Below are positions 1-64,000 of a stretch of DNA of 64,000 bases, in pieces (the first letter of the stretch is position 1; every line of letters starts with the position of its first letter). Source of the stretch: Tetraselmis striata (Eukaryota > Chlorophyta > Chlorodendrophyceae > Chlorodendrales > Chlorodendraceae). Below the pieces are notes generated by a model that ran no database searches, had not been told where the DNA came from, and saw only the letters and a program-made list of their open reading frames with translations. Made by a program: the position numbers and the translations under genes. The stretch lies in the NCBI GenBank assembly GCA_006384855.1, contig VCJN01002218.1:21339-85338 (forward strand), given 5' to 3'.

Positions 1-372
1 ATGAAGCTAAGTTCGGCATGGAAATGTAATGTGAGCAACCACATGCATGTGTCGTGACCGGGAAACCTGCAAAGGTTTTGCCATTTCTCCACATTGCCGC
101 TTAATTCCGCTTAATAACCCCCCTCCCCACGTAAGTGGCAAGCGCAACTTTAACATACGGAGACGCTGTTTGGCGGGACTGTGATACTTCAGTCGATATG
201 ATCAATCCGGGTTGGCTCCAAATGAACCTACGCACAACCCTCCTGCATGCCCTCCCCAGTACTAGTGAGTGATGATGACGACCCGCGTGTGAACAAGGTC
301 TGCACACTGCACTCCATGGAGCAGGACCCTGGCCGCTCCAAGGCGCATTTCTCCCAGCCGGCGCATGCTCAC
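1..372. other. Left edge, 3' part of the LamG-like gene or its flank
   Basis: Beyond the donor at 372/373 the - strand stays open in phase from a weak acceptor near 252 to a stop at 101. It reads about 50 basic, low-complexity residues with no recognisable domain. I see no other gene here. Confidence 0.3.
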
Positions 373-3300
373 CGTCCGATGCGGTTGCGGGAGCGCGCGC
401 GCGGCACGGGCGGCGTGCCGTCGAAGCACATCTTGCCGCGCACGCGCACGCACGAGACGGGGCACTTGTCGAACACGGCCTGCAGGTAGCAGCCCGCCGC
501 CGCGTTCTGGTCGTCCATGAGGTTGCCGATGTCCTTGCAGCTCTGGCATGGGAACGCGTGGCACAGCCCACTATCAGCCACCCCTGCCACGCTGCTGCGC
601 CTCGCTCCATGCGTGCCACGTGCGGCATGCAACGTCTTTGCGCCAGGCACATTTGCATTGCAAACCACCGCACCAACAGCTTACGGCCAAGCGGGTAGAT
701 ATTCAAAGTCAGAGGCACTTCAAGCAAGATCGGGTGACGCCATAACTTGCGACGTGACTTTGTCCGTTGCCATGTGATCGAAAAGCAGTACTCACGCATC
801 GAATTGCGTCACCCGGTAGACAAGAAATCGCTATGATTAGGCCTAGGTGTAGCCTATTGAAAGATTCGCAATTGTCTTGTCTGCATTTGACCTTTGGCAG
901 GCTCTGAGTGTAAAAATGTAAATATCAATGGCTTAGGGGTCATTTAATCAAGCAATCCTCCGAGGCAATATCTTATTGTCATAATGTATGTAATTACCGC
1001 GTCCACATCCCGTACCAATGTCCACCAAGATAACTCCACTCACTGATGCCCCGTATACGGGATTGAGATCCTATGCTTTGCTTGAAAAACCACCAGAGGC
1101 GGCTGTAGTCAGCAAGAGGGATAGCCATCACGGCGCACGGGTGGTGCCCAGAGCGCGCACCTGGCCGAACGGGGTCACATAGTTCGGGTCGTCCTGCCCA
1201 AGCGTGGACAGGCTCTGGCACTGGCGGTTGTTCTCGGAGAGAGCGAAGATGAAGTCGTCCTCCAGCGCCGTGGGGTACAGCCGCAGGTTGTGAACCAGAA
1301 GCTCGCCGTCGGCCAACCCAAAGCCGACCTCCATTGGGGCAAAGCCTTCCTCGCTGCGGACGATGGGCATAGCCGACGAGCGAGAGCATCAATGGATCGG
1401 CTGGCGAAGCAAGCAGATGGCAGGCAGCTTGGGGGGGCAGGTTGGAGCGGGGGCTCACGCGCGGTGCGGGACAAACAGCGGGTCGGCCGGGAACTCGACG
1501 CCGCACAGCGGGCGGCCGTCAAGGTAGAACTGGATGGTGCTGTTGGCGGCATCCGCCCCGACGCCGTGGTGGTACTTGATGGCGAAGTAGCGGTCCACGC
1601 CGTCGTAGGGCCCGGCATATGGGGGCGCCTGCCGCCATCACGCCCAGCATCGTGTCGGGGCAGCGACCGCAAGGTCAGCCGCCGCTCAGCAGAGTGGCTC
1701 GACTGGCACATCTTGCCCAGTGTGCTGGAGTGCTGTCTCGCAACAGCTGGCTTGCCTGACCCCGAGGTGGGCGGGAGAGCGCACCTTGCACCAGAAGGAC
1801 GGCGACCGCCTGCAGAGCGCCCGGTGCTGGGGGAGGACGAGCGGGCGGGCGCAGTCCGGCGCGCCGTTCATCTTGACCAGCCACTTGGCCTCCGTCTCCA
1901 CGTACTCCACCTGCCATGCCCGGACATACGCGGCACGCGGCATTGAGGGACATCGCAGGGGGCAATGCGGACCCGGCGGAGGGCAATGTAGCCTCCTCAC
2001 ACTCAGGTATCATGCAACACGAACCTCTGTATGCTCCTCTGACACTTTCTATCTACATACACTATATTCCCTCATGTCAATAGGTATGTATACACTGCAG
2101 CGTGTATGTACGGAATTGCATGTAAAGATATAGATATACAACACATGTTGAATACGAATGCGTGTCGTAAACCGCATGCAATACATTCGATATTCGATAT
2201 ATCGGATACATCTCGTAATTGCATAGATACAGATGTAACGGACGTACATTGACATAGTAGATATACAAACATGTTAATAAATACACACATGTAGGCAATT
2301 AATAATACAAGCATGACTAACATACAATATGTTTAGGGATATAAAACGACACACATAACGTATATACAGATACATAAGCTATATTCATGTATGCATACAT
2401 GGAGTAGAGTACGTATGTACCAACTGCATGCGCATTGGGAGCTGCGCATGAGGAGGGCGCGGGCCGCTCACGTAGAGCCGCCACTGGACAAAGCCGGTGT
2501 CCAGCTCCCTCGCGTGGATCACAAACTCGCGGCTCTGGGTGCGCGCGCCGCCGGTGGCCCACCACTGCAGCGTGAACGAGCGGCCGCCGGACTCGTGCAG
2601 CAGCTGGAAGGCGGAGGTGAGGGCGAGCGAGGTCACGTCGTAATTTGAGGGGGCGTCGCTGCCGGCGGCCTGGTCTTCCGCCATCTGCAGCGCCTGCCAG
2701 TCCACCAGCTCCCAATAGAACCTCGTGTCAGGGGGCGAGCCCATCTCCAGCATCATCTCGGGCGTGACACCCGGGTCCAGCTTCTGTCCGGGAATGGTGA
2801 AGGGAGAGATGAGGAGCTCGAAGGGGCCAAGGTCCTCCGTTGGCGGGCTGAGCAGCCCCGCCAGCCGGATCAGCGACATCTCCGTCCCGGACAGCTCGGC
2901 CACCAGCTCCTGCGTGTCCGAGGCGCCGCCGCCCTCGGCCTCGCCTTCCTCGCTGGGCCGCTCGGTGGCCACGCCCGTGGCGATGTCCTCCAGGGTGTCG
3001 CCCGCCTCCTTGATCTCGTGGAACTGCAGACGGTGGCGCAGCGGCGCAGCCAATGCGCACATGGCCTCAGTGTAGCCCCCGTCTAGCACGCCCCGCCGCC
3101 CTATCCGCAGCATGCCCGCCACGCACGAGGCAACAAAAAGGCCTCATCCTTGGCCGAGGTGTTGCACGGGACTGGGCTGTGCGCGATGTGATGCGATTGG
3201 CGAAACAGTTACAACCGCACTGCAAATGAGAAACCACCCCACCTTTGGTAGGGCAGGAATATAGACACCGCCCTGGCGCAACCAGGGGCGGCGGCATAGC

Positions 3301-6300
3301 GGCCCCACAGCGGCTGTTCCTATGGGCAGCACGTCACCCCATGTTGCTGCGAATATTTAGTGCCCATCTGTGAACATCTGTGCGGAGCAGCCCCTGGTTG
3401 TTATCGGGGCCGCATAGACCCGATGACGCAGGTGCCGGGGTAGATGCACTCTGGCGTCCGCAGGGATGCCATTGCCCTTTGTAGTTGTCAGGAGGGTGCG
3501 GATGGAGAAAGGATTGGGAAAGGGGGTGAGGGAGCCCCGGAGGGGGAGGGGGGGGGGCGCTGGATGGCCGCTGCCCCGGCGCACCTGGACCTCGTTCAGC
3601 AGCCTGGGGCGGTACTTCATGTCCGCAATCTGCAGCCCCTTGTTGCCGGCCATCACCATGCCGTTGTTGCACTCGGTGGGGATTGTGCCGGGCGGCAGCC
3701 GCTTGGTGACGGACCTCGGCGTCACGGAGTAGGGATCCTGCCGCAGCGGGGGCGCCCGCGGAGCTCAGAGATTGCGCTGCATGGCACATCGGCGGCTGGC
3801 TCTCTGCAGAGCACGGAGTGCAAAGGGCAGTGACGCATAAACATTGACCACACATGTGGTATGGCTTTCATTCCGCATGTATGGCCAGCATGCCACCGCG
3901 TCGCACCTCCACCAGCATGGTGACATGCGAGGTGTTGACGTTGAGCGCCACCAGCACCAGCTGCTCCTCCAGCGTGGCCGCCTCGTCCAGGGGCGGCACC
4001 TCGAGGTCGATCACCGCATAGCCGTCGTCCAGCTGGTGCTCCCCGTACTCAAACGTGTACTTGCTGAGGCCCTGGACAGGTGGGAGGGCAGCCGACAGCC
4101 CCCGCACGTCATGCCGTGCGAGTGGGAATGGGAACTCCCGCGGCGGCAGCAGCGGCGCAGAAAGACCAAGGACGGAGAATGGTGACGGTTGAGGGGGTCC
4201 TGATAGTAGGGATGCACTGTCAAGTGGATGGGCGCTGATGGCGGCACCTGGCAGTACAGCGCCCAGCAGGTGATCCTCGCGCCGTCGGTGCTCTCGTACT
4301 GGCCGACCACGCGGCGCGCGGGCGGGGTCGGGTCCTCCGGGTCCTCCACCGTCAGGCGGGCCGTGAGGGACCACTCCAGCAGGAGGGTGGGGTGCAGCGC
4401 CTCGTGCAGGTTGATGGAGCCCTTGCGGAACCAGCGCGGCGACCCGATCATCGTCTGCGTCCCGGGAGCAGGCGTCACGTCATGCTCCTCCCCCACACTC
4501 ACCGCACCACCCGAGTGCAGCGCGTCCCTCATGCGGCAGTGCCCTCCGGCGCACACTCACCACCACCGCGTCTAGTCGCTGCACCTACAGAAATGGCAGC
4601 CCCCCCGGCGCTGGCCCAAAACCCTAAAAGCACCGCTGCTGATTTGGGCACGCGGAGGCTGGGAGCTGATGAGACTAAGACTTGATGGCTACATCCGTAT
4701 GCAGTGCGCACAGCCCCGAGTTGCTGTCACTTCGCAAGGCCAAGAGCGGGCATGCCGTGCCTTCTCAGCACACTGCACGGGTCAACGGCAAGCACGCTGA
4801 CCCCCCCCCCCAAGTAATCCTGCAGCCGCCTGGGGGGGGGAGGGGGGGGGGGGAGGGGGGGGGGGGGGGGGGAGGGGGTTCAGACTGTTGATGTACCTTG
4901 GAGAGGGTATCCCCCACGTAGACGGAGCTGACGGGGAAGAACTCCCGCACGCGGGACGACACGTCCATGATGTACTGGAACGTCGACGCGGGGCTGGTCA
5001 CGTCCTCCATGTCCGACAGGCCAAGCTCCTTGGAGATGTGCCACTGCGAGTCTGCAATATTGAGAGGCGGCGCACGAGGAATGTGAAAAGATGAGACTGG
5101 GCTGTCAGCTGGCGGGCCTGCCGCGTCTTGTCCGACACGCTGCAGCGGGAAGGGGGGGGGAGCACCGTTTTTGGCGTCCGGGGCCACCGAGATGTAGGCC
5201 GCCATGCAGAAGCAGACGCAGAAGGCGGCGAACACGAGCAGCCGCATCCCCTCGCGCACCATCCCCACCTCCAGCTCCAGCCGCTCCTGCGCGCGTCACG
5301 GCTCGCTGAGATGAGGGAGGGCCCATATACATGTATGATCCCGGGTGGCGGGCAACCAGGCATTGCCGGAAAATTGGTTTAAGCAACCTGACCACCGCCC
5401 CCACGCCCTCTCGTGCACCTCAAGGCAAGTCTACCGAGGGCGAAGAGTGCCGGTGGACCAGTGACAAACGGCGAGAGACACCGATTACCACCCCCTAAAG
5501 CGGCTAGGGCGCTTCACCGGTGCCGCCTGTGACATGCGCCGCAGGCGCCCGCCGGATGGCACTGCTGGCAGATAGGCCAGCGATGGAGCGCAGGGTCTAG
5601 GTTGCTCCAGTAAAGACACGGAGGGCAGCAAACCAGTAACTATCCGTGCGTATACATAGCCCTCGTGAGGCGCGCCGGGGGGGGGGGGGGGGGTATCTCT
5701 CAGTCGAGACGTTATCGGTATGTACTCCCGTTGGATATACCACAGATTTCCCGAATCCCTGGTCCCGAGCGCCTTCCTCTAGGCCGGACAGCGGGCTGAG
5801 GCTGTGCGTCTGCTTGCAGCGCGGGGCAGCGTGCACCTTGAGCAGCATTGCGTTCAGCGGCGGCAGCCGCGCCTCACCGCCATCGGCGCCGGCCTGCTGC
5901 CGCTCCGCCTCCGCCGCCGGGCCCTGGAGCCGCCGGTACGGGGGGGAAGAGCGGCATCGCACACGTGAGAGCTATGTCAAGGGACAGGGGGGCGCGCCCA
6001 GGGCGACTTTCGCTCGGGATGCGCCTATATCCGCCATGACAGCGCTGCATCTATCTGCCTGGTTGGCCCTCTCGGCGCCCATGTCTTCCTCTTGCTGTCG
6101 CATGTCAGTCTCTCCTTTCGTGGTGGGTAGAAGCATACTCAGGATGCAGCCCGTGAGATGACTGTAGATACCAAAAGGCTTAACGTAGGGGGGTCGTTTA
6201 TTTCAGTGTTTCTACAGGCTATCCACCTAGCCGTGAACTGCAGCAGCACCCTGCTGGAAAGAGCATGCCGGCCTACCCACTTTTGTTCGCACGCTACGGC

Positions 6301-6487
6301 ATGCGGGGCACGCGCAACAGCCCGCCGTGAGTGTCGCGTCGTGCAGCAGGGCTAAGACGACTTGATGCATCAGTGCTCGCACCTGGGGCGGCTCGCTCTG
6401 GTACTCCGCCTCCACGGGGGGCAGCTTGACGCGCCGGCCGTTGCCAGCGGGGATGCCGCCGCCGACATGGGCGTCGCGGGCCGCCAT
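373..6487 (-). CDS. Type II membrane protein with two laminin-G-like domains (12 exons, 3' end uncertain)
   Basis: Exons on the - strand: 6383-6487, 5837-5923, 5166-5286, 4897-5051, 4248-4454, 3907-4071, 3585-3737, 2472-3023, 1785-1910, 1459-1628, 1161-1353, 373-542. All have GT-AG junctions and consistent phase, giving about 735 residues. A short polar N-terminus precedes one hydrophobic segment (residues about 77-95, around LLVFAAFCVCFCMAAYISV). There is no signal peptide, so a type II topology is likely. Two jelly-roll (LamG/concanavalin-like) modules are inferred, at residues about 170-335 and about 470-660. The first has an HVTMLVE strand and ends IADMKYRPRLLNEVQFHEI. The second has FTLQWW, then STIQFYLDG, then GELLVHNLRLYPTALEDDFI. 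The last exon is Cys-rich (6 Cys in about 57 residues). A weak terminal exon at about 101-252 would keep phase and end at a stop at 101; otherwise the gene runs off the window. Function unknown; carbohydrate or matrix binding is a guess. Confidence 0.6.
4834..4876. repeat. Homopolymer G tract in an intron (sense-strand C)
   Basis: A nearly pure G run lies in intron 4 of the LamG-like gene, just inside the donor. It reads as poly-C on the transcribed sense. A second run (about 5668-5693) is in intron 2 of the same gene. Confidence 0.9.
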
Positions 6488-9400
6488 TACACCGCCCGCG
6501 CCCGCACCCCAGCACAACCTGCAGTCGGCGTTAAGGGGCGCGTACTCCCGCCTGTGTGTCGGTGGACACGGCTGACAGTGATACCCGCCTCTGTCGCTGG
6601 CTTGACAGGCCTGATATGGGCGGCAGCGACTGAGTGTTGAGTTGCACGTTAGGGATGCCGTCTCCGTTGCTGGAACTGCAACTGGCTGCAACTGCTTCAT
6701 AATATACCGCGGCGCGGAGGACATGACGTACGGGTACGAAATAATAGTTATGGACGACCTACCGGTACGAAACAAGAAGTACCAGTAGGAAGAAATGATC
6801 CGATTTCTGAGAAGAGCTTAAGGCAGTCGCGATGGGTAGCGACCCAGTAGCATTGCTCGATGTACTGTAATCCTTACTACTCGTCGTTCTACCTAGGACG
6901 CCGCTCGGGGTATGACGAGTAACACGGGTTTGCATGCGCTACGCAGACTGGCGGTGCCATTGACAGCTGTGCTGGATTCTTACTCTGAAGTCTGAAGTCT
7001 GTGCGACTAGCGACTATACGTTGGCTGCAAAAAAGGCGGTCGAGAGATCACCCGAAAAGGCACCACCAGCAGGAAACGCTTACTACCGTCCGGCAACTGC
7101 GAATTATACAACGCTTCAAGAAATGGTAAACCCTAATTCATGTACGGCAGATGCGACCAGAGAGTTGAGAAGGGGTGCCAAACCTGATTGGGGTTAAATG
7201 TAAACTAATGTCTTTCATACTTCGCGCGTCCTGTGCTAGATGGTTTTTAGCGATTTCTGTACGGTACCGCTAAATAAATAATGGAGATGCGGGAAGTAGC
7301 GACTACGCGTGTGGGTAGTAACTTTAGTAACTAAGAGGTACGAAAATGGCACAATAGTCCCGATTGACATCAACCCCCGTTTTCATTTAAAAAGCAATTG
7401 TCACGCCACGGCCACGGCCACAGCGAGTATTATTTGTGCAGCCGACGATATTTGAATGATACTGTATACCCTTGATGTTACTCATGGGTACCAGGCGCGA
7501 TCTCGCGTGGCGCACGTTAGCTAGGCGAGGACTTTGAATCCATCATAGAAAGGTTCAATCCAGCTTCTCTGCGAGTGGAAGCTGAAGCACAACATAAAGA
7601 CGGCGGTGCGGCTGAGGCTGTCGAAGCTGCTGAAGAAGCACATGCTACCGAAGGACACATGCTGCGCAGCGACTACATGGAAGTGTTTGTCGCGTATGCA
7701 CCCGTCCGTCGTATGTGACCTGGGAGTTATCGTTGATCTTATTTGTAAGTAGGAAACGGATCTTTTTCGGCACCCTGCTCATGCACGGGCGGCACTCGTA
7801 CATGGCACTACCTGTACGGTCGATAACCCCACGCACGCGGCGCGCACGAGAGCGCCCCCCCCCCCCCCCCCCCCCCGTTAAGCCAAAAAGCATGCGGCGT
7901 AACATCAACGTATGATCAACGTGTATCCTACGAAAACCCTAATCGTTTGGAACTAAAGTTATTCCGGAAACAAGCGTTGTCGAAAAAAGTATCCGTCAAT
8001 GCGTGCACACCTCGAATCAAATGCCTTCCGACTCGATTTTTGCAGTGCCAACTAGTCGCTACCCATGGAGTCGCATCGCCCAAGGGGGGGCATATTAACC
8101 GCCGAGCGTAAATGTTCAAGTATCATATGCGCGAGTACACCGAACAAATTGTCACACCACCGTATGTGTAAGGTGTTGATGTGTGCGTATCGTTAAGTTC
8201 CACGCAATTTTATTTTATTCCGCATGGGTAGTGACCTCATGCTGTTGTTGCGGACGTCACCAAATTTCGACCGCCTTTTTATTTTAATTTTAGAAAATTC
8301 AAGAAGTGCCAAAACTACGTGCTGCACCGCCAAGGTTCTGATTAGGGAAATATATAGTAGCCCTGCTCGCGTCGTAGATTTGATGTATTTTATGTTTATG
8401 TTTTAAAACAAATTCCGACGTTTCCTCGCAACGTTGAAAAATAGTGCCATTGACAGCTGCTCAACGAGGCAGCTACACTGCAATACTGCTTTAGAGATGG
8501 TGTCACGCCGCATTATTGTGCACGGGTGCACGCCACCATGTCCCCACCTCGCCCAAAAACAACGTCGTCGCCTACTACTCGTTGCCGACATGTCATTTCA
8601 ATGTTTCCTCACGACTTCACAATCCCTCCATGACCATCCCACCGTGCAATATTCTATGCATGCGTCGCGGCACGTGTGGGGCACCAATAAGGCGAGCGGC
8701 CAAGCTCTGTGCTGGGTGGGTACTTGAAACGCGCGCGCAATGAGGCGCCAGAACCACTCACGTATGGCAGTTGTTGTGGAGAGGTGTTCCCGTAGTCATA
8801 TCGCTATAGGACAATCCACCCCCCCCCCCCCCCCCCCCTGGCGCGATGGACCTGTTATTGCCTTCAATCCTGCCTACATGTACTCTAGCACGAGTCCACA
8901 TCCTCGGGACTACCCTAGCTACATTGCACATATGCAGTATTGTATCAACACTGATGTCAACAGCCCCCCCCCCCTCCCCCCGCCCCCCCCCCCAACTCTG
9001 TTTTCCCTTCACGCGCTAAATAAAGCGTCTTGCCAATTTCGGCTCTTGTCCGTGTTAGACAGCCTGCGCGACCTTTTCAGCAAAATCAGACTGAACTCAC
9101 TCAAGCTTCCAGGATGAGGGGTTTGGTTACACGGGGTAGAGTCAAGGCCAGGATCCTCGTCGTTCTCCTTGCTGCTGGCTGTTCAATAAATGCGCGTTGC
9201 ATGAGACCCCCCCCACCCCCTCTCAGTCACTCATCCGCCAAGCAAATCGTTGCACCTGACTGCAAAACATCAGCCCACTACGAGTACTGCCAATACCCCA
9301 TCAAGCCGTAGCTTCCCCGAGTGTGCCCAGCCCAGAACCTAGGCGGCTGTCAGAATGCCGCTCACTCACAGTCGCGATTTGAGTCCCCATCACCGGGCCC

Positions 9401-10220
9401 GCCTCTCCACCCGCCAATTGCTTCCAACCAAAGATGGCGCCAGTAGCCCTCAAATTCAAAATGACACATTTCCTGCGGCAGCTAACAAGGAATATACAAA
9501 TCCTTAAAAGTTACGTACCGCCACTTGCTGCGGTTGCTCCAGCTGAAACCAACATAAGCGCACGAAGTTGTTCTCATGAATACGCGCAAATGAGGTGGCG
9601 CAGCCCGCCCCGACTTGGCCGGTGCTAACTAATGCTGCACAATCCTCGCTACTTTCTCAGAAGGCGCAAGAAAGGTTGCCACATGTGAGGGAGCGGCACT
9701 GTCAACAACGGCTCCCAGCCTCCCATAGGAAATGGGCAGGTTGTTGGTGCGGACTGCGCGCAATTGGGGAAAGCAATTCAGGAGTGACGGCATACAACAG
9801 TACATGCAATGTGCAACCACTCATTGAGATGGAATGTTTGGGTGTTGTGTAGTGGCGCCCGTTGGAAGCGGCAGTCGCTGAGTGCAGGCAGTGGGCTGCA
9901 CGACATGGCTAGCGGCGGGCTATCATCACTTGACGCAATGCACAGGCGCTGCTTGGCATGCGCGCCCCAACTTTCTAAGCATGTCCTACCACGATGTATG
10001 GCATGGGCTCCCAGGCACCCAATGCTGCGGAGCAGCATCGCGTGCGAGGAAACCTCATCGCATGTACATCTGTATGCATAGCATGTGTGCGTGTGGGCCG
10101 TTGTTGGGGGTTGGTGGAAGAGACCCTGTCAGGTGCTGCGCGCTGGCCAGGTGGACGAGTAGCATGGCGTGGGGACCGCGCGCCAGTTGCCCCGCCGCGG
10201 TGCCGAGCACGCTCGGTGTC
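6488..10220. other. About 3.7 kb without a recognisable gene
   Basis: No open frame here shows family motifs, and the long frames are low-complexity. Base composition is more AT-rich around 6.8-8.5 kb than in the flanking genes. Three C tracts lie on the + strand (about 7857-7876, 8818-8838, 8963-8993), with a shorter one near 9207. These resemble the intron tracts of the named genes and might mark an unrecognised + strand transcript. Confidence 0.5.
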
Positions 10221-13200
10221 TCAGTGGAAGCCGGCCCAGGGGTCCACTACCGGCGGTCCCTCCCCGGCGCCGGGGACACCTGCGGTGGCAGCGTGCGGGC
10301 TATCAGCGTCAGGGCCGTACATGTGATGGGTGTGTGTGTGTGTTTGGGGGGGGGCGGGGGGGCGCTGGGCACACCGGACAGGAGCCGGCGCTGCTCGAAG
10401 CGGAACTTCAGGTGCGCTGCGTGGCAGAGCAACGCAAGGACCGCCAGCACGCAGGGGGCCTGCGCAGTGTTGCCACAGGGAGCGGGGCAGGGCCCAGTGT
10501 GCGGTGTTTAGAACCCTCGAATCCGAGCTGCGGCAACTCCGCGGTGGCGGCCCGCAACCCCTGCCTGGGCTCGGCATCCCAGGACCGCCTCTCCAAAGCA
10601 ATGGGATATGACTCATTGCAGCGACCAAGGTTGGATTGGCGCAAAAATATAAATCCCCCCCCCCCCCCCTCTGGGAGGAAACGGCGGCAAAGGCAAAGAG
10701 CACGGCGGAAGCATCATAACGTCACCACTATTTGCCAGACCGCATCATGCCACGATCGCATTACATGACTTTGGATGCGATGTTGCAAAGCAGTTCTTCG
10801 AACCAGAGAAGGTAAATAAACATTATGGACATACGGATGTTTAATGTACATACAGTTATTTCGTGGAGACGCAGGGGCGGCAAGGCAAGGCCGCCAATTT
10901 CCGCAGAGGTGCGTGGGGAGGCTCATGGGCGGCTCACCTGGGACGGGGCGCCCCACAGCGCCACCGCCGCGCCGAGGCTAGCTACCGCGAGCGCGACCGC
11001 GAGCTTGCCGGCGGCCTGGGAGAGCTTGGCGAAGAGCGACAGCGTGCGGCGGCAGCTGCGGCAATGCTTTGTGTGCCTGCGAGGACGGCAGCGATGGCAG
11101 CGGGGGCGTGCTGAAATTGGAGCTCTGAACTACTCGCAATCCGATAAACACAACAGCTGCTGAGCCACGTGATGGATGGAGAAGGGGTTAAAAGCAGTTT
11201 GACAATGGCCTAGCCCGGTCTGTGAATCCTTAAGTGGTATCCATTGACGTATCCGTAAGACAATTCGGCTTGGGCGGTGTAAGCCGCAAGTCGGCACGTT
11301 GCAATTCAAGGAAATTGGAAGTCGTGTCCGGGATGGCAGAGGGACTGGGCTTACATGTGGACATACCAAGACGGCGAAACACTGAGGCAACACAAGGGGG
11401 GAGGGGACGGGGGCGCACGTGTTCCAGCGGTCTAGCAGCTGCGCCTGCGTGACCTCCGCGCTGTGGAACGGCATCGCGCCGCCCCAGGGCCCCCCAGACG
11501 CAAACTTGTTGAGCCACCGCCGGAAGGCCACGATGCCCTGCGCCGCCGGCCGGCCAGGGCAGGCAGATGAGACCCGCCCACCGCCGCCTCAGAGAGGGAC
11601 AGGAGCGCGAGAGCCCTTTTCAATGCGAGTGCGGCACGAGCGCTGCGGTGTAAGTGATAATGTGGCCACAGGACATCACCATGCCGCATGCCGCCACGCT
11701 CTCGTATCGCCCTTTATGTTATACTAGGAGGGTATGTACATATGTGCCCGTGATACCGGGAAAGGCTCTGGGCGGGTGCTGCTCAATTTATCTTCACGCC
11801 GTGGCGCTCTCGCTCCACCTCTGGTTGACAAGAGTACCCAGACTGATTCATCGGTTCACCCTGTCCGCGGTACGCGCAGTTGCCGATCTTCGTGACGATA
11901 CCGTTGCGAACCCACATTGCCGCGTAGATCGCCCCATGGACGGTGTCTCCAAGGTGTAGCTAGTCGCGCTGTGACGCAAGCGAAATAATCGAAACAACCG
12001 GGTGCCGGCCCCCCTTAAAGAACCCTTATGAATAAGCCTCAGATTAGGGTGGCATGCAGACCATAAGATCATTCGCTAGAGTTCTGAAATAGTTGTGTCA
12101 ACACTTGACCATTGGCAGGCAGGGCCGGCTCCTATTCGCAGTGATCTTATCACTACCGCGCCGGACCCCGCAGACAGATGCTATGTTCATATAATCCTCC
12201 CCCCCCCGGGAGTGATCATCCCGGTGTCAATTCATTTCTGCCAGCTAGATGCAGCGCTGCCGGTCACGAACGAATGACGAGTGGTTCGAATGTCGTTGCG
12301 CTGCCATTACAGGGCCCGAGGGACAATGTAATGGACTGTTGTAATACACTGGTGCACTGGTGCACCATTGGCCGGGCGCGCACCTGGTCGCTGGGCGTGA
12401 GCAGGGCGTACTCCTTGGTCCAGTCCCCCATTGGGCGGGTCTGGGGAGGCAGCGCGGAGCAGTCAGCACGCGATGGCGCAGGTCGTCACTGCCCATCTTC
12501 CCCAATAGCCAACCCAGCGCAAGGGGGCATGGGGCAGTCAGGGCAGCGCGCGCCGCGCCTGGTTGCGCTTCTGCATGTAGCGCTCCGTGCCAGCCATGAT
12601 CATGTTGTCCTGGTCGCCGAGCTTGGTGCTCGCTGTGTGGCGGAAGGCCTCGCCCACGTACTTCGGGAATACCTGCACCCGTCGCGCGAGCAGAATACTG
12701 GTCAGGGCCGAGGGCGGTGGGAAGCTGGTTGAGTTGTGTGGGCGCCCTCGCCGGCTCGGGTTACGGTGTTACTAGACACCGCTGCTATCTCACCATGCCG
12801 CAGCAAGTGAGTCAATATGTGCATGCTTATCAGAACAGTGTCATACCGTTATGCATTCAGCTATACCAAAAATACGTACATCCCGCTGGTGTTAATACAA
12901 CTGCCGTGATTACTAGTGCACCATTGCAGCGAGACTCGAAATTGGGAATGAACAGAGGCGACATTTGAATGGGGTACTGGTAAGCTGGCAAATATAGCGG
13001 CGGTCGCATTGCACTGCTTTCATGCCGCAAATGTAATTAAAGCAAACGAAAATCTTTCTGTCTCGCGAATGCAAAGATGCAGTTGTGATTACATCACCAT
13101 ACATCACCACGCTCATCCCCAAACAGCCCCGTCTTACTGGAGACGCAGTCCCGGCGCATGCACCTCCAGCTGATGCAAGGCACCGGCACAGGACGGGCAG

Positions 13201-16074
13201 GCCGGAGAAGCGAATTGTTTGTGTGTTTTGGGGGGGGGGGGGGGGGGGGGGGCGCAGGGCGGCAGTGTTCACGCCAGCATTTCACCTTCATCAGCAGCCC
13301 GGGCAGCACAAAGCTCGCCACCGCCTGCAGCTTGCGCAGTCTATCCAACGGCGACGCCTTTGGCGGCCTAGCAACGGGCTCATCCTGGGGGGGCGGAGGG
13401 GAGAAGGGGGGGGGGGGGGGGGGGGGGCGGGGGGCATTATGCTCGGTCGGGTCGTTCAAGCATGCAGCACCCGTGCCCGTAGTTCAAGTCAGCATGTCCG
13501 TGGTTTCGCCAATGAGGCACGGCCACGCGCCCTTCTGGCGAGTCGATCTCAGGGCTTGGCTCACCTGGCCAGCCGGCTGGTTGCGCTTGGCTGCCTCCAG
13601 CTCCGCCTTCTGCGCGTCGGTCGGCATCGCAAACTGGAAGGAGGCGAAGAAGCGCGTGTAGCCGGGGCGCACCGGCAGGAAGTACAGCCGCGTCTGCATG
13701 ACGCCAGACGGCTTGATGTAGGTCGTGTCTGCGGTGGAGGGCGCCGTGAAGGCGCGCGTCGCCAGCTGCCCATCCGTGGAGGCGCTGTAGCCGCCGTGCT
13801 TGAGCACAAACCCGCGGCTGCTGATCTTGCCGTCCAGCTGCGGCAGGCGGCACGCGGGCCTCGGCCTGATTGCGGGATGGAGGCAGCCACGCGTGCGTGC
13901 GCGTGTGTGTGATCAGGAGAGCAGAGCATGTGTGAGGAGCACACCTTGAAGTCCCTCATGGGGACGGCCGATTCCGGCGAGTACTTGGTGAGCCCAAAGC
14001 CGAGGCCCTCATGCAGAAAGTTGGCGTGGCAGGGGTCGTGCGCGTTCTCCAAGAACATCGTGAAGTCGATGGGCGCCTCTGCCATCATGAACTCCGCCGA
14101 CCCCCCGCGCGGGTCTGGCGGCGGCGCGCTCATCTGGGCCTCCACCCAGCGCTCGGGGCTGGCGTCCGGCCACACCCAGAGCAGGCCCTGCGCAGCACCG
14201 TCGGCGCCCTCAAGCGGTGTGGTGGGCGAGGTGGCCGGTGTGCGGGGCAAAGCAAGGCAGCAGGCGGCGCGTATCCCTTGTCTTCGCCATTGGCACATCC
14301 ATGCTAAACATAAGGCGGCAGCCGGCGCCCTCACCTGGCTGAGCTGTGTCGGGTAGCTGATTGCCTTGGATTGCGGCAGGCGGCACGCTTTGGCCTCGCT
14401 ACAGGAGGATTCAGTGTGTGTGTTGGGGAAGGGGGGGTAGGGGGCAAGCGCAGCGGATGAGACGGGAAGAGAACGAGCACCATCACACACAACCCTTTGA
14501 TCCCTGTGTGACCAGGGACTGTGTTATTGCAAGAATCAAGTTGTTCACAGCAGCCGACTCTCCCCCCATAGGCAGCCTCTGCCGTTCCCCCCTCCTCCTC
14601 CTCCCCTCCTTCATTACAGACGCCCCCCCCCCCCCCCCCCACCGGGGATGGCCTGATGGCCGCCTGGTGCCCCCTTGGCGCCTGGATGGTTCGCACGCAT
14701 GGCCGGCCGATGGTTCGCACCTGGCTTCACTGACGGCCATCGGCAGCCGGGTGCACTCGCCCCGCCCGTTGTAGCAGTAGCCGTGGTACCGGCACATGAG
14801 GTCGCCCTCCGGCGTGACCTTGCCCAGCGACAGCGGCGCCAGCTTGTGCGGGCACGCGTCGTCCACCACCCGCCACTCGCCGGCGCCATCCTTCCAGCAG
14901 GCCAGCGGCTTGCCTGGTACGCGGCCACACGGGGAGAGCGGGCGGGGGGGGGGGGGGGGAAGTTGGCCGATACTGATACACTACGAAGTTGTTTGCGGAG
15001 ATCACCCACATGGCCAATGCCGCGTTGATGATGCGGCGCGGGGTTACCGGTACCAAGCACTGCGATTGAAGGGACATGGGGTGTCTCTGTCATGGCATCC
15101 GGGGGGCATTCGCTTCACATCCTCGCCGCAGGTGGCGCTATTAAACGGAGTCAGAGTCGGAGGCAGAGTCGACAACCAGAGAAACACACTGTAGCTTGCC
15201 CTCCCTTCCCCAAACACAGCGCAGCCTCGTGACTCGAGCGAACTGCTAGACGTAATTGAGATGCAGGTGTGTGCAGAGCTTGCTCACCGAGGACCCTATG
15301 CCCTCAGATTGCATGTACCCCCCTCTGAACACAGCGAACATCGTGACGGTGCTCGTTATTAAGCATTTCCCCAAGTCCAATTCCGTCCCACTTTTCAAGA
15401 GGGGGGGGGGGGGGGGGGGGGGGTCCCCTGGAGACACGGACACTCGCTAGCGGGCCGCGCTAGCAGGTGTTTTTCCGCCCCACGGACAGGACTGGCAACA
15501 GTGAAACTCTTGCAGCGCCTTCCCGGCGGCCTGTCTAGGCAGCTACCCAGTTACGGACCGCCCTGAATAGGCGGCAGCTCCGAAGGTAAAACACCGCTGA
15601 GGCATTCCACAAGACTATATGAAGGTCAGTGACGGAATTTCCCGCGAATAGGGGATCGCCGTCTAAAGCACTGCCATTAAAGCAACTCGCAATAGCTACG
15701 GAAAGATCTGCGAAACCTGGCAGGTAGGGCGTACCCAGGACCTCCAGCTCGCTAGGGCGGCCATCCTCCAAGTCGGAGGCGCGCGCCAGCGGGTACCAGT
15801 TGCGGGTCCACTCGAATGTCCCCTCCCCCTCGCCGCTCACGGTCCGAGCCTCCACGGGCGCAGACGCCCAGACGCCCATGCGGCGGCGGTCTAGGCCGCG
15901 GCTGTGGGCGGGGCCCCGGCTGGCGCGGTGCCGGGGGGAGGGCGGGGCGGCGGTCGAGACCGATCTCGGCGCAGCGGATCCCTGCGGCGGTGCTCCCACT
16001 GACCAGGCAGCACCGCGCCGGCCGGTGGGCGCGACCCGGGGGGACGCGGGGCTTGTGAGCAGCCGAGCACCCAT
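10221..16074 (-). CDS. Rieske-type oxygenase of the PAO/TIC55/PTC52/CAO family
   Basis: Twelve exons: 15735-16074, 14721-14913, 14335-14398, 13945-14187, 13565-13837, 13286-13384, 12559-12672, 12384-12440, 11419-11537, 10938-11076, 10375-10459, 10221-10279. They join in phase to about 594 residues. The N-terminus (to about residue 80) is Ser/Ala/Arg-rich, like a plastid transit peptide. FEWTRNWYPLARASDL then opens the oxygenase. The Rieske [2Fe-2S] ligands are CPH and CRYHG, 17 residues apart. The mononuclear iron site is in FLENAHDPCHANFLHEGL. The C-terminus carries the HCRSC (CxxC) motif typical of this plastid group, followed by two hydrophobic segments, suggesting a thylakoid or envelope anchor. 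Family members oxidise chlorophyll-type tetrapyrroles; which substrate is used here cannot be read. The intron after 12559 uses a GC donor. Introns are long: the gene spans 5.9 kb for 1.8 kb of coding sequence. The last two exons are the least certain. Confidence 0.88.
13388..13427. repeat. G-rich homopolymer tract abutting an acceptor
   Basis: A G-rich run sits in intron 5 of the Rieske gene immediately upstream (in sense) of the acceptor at 13385. It therefore serves as a C-rich polypyrimidine tract. A longer pure run is at about 13230-13252 in the next intron. Confidence 0.85.
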
Positions 16075-16620
16075 GGCTCCGGGAGCGTGGTGTTCCTATT
16101 TCTCTTTCTGTTTGTGGGGGGGGGGGGGGGGGGGGGGGGGGGGCTTGAGTCGTTGGAGTCGACGAGAGGTTTCGAAGCCACCTGCCGGGTGGCGGGACCA
16201 TGGGCGTGCCTCGGGGAGAAACTCAATGGCGCGCCTTCCCTGCTGGACGAAGACGACGGAGGTGTGCGACCAGCCCCCCTCACGCTGAATTTTTAACACC
16301 CCTACGCTAGTCCCTACCCGTAATAAAAAAAATGCTGACGAGGCATGGTTACTGGTACCGGAGCTTTTTGTCGCTTTGCCAGAAGAAACGCCATATAGTC
16401 GCTATATAGTATAAATACAGGTAGCTACCCGTTCAATTCTTTTTTGTCGTGCAGGACGCTGCGCTGGGGCACCAAAACCTTGCTTAACCCATGTAAACTA
16501 ACCAACACCCAATGTATCGAGTGTTCAGCGAAGCAAGGTCGTAAACTAAAGTTCGCCCCGGGGCATCGGCCGGAGCCGCCCCAGCACTTGACCTCTTGCG
16601 CCAACTGCAATCGTAGGTTT
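16075..16620. other. 5' flank of the Rieske gene
   Basis: Contains a pure G tract (about 16117-16142) just upstream of the Rieske start codon, probably in the 5' UTR or promoter. Moderately AT-rich sequence follows. No further gene is visible. Confidence 0.5.
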
Positions 16621-16629
16621 AGCATAGCC

Positions 16630-16790
16630 CGTAGACCATTGCCTCATTGATTCGAACCCCGAAGGGCTAATGCACCAACCGGGTAAACCCAGGACTCGCC
16701 GGGACGATATTGCCTAAATACTTCGACCAGGAATCGATACCGGGACCTCTTGCGTACGAGACGACCGCTCAACCGAGTGGACAAGGGATG
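16630..16790 (-). repeat. Tandem tRNA-like sequences, SINE candidate
   Basis: On the - strand two blocks carry tRNA-like internal promoter elements. One runs from about 16785 to 16725, with an A-box-like CTCGGTTGAGCGG, an anticodon-stem-like hairpin (CTC/GAG) and a B-box-like GGTATCGATTCC. A second, from about 16690 to 16645, has CCCGGTTGGTGCATTAG and GGGGTTCGAATC. Neither folds into a clean tRNA, so they are better read as tRNA-derived repeat or pseudogene sequence. Confidence 0.4.
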
Positions 16791-17099
16791 CACCTTTACC
16801 TAAGCAAGGTCGTGTCCCGGCCGCTGGCGGGCACCGCTGCATCGCCAAAGCTCCACGGCTTGGTGGGCGTGCTGAAGCAGCGTCAGAAGAGGACGGGCGG
16901 CATCATCAAGCACATCACCAACGCGGTCAAGAATCTGGCCGCCACGCAAGCCTTCCCCGGCGACAACGTCGACGAGGGCAGTAGCCCTAAGCCTCCGGCC
17001 AAGAAGGCCAAGCAGCCCGCCAATAAGCCGGCATCTGGAGTGCCGGCCCGGGGCCGGAGTGGTGATGGGGCCATGGCGGGCGGTGGGGCGTTCGGGTAG
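16710..17099 (+). CDS. Orphan ORF of unknown function, 129 residues
   Basis: The open frame has a basic central region (around KQRQKRTGGIIKHITNAVKN) and a Lys/Pro/Ala-rich tail with a nuclear-localisation-like PPAKKAKQ. The first 30 codons lie inside the tRNA-like repeat, so the true start is doubtful. I recognise no family. It is surrounded by mobile-element debris and may be a fragment of a retroelement protein. Confidence 0.25.
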   Translation: MPKYFDQESIPGPLAYETTAQPSGQGMHLYLSKVVSRPLAGTAASPKLHGLVGVLKQRQKRTGGIIKHITNAVKNLAATQAFPGDNVDEGSSPKPPAKKAKQPANKPASGVPARGRSGDGAMAGGGAFG

Positions 17100-17678
17100 T
17101 CGCGGGCCAGCCGCCAGGCCGCCGTAGCGCCTCTGCCGCCACCCGCAAGCGTGGCGATCCCGGCCGAAAACGGATGTAAATAATTTATTCCGCCCGCCCA
17201 TTGCCGCGAACCTCGCCGCTTACTGCCGCGCATCCGCTCACCGGCACGGCCGCGCGCGCCATAGCGGACGATTAGGCCAGAGCGCAACAAGATTGTCGGG
17301 CTTCCAGAGGCAGATCCCAAATAGGCCGCCGCGGATATTGCGTCGCGATGACGAGTGATATGCGCATGATACCGTTTATTACGAGAGTGTCACGGAATGA
17401 CTACAGACGAGTGTCATTGTACTGGTAAGATTACATGATAAATACAGGGTATTACAGGCTGATTGAATACGAAGTGGTCCGGGAGCCTAGTGCCCCCGGC
17501 AGGAAGGCCTCGCTCCGCTCGGCGTGGCTGTCGGCGCCGCGGCGCCGGAGGCCAAAATTACATTATCTTCAGGCAAGTTGTAATCAACCTGCGCCACCTC
17601 AACCTTTGTTGCGCGGTCTGCAGCATGCAGTTCGAGACGCTCGGGTGCTTGAGATAACTCGCGTCTCGGGGCGACTAG

Positions 17679-17800
17679 GCGTTCTTTTTCAACCTCCATG
17701 GCGGCTACGACGCCATGGGGCTGAGGGAGGCGGACGTCCGGGACTACTTTACGATCAACTTTCGTGGTATCCTATGCTACGCCAAGCGCGACCATGGGCT
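17679..17800 (+). mobile_element. Reverse transcriptase fragment, DIRS-like
   Basis: About 40 codons read FFFNLHGGYDAMGLREAD then DYFTINFRG. This fits the RT segment of tyrosine-recombinase retrotransposons, where an F-D-L-x-x-G-Y block precedes a D-Y-F-T-x-N-x-R-G block. The catalytic Asp after F is replaced by Asn. An in-frame stop lies just upstream, and the reading ends in a dispersed repeat, so this is a dead remnant. Confidence 0.55.
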
Positions 17801-18105
17801 TGCGACGCAAGATAGCCGCAACATGACCCCGCATGTTGTCAGATTACGGCATAGAAATACCCTATATAACCCTAGATGCACACCGGGTACATGCGATGTA
17901 TGTACCGCATTTACATTTGGCAATATGTAGCATTTCACCACTGCCAGATGTAAATGTGTATATGTCCACCATACGCCATCGCATTCGTTGTGCGACTACT
18001 AGGGCCGGCTAACTCGAGGAAGATGAGAGTATATGCCGTCCACAAAGGAGCATCCGGTTTGGTGACATGTGGCGTGCAGCTTGCTTGCGCACGGATTTAA
18101 CCTCA
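17785..18105 (+). repeat. Dispersed repeat, copy 1 of a 0.3-kb pair
   Basis: Sequence from the CGCCAAGCGCG block through ATAACCCTAGATG, TAGCATTTCACCA and GACATGTGGCGT matches 25690-26010 in the same order and orientation with moderate divergence. Copy 1 directly follows the DIRS-like RT fragment, so it may be part of that element. Confidence 0.75.
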
Positions 18106-18471
18106 GTGCTTGATATATAAACGGTTTAACACACGGCGGGTTGCCCGCCCGATCACCGTAGTTAGGCGCTTTACTTCATTATGGCCTTGTCCTCACGGCG
18201 TCCCCGCCTGCCGAGGCGCCCACAACATGGCGGGTGACCCAGCGGGGCCTCCGAGCCCCGCCGGGCTACCCGCCCTAGCTAGGCCTCAGATAGCCCTTGA
18301 ATGCATACCTGATGGATGGGGGGTGGGTGGGTGATGGGTGGTGGATGTGTGGCATTGTGGCGGTGCGGCGCGGTCATCCGCATGTAAACGACCATTGCCG
18401 CCCGCAGCAAAACTCCACCCCACCCCGTTAACGAGCCGACTCCCACCCGTGTCCCACACCAGTGCCTACCC

Positions 18472-19170
18472 ATGGAAGGGGTGAACTCTGACAGTGGCGA
18501 CGGCAGCGGCATGGCGGGATGGTCTCGGCAGGTTTTCGGTGGCGGCGAGTCGGAGACGGGGCAAGAGGGGTCCGCAATGGCAACGGCCGTCAGGCAGTCA
18601 CCGAATAATGGCGACACGCCTCCAAGCGGCCAGCGGAAACGCGGCCGCGGAGCCACACAGCTAGCTGCCGACAGAGCGTGCAACACCATCCGCATTTTCC
18701 AAATCCCAGGACGATTGGGTGAGGCAGTTTGCGAAAGACAAACAACTGCACCAACAAGTTGTGGACCATGCGGTGGAGCTCCTTAAAAAGAAGGAGGGCG
18801 GCGGGGCTAATTCTCAAGCCAATTGCCCCGAAGAGCCCTCCAACGAGGAGCACTCCGTTGGCGCACCTCATTGGTACTACATGGGCCATAGCGCTCGTAG
18901 CATATACCTGACACGGTCGCACACGCAAGGCAACATGGCGCGTGCGCCAATGGCTGGCATGGTCAAACGGGCGGTACTCGCGGCTGGCAGGGCGAGAGCT
19001 GGTCGTCTGGTCCAATCTGTCCACCGGCCGCCCGGCTGCCGCCCATCTGCCCGTTTTCGACTGCGAGGAATCCATTTCCGGGCTCCCCACTTTCCCAGGG
19101 ACCAGGGCCAGCCGGCTCCGTCCCAGTAGGGTCCACGAAGCCCCGGGACGGGTCAGGTCCCAGTGAGTCG
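18472..19170 (+). other. Unrecognised ORF cluster, possibly one frameshifted coding region
   Basis: Two overlapping + strand frames (18472-18786 and 18719-19129) join plausibly near 18715. The first ends in a basic stretch (GQRKRGRGATQL) and the second begins with an amphipathic run (RQFAKDKQLHQQVVDHAVEL). No family is recognised. Neighbouring elements suggest transposon origin. Confidence 0.2.
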
Positions 19171-20310
19171 GAGGTCAGCGGACGGGCAGATTATGTTCGT
19201 TTCTGGGGAAATTTCGAATACTGCCAGGCATACAACGTAAATAGTTCGGGTAGTATGCCTGATGTGAGAACACCCCGAAGACCCTGGCTTTGGGGGTCCC
19301 TTTTACACGCGGCACTGTGGTTTAAAAAGACCTCACCGTTCAGTAAATTTGATGCCTGTAATATTACCATACCGTCGCTCGTCCGCGTACGGGTGTCTGT
19401 CTGCTATATATACACTTCGCTTCAAAATAAATGGCAAACCCTACTTTGGGGCGGGGCTGTGCTCACGCGCAATCGAAGCGCCGGGCGCCAATCCTAATAC
19501 AGGGGGGTGTTGGTAGGAGTGCTGGCTACAACCCCCATATTTAAGATTGAATTGATTTGACCGTGTACATTGAGGTGTATGTAGATGTAAAAACGAGGCA
19601 CGAATTTCGCACATCTCGATTTTACATTAGCACAAATATTCAGGAAAATATCCCTACGCGCAGCACATGAGGAGTCTTTGGCATGGCTCTATAGCAATAG
19701 AGCTATAGACTGCCCATAGATGTGCTCGCATGGTACCGCGAGTGATCCCGCATCGCGCCTTCCAACCGCTCATAATGCCCACGTACATCAGCGTTACACT
19801 TGTGCTACACCAATCACGAGGCACGTACTCGTGTAGGCGGCGAATTGTAAGTTTTGTAATGAGCATGCGCATTTTTTGGCAGCCGCTTCATATGGTAGCG
19901 CGCTACTAGCTATACAAGTTTGGGGCAGCACGTATCCAACTCTTACGAGCGTCTAAAAAACCCGGTAAGTCCAAATTCGGTATAGATCGGTTATCTTTCC
20001 CTCAGAATTCTACGAGTCGAGCAGTACTTTTCGCACCCCGAACAAATTATAAACACCGGTAGGTCACCCCGCGTCCCCAGCTCGGAAGGTTTTCGTTATG
20101 CGTTGATACTCGAAAAATGCTCGCCAAGTACCCCTGGAGGACAGTTCGTTTACCATTAATTTTGAAGCGTAGTGTAAACCAGACTGATTTACATCTCGAC
20201 CGTGCGCGCGCGGGCGCCTGCTGCCTGGCCTGACCATACGGAAACGCGTACCGTATAAGAATGGGTGTGAATTACAAAAAGGACAGTTCCCCAGAATTAG
20301 TAAATCGACA
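19171..20310. other. 1.1 kb with no recognised feature
   Basis: AT-richer sequence with no open frame bearing motifs. It probably separates old element insertions. Confidence 0.4.
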
Positions 20311-20314
20311 CAGC

Positions 20315-23300
20315 AAGCCGCCTAAAAGCGGCCCGCATCCCGCATAAGGCGGGATGGATGAGTGATGCGCGCACGGTTCAGAGTCCGGGCCACGCGAGCC
20401 CGCGTGTGTGTGGGTGATCCTCGGACGTGCTGTGCAGCTTCAGCAGCGGGATGGCAGACGAATCTGCGCCGTCTGATTAGGCAGCGAGCGCGCTCTCGAG
20501 CGGCCACCAAGCTCAGGACCCCGAGGAAATCTCTTGCGAGCAAGGCCTCCTGGTGAGCCCGGGTGATGCACCGAGTGCCCCGCGATGAGAGGGCACCCCG
20601 ATCCGCAGCCAAGCATGCGATACCACGCACTGTGCGGTGCACCCCCTTACTCACCTCACCCACTGTGCCGAAGACCATGCCCGTGTACTCCGACAAATCC
20701 AGGATGTCTCGAAGAGGACCCTTATGTCCGGGCTCTGTGTTGTGCCACGCCGCATCCCGCGCAGCCAACCCCCGTTGTATGTCGCCCAACAGGGAGCGCT
20801 CAAACCGATCTACAGCCGTGGCCCGGGGCACTGAAGTGTACTTGACCACGTACCGCATAGTCTTGAACTCCAACAACGTGGACTTCAAGCTCCGGGGATC
20901 ATAGCTCCCGGTCACGACGTTGAACGCCGGAAGGGAGAGCTCTGCGTCCGGCACTAGGTCCTTGAGCTCATCCTTGGGTACGGTGTTGCCGAGAGGCACT
21001 GCCTGCTGGAACAAGTCATCCACCTCCCGCCGTACTGCGATACCTAGGTCGTGAACACAGTGATCGCGGAAGGCATCTGCGATAGCGTCGTGCGGTACAC
21101 GCCAGTGAGCGTCTCCAGGCGCCGGGAGGTTCATGAGCGCGTCGCCGTATAGATCAACAATGACGGGGTTATGCTCCGTCGAGGGCAGAATGATCTGGCA
21201 CCCAACCACCGGGGCCAAGCACGGGCTAGGCAGAAAGAAGTACCCGGCAGCGACCTCCCGCAGCCCATGCGGAGTCATGGCTATCCGCGCGGTGGGGATG
21301 GCCACTGTCCACATGCCCGACGCCGCGTCGAGCTTGCGATGATGAAGATCCGTTCCCTACATGTGGCGAGGAGAGCGCACACCTCATTTCGAAGCCGAGA
21401 GTTGTTGGCCTGGTCTAGAAATGCCGTCAGCTCCTTTTGCGAGCCCGACGCAGCCTCCACTTCCCGCTCCATATGGCGTGCATCTGCGTCGCCGAGATGG
21501 CCAGCAGTAGCCGCTTGGAGGCGGCCCCGCGCCTCGCGCATCTCCGCGGCGTAGCTGTCCGACCCATGAGCATCGTTGAGGAAGTGGTCATACTGGCGGG
21601 CGGAAGAATTTGCGTTGAAGCTGCCTCGGCCAAGTACGGTCCCGAGCTGTGGGTCGAAGAAACCAGGTAGGGGTGGGGGTGTTGGTGCCGGAGTTCCTAG
21701 TCAGGAACCTTGGGAGGATGGCATTCATGCAGCCGACGAAGGCGGCATCACGAACAGTAGCCATGCGGCGGATGCCAGCTCCCTTCAATCGAGTGGGGAG
21801 GTGAAGCCTGCTGCGCGCCCTGGCCACTGCATCCTCGCTCAAGGTAGCCACCTCCGCTGCCATGGGGTCGGGGTCGTGCAAAAGCTCCGCCAAGAAATCG
21901 GTGACCACCGGATTGGTGTCGGTGCCGTACGTGGAGGGATCAAAAGAGACCCCTAGCACCCGTTCGACCGCCGCGAGGATGGTGGCATTCACCGACTCCG
22001 CAAAGGCCTCCACCTCGGACGGAAGACAATTGCGGAGCCAATACCCCGCCTTGTGTTGCATGCAATGCTTGAGCAGGGCCCATGCGTGGTGATGCAAGGC
22101 GTGGGTGTACCGACGGCTGGGCTTGGCATATAGAAGCTTGCTCAGGCTAGCGTCCACCTCCTCTCGTAGCTCCTCCGCCTTGCCGCGCATGTACGCCTGC
22201 ACATACTCTTGCGATCCGTGCGGCACGTTCAGGACCGCGATGCCGTGATGGCCATCTAGCTCGGGCCACTCGATGTCGGCCGGAGCCTCACGCCGCGCGG
22301 CCTCCATGTCAGCGCTGTACGCCGGCATCTTGTCGAAGCGCACCTCAAGCCCCACGGACGCCTTGATGGACGTGCGGAAGGCGTGAAGAGCCGGCCAAAC
22401 GTGCTCCGGAAGGCCCACCAGAAATCCATCGTCGGCGTTGAAGCGCGCCGCCCCGTCATTGACCTCCAACGTGGTATCACACTGCTGCACCTCGGGGTGA
22501 ATCGCGACGCAAAAGGAAGTCGTGGCCAAAGGTGCGCCCCTGTTGCACGCCGTCCTCCGACCGCAGAGGGGCGGACCGGTCGTCCACGACCAGATACGAA
22601 TCCGTGGAGAGGGAGGCTAGGAGCGCAGGGATGACAGGGTGTAGTGGAGAGCAATCGATGTGGCGCTGGATGATGGTGCGGCGCCATGCCTCGTTGTAAG
22701 CGTTGCGAAGGTCTGTGTGGACGATGACGGCACGTGGGCCAAGCTTCTCGGCGATGAGCCGGACGCCGTGGATGAGCACAGAGTCGCCCGCGGGAATGCC
22801 AACGCCGAGCTGAGATGGAGCGAGCACCGACACGTATGCCTCCTTCATGTTGTCCACCACTGCCCGCTCCGCTGCGCGCCGCTCCGCCTCCCCGACTGCC
22901 ACAGGCCGCACGTCCGGGGCCCTCCCCTCGCCTAGCTTCTTGACAGGTGCCACGAGCCTAGGAGAGGCGAAGAGCCGGTTGAACCACCCGGGCAGGCGAC
23001 CTTGGAGGTACATTGAGGCAACCTCCGACATGGCGCGGACTATCGCGGGCCCGGACGCCGGGGCGTATTCGCCCACCAAGCAGCGGAGATACTCGTTGCG
23101 CATGCCTGTTGGCCCCGCCGCCACGTGCTGCTTGAGTTGCTAGTACGGCACGCGCATGTCCACCGTCAGGGCGGCCTCGTCCACCAGAATGTCATACGCG
23201 GCGTCTGGGATCGGGTGGCTACGGGACGGGTGCTTGTCGCGCAGCTGGGCGAGGATAGCAGGATCGGACAAGTCGCCCATACCCTTAGAAGATAGTCGGC

Positions 23301-24430
23301 CCGCCGCTCGGGAGAGCTCTCCGTCCTCCACCAACGCCACAACGGTGTCCGCGGTGCCCACGAGCAGCGCCGCAAAGATATCGGCGTCCGTCCGACGCTG
23401 GCGGGCATGTCCGGCGTAGAACGCCTCAGTGCGCGCGTCGTCCCATGAGCGCACGAGTTCGGTCATGCGCCTCTCCGCGAAAGCGCGGAAGCGCCACGCC
23501 AAAGCTTGTAGCCGCCGCCGTCCGCCTCGGCTCGGGGCCCTAAGCAACAATTGCGGCAGCAGGTACTTCCACTTAAGCGCCCTATCCAACACCACGGGGT
23601 CATCGGCCTCCATCGCCGCCACCACCCGCTCATTCACGCAGCGTTATGCCTCCGCCCACGCTTCTTGAAAGTCAATAGGCACCGCCGTCTCCATGACATC
23701 TCCGCCGGCATGTGCACCATGTCCACGTCGGAGAGGTGGTCCACCGCACCCCACCCCACCCCGTCGCCGGCTGGAGATGGGCGAGTAGGGGGGGGGGGGC
23801 GGATACCGAGCCCGTGAGGCCTGGCTACCGGGGTGGCCGGCCGGTGCACCCACCTCTGGCGGCGTGGGGGCAACAACCGGGGGCGCTGCGACGCCCCGGA
23901 ACGCGGCGACGGACGGCAGTGCGGGCGACGGCAGCACTGACGATTGTCCAGCTCCACCGGCGCGGCGCGCCCCCGGACGGCGGTGCCGCTCGGCCAGCAC
24001 GGTGCGCGCCTTGGCTAGCCACGCGGCGGCGACCTCGGTGAAAGCCAACACGTCGGCCGGGTGGTGCCTGACGCGGGCGGGCTGGAGCAAACTGGCTGCG
24101 GCGTCAATCCTCGGCGCCCACGCGGCGCCCGCGGCGACGCCAGCGACTGAAAGCGCGTCGGCGACTGTCCAAGCCGCTGCCGGCGCTACGCCCCGCCGCG
24201 CCGGCCCGCTGTCGTGTAGCCTGGAATGCAGGCGGGCGAGAGCATCGAGGCCGGTGAGCGCTAGGCCGCGGCCGCGGTTAAGTATGGGATTTAATGTAGC
24301 TGTACTATAGGCGTGAAAAGTAATAAACGGCGGGGTTTTACGCAGCTCGACTTCAGATCGGTGCCTCACGCGGTACACCGAGCCGTTCGGTACCGGAATA
24401 TTTTTAAAAACAAAACAAAGCATCATTGAT
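20315..24430 (-). mobile_element. Decayed non-LTR retrotransposon (family A, copy A1)
   Basis: The element reads right to left. An Ala/Pro-rich N-terminal region (about 24300-23645) precedes an uncharacterised helical region (23637-23140). After an in-frame TAG at about 23140 comes the reverse transcriptase: GPTGMRNEYLR, RPVAVGEAERR, VHTDLRNAYNEAW (with the first catalytic Asp) and GVQQG. A one-base frameshift in a G run near 22530 moves to the next frame, which holds the second catalytic block (FNADDGFLVG) and the thumb. The C-terminal part (21314-20322) contains LLEFKTM, compatible with a PD-(D/E)xK nuclease as found in REL-type LINEs. Frameshifts and a stop show it is inactive. The 3' end has two hairpins shared with copy A2. 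Confidence 0.8.
20317..20356 (-). other. Paired hairpins at the LINE family A 3' end
   Basis: Two adjacent inverted repeats lie here: GCCGC/GCGGC at 20317-20332 and CATCCCGC/GCGGGATG at 20336-20356. Both are present in copy A2 (45851-45867 and 45871-45891) with different loop bases. Confidence 0.6.
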
Positions 24431-24596
24431 TCTTTCGCGCTGCGGCACGAGCGCTTTTAAAAGCGGCGCTCTCCGTATGCGCGCACGCCCGTGCGCAGAT
24501 TCGAATCTCTCAGTGGACAGATTTGCTCGTAGAGAGGCGGGCCTGCCGCGGCGCGAACCACGGTGCGCAAACTCAGCGCGGACTTAGCGGGGACGT

Positions 24597-25474
24597 GTGG
24601 TATTAGGGGTCACGTGTGGTATGGACACCTTATGGCTTCGCTCTACGGATGGCTCGAACCGGAATGCCACGTCGGATTTCGTCGTGGATCATCTGCCCAT
24701 CTGCCCCGTTGCGAACTACAAGCACCGCATGCATACCGCTTTGAAAAATCTGTGGGCTTCCGTGGCGATCGAAGCTGGGGCGGTGCTCGACCGCGGGACC
24801 GCTCGGGAGTCGGCGACTTGACCCTTGAGACGAGTGGGCTGCGCCCAGCGGACCGCTCGCGGCCGTCAGATTTGACGATGGCGGCGTGAGGGGGCCGGCG
24901 TGCGATTACATGATCGATTTCGTGTGCGTGTCCTCCACGACCCCCACTTGGGGAAACGACCCCCGTTGATGCGCCCCGAGGGATCGCGGCGACCGAGGCG
25001 GGGCGCAACAAGCTAGCGGCGGACCGGGCGTCTTCCGCCTCGGTGCAGAGTGTTCACCGGTACTACCCTTTTGTGGTTGAGGACCGCGGTCGCCTCGGAA
25101 AATCCGCTTTGACGGTGGTCTACATCTTCGCGGTGTAGCTTGCAAGTGCACAACTTCCATGGCGGTCCTTCCGCCCCGACTTCATGCTTCCTAAGTGGCC
25201 AGTCCGTCAAGGCTCTTCGGAACTTTGTCGCCAGCCAACCCGCTGAGTTCCGCCATCACCTGTCGCGCACGCGGCGGGGGTTGTTGCAGAGAGTGCATGC
25301 TTGCGTGCATGGTACCTTGGGCGGCATTCTCTCTGCTGGAGTGCATACGGCCAAGTATGATGCGTTTGCCTGTGGTCATTCCGCACCCTCTTCTGGTGCT
25401 GTTTCCACCTCGCAATTGCTGTAGGACGTTTCCTATATTTCCTTTTTGGGTGATTTCCTGATCGCCTTTTGCAG
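24597..25474 (+). mobile_element. 3' end of a second non-LTR element (family C)
   Basis: With frame changes, the + strand reads a His/Ala-rich block (around HTALKNLWASVAIEAG), then IDFVCVSSTTPTWG, then RYYPFVVEDRGRLGKSAL. After a stop it continues with FRHHLSRTRRGLLQRVH. The acidic-hydrophobic blocks followed by a P-F-V-V-E motif fit the REL-type endonuclease and C-terminus of R2-like LINEs. Internal stops show decay. The tail (about 25405-25474) shares sequence with repeat tails at about 42190 and 63850. Confidence 0.55.
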
Positions 25475-26640
25475 CTAGCTCATGTAACTAATACTTAGCG
25501 GGGACTACTTAGCGGGCGCGAATGCGACTGAGTACCGCACACAGTTTACATACAGTCGCACTGTGACGTTATGTACTGCGCGCTTGTATTGCGATTTTTG
25601 CGCATTTTATTATTGCATCATATCGGCGATCTCCGTTTTTCCGGCGCGCACTAGCATGCGGGCATGAAGCGCATGGGCTCAAGACCTTCGAAGCGCATAC
25701 GCCAAGCGCGGCAATGGGCTACTCGCGACGCAAGCAAGATAGCCACAATATCACTCCGCATTAAGGCATAGATTAGGGCATAGTAATACCCTAGATAACC
25801 CTAGATGTGCACCGCGTACATGCGATGTAACGCAGTTACATCTTGCAAGATATAGCATTTCACCAATCAATGCTAGACGTAAATGGGCATATGTCAATCA
25901 TACGCATTCGTGCTGCGACTTGGGCCAGCTAGAGGGAAGATGAGGTTATATGCCCACAGGGCAGCAATCGGTTTGGCGACATGTGGCGTCAGCCTGCGCA
26001 CGGATTAAGACCCACGCTTTTCGTAACTGGATCGCTGCCTAAACGGCCGTCGTAGATACGCTGCAAGGGTTTCACTGTTGCCAGTCCAGTCCCGGGGGGG
26101 AACCGAAAAAAAGACCCACGCATTCATTACTTTCGACGCCTGTAGTAGTAGGATTTTTCCCAGTAGATGGACATTTTATACAGGCGGCTGCTTGACTGCG
26201 TGTTGATCTCCTTGCGCTGATTTCAGCAGGGGGGGTTTTTTACTGTACTTTTGTAATTCACGCCATTAATTAATGATCACTTGTACTCGTACCACTCGAC
26301 CGGCAGAATTACAGCGGCACCGCGCACTTCACATATTCTCTTGCTCTCGCTTCGCTACTACTGACCCAGGCAGGCACCTGGCAAGACTCTAGCGATTGCT
26401 TCGAGGCTGGTTAAGCCCAGAGTCCGACGATAGAGCTCCTTCCGCCGTTGGTCCACGCGGAGTCAGGCGTGGTTGAAGCGCGTGGTCGCCGTGGCGCCGG
26501 GGGGTGTGCCGCTGGCGCGGCGTCACTTTTCCGCCGGGCAGCACAGCAGGGCCGGCATCCGCGGCGGCAGGATGACTAAAAACAGTAAACAACCGAAAAT
26601 ACGCCCTTGTCCGAACGCCTCGCCCCGTTATTGGCGCACC
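25475..26640. other. Repeat-bearing upstream region of the kringle kinase
   Basis: Contains dispersed repeat copy 2 (25690-26010) and one copy of a short dispersed repeat (about 26016-26098, core TGCAAGGGTTTCACTG). The last 500 bases before the kinase start are not repetitive and presumably hold its promoter. I cannot identify a TATA box with confidence. Confidence 0.5.
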
Positions 26641-29600
26641 ATGCGGGGCCTGCTGCTGGGCCTGCTGGTGGCGCTGTCGGCCGGCAGCGCCGTCGGCCAG
26701 GCCGAACTGGACTCCTACTTCCCGGGCGGCTACCCCACGACGTGCGGGGCGTCCTGCACCGTCGCGGTGGACAGCGCCGCGGGGCTGGCGGCGGCGATGC
26801 GGAACCAGTCGGTGGAGGCGGTGGTGCTGCTGGCCGACGTCGCGGTCGGGGCGGAGCACTTTGGGGCTGGCGAGGGGCGCGCCGTGACGCTGGAGCGCGA
26901 CCTCATGCTGCATGGCGCCGCCCCCGGCGCGGCCGTGACCCTCAGCTTCGAGCTGAGCGGCACCAGCGAGGCTCGGCCCTGGCTGCGCCTCGCACGCGGG
27001 CAGCTACTGCTGTCCAACCTACGGACGGGGCCGGGGCTCGTGGAGCTGGGCCATCCCAGCGGGCATATGCCGGTGACCCTCGTGGGCGTAGACCTCTACG
27101 GGCGCGACCCCGCCAGCGGGGAGTACTGTCAGTGCACGCAGCTGGGGGTCATGGACAGCCTGCTGGACGTCACCGTCCGCGGCGGGCAGCCGCTGCGCGC
27201 GGGGCACGCCGGCGGAGCAGATGCAGCTGCTGGTGCGGGACCAGCTCTTCCTGGGCGAGACCCTGCGGATGAACAGCGTCTTCAGCCGCGACCGCTGGAG
27301 CTTCCTGGACTTCGACGAGGCGGTGTTCCCGCAGGGCATGGCTTTCCGCATGCGCAACGCCACGCTGCTGTTCCCAGAGGCGCCACCGCGGCCTCCCGTG
27401 GAGGAGGCCGCGATGCGGACGGACTGCCAGAGCAGCATGACGCCCGGCCTGCGGGGGCGCGACTACAACGGCAGCGTTGCCGTCACACGCAGCGGCGTGC
27501 CATGCGCCTACTGGCAAAACGTGCAGATCCCAGGCCTGGACCTAGGCGACCTCCGTGGCAACGCCTGTCGGTGAAGCCCGCCTACCCCCCGCGTCCCCAT
27601 GCCAAACAATACACGCCATGCCATTTACAGATTGAGGCAGAATTTATCGAATAGCGCCACTCCCACCAAACCCTGGCGGCTGCGCGTCTGCCTGCGGCTA
27701 AGCTGGGTGACTGTTTGCTGTCAGCCCGCTGATGTCTCGGATCGCCTCCGGCCCTCCCTCCCCCTTTTGCCACGTTAAACAACATGACGCGCCGTTTTCA
27801 AAAACCATCAGGAAAAAAATGATTGTGAGCAAGCAGTGCCATTCCAGCCTGCTGGTTGGTTATCCTGCCTGCGTCAACGGTCGATTGCCAGTGACTGCCA
27901 GCCTTCTGATGCCCCCCCCCCCCCCCCCCCCCCCCAACCACCACCCCCTCCCCCCATCCATCTCTCCGATGCGCAGCAACCCCGGTGACCATTCAGGTGA
28001 CTCCCCCCTGCCCCCCCCCCTCTCAGGCACTATCCTTCCTTGCCATGGCTTGCCTCATCTCGTTGTTGCCACTCGTTGCCCATCCATAACCTCATCTGGT
28101 TTCCTCCTGGGTATGGGTGGTTTCCATCTGGTTTCATCTGGTTTCCCCGGTTCGAGAGGGACAGCGATGGGCACCTCACCGTGCCCTCTGCTGCCGTGCG
28201 GCAGGCGCCTGGTGCTTTGTGCGGCTGTGGCACCGGCAGCTGGCGCTGGACACGTACATCCCCAACTTCCCCTTCAAGTGGGAGTACTGCGACATTCCGT
28301 CCTGCGAGGAGCGCGACAACGCCACCACCTCAAGCTGCCAGAACCTTACGGTGAACCCCCCCACCCCTTGTCCATTAACCGCCGCCCCCCGCCCCCCCCC
28401 CCCCCCCCCCCCCCCAACACACACCTTGCTCCACCCAATCTTGCGGCTGACACGGCAGCGCTGTGGGCCGCGCGTTGCGCAGGACAATGGCGCGATGTAC
28501 ACCGGCAACGTCTCTGTGGCGCACACCGGACTGGAATGCGAGCCCTGGACCCGCACGTGAGCCCAGCGCCCAGGCTGCTGCTGCTACTGCTGCCCCCCCC
28601 CCCCCCCCCCCCCCCGCCCCTGCTCAAGGCGCCTGCTTAGAGCCTGATTCCCCTCGCCCCCCCCCCCCCCCTTCCCCCTCTCACAAACCCTTGGCTCAGG
28701 TACCCTGCCCTGTACGGGAACATCGAGGGCAACTCGTGCCGGAACCCATACGGCGGTGAGGACTTTGTCGGCTGCTTTGTGCAGGGACGCTGGTCTCGCT
28801 GTCCGGTGGAGGTGCCCCCCCCCCCCCCCCCCCCTCCCTTCTCGCATTCTCGCTATTGCCGGGGCGCTAGGGCTGCTGGTATGGTGAGATGCCCGGGCGG
28901 GGATGCATCCTGGCTGTTTAGTGTACCTCAGGGTTTCAAGAGCTTGATTAGGGTTTGTGTACATGGAGTTTTATAGTGCGTGCGAGGGGGCTTAGTATCA
29001 AGGCTAGGTATCAGTGTTATGTGTCTGGAGGGTTCGAAACATCGGTAATAGCAACACCACTGATCGCTTTTTACAAGTGTTTCAGCTGAGTATTTATGTT
29101 TATGAGTCTTCAATGTACCCTGTAGGGCGTCATGGACTACTTAGGGTTCAAATGTAGGGTATGATGTGTCATGTCTCAGGGCTAGTTTTCACTTGGGACC
29201 TTCGATTGGGTGTGCTTGGGATACGCACGTGCTTCCCGCTGCTGAGGACGCCGCCACCGCCCGCTCGTGGTTCCGCCGCACACAGGCCTGCGCGCCCCCG
29301 AAGGTGCCAGTGTCGCCCTCGGGCTCCCCGGCCCCACCTGCAGCCCCCACCGCCGAGCCGCGCGGCACCGACGTCACCGCCATCGCCGTGAGCGTCACCG
29401 TGGCCGCGCTGGTCATCGCCGCCGCGGGCCTGATCGCGCGCGCGCTGTTGAAGCGGCGGGAGCTGCGCATCGCGACCGACAGCGTGGTGACTGTGGACGC
29501 CACTGCGCCGACAGAGGGCACCCGCTTGAACAGGAAGCTCAGGTGCCGTGCTTCACCCCCCCTCCCCCCCCCAATCCGTTCCGACTAGACATCATCACCT

Positions 29601-32600
29601 GGAGTCCACAGCTCCAATGCCAATGATGTCCGGTAGCGGTTACTTCGGTGTGATCTACTTGAACCATCGGAGTTTATGATGCAAGCGATGGAACACTTTC
29701 TTTACCAACCAAAAATTCTACGCTGCGTTGGGTCCGCTGACCGCAAATATAATGAACTGTTTTGTATCGTGGAGACGCAGATTGCGCGCTATATATACTT
29801 TTGTGGTGTATTCTAGATAAATGTAGCTTTTGGGGTTTTGTGGAAGCGGTGGGTACATAGCGGACCCGAAGCGTGGTGCGGTATAGGCTGGGCAGAGCCG
29901 CTGGAGGGCATATCCGGCTGCCCTTGCTTATCCTGACTCAATGCCCCATTATGTACTCGATTCCCAGCCGGCAGGAGAGCACTGCCTCCAGCACCGTGGC
30001 GTCCTCGGTCACGGTGCCGCAGTCCTTGGCCAGCTCGGAGCTCCGGGTGCGGCTGCAGCAGAACGATCTCATGGAGGTACCCCCCCCACCCCCCCCCCCC
30101 CCCCCCCACCCCACAGCAAGCAACTGCTCGCGTCCCTCGACCAGTTGCCGCACCTGGAGGATGCTGCAGCATGTCCGCTGTGCTCCATCAAGGAAGCCTC
30201 CCCCCCCCCCCCCCCCCCCAAACTGATCCTCCTGCTCCTTTCTTTTTGCATCCTGCCAGGATACAATAGTCTTGTCGAGCCCGATCGACATGGGGCACAT
30301 CACGCTCAAGAGGCGCCTGGGCTCGGGCTCCTTCGCCAAGGTCAGCTCCACCCCCTGCTCTCAGCCCCTCTCCCCTTCCTGCTCTTCCCCCCTCTCCTGC
30401 TGGCCAATGTCATCCACCCTCTTGTGACTTGCGGCTTGGGCCTGATTACCCCCCCCCCCCCCCCCCTCCAACCCCTTCACCTACGCTCCGCAGGTGTGGC
30501 AGGCCTCCTGGCTGGGCGCAGACGCGGCGGTCAAGGTGATGAACATCAAGGGGCGCACCGCGCAGCTGCGCGCGCACCTGCTGAAGGGTGTGGAGGCCAC
30601 CTCGCTGCGCGGGATCACCCACCCCAACGTGGTGCAGACGTACCATGTGTACAAGGTGCCCCCCCTCTTTCCCCTAGGCCTCCTCACACGTAGCTGGTCT
30701 ATGTTGGAAAGTGAGGGAGTACCCTACCCTACGCAACGGGAACCACGCCTTGAGGTTGGTGCATGTTGTTGTCCCCCCCCCCCCTCCCCCCCTCCCCCCC
30801 CCTGCTTTTCGGTCTACCAACTTCGGGGCGGAGACATCGAAACCTTATTGCATCTGAGCTTATCTCGACATTTGTCGGACTGAAGAGGGCCAAGCTATGG
30901 GCCCAATTGAGCGGCAGGGATTCCCTTAGACCACCTGGCACCTGTAGCTCAGTCTATGCAACGTCTCTCGCAGTACTCTCTCTCCCTCTTTCCCTCCCCC
31001 ATACATGTATGCCCATACACACAGATACGATATCATTTAATTTATGTGGTCCGCATTGGACAGTTAATCTTATGAACAACTCCTCGTATATGAATGTGCT
31101 TTCTCAAGTTTAAATGATTTTTTCGCGGGAACACCGGTCCCAATTGATACTAACTATGTCCTGATTTGGCTGTACTCGTAGTATAATATACAGTCTTTCG
31201 TGCCTTTGGCGCTGAGCCCCCCACCCCCACTCTCTGTTCTTCCAATTCCTTTGCAGGTTGTGGACAGGTCGTTCCCGGAGGACCCGTCTGATGCGGACGA
31301 AATCGACGAGAACGGCCACCAAGTGCCTAACATCGCGGAGCTGTGGGTGGTGCAGGAGCTGTGCAATAAGGGGGACCTGCGCGCCAGCCTCGACGTGAGC
31401 CGCCGCTGCTCATTTCGCTCGCCAAGAAGCCTTTTATTTATTTTTGGATATTATTTCACTCTTAAACTAGAGCCTGCAGCTGGAACACCCTAATTGAAGT
31501 TGGAACCCTAAGATATCTAACTTTTCTTGTAGTTACTACTGTTTGTAGACCCTACTACGATGCCCCTGCTGATGAAACTTTCAGAAAAACCTAATACCAT
31601 ATTCTACCACCGCCCCGCTTGCCACTCGCCAAGTCGCTAATCCTCTCCGCCCCCCGTGGCTCGCCTCTCCGTCGCTAGATGTTGTGCCCACTAAAGCAAG
31701 GCTCGGTGAAGATCCTGTGCACCACGCTGAAGGAGGTTGTCCTCGCGTTGTCGTACCTGCACCACCTCGGGATCGTTCACGGCGACCTCAAGTGTGAAAA
31801 CGTTTTGCTGAAGTCTTCCACCAGCGAGCACGGCCTGATCGCCAAGGTTGCGGATTTTGGACTGTCCCGCGACCTGCGCGGACTGGACTCGTACTACGCG
31901 ACCAACATCTCAGGTGCCGCAGTCCCCCGGCCCGGGAGCTTCCGGGTTCGAGTGGCTGTTTGGATTATTCTAATTGTCCCGCCGGGGCGTTGCCTCGGAA
32001 TCGCCGGCTCACCCGGCGAGTGCCGCCGACCCCCGCAGGCGACATGAAGTACCTCGCCCCCGAAGTTCTAGAGCACAACCGGATATCCCCCAAGATGGAC
32101 ACCTACAGCCTGGGCTTCCTCATCTACGAGCTCTGCACCGGGGACCGCGCCTCGATGGACCACCTCACGCTCGCCACGCACGTGCAGGAGGTGGTGCACC
32201 AGCGGAAGAGGCCGACCTTCCCCGACACAGTCGTCCTGGAGCTCAAGGCGCGCCCCGATATCTCGTCATACTATGTTACGACTTAATTTATTCTACTCGC
32301 GACTTTTTGTATGGATGGTAGTGTTCATAGTAGGCGATGGAAATCGCGTTGTTCACTGTGTTGCCGGTTGCGTAGTAGGTAGGCATACGAATACGGTCGG
32401 TACCGAGTCATCCTCATTCAATTCATTATTAAAGCCGAAATTAGCCATAGCCTGACAACGAGTACTCGAGGTATTAGCTTTGCTGTTTATGTTTACTACG
32501 TCGATGGTGACATACTGGTACCAGGTATGATAGTCGCTATTATATCATAGATAGACACACTTAAAAAAAACACTTATGCGATAGTCGCTACTATATCTTC

Positions 32601-33052
32601 ATAATTTTGTGCACTTTCAAATTCTGTGACAAGTGTCCCATCCAAACATATATGTGGCGATTTTACGTTTTTGCGGCGTAATGTGACAGTAGTTTACAGA
32701 AGTGCCTCTCCAGCTAGTCTGATTCGCCCTCCCGATGGCCCGCTGCTATCTTCCCGCCCTTGTTGCCACGCAGTCGCTGGCCGAGGACTGCTGGGACCAC
32801 GACCCAGAGCAGCGCCCCTGCGACCAGAGCATCCTGAAGCGCCTGGACGAGGTACTTGTTAAGTACTCGAGCCCGCAGAAATCGACGTTCAGCATCAAGA
32901 GCTTCAAGGACATGACGGCAAACTTCAACACCATGCTGACAAGCGGCCAGGCGGACGGCACGGAAATAGACGGGTACCTCGTCCCCGAGCTGGGCCCCGC
33001 CGTGACGGCGTCCCTCGTGGATCCCAAGTTGGATGTCCGGCTGGAGATCTGA
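26641..33052 (+). CDS. Receptor-like TKL kinase with two kringle domains
   Basis: Exons: 26641-27570, 27977-27984, 28205-28350, 28483-28556, 28700-28811, 29247-29542, 29968-30076, 30260-30340, 30494-30655, 31257-31394, 31679-31913, 32039-32247, 32774-33052. The product is about 925 residues. It has a signal peptide ([19 protein letters not shown]), then a repetitive beta-rich region to about residue 270, resembling beta-helix ectodomains of algal receptors. Kringle 1 runs from DCQSS through GVPCAYW, NACRNPG, AWCFV and WEYCDIPSC. Kringle 2 runs from SSCQ through [21 protein letters not shown] and RCPVE, with its last Cys after the next junction. A Pro-rich stalk and membrane helix (residues about 465-489) precede a kinase domain with [30 protein letters not shown] and a C-terminal [10 protein letters not shown]. 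One extra base near 27181 breaks the first exon, and the last intron has a GC donor. The ligand is unknown; Ser/Thr or dual specificity is likely. Confidence 0.85.
27977..27984 (+). other. 8-nt microexon inside kringle 1
   Basis: CAACCCCG is flanked by an acceptor (GCGCAG) and a donor (GTGACC). It links a phase-2 donor at 27570 to a phase-1 start at 28205. Its inclusion gives the kringle signature CRNPG before AWC. Skipping it shifts the frame. Confidence 0.65.
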
Positions 33053-33976
33053 GATGCGGACAGCGGACTGGCTGTTGCCGTAGACTCTGGGGTTGGAGGC
33101 AGGGATGTATAGGCCACCCAATCGGACGATTGTGCATGTTCGTATTATGTTAATGCGAAATAAGAATATATACATTATCATGTAAACGATTGATGCGCGC
33201 TCGGGGCTGCGTATCATGTTGTATACGCCTGCGCTGAGATGACACAGTGTCAAGTGCACTGGGGTGAGCAGATCAAGGTGTAGTGTTTATCATTTTCCAC
33301 ATTTAAGTTTCCCGTGTTTTACCAAATTACCTGATTCAGGCTTGAGAATTGTATTTGATGATTTATTAAAAGACATACCGTGCAACCACAAAGGTCTGCG
33401 GATAAATAACGTTTTCTACCCCCCTCGAAGGGGAAAAACTATTATGACGCAGAAAATAGTTCAGAATACAGCACGAATTCCTCGACACAGTCCAAACCAA
33501 TGCATTAATTTTCGCCCCGCAAACAGTATTCAATTCTGCGGTATGTGTATATAATGCATGCTGACGGCTACATGCTCAATGCACTGGATGAATCATTTCC
33601 CGATTTAGGCGAGCGACACATCTGACAAGTCAACAACCAGCAGACTATCATGGCAATATGATCTTGAACTGCCTGGTGCATTTGAGCTTGGTCGCTGATC
33701 GGTGCTTTTGAGGGGGGGACATAGCGCCGAGAGACACGCAAGAATAGACTGCGGACCCCTCGCGGCAGCGCGCAGCAGCGAGGCGAGTCATCGTAATGGT
33801 GTTGTACAACATAAACCCGCGACTTTGCCTACGGCGGCACGGTATCACCGACAACAGCAGTGGGTCTCTACCTACTCTACATGGCTGTGTACATGCTCAC
33901 TGGTGGCTGCGCGCCCAGCTTGCCTCTCCCTTGCTTACCCAAAAAACCGGCCCTCGCTGCTGCTTGGTGCCACGTC
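33053..33976. other. Intergenic, convergent 3' ends
   Basis: Lies between the stop codons of the kinase (+) and EYA (-), so it holds both 3' UTRs. No gene or repeat is recognised. Confidence 0.5.
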
Positions 33977-34386
33977 TCATCGGGCTTCATCGATGCGGGT
34001 GAGCGAGTGCAGCTCCGCCGCCGACAGCACGGTGAGGCACCTTCCCTTGGAGCCAAAGCTGTCGTCTTCGCGACAGCTGTAGAGGTACCCGTTGGCGCGG
34101 TGCACCTTGGTGTCTCCCTTGGGGCCCACGCCCGCGTGGCCGGCGGTGTCGAGCGTGATGCGCAGGAAGGGCCACACCATCTTGCCCGCCGCCGCCTCCT
34201 CCTCCGGCCCGTCCCCCAGGCACAGGCACTGCGTGACGCAGCCCTCCAGCCGCTGCTGGATCTGCTGGAAGCACCACAGCTTCCCCACCCCCTTGGCGCT
34301 GTAGATGTCTGCGGGGCGGAAAAACTCCTGCGGGCCGCCGCCGGGTTTCGGGGGCTTAACCGCAGCATGAGGACCGCACGCACGCA

Positions 34387-34427
<41 letters not shown>

Positions 34428-37350
34428 CTTTTCACCCCCTTTCTCATCAGGCAGTAAAAAGGGAAGTAAAAAACGCAAGGAATGTAACCCCGCACCCAGC
34501 GCATGTCCCGCAGGGATATACAAAGTAACCCAGATGTCACGCGTCATTATCAAACATGCCGTGGATCGCGAAACAACACGTGGGATGCGCCAAACTAATC
34601 AGGGCGCATGGATGCCTAAAGAAAACTCGAGAAACGGGCAGTCTAAGATATCGCTTGTGGGTGACACGTACGGCGGCGGGGGGGGGGGGGGGGGGGGATG
34701 GCGACATGCCCTTCGGTTCCCCCATGCCCAAGTACGTTCACCTTTTTGTCTAAGTACTATAATCGAAGACCCTGAACCACCGGCCCAGCAGCTGCACCGT
34801 ACCTGGAACATGTCCGCCACAGTGGCCGGGATTGTAGTCAAGGCCAAAGTACTTAGGCATTTGGGGACATGACTCCCCGTACGTGGCCCCCACAAGCAAT
34901 GTGTCAGACTGACGGAACGCTTCGTAGGCATATATACCCGGAACACTCTACGGGTGAAACGAATCGGTATGCCAAAAACGTTCCGATGCACCTTAATCGT
35001 AGCAAGGACGCGACCCCGCTTCGACGTATTGCAGAAATTGATACTGTGTGAATATGCTCGTCACAGGCTGTTGTAGTTAATATTTATGCGCGTAGTTATG
35101 TTGACAGATGATAAATCTGTCATTTCACTCGAAAGGGGAAACGGAGCCGGTGGGTGTGTGGGTGTGTGGGTGTGCTGGGGGCCCGGGGGCGGTGGCCTGA
35201 GCCGCTGTGTACAGGGGTGGGTGCATGCGTCGGGTGCGCACGTCCAGCCGGAACAGCATGAGCTTCGCCAACGTGGGCAGCAGCTCCCCCGTGGTCACCA
35301 GCAGCATCCGCGTCTCGACGCCCTCCTCCTCCAGAAGCTCCGTCGACAGGCGCGTCAGCTCCGTCAGCGTGTGCCGCGCGTGGGACAGCCAGCCGTTGGT
35401 CAGCTGGTCCGTGTTGTCGTACAGCTCCGCGATGTCAGCGGCCGTTTGGCTGCTCAGTGGCATGTTCTCCAACCCCTAACAGTGCCACAGAAGTGGGGGT
35501 TGGGGTTGGGGGGGGGGGGGGGGGGGGCATATTACATTCATCAGTCAGAGTGCCAACGGACCCTAACTAGCAACTGTCCATTGCAACTTTTTTTTGAGAT
35601 TCCACCAGCCTACTCTGTGGATATCGCCATGGTCGCTGTTTATTGCTCCCAGTAAAAGCATAGCGTCAATCAAACAGTATTTCAATGAAGTGTCAAACGT
35701 TGAGCCTAGAGGTCCCACATCAATCGGAGGAGGAAATCAATTCAAAGGCACCCGCGGCGTCAAAACAGTGAACGACTTTGGGATGGCTGCGAAGTGTTTG
35801 CGGCCGGGTGCCTCCGGCTGTGGTGGGGCACGGTGGTGGGGAGTTCCCCTCACCTGCTCGTACAGCTGCACGGCGACCCGCATGCGCTGCGCCACCTCCG
35901 GGCACATCTCCTGGAACGGGCCGGTGGACGCGGAGGCGTCCAGCTCGTTTGCGGGGCAGCCGCCCCCGCACTCATCGTATGGGTCGAGGCTGGACACGTG
36001 CGGGATGTTGATCTCCTCGACCTTGCAGCAGGGAGGGGCAGGGGGGGGGGGGGGGGGGGGCATCAGTGAGGCACTCCAGCCGCGCTGCACTTGCTCTCCT
36101 TCCCTGGTCTTGATTTCTTCTGAGTGATCAGGTCAGAGAACAGCCCCTCTAGATCTCGAGCAGCTTGAGCTGCCAAGGCGGAATGCCGCAACCGCGTGAG
36201 TATGCAGCCCTCTCTGATTGCGATACAGTTACATAGTATCGGGGCGCCGACGAAATACGGCTGAGGAAGGCCTCCATCACGACTACCGTGATGTGCGGAC
36301 GTTTGCGGTGATGGCGGGAGAGGTTTACCCGGCGACCCTGGGGCAAGGAGCACGACTGTAGCTGTCTACTCATCCACACTGCGAGAGGCATCATACTGCC
36401 AGTCCTTAGCTGAGGAGAAGTTCTTGCTCGAAGTTGGGGACGCAGAATGGCAGATGCGCTGATGATTTTGTGGAGGGTGTAGTTTGCTGTGTAAATCTGG
36501 GATGACGATAATAATTATTATTATGTGGTTGGCTGTGGAAGTGAGCGAACGGCGCGAGCACTACGCTGCAGCTGCTGGCGGTGGGAATCATTGAGTGCGT
36601 CACAGCTCCTCCCACCACTCCAGAAACGCGCCGCGAACCAGCCGAAAGCACGGTCCTTCGTTGTTGCGCTGCGAGAACAAGACTATGCGCTACCCGTAAT
36701 GTTACCACAGGCGAAAGCGTCATCCCCCGAAGCAACTCGAAACGGAAGGTAAGGCTCTGGGACACCACCTCAGCGCCCTAGCCAGAGCGCCCGGCCCGCC
36801 CAAGCCGGGACGGGGAAGCCCATACAGGTACCAGGAGTACTCCGCACAGACAAGCGTACGGCGGCATAAGCGGCACGTGTGGCAAGGATTCAGAAAGCAG
36901 TAAGAAGCAGAAAGGATTTCTAAGTACTTGCAACAGCAGCTTACCCGTACTCGACTATTCATATGTACTGCTGTGATGCTGTCATCTGGGCCCGCGCATA
37001 TCGACCCGCGCCGAGCAGAGTGGCCAGCGCTCGCCCCCCCCTACGGCGGGGGTGGGGGTAGTCGGCACGTGGGATATTCGGGGACGCCGCCCTGACCCGC
37101 CCCGGCCCCGCGACCAGGGCTCACCTGACGATAGAAAAAGTTGTCGTCTATGAAGTCCAGGATGGCGTCCTTGCCACCGTTCGCCCAGCGCGAAGGCCTC
37201 CGGCTTTGGGCATGACGGGTTGGCGCGCGCAAACTCGTGGTTAAGCAGACTATTGAACACGATGAGCGTCTCGTCCAGGTCCCACACATACGCACGCGTC
37301 CGTTGGGGTAATCTCCCGGCCTCGCCAGCCGGGCCTAGGGTCCCAGCCAT
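33977..37350 (-). CDS. Eyes Absent (EYA) family HAD phosphatase
   Basis: Four exons: 37125-37350, 35854-36021, 35242-35475, 33977-34327. They give about 325 residues, close to plant EYA homologues, which consist of the EYA domain alone. HAD motif I is VWDLDETL near residue 23, with the EYA-type D-x-D-E-T nucleophile. Motif II is LLVTTGELLP, the motif III Lys lies in IYSAKGVGK, and motif IV is LGDGPEEE. CFQQIQQRLEG precedes motif IV as in plant homologues. EYA proteins are protein tyrosine phosphatases; the animal proteins are also coactivators through a separate N-terminal domain that is absent here. One extra base at about 37173 breaks the first exon, and removing it restores GERWKDAILDF and phase 0 at the donor. 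Introns carry sense-strand C tracts (about 34678-34697, 35509-35527, 36043-36060), two of them just upstream of acceptors. Confidence 0.9.
34386..34425. repeat. (CA)n microsatellite
   Basis: About 20 CA dinucleotides in the intron upstream (in sense) of the last EYA exon; it reads as (GT)n on the sense strand. Confidence 0.9.
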
Positions 37351-37770
37351 AGATACGGCGGGTCTGAGCGAGAGCAGCCCGCTTGTTTGGTATGGGGCGA
37401 CAGTTGGCGATGCTGGTTCTGGTTTACACCGGCAGGCCAGGGTGCGGGGCGGGATGTGAAGTGGCTGCTATTGGCCACACATACTGATGTACCGGTATCC
37501 GCCCCGCTTACAGTGCAAGTACTACAGACGACGTCCCGTCGTCCGCTGGACGGTCGACGACGCTGCTATAGCCTATGGATCGACGGACGCGCAGCAGTAA
37601 AGTCGCTATGTACGCGTGCGCTCCACAATGTAGTAGACAATGTAGTGGGCAGACGAAAACAGGCGGATATACACCGGCAGGACGAGCACACTTACCAATC
37701 ACGTACCGCCCCGTACGGAAAGGTGCTGTACGAGTATCGGAACATATATATATTATACTTAATACATGAG
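37351..37770. other. EYA upstream region
   Basis: Holds the EYA 5' flank. No further gene is recognised. The MITE-like element begins at its right end. Confidence 0.4.
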
Positions 37771-38272
37771 CTAGCAGCAGAAGGCGATATCAGGAAATCA
37801 CCAAAAAAAGGACAATCAGAAAATTTCAGAGAATTCCGTCCTCAATGGAATATCTAATCTTAATTTACTCTCGTACATATTTCTTAAATATGGCTCTCTA
37901 GAGCGTCTTCCTGTATTTTACGGGTTTTGGTACGAGTACGGGGAGCCATTTTTTAGTTTTTACAGTAGCAGTTGTCGCCATTCTTTCGAACGCGCCCCCG
38001 GGACAGGACTGGCACCAGTGAACCCCTTGCAGGGTCTCGTCGACGGCCGTCGTTGTCAGATCATCCGCCTCGTCATCGTACCAGTCCATATCAAAACCGG
38101 TGCCTGTTCATGTTCGGGAGCGTACTCGTAGTAGCGCTGGGTCGTGGGAACAATCCTGTATTGTCGCTAGGGGTCGTCGTGGACGATGCTGGGGTCGGAT
38201 GTGTGCACAGGTTGGAGGACCTTTCTGTTTGTCCTTTTCTGGTGATTGTCTGATATCGCCTTCTGCTGCTAG
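37771..38272. mobile_element. MITE-like element with about 50-bp terminal inverted repeats
   Basis: The left end CTAGCAGCAGAAGGCGATAT and the following 30 bases match the reverse complement of the right end (about 38221-38272) with only a few mismatches. The element is about 500 bp with no coding capacity. Inside it (about 37985-38070, reverse) lies a copy of the short dispersed repeat with core CAGTGAA..CTTGCA. Flanking target duplications are not clear; an AG dinucleotide is the only candidate. Confidence 0.6.
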
Positions 38273-38809
38273 AGCATATGTGCACAGGTCAAGCAGTGTG
38301 CTTACCGTATCGTTGTGATTGATGTACGCAAACATATCATGGCCATGCCCGGCAGTCTGTAAGTCGACTACATAGTGACGATTACGACATATGCTGCAGC
38401 GATATATCCAATCGATAAAGGAACCAATACCTGTTGCGCCTAGTGAAAGCATGCACGGTTTTTTTGCTCATCATCCACTCGTAATGGGCGACAACTCAAC
38501 CTTCAAAACGCCGTCCCATCTTCCATTGATAGTAGACAGCGGCCCTGGTAATGCACCCACTCGCGAATTCCATGACGCTTAGGCATGCGGACGGCGCAAT
38601 ATCGCCCAGCCGGTGGCAGAACATATGGACTCTTTAATATGGCCGCATCAGTGACAAACTAGTCTATATCTCATGTAGTTGCGCCTCCATGGCATCGTGG
38701 CAGGCCCGAATGCCTAATAGAAACATATACAATATGGCATCCCCCGCGCTTGTAGGCCTGCACTAACTGCTTGGGTCCCAGTGCGCGCAGCACATGCGCA
38801 ACTGGCCTA
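38273..38809. other. 3' flank of nitrite reductase
   Basis: No gene recognised. It contains the nitrite reductase 3' UTR at its right side. Confidence 0.4.
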
Positions 38810-41317
38810 CTACTTCTCAGTGGCGCCATACTTCTCGATAAGGATGTTCTTGAGGTGAGGGATGAGGTGCTCGTCCGCCGCCGGCATAGCCTTCTTGTCC
38901 GTGAGCTCCGCCAGCTTAGCGCCCTCGCCAATGGTGCCCCCCACAAAGATCTTCACACCCTCCACGCCCTTCCCGTCAAGCTTGGCCGCGGCGCCCATCA
39001 GCCCGATGTCGCCCACCTGCGCCTGCCCGCATGAGTTGGGGCACCCGGTCCAGTTCAAGCGGACCATCTTAGGGATGTCCAGCTGCTTCTCCAGCTCCGC
39101 AGCCACGTGGATGGCGCGGTTCTTTGTCTCAACCATACCAAAGCCGCAGAACTGGGAGCCGGTACAGGACACCAGTCCACGGGAAATGTTGCCTGCAGAG
39201 CACAGCGCCGAGAGCGGCAGCAAGCATGAGTCTCGGAATACCAATAAATGCTGGTGTCTGATAGATAAACACCGCATGAAACATCCTGCCAGCTGTGCAC
39301 CGCTCTGGTATGGGAGAACAGTTCACCAGGCGGCAGTTGCTAGAATGGACAAGGTCTGCATGCAGGATGGCGAAGGAGTTTGCAAGGGTGGAGCCGGTGG
39401 TTGCAGGACTCACCAGGGTTGCTCGGGAACTTTGCACATATGGGCTCGGCCAGGAAGGCTTCAACATCGGCGTCCTTGACATCGGTGAAAATGATGTTCT
39501 GGTCCACCGTGAGGCGCATCTTGCCGCCGCTGTACTTCTCCGCAAGATCCGCTGCCGCAGGAAAGGAAGAAGGGGGGAGAGGGGGGGGTGGGGGGGGGGG
39601 GGGGGGGGGGGGGCTCAGCGGGCGAGGACAGCCGTCACATTTACAATCTTCAACATGAAGCGGCTCACGAGTAGCAGGCGGCGGAACATGACAGGCACTC
39701 ACCAACGTCAAGGCAGTCCTGGGCGCTCATGCGGCCAGCAGGCACGCACAGGCCAACCCAGTTCAGGCCCTCCTGCCGCTGCTTGTGCACGCCCAGCAGG
39801 TCACGGCGCTCCCAGTGGTCGCCGTACTCTTCGGGCACAGCATCCGCAATGGTCACTCCCATCTTCTTCTCAATCTGCAATCAAAGCAGCCGCAGCTCGA
39901 CGTCACGGCCACATACTTTGCTACACAGGCAGCAGACGATGATATACACAGCACGCAAGGTACCTGGGAAGGATTGAGCAAGGAAGGGGGAGGGGGGTCG
40001 AATCGTACCTCTTCCTTGAGCTTAGGCACACCCCAGTCATCCAGGAAGTACATCATGCGTGTCTTCTGGCGCACCTCGCGAGAGCCATTATCACTATTTA
40101 CCAGCACAGGGGGCAATGTCAGCTCAAATGGAGTGCCGCTCAGATCCAAGGCCAAGCGGGGCAGACGGTCTGAGGAAGACATGGGAGGGAGGTCGGTGGC
40201 GCACCGGAACAGCTCGAGCAAGGCCTTGCAGAAGGGGACAATCTGGTCAGGGGTGACCGACATCTGGCCATCCACAGAAACCACGTTCCGCACAGCGCTG
40301 AACATGCCGCCTAGCCATACGTTGAAGACGACCTCGCCGCTCTCCGGGTGCTTGATGGCCTGGAAGGCGAGGTCGTTGATGTGGCAATGGGGGAAGTCGT
40401 CGCGGGAGGGCGAGATGGCGATGTTGAACTTCCGGGGCAGGTTGCACAGCTCGGGGTTGCCCTTGCCAAAGTTGGTGATCATGTCCTGTGTGTCGATGCA
40501 AAGCTGGCGGACGTCCATGAGCTCATGAGGATCCACGCCACTGATGGCGCTGCCCGTAATGTTCCGCACGTTGTCCATGCCGCTCTGCTTGGCAGTGATG
40601 CCAAGGTCCATCATCTTGTCGAGGATCACAGTGGCATCCTCAAGCGGAATGCCGCGCAGCTGCATGTTGGCGCGGGTTGTGATGTCGGCGCAGGCGCCTG
40701 TTGAGGGCGCCTCCGTGCCGGCCTGCGGGTACTTGGTGATGCTGTTGCCCAGCTCGCGCATCTGCTCAGAGTTGAGCTCCTGCCCTGGCACCTGGCGGGG
40801 CGAAAGCAGCGGAGAAACTCAGCATATACACGGCGGGCTGACACGCGTGTGACAGGTAAGTCGACTACGTTGCAAGCGGCAAACATATACAACGACATGG
40901 CTGCATTTGAAGGCGCGGGTGGAAGAGGGTTGGGCGGGCGTTCAGGCGTACTCGGAAGCGCATCATGAACAGCCCGGGCGACTGCTTGCGGCGGTGGAAA
41001 AGGCCGCTCCACTTGCCGCGCACGTCAATGTCGTCGACGTCTAGGTCCTCCCACGAGGACTCACCCTTCCGCAGCAGATCCGCCAGCTCGTAAACCTCGC
41101 TCCATAGCTCGGAGCCGCACTTGGCGAGCTTCACCTTCTCCGCCGGGTTGAGCTTGCCCGTGAGCACGCGCTCGCGCGCCTCGGGGCCGAGGCTGCGCAC
41201 GCCGCTGATGCTCAAGTCGATGTCCTTGGCGGCTGCGCGCAGCGGCCGACCGCCACGGCGGGCCGCGGCGGTCGAGGGTCGCGCGGCCTGAGCACCAGAG
41301 ATACCAGATATCGACAT
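38810..41317 (-). CDS. NIR: Ferredoxin-nitrite reductase, plastid
   Basis: Five exons: 40952-41317, 40009-40791, 39703-39874, 39414-39551, 38810-39192. All junctions are in phase and give about 613 residues. The protein reduces nitrite to ammonium with six electrons from ferredoxin in the plastid stroma. A basic Ala/Ser-rich N-terminus of about 30 residues looks like a transit peptide. Family blocks in order: GLFHRR, FMMRFR, ITTRANMQLRGI, QSGMDNVRNITGS, DPHELMDVR, LPRKFNIAIS, QKTRMMYFLDDWGV. The four Cys ligands of the 4Fe-4S/siroheme centre are in CTGSQFC and GCPNSCGQ near the C-terminus. Sulfite reductase was considered, but the RxKWxGLFHRR context and the order of blocks fit nitrite reductase better. 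Intron 3 carries a 35-base sense-strand C tract about 27 bases before its acceptor. Confidence 0.95.
39578..39614. repeat. G homopolymer tract in nitrite reductase intron 3
   Basis: A nearly pure G run that reads poly-C in the sense direction, just upstream of the acceptor at 39552. A similar pure run (about 41380-41405) lies just upstream of the start codon. Confidence 0.9.
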
Positions 41318-43230
41318 CGAGGCCTACACGCCAGGTGCAGCGATGGTGGTCAGTGCCTTACTGGCTGACAATTGCCGCGGGGGGGGGGGGGGGGGGGGGG
41401 GGGGGCAAACCCACAGCAGTTATGTACTAGGTATCACGTGACAAAATATGGATCGGCGGAAGCTAATTGCTGGAGTCTTCACTAAACGCCGTCCGTCGAC
41501 AGTCCACAGGCCGCCTCACCTGGGAAGCCATACTGTGGCGCTATGGACTGAGGTTTTTGGCGGAGGTGCGGTGCGGTAGCGCGTGGAGGGACGCCAGCTA
41601 CTAGCGGGGTGTCGGAGATTGGCAGGCGGGCGTGGAGGAGGGGGGTGGGTAGGGGCGGGGCTGTGGGACGGGCTATTTTGCTTTCTATGACCGCGGCAAA
41701 TATTGAACGCTCAATATATGCGCAATGCGCAACTGCTGTTGCTGGCGCCCCACGCGTGATTAGTCGCTAGCAGCGCAGGTACTGGTCAGCAGGGGGGGGC
41801 GCGGTGTCACGGAAATCACGGGGCGATATCGGCAATTCGGCATGCCATTATTTATTACCGGTGCCATGCGAGAACCTGTACCCGTGCCCAGGCGGCTGGT
41901 ACCCGCCGTAGTACCTACTGCTGGTATTGGTGTGAATTTGCAAAAAGGCCAGACGATACTGCTGGCATTGGTTCTGTATTGGTGTTTATTACATTATACT
42001 GATTTTGCAATATTCGTACTATTAATTAATTAATTCCAACGGTAGCAGTAACCCTTAGTAGTTTACTGTAGACGGAAACCAAGTAGTAGTACAGCGAATA
42101 CCGCTAAAATATAATAATAAAACAATTAATAATAATAATACGGGCATTTCTTTCTTTTTAATAGTGACTGCTACCTGTACTAATCTTACATTAGCTAGCA
42201 GCAGAAGGCGATATATCAGGAAATCACCCAAAAAGGACAGTCAGAGAGGTCCTCTACAGCAACTGCGACTGCTACCTGTACTACCTGGGCCCAGTAATTT
42301 ATGGTATTTTCTATTTTTTTAATTAATAGTAAATTTCTATAAATTAAAACTCCGAAATCAAAAATTACTGCGTTTATTAGATAGAGGAATATAAATAATA
42401 TATTGCTGGAGCTCATGTCTTGGCAATTTTGACTCGCTAACACATCGGCGATGGCAGCCAAAGGGCTTGTCACAGTGCATGTTGCACCCCATATATCTAC
42501 TCGCTACATGCGTACATCAGTCAAGAATAATCATAGCATCATCAACAGGGGGTGCTAGGGGTTCTTGGGGTGTTGCTTGACCCTGCTATTCTAGCAGGTC
42601 GTTAGCATCCTCCACCATGTTCAGCACATCTTTGTCGTAGTTCTCCAGCAAGCCCAAATTCATATAGCAATACTACAACTTCACCACATTCTCATGTTTG
42701 AGAGAAGCGCGGGTCTTGGTGGCCACACGCATGTGGACGATATTCGTGCGCTCCACAGGGCATGCGACGGGCAAGCATGACAAGATGCGGAGAGCAATAT
42801 CCCTCCGAAGGCAATACTCCACCACAACAGTACCGCGGCATGGTACCGGCTGTGCCAATCGGATGCGTACCGACGAAGTGCTAGCCGGTTCACCCACCAT
42901 GACGCATGCTATTGACCTAGCACAAACATTCGCTTCCTCGCCTGCCCGGCGCGGGACGTGGCGCCTAGCTCTGCTGGGCGGGAAGACGGCAGTGCGCAGT
43001 TTACTGGTGCCGGTACTCAAAATAACACCGTCGCATCGTCCGTGTCTGGCTCGCAGCGGGGCCCGGTGCGCGCCGCGCGCTCGGGCTAATTTATTGTACA
43101 ATACCGGTTATACGGTAATTAATAGTAAATTACTATTAATTAAAAACCCCCAAAAAATACCTGTAATATATACGGATACCTGTACTACCATTCTACTACT
43201 TGCGCGCGCTACTTCCGGTACTGCTGTGAA
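41318..43230. other. Upstream of nitrite reductase, then an AT-rich repeat region
   Basis: The first 400 bases are the promoter and 5' UTR side of nitrite reductase. From about 41990 to 42420 the sequence is strongly AT-rich with TAAT runs. At about 42190-42275 (reverse) lies a repeat tail shared with 25405-25474 and related to the MITE ends (TGATTTCCTGAT core). No gene is recognised. Confidence 0.5.
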
Positions 43231-45835
43231 TTGCTCAAGGCCAATAACAAATCCACCGCGAAAGGCTCTGACGACGCCAACCTGGCTGGCACTGGTGACG
43301 GACTTGCGCTTGCTACGTGGGTGGCCCCGTCCGCTTGTGCCGCCGTTGGGTTATGCGCCACCATTTGCAAACGACAGGCGTATAGTCAACTAGGCTCCTC
43401 GTCCCCGTTTGGCCCCCCCTATCCTTCCTTTTGGGCATTTGTTGCATACATGGTGTTGCAGCTTCCTTGTCCGGAATCAACGTGCTTGGTGCCCTTGTGG
43501 GCTCGGCTGTTTTCGCCCGGGAGCTGTTGGACAAAACGGTTAAGAAATTTCACCAATTTGGCTCAGGCTTATCGGTTTGGCCGACCACTTCCACTCCCAC
43601 AGCGCTCCTCGGTTGTTGCAACTTTGCGGCCGCCGTTTCGGCCACCTCCGCTCCACGCCTCGGGGCTTGGGTCGCTCTGAATGAGGCGTATGGCGACACT
43701 AGTACGTCCTTCCTCGAAGATGCAGACGCGGCCGCGTTTTCAACCATGGTCGGCATTTGGGGTGTTAGCCCCGACCTCTTGGATACGCCCTCCATGCGCA
43801 CGCAGCTGTCCATGCTCCCTGTCTAGTTCGGCGGCCTCGGCATCGAGGATAATGTGGTTGTCGCATATGCCTCCCACGTCGGCGCTGCGGCCCTTGTGGT
43901 TGGCCAAGCTGTGCGTTTCCTCCGTGCTCAACACGCCACCATGATGAGCGACGTCGGCGCGGTCATTTCCGAGCCGTCATGCGTATCCAACCCTCAAAGC
44001 CTCAACATTGTTGGGGCGCGTCCTCGATTCACCATGATATGCTTTGTTAGGCCACTCCAGCGTTGGCGCCCGATGCCAACGCCAACGTAGTGTCGGCGCC
44101 GATGTGGACTGTCGAGCTTCGCGCTGCTCATACCCATGTCGTTGACGAGTGTATGTGGGGACGGGGTGCTCGAGGATCTAGCGGGGCCGTTGGCCTTTGC
44201 CCTAAAGCTGCTCCCTTCCAAACGCTCTCCCGTTGCTCGTGCCGCCTCTTCGGCCGCTGGGGCTGCGCCGGCATCTGCGATGCGCTCGGCGGCCGACCTC
44301 TAAGCCATCCCACATTACCCGGACTTCCCCTTGCATTCCATGCGGAAAGTCCAGGAGACCCTGAGCCACCACATCCACGCCGCTTCACAAAGCTTGCTGC
44401 GCGTACGCCTGCAAGCGGCCATGACAGTAATCGCATCAGGGGCCGCCTCTTACGCGTTGCGACGGCGTTCCTGGTGACTAATCCTCCAAGTGAGGGTCCA
44501 TCGCCTCGGTGAAGTCCGTGAGCGTTCACATCCACACTGCCCGCTTCACAAAGCTTGCTACGCGTATGCATGCAAGCGGCCATCATGACAATAACCGCTT
44601 CCGTGGCCGCCTCTTCCGCGTTGTGACGGCGTTCCTAGTGAATGATCCTCCAAGTGAGGGCCCATCGCCTCGGTGAAGTCCGTGGGCGTTCTCCAGAGTA
44701 CTACGATTCCATATTCCGCGTTGCCGCCCATTCGGTGTTCCGGCGGCTCATGTCCTCTCCCTCGGCGAGCCATGTCCTTGATGTACTTATTGCTCCGTCT
44801 CGGTACACCAAGGCATGCTAGCCTGTACTTTTGAGTTCACCCCTTCGGCCGCTTGGGCGGTTGCGTACGTTGTTCACGTGGCACGTTGCTCTGGGGGCGA
44901 CTCCAATCACGCCGCACACGAGTGGGCGGCACATGGACTTCCGACGTTTGCCACGACGTTAATTCAGCCCTATGCGTGGGTGTCCAGATCCTCACGGACC
45001 CGCCATATCCATCGGTGCTTATTTCTCTTCCGAAGGGCAGCGCCGGCCGGCCGGCCGATGTTTGGCTTTTTGGGTATGGTGTTATCCGCGGGAACACGGT
45101 TGCTATCGATACCACCATTGCCCCTATCCTCGGCGTATCAAGCTCGGATCCAACGACTGCATATTGCGGGCCGCGGAGCGCCACAAAATCCAGAAGTATG
45201 ACGAGGGTGTCCAGAACGCCGTCGGCATGCTTCGCTTTGTTCCCTTCGCCGTCTCCGAGTTCGGCTTGCTGGCCCCGCACGCTGAGGTTGTCTTGGTGGA
45301 GCTCGCGACAGCTAGACATACGCACACTTGCCAGAGAATCAGCCCGCTCTTGTCTGCGTGGCGCCGCCGTTTCTCTTTGCTCATCAACATGGCGCATGCA
45401 GACAACGTTCTTGTCGGGGTCGCGGCGGTGTTATGTTATGTTATTGCTCTTGCGCCTGCATCGCTTCGCTCGTTGGCATGTGTTGCTATGACCCGGGCAT
45501 CGGCTATAAGCGCACTCGCCGCGGCTGATGGATGGCCCACCCCTGGGCGGCGGTCCCCATTGGTTTCATATTTCCCTTTTGGTTGTTACCTTGGCTTTTA
45601 GTGTTGCCCAGGACCCTTTGGTTCCTTGGCACCTTGGTGGCTTCCTGGGTCCCGTAGCTCTTCCTTGATTTTTGGCTCCATATGGCGTCCTGCCTGACCC
45701 TTGGTTTCAGGCTTATATCTATATACCCTTTGCTAACAACCTTTCTGAAATTGCTTTTAGCTCTGCTTTTATTGCGCATATGTGAAAGCATTGATGAAAA
45801 AAGATATTTAGTCCACCGCTAAGGAAAGCACTAAA
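43231..45835 (+). mobile_element. Decayed non-LTR retrotransposon, RT thumb to 3' end (family B, copy B1)
   Basis: With several frame changes, the + strand reads a post-palm region (GINVLGALVGSAVFARELLD, then KFHQFGSGLS), a GGLGIEDNVVVAYASH block, and at 44.95-45.5 kb an endonuclease-like C-terminus. That part includes IAPILGVS, AERHKIQKYDEG and FVPFAVSEFG, then LLSAWRRRFSLLINMAHADN. This order fits R2-like LINEs with a restriction-like endonuclease. The RT palm is missing or unreadable. The last 600 bases match B2 and B3. Confidence 0.7.
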
Positions 45836-45844
45836 AGATGAGCA

Positions 45845-47785
45845 CATCAAGCCGCTTATGAAGCGGCCCGCATCCCGCACGAGGCGGGATGGATGAGTGA
45901 TGCGCGCACGGTTCAGAGTCCGGGCCACACGCGCACGTGTGTACGAGGGTGATCCACGGACGTGCTGTGCAGCTTCGGCAACGGGATTGCGGGGGAATTC
46001 CGTCTAATGACACCGCGAACTCACGTATATACGAGACAATTCTCGCGACCGTTTTAATTGTCCCGAATCATGTACTTTGCGGTACATTGCTATACCGGGT
46101 GCTATGCGGTGTGGATTTGGTACCATTCATTTTACAATGCGCAGGTTACTACCATATGCCGGATCCTTATGTTTTTTCTGCATACGAGTATTGCGTCACC
46201 CGCCTGACAGGTTATTTCATGACGTGCTTGCCAAGCTGGCGCCCCTGCGGCGTACGTGACGCCCCGGCGCTACGAGTTTTGCCCGGACTCCACAGGGGCG
46301 TCATAACTCTGTAAAACGAGGTTCCTCCGCAACTTATGATGGTCCACCGCCTATGTAAAAAGACTTTCCCATCACCCCCCCCCCCCCCCCCCCCCCCCCC
46401 CCACCCCCCCCGACGGCAGCTATAGTCCTGCCGTGGTCTTCAGTCGCATTCGCCATGCCAAATTACCGGCATGAAGGCCCGATTGAAGGCGCGCCGGACA
46501 GACGGCAGCAACCCGACTGTCACCACGGCAGTCACGGCTTGGCCAGCGTGCCAGCATGCTCGGGTGCTCAACAGCGGTCAAGCATCTGAACCGAAGCCCG
46601 CCGGACTTGTGCAATCGTAGACTGCGCCGGCGGGTTGTGCTGAGAACTGTGCCGCAGCACCTACCGCCCGCGCAACTGAATGTGCCGGGCAGCGCAGCGT
46701 CGGCAAGCGAGAGTTGCTCTGTCCCTCTTGCCCCGTCTGCCCGTGCGATTGGCAATAAGAAGCTGCGTTACGGGCCGAAGCCCGTCATACTCCTCCCGTT
46801 GTTGTCCACCCGCGCGCGGTTGCTACGACATTCCGCCGTGTCGCGGTCGGAGTCGGTGACTGCGGGCACACACACGCACACACATATATGTAATGTATTG
46901 TCTGTTGCGGTACCTTTCGCGCCCTTTCCCACAATTATTGCTAGCGCGGAGTGCCGCGGAGCTGTACAGCCTGGCAGGTGAGCAGTATGGAAACCTTTTG
47001 TCGGGGACGAGTGCGTGTGCGGCCTGACGGCGCAGCGTCATCATAGTACGCGTCGCAGTACCCGTGGCTTGGAGACCGATGCATGGGCAGTCTTGTGATG
47101 AGCCCTATTTGCCGCCAATGATTTAATTGATAGCCCACATAGTACACACAATAGCTCCCGCCTCTACAAGGTTCCGCAATATCTCCGCGTGAAGTCGCGA
47201 GTTCGCGGTGGAGGCAGTGAGCACGCTCTCGAGCCGCCACCAAGCTTAGGACCCCGAGGAAACATCTTGCGAGTAAGGCCTCCCGGTGAGCCCGGGTGGT
47301 GCACCGAGTGCCCCGCCACGCGAGGGCGACCTGATCGGCGGCCAAACATGCGACACCGCGCACAGTGCGGCGCACCCCCTTGCTCACCTCACCCACTGTG
47401 CCAAAGACCATGCTCGTGTACTCTGAGATGTCCATGATGTCTCGAAGAGGGCCCTTCTGTCCCGGCTCCGTGTTGTGCCACGCCGCATCCCGCACTGTTA
47501 ACCCCCGTTGTATGTCGCCCAGCATGGAGCTCTCAAACCGATCCACAGCCACGGGGCACCGCAAGCGCAGTGTACTTGACCCCGTACCGCATATTCTTGA
47601 ACTCCAACAGCGTGGGCTTCAAGCTCCGGGGACCACAACCCCCGTTCGCGACGTTGGAACGCCGGGAGGGAGAGCTTATTTTGCGTCCGGCACCATGTAG
47701 GGTCCTTGAGTTCATCCATGGGTACGGTAGTGCCGAGAGGCGCTGCTTGTTTTGATAAGTCATTCACCTTCCTACGTACAACGAT
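45845..47785 (-). mobile_element. 5'-truncated LINE family A copy (A2), split by a TIR element
   Basis: 45845-46010 matches the 3' end of A1 (20315-20460), and 47211-47785 matches about 20484-21045. The reading includes RARITHPSRL, LLGDIQRGL-like and VGEVSKGV blocks. The intervening 46011-47210 is absent from A1 and is a nested insertion. Its 3' end abuts the 3' end of B1, tail to tail. Confidence 0.8.
46011..47210. mobile_element. 1.2-kb nested element with terminal inverted repeats
   Basis: It starts CACCGCGAACTCACG and ends with the reverse complement of CACCGCGAACTCGCG: 14 of 15 positions agree. Comparison with uninterrupted copy A1 gives the empty site and a 2-bp candidate duplication (GA at both flanks; TA in A1). 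It contains a C tract (about 46375-46410) and a short CA repeat (about 46867-46882). The longest frame (46556-46981) shows no transposase motif, so it is probably non-autonomous. Confidence 0.65.
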
Positions 47786-48477
47786 GGTTTCAATGCATGA
47801 CTATGTGCAGAAAGACTGTATCCTGCCATATGCAAGCATAAAATGGAGAGGGGGTGGGGCACTTTTTGGAGACGTCACCATATTACAGTCAGCATCATGG
47901 CACCCCAACCATACAAGTGGCCCTATCCACCTCTCCATGTAGTGCTGTGATGTTGCTAAGCTGCTGTATATATATGCCATGCTATGTGCTGCTGCTCTCA
48001 GCGGCGCGCTGGTTTGCCCCGCTTCGCAATAATGTTGCCTACCTATCAAGCTCTCGCATCGTCTCAATAGCACAGTTGGCCTTGGCGCCCCTCACGAAGA
48101 TAACATGATAACCGGCACGCTCACATGATTTGCATGAAGGCAAAACAATTGTGTAGACAGTATGTACCACCTCATCTACTATGAGTCCTCCGTCGAGCCT
48201 GGCCAAGCGCCGTCCAAGCAAGGATATGCCTAGTGCCTCATGGATATCAACGGCGGCGGCGGTGCGGGGCTGAGCCCCCGCCGCTCATGCACCGCTCCCA
48301 ACCGCCGAGTACTGCTTAAGTACGTGAACATAAAGCTGAGGCCACCTGCAAAGTCAACCCCCCCCCCCTGGCTCTATGTTTCTCCGGAAAGTACCTAGTA
48401 GGGTACTAAAACATAACATGAAATCGAGCCGCCCTAACCGTCTGAAACTTGCGCGTTCGGAAGTGCACACCAGGGCT
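47786..48477. other. No recognised gene
   Basis: Flank of the truncated LINE copy. It contains a C tract at about 48358-48369. No motif-bearing frame. Confidence 0.4.
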
Positions 48478-48832
48478 GGGCTGCAGTATCTACTGCACTG
48501 CAGACTGCAGCCTGCAGTTAAGCTACTGCACTGCAGCCTGCAGTACTTCCCGAAAAGGGGCTGCAGTGCAGTTACCCAAAGTGCCCCACATATATGCCCT
48601 TCTCTGTCCCGCCCTTCCCTATAATCAGCAGTTTCAGTGCTACTGCAGTCTGCACTGTAGCCTGTAGTACTGCAGCCTGTTGACTGCAGCCTGCACTGCA
48701 GCCTGCCTGCAGCCTGCAGTACTGCAGCATGTTGACTGCAGCCTGCACTGCAGCCTGCACTACAGCCCTGCCTGCAGCCCGCAGTACTGCAGCCTGCATG
48801 CAGCCTGCAGTACTGGAAAGTGGACTGCAGCC
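48478..48832. repeat. CTGCAG-rich minisatellite
   Basis: Irregular tandem copies of ACTGCAGCCTGC and variants occur about two dozen times, densest at 48650-48815. The unit holds the palindrome CTGCAG, so both strands look alike and many nested hairpins are possible. Confidence 0.85.
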
Positions 48833-49139
48833 CAACCCTGGTGCACACCTGGCGCTATAATTCAAATCAAAAATCCAATATTTTATCCCTGTACAAAGGT
48901 CCGCGATGTAGACTGAAGAATAGTCAGTGATCACATTCCCGGTACGGCCACCTGCCATGGTTGTACGGTGCAATTCTCGTCGGTTTTGTAAGACTTAGAC
49001 TCGGTCCTGAGAGTTCGGCCTGTGCCTGTGCCTCGGTCTACGGGCACCTGTACCGCGAGTTTTCGCTCTGGAGAGTTCTGCGATTTTCTAGACTGACTTC
49101 AGTCCGCGCACGTCGGGCATTTTTGAGATTGTTCAGTTC

Positions 49140-49990
49140 AGGAGGCACTGGTTCAGTTCAGTGCACACGAGTGGGCGGCACATGGCCTTTCCGACATTTG
49201 CCACGACGTGAAGTCAGCGCTGGGCGTGGGTGTCCAGATCCTCACGGAGCCGTCGGTGCTTGTTTCTCTCCCGAAGGGCAGCGACGGGCGGCCCGCCGAT
49301 GTTGGGCTTTTTGGGTATGGCGGTATCCGCGGAAACACGGTTGCTGTCGATACCACCATTGCCCCTATTCTCGGCGTGTCAACCCCGGATCCAACGACTG
49401 CTTTGCGGGCTGCAGAGCGCCACAAAATCCAGAAGTATGACGAGGGTGTCCGAAACGCCGCCGGCATGCTTCGCTTTGTCCCTTTCGCCGTTTCCGAGTT
49501 TGGCTCGCTGGCCCCGCACGCTGAGGCCTTCTTGGTGGAGCTCGCGAAAGCTAGCCAAGCACACACTGGCAAGAATATCGGCCAGCTCTTGTCTGCGTGG
49601 CGCCGCCGTTTCTCCTTGCTCATCAACATGGCTCATGCAGACAATGTTCTTGGCGGGGTCGCGGCCGCGCGTGTGGCACGTGATGGTGCTCCTGCGCCCG
49701 CGTCGCGTCGTTCGTCGGCATGTGTTGCTATGACCCGGGTCATTGGCTGCAAGCGTCCTCGCCGTGCCTGATAGCCTACCCCGGGGCGGGGGTTCTTGGA
49801 GTTTCTGGCAGCTAAGTGACTTCGTGGTTCCCTTGGCTCCTTTTTGTCTATTGGCTCCCTGTCCTCCTGTTCGACCTTGTTTTCAGGCTTAAGTATCTCT
49901 TTTGCTGGCAACCTCTCATAATTGCTCTTAGTTCTCTTTGTAGTGCGTTTTTGTGAAAGCCCCGATGTAAATACAACCATTAAGTAAGGA
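49140..49990 (+). mobile_element. Truncated LINE 3' end (family B, copy B2)
   Basis: Matches the last part of B1. A single frame (49208-49771) runs through VDTTIAPILGVS, AERHKIQKYDEG, FVPFAVSEFGSLAPHAEAF and SAWRRRFSLLIN. The 3' UTR shares TTTTCAGGCTTAAG and TGCTGGCAACCT with copy B3. Because this frame is intact, B2 is younger than B1. Confidence 0.75.
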
Positions 49991-50212
49991 TTAACTTCAG
50001 GCCAAGCCTGATACGAACAGGCGCACATTATTCGTCATGTAGAGATCCGCAAGCAGCCAGTGCGCCCTCTGAGCCCAGACTGACGAGGCGCCTGCATACT
50101 GCGCATACAAGGCAGGGCGCAGTTCCGTGGGTTCCGCATGACGAGGAGAGGGTATCGCCCGTAACGGACGGGGCGGCTCCGTTTCCAGCGCGGGCAAACA
50201 GGACGCGACAGC

Positions 50213-53200
50213 ATGGGAGCGGACGGCGAGTCATCGCCGTATGCGGGCTGGCGGTGGGTGGACTACCTGGTAGTCGGCCTCTTTGCCGCGCTGACCGTAG
50301 GCATCGGCAAGTACTTCAGCAGTCGCAACACCTCAACAGAGTCCTACTATGTCGGCTCCCGCAGCCTTCCCGCCTGGGCGGTAAGCCCTCTTTCCCTTCC
50401 CTCGTTTATACACAGCCATATAGGGCTATGTCGGTGTGCTCGGCAAGCTGAGGGCCGCCGCGCCGCCTCACTCGGCAGGTGGGCTTCTCCATCCTGGCCA
50501 CCCTAATGTCCTCCATCACGTTCTTGGCGTACCCCGCCACCACCATCACGGGCGACTACAGGTGCGCGCTTTCCCCCTGCCAGCGGGACCCCGGTTGCGG
50601 CCGCCCGGCCTGCTGGCACGGACAGGGCGCCTTGTCACCCGTACCCGCGTGATGGGCCAGGCTATACCCCAAGGATTTCATGCTGCCAGTGGCCAACGGC
50701 ATCGCCGCCCTTCTCATCGCGCCCCGCTTTCGGGCCAAGGCGGATCGAGTCAGCGCGTATGAGGTGCTAGAGGAGCGCTTCAACCTTGGGCTGAGGCTGT
50801 ACGGTGAGCACACCACACCTTAGGAGTCCGCATCGGCCGGCGGCAGCTCCCGCAGGACCTCGATGGCGCTCAGGGGCGGCAGTGAGCCAGGCGCCTGCTG
50901 ATTCTCCAGCCTGCTGCGGCCGCAGGTGCCTTCACATACGTGGTTGGGCAGCTGCTCAAGCTGGGCACCGTGCTGTACCTCGTCAGTATTCCGCTGGGCA
51001 TTGTCATCGGCGCGTCCTCCGTGATTGTGCGCAACCTCGTTATCATCGGCTCCGGCACCTTTGTAGCGCTGTACTCCTGCGCTGGAGGCATCTCCGCTGT
51101 GGTTTACACTGACGTGGTACAGGTGGGCGGCCCCCAGCGAAGGGCTGCTAGTCGGCCACAAATGTATTCCTCAATTGATTCCCGCCAATGCCTGTCGGGG
51201 TAGTTCGGGGGGCAGGGGGGGAGGTAACCTGCCCCAAATGGCAGACAGGCTAAAGCTAGACGATTCTGGCAGCCGCCACTCTCCCATCCAGCACATACAG
51301 ACGACTGACGGCATGACTCTGCCGGCTCTGGCCTCCATCAGGGTGTGGTCCTTCTGTTTGGTGGCCTGGCGGTGGTGGTGGTGGCGATGTGCTCTGTGCC
51401 GGGCGGCCTGCCGGCCATCATCGGCATGGGGCAGGAGGAGAGCAAGTTCTCTATGGGCGAGATGCGCTTTGACTGGACCTCCCGCACCGTGCCCACTGTC
51501 CTGGTGTACGGTTTCACCAGCCTGATTGGACAAAATCTCAGCTATCAGGTACAGGAACAACAACGCCCCCCCCCCCCCCCCCCCCCCTCCCCCCCCAACA
51601 CACACACTGGAGGTATGTTATCGACCACCGCATAACACCGAGTACAGACTTGTCACACAGCCTATGGCAAGCTGGAGGTAGCAAACACTACCATGTACTG
51701 CGAAAACTGGCTCATCCACGAAACACATGTATGCGGCTGATTAACTCGCTGTTTAAATCTGATGATTCCATGCTGCAGTACCAGCTAGACCAGTGCCTCG
51801 GGGATATTCGTTGTGAAAGAAATGCCAATACGAGCTGCATGCCGGAGTAAATGGGTACTCAATTTTATATTGGGGTAAATTTCTTTCGGGGCAAAACCTC
51901 AAGGACCTTCCGAACCCCGCTGATGGCTGGGTTTTGGTATACAAGTGCGACCATTATCCCACTCGGGACGCCAAACATGGTAACATCTGTCGTATAGTTG
52001 TTGTACTTGTACGACAAATATCCCGGAGGCAAGTAGGAGGAGTGCAGTCAGTGAGTCCTCTCACGTCAGATAATACCATATAGCCACATACTTTGTGCCA
52101 TTCCTCTCGCCCGGTGACGCTGTCGTGCATCTGACCCCGTCTTGCGCCATGTGAGCAACCCCACTGCTGCAATCGCAGCACACGGTCCAGCGCTACCTCC
52201 TCGTGAGCGACGACCGCGAGCTGCGGCGCGCCATCGGCCTGTCCACGGCGCTGAGCGTGCCGACCTGGGGGCTGTTCTACTTCGTGGGCACGTGCGTGTG
52301 GGCGTACTACCGGGTGCACCGCAACGCGGCCGTGGACCAGCTGATGCAGGAGGGACAAGCAGACGACGGTGCGCTCCCTGTGGCGGCATGGAGATACCCG
52401 ATTCCAGGGAATGTCCGTACATTGATATTTAATATACAAATGTTATAATAATACGGTTCAGTAATACATCGTACATGATTTCATGAAATACAAATAATAA
52501 ATGTAAAAGTGTATGTAAATACAATTTTCCCAGTATAAACAATATGTTTTTCATGATTTTTCATTCAGCCTTCTGTTTCACTTACACTTCATCACAAAAG
52601 TGGACATGGTTATTGACCCTGTATGGATACCTCATTCCGCGGGGTGTGCCGGGCATGCAGTGTTTCCACACTTTATATTCGAGGTGCTGCCTCCCGGGGT
52701 GGCGGGCCTCGTCACCGCCGGCGTGTTTGCCGCCGCGATGTCCACGATGGACTCCAGTCTCAACGCCGTCTCCTCTGTGGTCGTCACCGACGTGGTCAAG
52801 CGCTGCCTGGCGCCGGACCTGAAGGACCGGCAGTACTTGCGCATCGGCCGCGGCATCAGCATCGGCGCGGCCGCTATGATGGTGGGGATGGCGCTTGTGC
52901 TCGGCAGCTTGCAGAAGGTGTGGGCTGCCCCCTTCTCAGCCTTCGCCTGCCTTCCCCCATGCGCTGCGCTTCTCGGGTGTGGTGTCATGTAACCGAAGCC
53001 GCGCCCATTTGGTTTAAGGGGCTCAAGTCAACCATACATTTCCATTTGGCTCGTCTTGTCCGAATGGCAGTGTTGCCCGGGTCCTTTTGGGACTTTGGAT
53101 TTTGTCAATATGATCATATCAGAATCCGACACGTTGGTCCCACGTAAAGCTACCGGGAGGCCATTGTTATGATTGATGCGTACGTGTGTGTGTGTGTCCC

Positions 53201-53677
53201 CGGTCCTGGCGATCGCAGGAGTCTATGAACGACATGTACAACGGCATGCAGTCCATCCTGGGCGGCCCCGTCATCGGCCTCTTCACCTGTGCGCTCTTCA
53301 TCCCGCGGGTGGACTCGCGCACCGCGCTGCTCGGCGTTGCCGGCTCCTTGGCCGTCAACTTTTACCTGGTTGGCGCGCACTACCGGTGGCTGCCCGCCGA
53401 CCCCTGGGCGATGCTGCTGCACACTTACTGGGTCTCCTTCTGGGTGAATATCGCCTTCTTTGTGACCGCGGCGCTGGTGGAGCTCGCCAGGGCGCTGTGG
53501 CGCCACTCCGGCTCCCGCAGAGCGCACCGCTACTTCAAAGCTGATGACACGGTCGCGGATGACGAGCGCCTCCCTGGGACGTCTACCTTCCGAGGCAGCT
53601 TGAGCGGCGTCACGGAGCATGCCGAGCTGGAGCTGGCCGAGGTGTCGTCGCATGGTAGCGATGCCTCCCGGCCCTGA
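50213..53677 (+). CDS. Sodium:solute symporter (SSS/SLC5 family)
   Basis: Eight exons: 50213-50380, 50479-50561, 50661-50803, 50926-51122, 51342-51548, 52179-52368, 52661-52917, 53219-53677. All have GT-AG junctions and consistent phase, giving 567 residues. Family blocks in order: VDYLVVGLFAALTVGIG, YYVGSRSLPAW, VGFSILATLMSSITFLAYPA (second helix of the fold), FTYVVGQLLKLG, TVQRYLLVSDDRELRRA, then VFPHFIFEVLPPGVAGLV with AAAMSTMDSSLNAVSS, the Na+-site helix typical of the family. About 12-13 membrane segments are expected; the last exon holds three hydrophobic stretches and a charged tail. The transporter should sit in the plasma membrane and couple Na+ to an organic solute. Animal relatives carry monocarboxylates, iodide or vitamins; the substrate here cannot be read. 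One C tract (about 51566-51590) lies just inside the donor of intron 5. Confidence 0.92.
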
Positions 53678-54645
53678 TTAACCCTGTACTAAGCCCCGCA
53701 GACGTGAGGCGTGACCAAGTCGCGTAACGCCTGCCACGCAGATGTGCATCACAGGCGCACCGCTCGTCCGAATGAAAACAGGTGCAACAGACGGTCGATA
53801 TTATATTTACACGCGGTGAATTGGACAACACTTTCAGAGCAATTTCCTCTGCAAACAGTTTTGCAGTTTCTTCTACGTGAGTTAAAAGATTGCAGGCCCT
53901 CATGCCCATGGTATCATGCAAGGATCAAAATGTAATGACATGTTTCCATTTTTGGGTAGAATACATCAAACGTATTCTTATTTTGCAAACCGGAGCTTCT
54001 GATCCCAACGATGTCACCGGTGACATCGCTTGCTGCCAAGAGCAAGGCTTCGCCCCGGCAGCTTCTTGCACTGTGCAGATCCGCAGCACATTCTGCCCTG
54101 ATACGGCGCAGTGCGCAGGCTTTGGTCGAAGACGCACTACCGCAGTAACGTCAACTGTGTCTGGCATGAAGAGTGAAGTAACGATCATATACGGGTACTT
54201 CATATTTAAAGACCTCCGTAGTCGTTTATGGGTCGTATATAAAAAATCGCCCTATCTGTATCTGTGTAGTACTTGTCATACTGCTGCTGCTATAGTCGCT
54301 ATACACTCGTACGAGTACTGTATTAGTAAAAAATATATGTATTGTTTAGTACTGCTGTAATATCGCTACGTCCTCGTACGAGTACTCGTAGTAGTACTGT
54401 AATATCGCGCCGCCCGCCCGCAGTGCGCGCGCGCGTCGCGCGACGACGTCCACCACATTATACTTTTTGGTTACAGGGACAGCGTCAAGAGAATGCACCA
54501 CGTCCACCACATCCACCAATATAAGTATTCCTGAGACATCCACCACTCTTAAGCCCAGATGAACGAGGCCGGGTAGAATTCTTCATTCGTCTGCGCGCTT
54601 GCCCGCACCTCACCTGCGCAGAAGTGTCTCGGATCGCCGCCGGCT
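53678..54645. other. Intergenic
   Basis: 3' flank of the symporter and 5' flank of the EF-hand gene. It contains short TACGAGTACT-type repeats near 54300-54400. No gene is recognised. Confidence 0.45.
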
Positions 54646-55747
54646 ATGCCTCCTCTTGCCGCTTTACGCGCCTGCGCGGCGCCCGTCGCGCGGCATGCGC
54701 ATGCGCGTTTGTGCCGCCAGTTGGTTAGAACGCCGCCGGCGAGAGCAGGTCGCCTGCGCGCAGCTGCCCCGGTTCGGCGTGCTCGGCTACAGGTAGCGTG
54801 CGGCTCACTGTTGGACACGCCCAAGGAGGTGATGGGCGCGGTGCAGCGCGCGGACAAGCTGTTTAAGGCGTTCGACACCGACGGCAGCGGGGAGCTGAGC
54901 GAGAAGGAGGTGCTGACTCTTCTGAATAGCCAGCAGTACCGCGCCGCTTTCCAGGCGATGGGCATCGAGGTGCGCGAGCTCGCCAGAAAACTCTGCCACT
55001 CCATAGCGCGTCTCTGGCTCATTCCGCGTCCACTCGCGTACGAGGCTGAAATCAGAGGGTTCCCCGTAATTGGCCTGCGATGCACTCGTCGTTATTTTCA
55101 TCACCGAGACCCGGTATGGAGATACTGGGTACCGACTGAGCAAGCCTGATGGCAACAGACCCCAGAGCACGTCGTTCGATATCAGCGGCCACGCTATCCA
55201 ACACCGTATATGCCCATAACTGCAGGCGTGTTGGGGGCTGTACATGCATTCATTCAACCACAGCGACGCACCCTGATGAATTGCTGCTGAAAAGGGCAGA
55301 GAATGTGCATTTTGCAGTTGGTAAAGGCTTTGCTCTCATGCACTGGTACTGTTTCGGCCCCCATTCCCTTCCCAATCTGCGTCGTCATGCGATGCTGAGG
55401 CTACGCGGCGTGGTGTGGACAAGGTGGCGGAGCGCCGCATGGCGGAGGTGCGGCCGCTGTTCGAGCAGTTGGACGCGGACGGCAGCGGTGCGCTATGCCG
55501 GCAGGAGTTTCTGGTGCTGTGGATGTCGCTGGCGCGGGATCGCGTGGCAGCCAACCCGCGCGTGGCGGCGCTGGGTCTGTGCTCCTTCCTAGACGAGAAT
55601 GGCGACGGCAAGCTGGCGGTGAACGAGCTCAAGCGCTTCCTGCCGCTGCTGGGCCTGAAGGGCGCCGCGCTGGCAGCGGTGCCGCTGCCCGGCTGGGCAT
55701 CCCTGGACTACCGCAAGCTCCTGGGCGATCCTTCCCTGGAAAGCTAG
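54646..55747 (+). CDS. EF-hand calcium-binding protein, probably organelle-targeted
   Basis: Two exons, 54646-54969 and 55400-55747, joined in phase 0, give 223 residues. The first 50 residues are rich in Arg and Ala with almost no acidic residues, like a plastid or mitochondrial transit peptide. Three EF-hand loops follow: DTDGSGELSEKE in exon 1, DADGSGALCRQE and DENGDGKLAVNE in exon 2. Each has Asp/Asn/Gly at the expected positions and Glu at position 12, so all three should bind Ca2+. The C-terminal 35 residues are hydrophobic to mixed, with no domain I recognise. The intron is 430 bases. The role is unknown; a Ca2+ sensor is the simplest reading. Confidence 0.85.
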
Positions 55748-57369
55748 CCGCCTGTCCCTCAATGTAGGCACTCCTACTTTATGGGTTGGACATTGCTGGC
55801 CAACTCACATGGCACGAGCGCATAACACATCGCGCTAGGGGAAGTCGGTGTGGGGCCCACAAATATTCATCAACGTTATGAATAGCGGTATTCGCGAACT
55901 TACCAACGTACGCCGTCATATGCAATGCATGCCTCTTGCTCGCTACTGATCGCCCAATGTAGCCACTGCTGTTGAATTTGAATGTGTCAAGGGAAGCTCA
56001 GGAGGGGACACCTTTGCCCCTACGGCACCGCATAGAGATCTGCGCTGGCTGCCGCACATCAGCCGCAAGCTGAATGGGTTGAATGGCTACGAACCGAAGC
56101 GCTGCCCCCGTGGAAGCGGTGCGCGCAGACCCATTGGCCCGTTAACTACCAGGATGAAGAATGGACGCCAATACTCGCCATGGCATTCTCCATGGATCAA
56201 ATGATTCCCTTTATGGCGAGGCCGCCGCAGGGTAGAAACGTCTTACAACCACAGTGGATGCACCCGTGCATCATGTAGCTCGCTGCCAACCTGCGTACAA
56301 GCTGCTGCAGAAAATGGACCTCACACTTTCCGGTGCCCATACTGGCATACATTTCGTTCAATGTTTCTCCCGTGCGGCCTTCTCTGGCTTCAACACCTTA
56401 TGCTCCAGTCTCACATTCACCCCTTCTCTTGCCCAACATCAGTGAGAGCGCCACCATTGCCGCTTGTCTGCCGGTAGTCGCTAAGGATTACGGGTTGTCG
56501 TGCCACATGCCTGCTCACCCTGCCTTCAGCGATACAAACACAGATACAAACACAGATTCATAGATACCGCCGTGATCAAACATAGGGGTGCCGACGCACA
56601 TATAGGAACCTTTATCATGAGCCTCAAATCGGGCTTGCAATCAACCAATTAGAACATCCGATATATTCGTGCGGAGGTATAGCAGGTTGTTATTCGCGAT
56701 GTTCTAATAACTGCATCGGCGCCCATAGACCAATAGATGTAGGTGATATTAGCGCGAGAGCACGATCAGCGATCAGCGTGCTAATATGAGTACACTCTGT
56801 CCGAAAGAAAACCGCCCTCAAACAGTGACAGCAGGAGAAATAGGCGCGTAGTAAGGATGTAAGTGTTGATTAAGGAAGTAAATTTTAGTCGTCCTTTTCC
56901 CTTGTTTATTAAGGAAGCAAATCTTTCTCGCTGATTCAAACGGCGGACAGACGACACTCGCCCGTCAGGATTCAAGTTTCGTATCCATCATCGCAGTAGC
57001 AGGTATCGACTCGCGTCAGTTCAGTCGATAGTCGCTATATGTAGGATATTTCATCCGACTACTGGTACCCTTATGGTGCTGTATCACTGGTATACATTTT
57101 TGTGATGATGAAGAATGCAAGGATTAGTACACGGCGTTATATTATATATGTGAGATATAAACTAGAAACTCAACGGATATGAATATGTATATATAATATA
57201 CGACCCATCGTCTATCACTGTATCTGGCCGCAGTCAAGTACTTGGTACTGGTACCTGTACTACTACTGGATGAAGTCAAAATTGTGTAGTATGGTACCGG
57301 CACCGGTACCCTGTTTTGCAATTTTGAATACTTTTTACATCGGTGCTTATTTAATACATGCGCACTACA
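55748..57369. other. 1.6 kb with no recognised gene
   Basis: Becomes AT-rich after about 56550. It contains short direct repeats (ACAAACACAGAT near 56535). No motif-bearing frame. Confidence 0.45.
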
Positions 57370-57900
57370 AACTAACAGCAACTATGAAAGGCTGCCAGCA
57401 AAAGAGAGACATAAACCTGAAACCAAGGTCAAGCAGGAGGCCAGGGAGCCAAGAACCAAGGGAGAGCCAAGGGAACCGCGAAGTCGCCAAGCTGACAGGA
57501 ACCAAAGGGACCACCGCCCCGGGGTAGACCATCAGCCGCGGCAAGGACGCTTGCAGCCAATGACCCGGGTCATAGCAACATAGGCCGACGAGCGACGCGA
57601 TGCAGGCGCATGAGCACCATCACGTGCCGCGCGCACGGCTGCGAACCCGCCAAGAACGTTGTCTGCATGTGCCCTGTTGATGAGCAAGGAGAAACGGCGG
57701 CGCCACGCAAACAAGAGCCGGCCGATTCTTTGACCAGTGTGTGTGTGGCTAGCTTTCGCGAGCTCCACCAAGAAGGCCTCAGCGTGCGGGGCCAGCGAGC
57801 CGAACTCGGAAACGGCGAAAGGAACAAAGCGAAGCACGCCGGCGGCGTTTCGGACACCCTCGTCATACTTCTGGATTTTGTTTTGCCATTTCGTTGGAAT
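57370..57900 (-). mobile_element. Truncated LINE 3' end (family B, copy B3)
   Basis: On the - strand, 57900-57532 reads KIQKYDEGVRNAAGVLRF and LAPHAEAFLVELAKASHTHT, close to B2. The 3' UTR (57530-57380) also matches B2 in reverse. The 5' part is cut off at about 57885. Confidence 0.75.
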
Positions 57901-58149
57901 ATAAGGATCCTTATCCTTATCCAAACGCGGCGGTGCGGCTGTATACAATAATTATTAAAGTGGAAGGATCCTTTTCCGTGGCAGCGCGGCGCGGCCATGT
58001 ATATGTTGTTACTGGTACTAGCGACTACGACTAGATACGATGAGCGGACATCGATATTGAATATTGATTGAATCCACGGAATATATGTACTCGATGTGTC
58101 ACTCTCCAACTGAAAGAATTTCAGAGAGAGAGTTAGCTGCTGTTGGTCC

Positions 58150-58470
58150 GGAACGGTTTTACACCCGCTGGATTCGGCAAGTGTACGCCGACGTATACGG
58201 TGCTGCGTAATTCGCAGCGTCATTCGCGGCGAGGTCGCCGCCGGGAAGCTAGTTCCAGGTGCGCCCCATGTACGATGCTTCGAGCACTGCCAGTGTTGTT
58301 GCAAGACGTGTCGGCGGGGCACCACCCGAACTAACCCCTCACATAACCTTCGAGGCACGCCGGCGTGTACGCCCTGGGTACATCGTCATCAACACAGAAG
58401 ACATTCCAACGGAGAAGCTAGTCCGTGTACTAGGCTCATGCAGCGCGCTTGTGCAAGGCACGAAGGTACG
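58150..58470. repeat. Outlying copy of the 61-63 kb tandem repeat
   Basis: Shares GGCACGCCGGCGTGTACGC, a CAGCGTCAT block and GAAGCTAGTT with the array units, in similar order but more diverged. Confidence 0.5.
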
Positions 58471-59255
58471 AGGTTATTATTGGTGCACATGTCGTGCGAT
58501 GCGCGGTGCGTCGCTGAATGCTGGCTTGTAATTATAAATTGCGAATCAACAGAAAAACATGTAGTGCCACATATGTACAAAAACATGCATCCATCGCATC
58601 CTCCCTGCAGGCCCAATCGCCCACATCCGCGATCAACCGCCGACTCTGGTATGCGTTCCAAAACCAAGTGGCGAGCGACTTCCGGCCCAAATAACTGGAA
58701 GCCCGTGACTAGACCATTGTGCGGGCTACAGCGTCGAGACACGCCCGGACATGTATTGCTTGCTTATAAATGCTACTTCAAATACAGCATAGGCTTTGCC
58801 AGCAGATGTAGCAGACCCCGGTCTGGTTGGTCGTGTGAGCAAGAGACCGTCAGGCGGAGGACGAACTACCTTCAGATATGGTTCTAGCGGTTGCATCGGT
58901 CTGACCCGTAATGATGCGATGTCATATGGAATATAAGCAAAAGTTGCTTGCTTGCTGTCCATATTTTTTTATCAACATTAACACAGACGCGAATGTACGG
59001 ATGTGGAGAGTGTGCATCGCTGCAAATTTGCACATCGGAGGTTTGGATAGATCAAATGCTATTGACCCGTCTGGGAGGATACGGCATTTTACCCGAAGCT
59101 GCGCCGTAGTAATTCTCCGGCCTCAGCAGAGGCTCAAAAACACCAGGCATAGCCGCTGGTGGAAACCATATGACCGGCCGAGGTTGAAACCCCCCTGCAA
59201 ATATTGCGGAATTCAACTCAGGTGAGTGCAATGCGTGTGCATGGCTTGCGCACAA
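58471..59255. other. No recognised gene
   Basis: Lies between the outlying satellite copy and the DIRS remnant. No motif-bearing frame. Confidence 0.35.
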
Positions 59256-59259
59256 CCCG

Positions 59260-60780
59260 TTTAGCCACCACAGTCATGCAATAATTTCCTGACAGCCGCC
59301 TCCTGGCACGGATTTGCCAACGTCCATCCAACGTGTGAAAGCGGGCGATGCTGCCGCCCATGCCAGCCATTGATAGCGGCTATTCTAGCTCCTACCGTTG
59401 TAGGTTGACGTTTTAAGTCAGAAATGCAATGTGCAATAAATGTTTGCGGTAGTCCCACAATTGCATTAAGGGCTGACACACCTTTGTTCACTGCAAAACC
59501 GGTGGAAAATGGCCAGCGACGCCTCATAGGTTTCCTTATATCACGTCCTGAGGCGCTGTGCTTCCGGGTTGTTGTCCGCCACTGTCCCTAGTATGGTCCA
59601 TTCAGCAATGTAACCAACTGCTCCAGATGGCAAAGTGCACGCCGTGCATATAACCCGTTGAGGCGCGCCGGTATCGTATCACTTTGCCCCACGCAGCTCG
59701 CGCACAAAGCCATCCCATAGTCCGCACAACAATAGACAATCCACATGTATGTCGCTTAACATGCGAAGCATGATTGTCGACGTCATGCGGGGCACTGCTC
59801 TCCAGCAACACAGAAGGGAAATGCATTCGTACGACGACCCGCGTTGCGAGGCCGCTAAAAAACGCGCTACTGCGGTTCCAGTACCTTTCGCGACGCGAGG
59901 TGCCCGCCCGGGCGCGTAAACAGCATAGCCCTGCCCTGCCGAAAATACCCACAACTCGGGCCCCGGCGACCAGTTTCCGCCACGGTAAAGAGAACCACGT
60001 CGGGAGTAGGAACGTGGCATGCGCGCTAATGGGGGTGGCATGAAACTCCGCCCTAAAATGTTCGAGAATCGCCTTGATCAGCGCGAACGGCGGGTTGTAG
60101 GAAAAGTGCCGGTTCCGTCACTGGTGTCGAAGACAACAGTCGACTGCCAACCAAGAGACCGCCCAGTTAGCGTTCTGTCCGAGGGGTTCGGAGCACGGAT
60201 CCACGTCAAAGGGTCCGACCTCGGTGAGGAAGGCAGTGAAAATCGGCATCATCAGTTGGCAATCAACTAGCCGCCTCTCTAACAAAGACATGTCGTCCGC
60301 CAAACCGTCGTCTTTACGCAGAATATGCCGTGCTACTACATGCAGATTGCACGTGTGGCGCATTTTGTGGTAAGCGAGCAACAATTTGTTGAAGTGGGGG
60401 TACGTCGAACCGCCTTTGTTAACCGCGCCTGCATGCGCTGCATTGTTCAATCGGAACGAATTTATTGCGTTTACCGCGTCGTGACCGCGGCCCATCCATA
60501 CCAGTGCAACATATCCGGAGCCATGCACAATTCACGCGCGCAGGTTCGATGACTTGCCGCGATTTGTACGAGTCAATAATTGCTGCTGGGCAAAGCCATA
60601 ATATATGCATTCGTTAATTGCGTCACTAGATAGACGCCGCCTGCAAAACCTGATGATGCATCCGACGTAATAATCCTCGAAATCGTGGAATGGCTGTTGC
60701 ACCCTTGGTACACCCAGCGGTTCGGGTCGTATTTCAGCATGCCACGGTGCCAATAGTTCCGGATCGTCCGACAGCAAATG
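59260..60780 (-). mobile_element. DIRS-like retrotransposon remnant: RNase H and tyrosine recombinase
   Basis: The frame 60528-60118 (-) contains DAVNAINSFRLNN, then HILRKDDGLADDMSLLE and FLTEVGPFDVDPCSEPLGQN. This matches the RNase H and following region of DIRS elements (AV-x-AINS, then H-I-x-x-K-D-N-x-L-A-D). The frame 59527-59261 (-) reads TFIAHCISDLKRQPTTVGAR then IAAINGWH, like the core-binding domain of tyrosine recombinases. The catalytic Arg/His/Tyr part is not seen. An upstream frame (60777-60532) is suggestive only. Stops between the frames show decay. Confidence 0.6.
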
Positions 60781-61225
60781 TCAAATAACGGACTTGTCCC
60801 AAAGCATACTCAGTCCGTCATTGCCCCAAAGAAACGGCCGCGCGAGTACCCCGTCCTCGGGGTGCACTCCTCGATCAGACGGCACCCCGAGGACCAACCA
60901 CCCGCGTTGCTCCGCGTTTGTCGTTTCGCCGACGCGACACAGCTCATCCGGGTCTTGCTCAGCCATCGGGCTCGACAGCATGCTGATGAGGAGTGTGTCA
61001 CGCGCTGCGTAGAACTCTGTCAAGTAGGCTTGCCCCCACCTTAGTAAAACGGCGGAGCACCAATGCATCTCACTTGCCTGCGCAGCATCGACCCCGCGTG
61101 GCCAATGCCGAATCGTAGATGGACGGGGCTGCCGTGGCCCACTTGGCCGCCTGCGTTGCAGTGACGGACAATTCTCCCCCCACTGAATCATTCGTAGTCA
61201 GCCCTAGCCGGGACTATCCGGGTGA
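60781..61225. other. Flank of the DIRS remnant
   Basis: One - strand frame (61191-60781) is open but has no recognisable motif. It may be upstream DIRS sequence. Confidence 0.3.
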
Positions 61226-61229
61226 CACT

Positions 61230-63260
61230 ATTTTAATTCCTCCGCGAGCAATATGTCGCCACCATAGTGACGCCCATCGCAACATCCGCAACAGCTGAAA
61301 CGCTGCCGGTTAACTAGTTCCATAAGATTATGCTCCGACACCTCATGCCGATCTCTTTTGGTGCGTATAACCCATCCATCTATAGGTGGAGCGCCTTGAG
61401 AGCTAGCGCCGTGTAGGTTATGCAAGGCACGCCGGTGTGTACGCACCACGTACGTTGGGGCGGTATCAACCGAGGGACCAACACCTGCCCGGTAATCTCG
61501 TCCGAATGAGCGTACGCATCGCGATCGCGCGTGTCGCGAAAGTACGAGGTTACTTCAGCTGCCCTCAAAGATGTAGACTACGCCGCAGACACCAGTGCTG
61601 CCCGGTTTTAAACGCCGCTGGTCCAGCTAGGTGTACTACGCCGGCGTGTACGCCGTTGCGCTCATCGCAGCGTCATCAACGGGGGGATCCGCTGCCGGTA
61701 GTAAGCTAGTTTTGGATATTTCTCGACCCCCGTGCCGATATCAGCGGGTGCCTAAGCCCGACACATATGTGGGGTGCCACAAGGACTAGCGCATCGCAGG
61801 CGGTCTTGCGAGGCATGCCGGCGTATACGCGCCGCGTACGACGGGGCGTTATCTACAAAGGGACCATCTGCCGGTTACCTGCGTCCGCCGAGTGCCCATA
61901 ATGATACGCATCGCGATCGCGCGTTTTGCGGCGGTACGAAGCAATAATCGCAGGGTAAACTTCGTCCGAGCGCGTGTACCAGTACGGCATTACGCATCGC
62001 GATCGTGTATGGCGCACTCATATCAATATACGATGTTACTTCGGCGTGACTTTGCCCTTCAACATAGATTGAGGTTACACCGTAGCCATCCGAAGGCGCC
62101 GGAAATATAACCACCCGCTAGGCCAACGAGGTGTACGCATGCGCGTGTGCGTACTCGTGCCCATATTGCATCGTCATCAACAGTTGACTTTTTGCCGGCA
62201 AGCTAGCTCGACGTAATTCCCCGACCCCTCACACCGATCTCGACGGGTGCGCGTGACCAACGGCGGAGCGCAACGAAAACTAGTTCCTTGTAGGCTTTGC
62301 AAAGCCCGCCGACGTGTACGTGCAACATACGACCGGTCGCAATCAACTGAGAGACCCTCTGCCGGTACACTTCGTCCGAGCGAATATACTGCCGTTCGTA
62401 TCACGATAATGCGTGGCGCGGTAATACGAGGTTACTTCGGCCGCCTCTCAGGGATTCTAGGTTACGCCGTAGCCAACGGCGCCCAAAATACAAACGCCCG
62501 CTGGTCTAGCTATAGGTGTACTCCGGCGTGTTCGCGGTTGCGCTCGGTATCGCAGCGTCATCAACACCGTGCTCCGCTAGCTGCCGGTAATAAAGCTTGT
62601 TCGACGTACTTCTCCGACCCCCGTGTCGATCTCCATGGGTAGTGCGTACAATATGACATCATACAGTGCCGAAGCACGACAAGAACCAACGCCTTGCAGG
62701 TCATGTAAGGCACGCCGGCGTGCACGCGCTGCGTACGAGGCGGCGACATCAAGTTACTAGGGACCAACTGCATGTTAACATCGTCCGTGTGAGCGTACAT
62801 GTACGCATCACGATCGTGCGTGGTACGACCGTACGAGGTTAATTGCCACTTCGGCTGCTCTTCGGTAGAGATTTAGAATACGCCAAAGACAGCGGCGCCA
62901 AGATTAACACCCGCTGGTCCAACTAGGTGTACGCCAGCATGTACGCAGATGCGCGCATCGCGCGGCGGCATCAGCAGCGTGCCCCGCTGCCGGTATTAAA
63001 GGTAGAACGAGGTACTTCCCCGACCTCTGTGCCGATCTCCACGGGTGCACATGACCGATATGTTGCCGGAGCGCAACGAGAACTAGCGCCTCGCGGGTCT
63101 TGCATGGCATGCCCGCGTGATCGTGCCGCGAAAGACGAGGTGCTACCAAGAAAGGGACCATCTGCCGGCGCGTCACATCGTCCGTCGTGTGGGCGCACAT
63201 GCAGTATAATGTACACGCAATCGTGTGTCATACGGCGGTATGTACGATGACACTTCGGCT
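61230..63260. repeat. Degenerate tandem array, period about 390 bp
   Basis: About five units are marked by GCAAGGCACGCCGGCGTGTACG-like blocks starting near 61425, 61806, 62293, 62704 and 63100. Each unit also carries CATCGCGATCGCG-like, CGCTGGTCCAGCTAGGTGTA-like and CCCGTGCCGATCTC-like blocks. Each seems to contain two related halves of about 190 bp. Divergence between units is high and spacing varies (about 380-490 bp). No coding potential. Confidence 0.75.
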
Positions 63261-64000
63261 GCTACTCAAGGATGATTGAGGTATCACCGTCATAATTTGT
63301 GTTTATTAGTTCCAGAGTTTAGTTAGTAATCAAGTATTGTGTCAACACCTAGGACTTACCTGCTTTTATTTTGCCCGCTTTTCCTTCACAGCGCCCTGGA
63401 TTTCATTGGAAATGGGAACATTTTCTGGTTATCGCGTCGGGCCCTCCCTGGCATTGCCTTTTTTGTTGCACATGTATCGCACTCCCGAAATGCTTATTAT
63501 GCTCCGCGGGATGGGGCTTGCCCCAACTCGCATTACTCGAATGGGCTGACGCCCAAACTACGGGTAGGGCGGACCTTTCGTGGTTAGTGCCGGGTATTTT
63601 GATGGCAGTGTTTCGACGGCGATCCCACAGCAGTGCTGGAATTTCCGTCACTGGCCCTCAATTTATCTTGCAGAATGCTTGGGCAATATTTGATTGTTGA
63701 CTACGCATGACGGAGCGTCGCCGCCTACCCAGGGTAATTTCCGTAACTGGATTGCTGCCTGCTAACGGCCCTCGTACAGACGCTGCAAGGGTTTCACTGT
63801 AGTTATCAGTCCTGTCCCGCGGGCGAGAAAAAGGACATCGTGTTGATCCCCCATTTAAGTTGCATGAGCTAGCTGCAAACAAGAAACGCCCGGAATGGGC
63901 AATCAGGAAACATCCACTACAGCAGTTGCGATCCGCCCCTATTCGTTATTCCACGTAGTGGCATATCGCAGCGTGCGCAATACTTTGGTACCAGGTACGT
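63261..64000. repeat. Dispersed repeat copies at the right edge
   Basis: 63733-63825 is a + strand copy of the short dispersed repeat also seen at 15466-15560 (-), 26016-26098 (+) and 37985-38070 (-). 63848-63930 (reverse) resembles the tail at 25405-25474. The rest shows no gene. Confidence 0.55.

Follow-up and report, generated by a model that had tools for sequence, protein, structure and literature searches.

Structure of the Locus

The window, meaning the whole 64,000-nucleotide stretch of Tetraselmis striata DNA analysed here, carries a gene on its forward strand between positions 26641 and 33052. Inspection of the raw sequence, combined with tests of splice phase, yielded a 13-exon model that runs from the ATG at 26641 to the TGA at 33050–33052; the expected kringle pattern served as a guide when the splice model was drawn up. 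The spliced protein, of about 916 residues, contains in order a putative signal peptide, an unnamed N-terminal domain, two kringles, one membrane helix and a complete kinase domain.

All exons lie on the forward strand. Exon 1 (26641–27570) encodes the putative signal peptide, the N-terminal domain and the start of kringle 1, the first Cys of which lies at 27425. A 20-nt micro-exon (27977–27996), entered in phase 2 and left in phase 1, supplies the RNP motif of kringle 1, and the following exon (28205–28350) completes this kringle (WCF...WEYCDIPSC, last Cys at 28303) and opens kringle 2 (Cys at 28336). Kringle 2 continues through the exons at 28483–28556 and 28700–28811, the latter ending in ...RCPVE, into an exon at 29286–29542 that holds its sixth Cys (29289), a Pro/Ser/Thr-rich stalk, the transmembrane helix (29367–29438; about residues 455–478 by hydropathy) and a KRR stop-transfer signal. 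A juxtamembrane exon (29968–30076) is followed by six exons encoding the kinase domain and C-terminal tail (30260–33052), located at 30260–30340, 30494–30655, 31257–31394, 31679–31913, 32039–32247 and, including the stop codon, 32774–33052.

The original prediction, made from the letters of the window, had all parts of the protein joined by in-phase introns. This is accurate from kringle 1 onward, where the splice-phase test found every junction in phase up to the stop codon, and the introns are of the GT-AG type with the single exception of a GC donor after 32247 (intron 12). It does not hold for exon 1, which changes frame near 27.2 kb: one frame is open to about 27200 and another thereafter. 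When introns were enumerated under loose criteria, 39 GT-AG candidates of 30–259 nt came out for this stretch. The change could stem from a single-base event, being then an assembly error or a true null allele, or else from a short intron of unusual type. The window also contains 29 runs of at least 12 C or G, several of them within introns of the kringle–kinase gene, and such runs may cause assembly errors.

As had been predicted, the protein begins with a hydrophobic stretch (about residues 1–20) that reads by eye as a putative signal peptide. The N-terminal ∼250 residues matched no Pfam family at E values up to 1, and no second copy of the region was found in the assembly at E 0.001; N-terminal regions from three related loci (C1077, C1418 and C1482; see below) do align to exon 1 of the window gene, with 23–29% identity. 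The best match in a profile search with the N-terminal domain was an adhesin binding region at E 0.15, which is not significant and the fold of which we take to be beta-helical, and a single-sequence AlphaFold2 model of the domain likewise gave nothing significant, its mean pLDDT of 46.1 being too low to serve in a fold search. There are thus no more than hints that the fold is perhaps beta-helical. The single membrane helix of the original prediction was recovered as a segment of about 24 residues with KRR a few residues after it; the best 19-residue Kyte–Doolittle mean was 2.56, for segments starting at residues 459 and 460.

Several other features were noted in the window. Just downstream of the gene, at about 33980–36130 on the reverse strand, are exons resembling an Eyes-absent (EYA) homologue; a hand-joined piece scored 110.5 bits against TIGR01658, under the cut-off of 195.3, and two of these exons on their own gave no Pfam match. 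Two open frames of ∼340 residues on the reverse strand (20322–22616) have by eye the look of retroelement remnants, and an open frame at 13561–14523, also on the reverse strand, contains a stretch resembling by eye Rieske-type oxygenases; neither region gave a Pfam match at E 0.01. A further reverse-strand exon, at 39853–40818, encodes part of a chloroplast-type ferredoxin nitrite reductase (NIR_SIR, 108.5 bits; PDB search E 3.8e-41). Together with the presence in the same assembly of plastid psaB, the closest PDB chains to which include several that are presumably green algal, this exon supports a green alga as the host of the gene. A contaminant origin was rejected on the grounds that the nitrite reductase exon lies in the same window and that relatives of the gene lie on five other contigs.

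Kringle Domains and a Conserved Micro-exon

Searching the spliced protein against Pfam returned the Kringle family (PF00051) at 54.6 bits (E 1.4e-14) in two stretches, above the cut-off of 34.3 bits, and thus bore out the two six-Cys kringle modules that had been predicted. Kringle 2 alone scored 32.7 bits (E 9.6e-8), just under the cut-off. The CRNP and WC signatures ascribed to the modules are both present in kringle 1; kringle 2 shares CRNP but reads GC where WC would be expected. In kringle 1, Cys 4 and Cys 5 are separated by a long insert. When 14 kringles were cut from the T. striata genome and aligned, the six Cys columns were Cys in all 14. A PDB sequence search with the window ectodomain matched the kringles of hepatocyte growth factor (E 8.2e-18), plasminogen and prothrombin, and the kringles of ROR1 and ROR2 were also among the matches.

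The Kringle profile gave four matches in the unspliced genome, all on contig C2483, and none in the window or at the other four family loci described below, because the kringles of the whole family are interrupted by introns. At about 32350–35035 of C2483, four kringles occur in open frames of great length made up of glycine-rich repeats (Pfam search of one frame). This contig is absent from the 128 kinase matches of the genome and shows a second, unrelated use of kringles in T. striata.

The CRNP signature of kringle 1 depends on the 20-nt micro-exon, which reads RNPGDHSG. Within the intron between exon 1 and 28205 there are 13 open, phase-compatible cassettes of 8–80 nt, only two of which encode RNP; both start at 27977, and the longer is 27977–27996. 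Inclusion of the micro-exon raised the Pfam score of kringle 1 from 27.3 to 45.9 bits. In a shuffled-intron control, an RNP cassette arose in 69 of 3000 cases, so that the cassette of the window, taken by itself, is suggestive and not decisive. C1418, C1756 and C1482 each contain a counterpart exon of 23 nt that agrees with it in motif and phases, and in C1077 the motif is fused to the upstream exon, followed by the same phase-1 intron. Splicing the end of exon 1 straight to 28205 also preserves the frame and leaves a kringle without RNP at the lower of the two scores; this alternative was rejected because the relatives have the RNP exon. It is these relatives that make the case for what appears to be a genuine RNP micro-exon of the window gene, overlooked in the original prediction.

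The pair of acidic residues that forms the anionic centre of the lysine-binding site in plasminogen-type kringles, which we take to be Asp-x-Asp directly after RNP, is absent from the alignment of both window kringles at the positions presumed to correspond (RNPGDH in kringle 1, RNPYGG in kringle 2). With this pair absent, classical lysine binding by the window kringles would be unlikely.

Kinase Domain

The spliced window protein matched Pkinase at 140.6 bits (E 8.2e-41; cut-off 31.7) and PK_Tyr_Ser-Thr at 139.2 bits (cut-off 23.1), and its PDB matches include ABL, CTR1, MAP3K9 and TAK1. The Gly loop (30320), Lys 590 (30533), Glu 610 (30593), catalytic Asp 712 (31784), DFG at residue 735 (31853) and APE at residue 761 (32056) are all retained, as is the Asn of the catalytic loop. 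The domain is thus complete, as had been predicted, and of the TK/TKL type; only the DLK loop favours TKL over TK. The catalytic loop reads HGDLKCEN (residues 710–717) and is of the non-RD type, the Arg of HRD being missing. Among the relatives the loops are HADLKLDN, HGDIKREN and HGDLKREN, and HGD or HAD is found at all five loci (six contigs).

The best 30 of the 128 kinase matches of the genome consisted of five window exons, five kringle relatives and 20 other kinases. Eleven of these 20 have HRD, three HGD and two HFD, and four did not match the pattern. The idea that a non-RD loop is a hallmark of the kringle family was weakened by the three HGD sequences, which belong to non-kringle kinases; the loop is therefore not special to this family.

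A Five-locus Family in the T. striata Genome

When the 224-Mb assembly was searched for kringles with three queries, the window protein, C1418 and C1077, each led to the same six contigs, namely C1793 (which holds the window), C1077, C1756, C1482, C1418 and C443; the search with C1077 also listed C2483 weakly (E 0.6 and 1.0). Kinase searches matched the same contigs on the same strand, a few kilobases downstream of the kringles. An alignment of C443 with C1418, covering 5620 bases, shows 98.0% identity. Given this identity, C443 is probably the other haplotype or allele of C1418, and five loci are counted here; it could alternatively be a recent duplicate. One exon anchor from C1418 is absent from C443, which was left unspliced.

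Kringle scores for the spliced relatives were 75 bits for C1077, 53.6 for C1418, 51.6 for C1756 and 43.9 for C1482, all over the cut-off, with the second kringle of C1418 alone scoring 23.2 bits. The intron phases of the kringle region (2, 1, 0, 2, 0) are identical in the window gene, C1418, C1756 and C1482, and three of the five introns (phases 1, 2 and 0, as judged from exon lengths) are kept in C1077. Putative signal peptides were recognised by eye in C1077, C1756 and C1482, and the N-terminal exon of C1756 also shows, by eye, an apparent frame change. The kinase halves of the relatives rest on exon-by-exon matches with incomplete splicing; the partial kinase of C1077 scored 28.4 bits against Pkinase, below its cut-off, and 24.4 bits against PK_Tyr_Ser-Thr, above its cut-off.

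A kinase tree was constructed to compare the kringle-associated kinases with others of the genome. The tree has 20 rows and is unrooted, and is based on a patchy alignment of 232 columns anchored on the window protein; 14 of the 20 other kinases were included, six having been omitted, by score, as apparent duplicates or close copies. The six kringle contigs form one group with a FastTree support of 0.943, a grouping that is consistent with a single fusion followed by duplication. Thirteen viral-contig stretches matched a pattern, and in a tblastn search with an 81-residue, hand-joined kringle query none of them encodes a relative.

Discussion

Comparison with Known Receptors

ROR and MuSK of animals combine an extracellular kringle, a single membrane pass and an intracellular kinase, and also carry a Frizzled cysteine-rich domain (and an Ig domain) beside the kringle. 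The likeness to these receptors drawn in the original prediction extends to the placement of a kringle outside and a kinase inside the cell. It does not extend further: no Frizzled or Ig match was found in a Pfam search of the spliced window protein at E values up to 1, a range in which the HMMER filters drop most matches above ∼0.1, and the catalytic loop, HGDLKCEN, differs from the HRDLAARN type of tyrosine kinases, so that the algal protein appears not to be a relative of ROR or MuSK. It is also set apart by its two kringles, its unnamed N-terminal domain and its occurrence at five loci.

Among secreted proteins, the proteases or protease-like factors hepatocyte growth factor, plasminogen and prothrombin have kringles that share with those of the alga the six Cys and the CRNP and WC signatures. 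The algal kringles differ in that they are borne by a membrane kinase and lack the two Asp residues at what are presumably the plasminogen lysine-site positions. A similar layout is seen in the non-RD receptor kinases of plants such as EFR, in which an ectodomain, a membrane helix and a non-RD cytoplasmic kinase follow one another as they do here (PMC8463890); the ectodomain of EFR is of the leucine-rich-repeat type, unlike the kringle ectodomain of the algal family. A leucine-rich-repeat receptor-like kinase is also encoded in T. striata itself, on the reverse strand of C2256 (2133–5306 of the reverse complement), in one open frame of 1058 residues that combines LRRNT_2 and numerous leucine-rich repeats with a helix recognised by eye as hydrophobic and with the beginning of a kinase, its loop being HGDLKCCN. 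It shares the ectodomain–helix–kinase layout of the kringle family but falls in another group of the kinase tree.

Proposed Function and Alternative Explanations

In our assessment the window gene and its counterparts at four other loci probably make up a green-algal family of receptor-like kinases that cross the membrane once. The kringle-bearing receptor kinase that had been proposed is supported by the domain order, by the four further loci and by the placement of the membrane helix in the exon that supplies the last Cys of kringle 2. Outside the cell such a protein would present the N-terminal domain and two disulphide-held kringles, and inside it a TK/TKL-type kinase. The ectodomain, kringles and N-terminal domain together, may bind an extracellular protein or glycan of the cell wall, a neighbouring cell or a microbe; this is probably the class of ligand, and any particular ligand would be less certain than the family assignment itself. 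Binding would then cluster the receptors or recruit an RD-type partner kinase, and intracellular Ser/Thr phosphorylation would relay the signal. Given the non-RD loop at all five loci, signalling through a partner kinase, as in plant immune receptors, would be more likely than simple self-activation, the loop being a lead to function and not proof of it.

The arrangement could instead reflect two adjacent genes, one for a secreted or anchored kringle protein and the other for a separate cytosolic kinase. In the window, as in C1418, C1756 and C1482 on inspection of their open reading frames, the sixth Cys of kringle 2 lies in the exon of the helix, so that any transcript encoding the whole of kringle 2 would also encode the helix; in C1077 the Cys and the helix occupy adjacent exons. 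The juxtamembrane and kinase exons join in phase, the introns from the helix exon to the juxtamembrane exon and on to the first kinase exon measure just 425 and 183 nt in the window, and kringles precede the kinase in the same order and on the same strand at five loci. With the shared exon and four further loci of the same order, the two-gene reading was rejected as highly improbable. The window copy might also be a pseudogene or null allele, its relatives being the functional members. The single frame change within exon 1 and the lack of a second assembly match to the N-terminal region at the threshold given above would fit such a decay, but the downstream exons, splice signals and catalytic residues are all in place, the C/G runs of the window and the apparent frame change in C1756 would be in keeping with assembly errors, and a short intron could also account for the frame change in exon 1; loss of function is accordingly considered improbable.

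More weight attaches to the prospect that the kinase acts mainly as a signalling scaffold, changing conformation when the ligand binds and leaving phosphorylation to a partner kinase, as proposed for EFR, although this too is judged unlikely. In its favour are the HGDLKCEN loop without the HRD Arg, the similar loops of the relatives, and the statements in PMC8463890 that the catalytic activity of EFR is dispensable and that non-RD kinases have low activity in vitro. On the other hand, the Gly loop, Lys, Glu, catalytic Asp, Asn, DFG and APE are retained, and an active enzyme is therefore possible. As for ancestry, the kringles might have been transferred horizontally from an animal and then fused to a resident kinase. 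Their best PDB matches are indeed animal kringles, in a database that holds few others; against this, five diverged family loci and the unrelated four-kringle giant gene on C2483 argue for long residence, and the long Cys 4–Cys 5 insert of kringle 1 also speaks against an animal source, so that transfer seems quite improbable.

Origin and Significance

Kringles are textbook animal modules, best known from blood-clotting and growth-factor proteins, and domain databases list some algal ones. PMC4448552 reports kringles in lysyl oxidases of ichthyosporeans, and their occurrence outside animals is therefore already in print. No algal kringle receptor kinase was among the matches listed in a search of the literature on kringles in algae and choanoflagellates, a search that covered mainly openly accessible papers. 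The parts are known; in the literature so covered, no report was found that combines them in a green alga, on a non-RD kinase, at five loci and with a micro-exon conserved among them. The original prediction named two routes to the fusion, an independent origin and an old pool of kringles, and either may apply.

A bolder proposal, tentative and rather doubtful at present, is that the algal kringle receptor kinases arose independently of ROR and MuSK and serve in the recognition of microbes or mates, as a counterpart of the pattern-recognition receptors of plants. If true, duplication would have given the alga a set of cell-surface sensors that have non-RD kinases and are diverging in their ectodomains. 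Membership of the window gene in a family of receptor-like kinases, the reading preferred here, would mean that neither the pool of kringles nor the joining of kringles to a membrane kinase is confined to animals, and the family would offer a tractable system for the question of how receptor kinases gain new ectodomains. Together with the leucine-rich-repeat receptor kinase of the same genome, it suggests a diversified repertoire of algal receptor kinases, for which roles in immunity, mating and wall sensing are conceivable.
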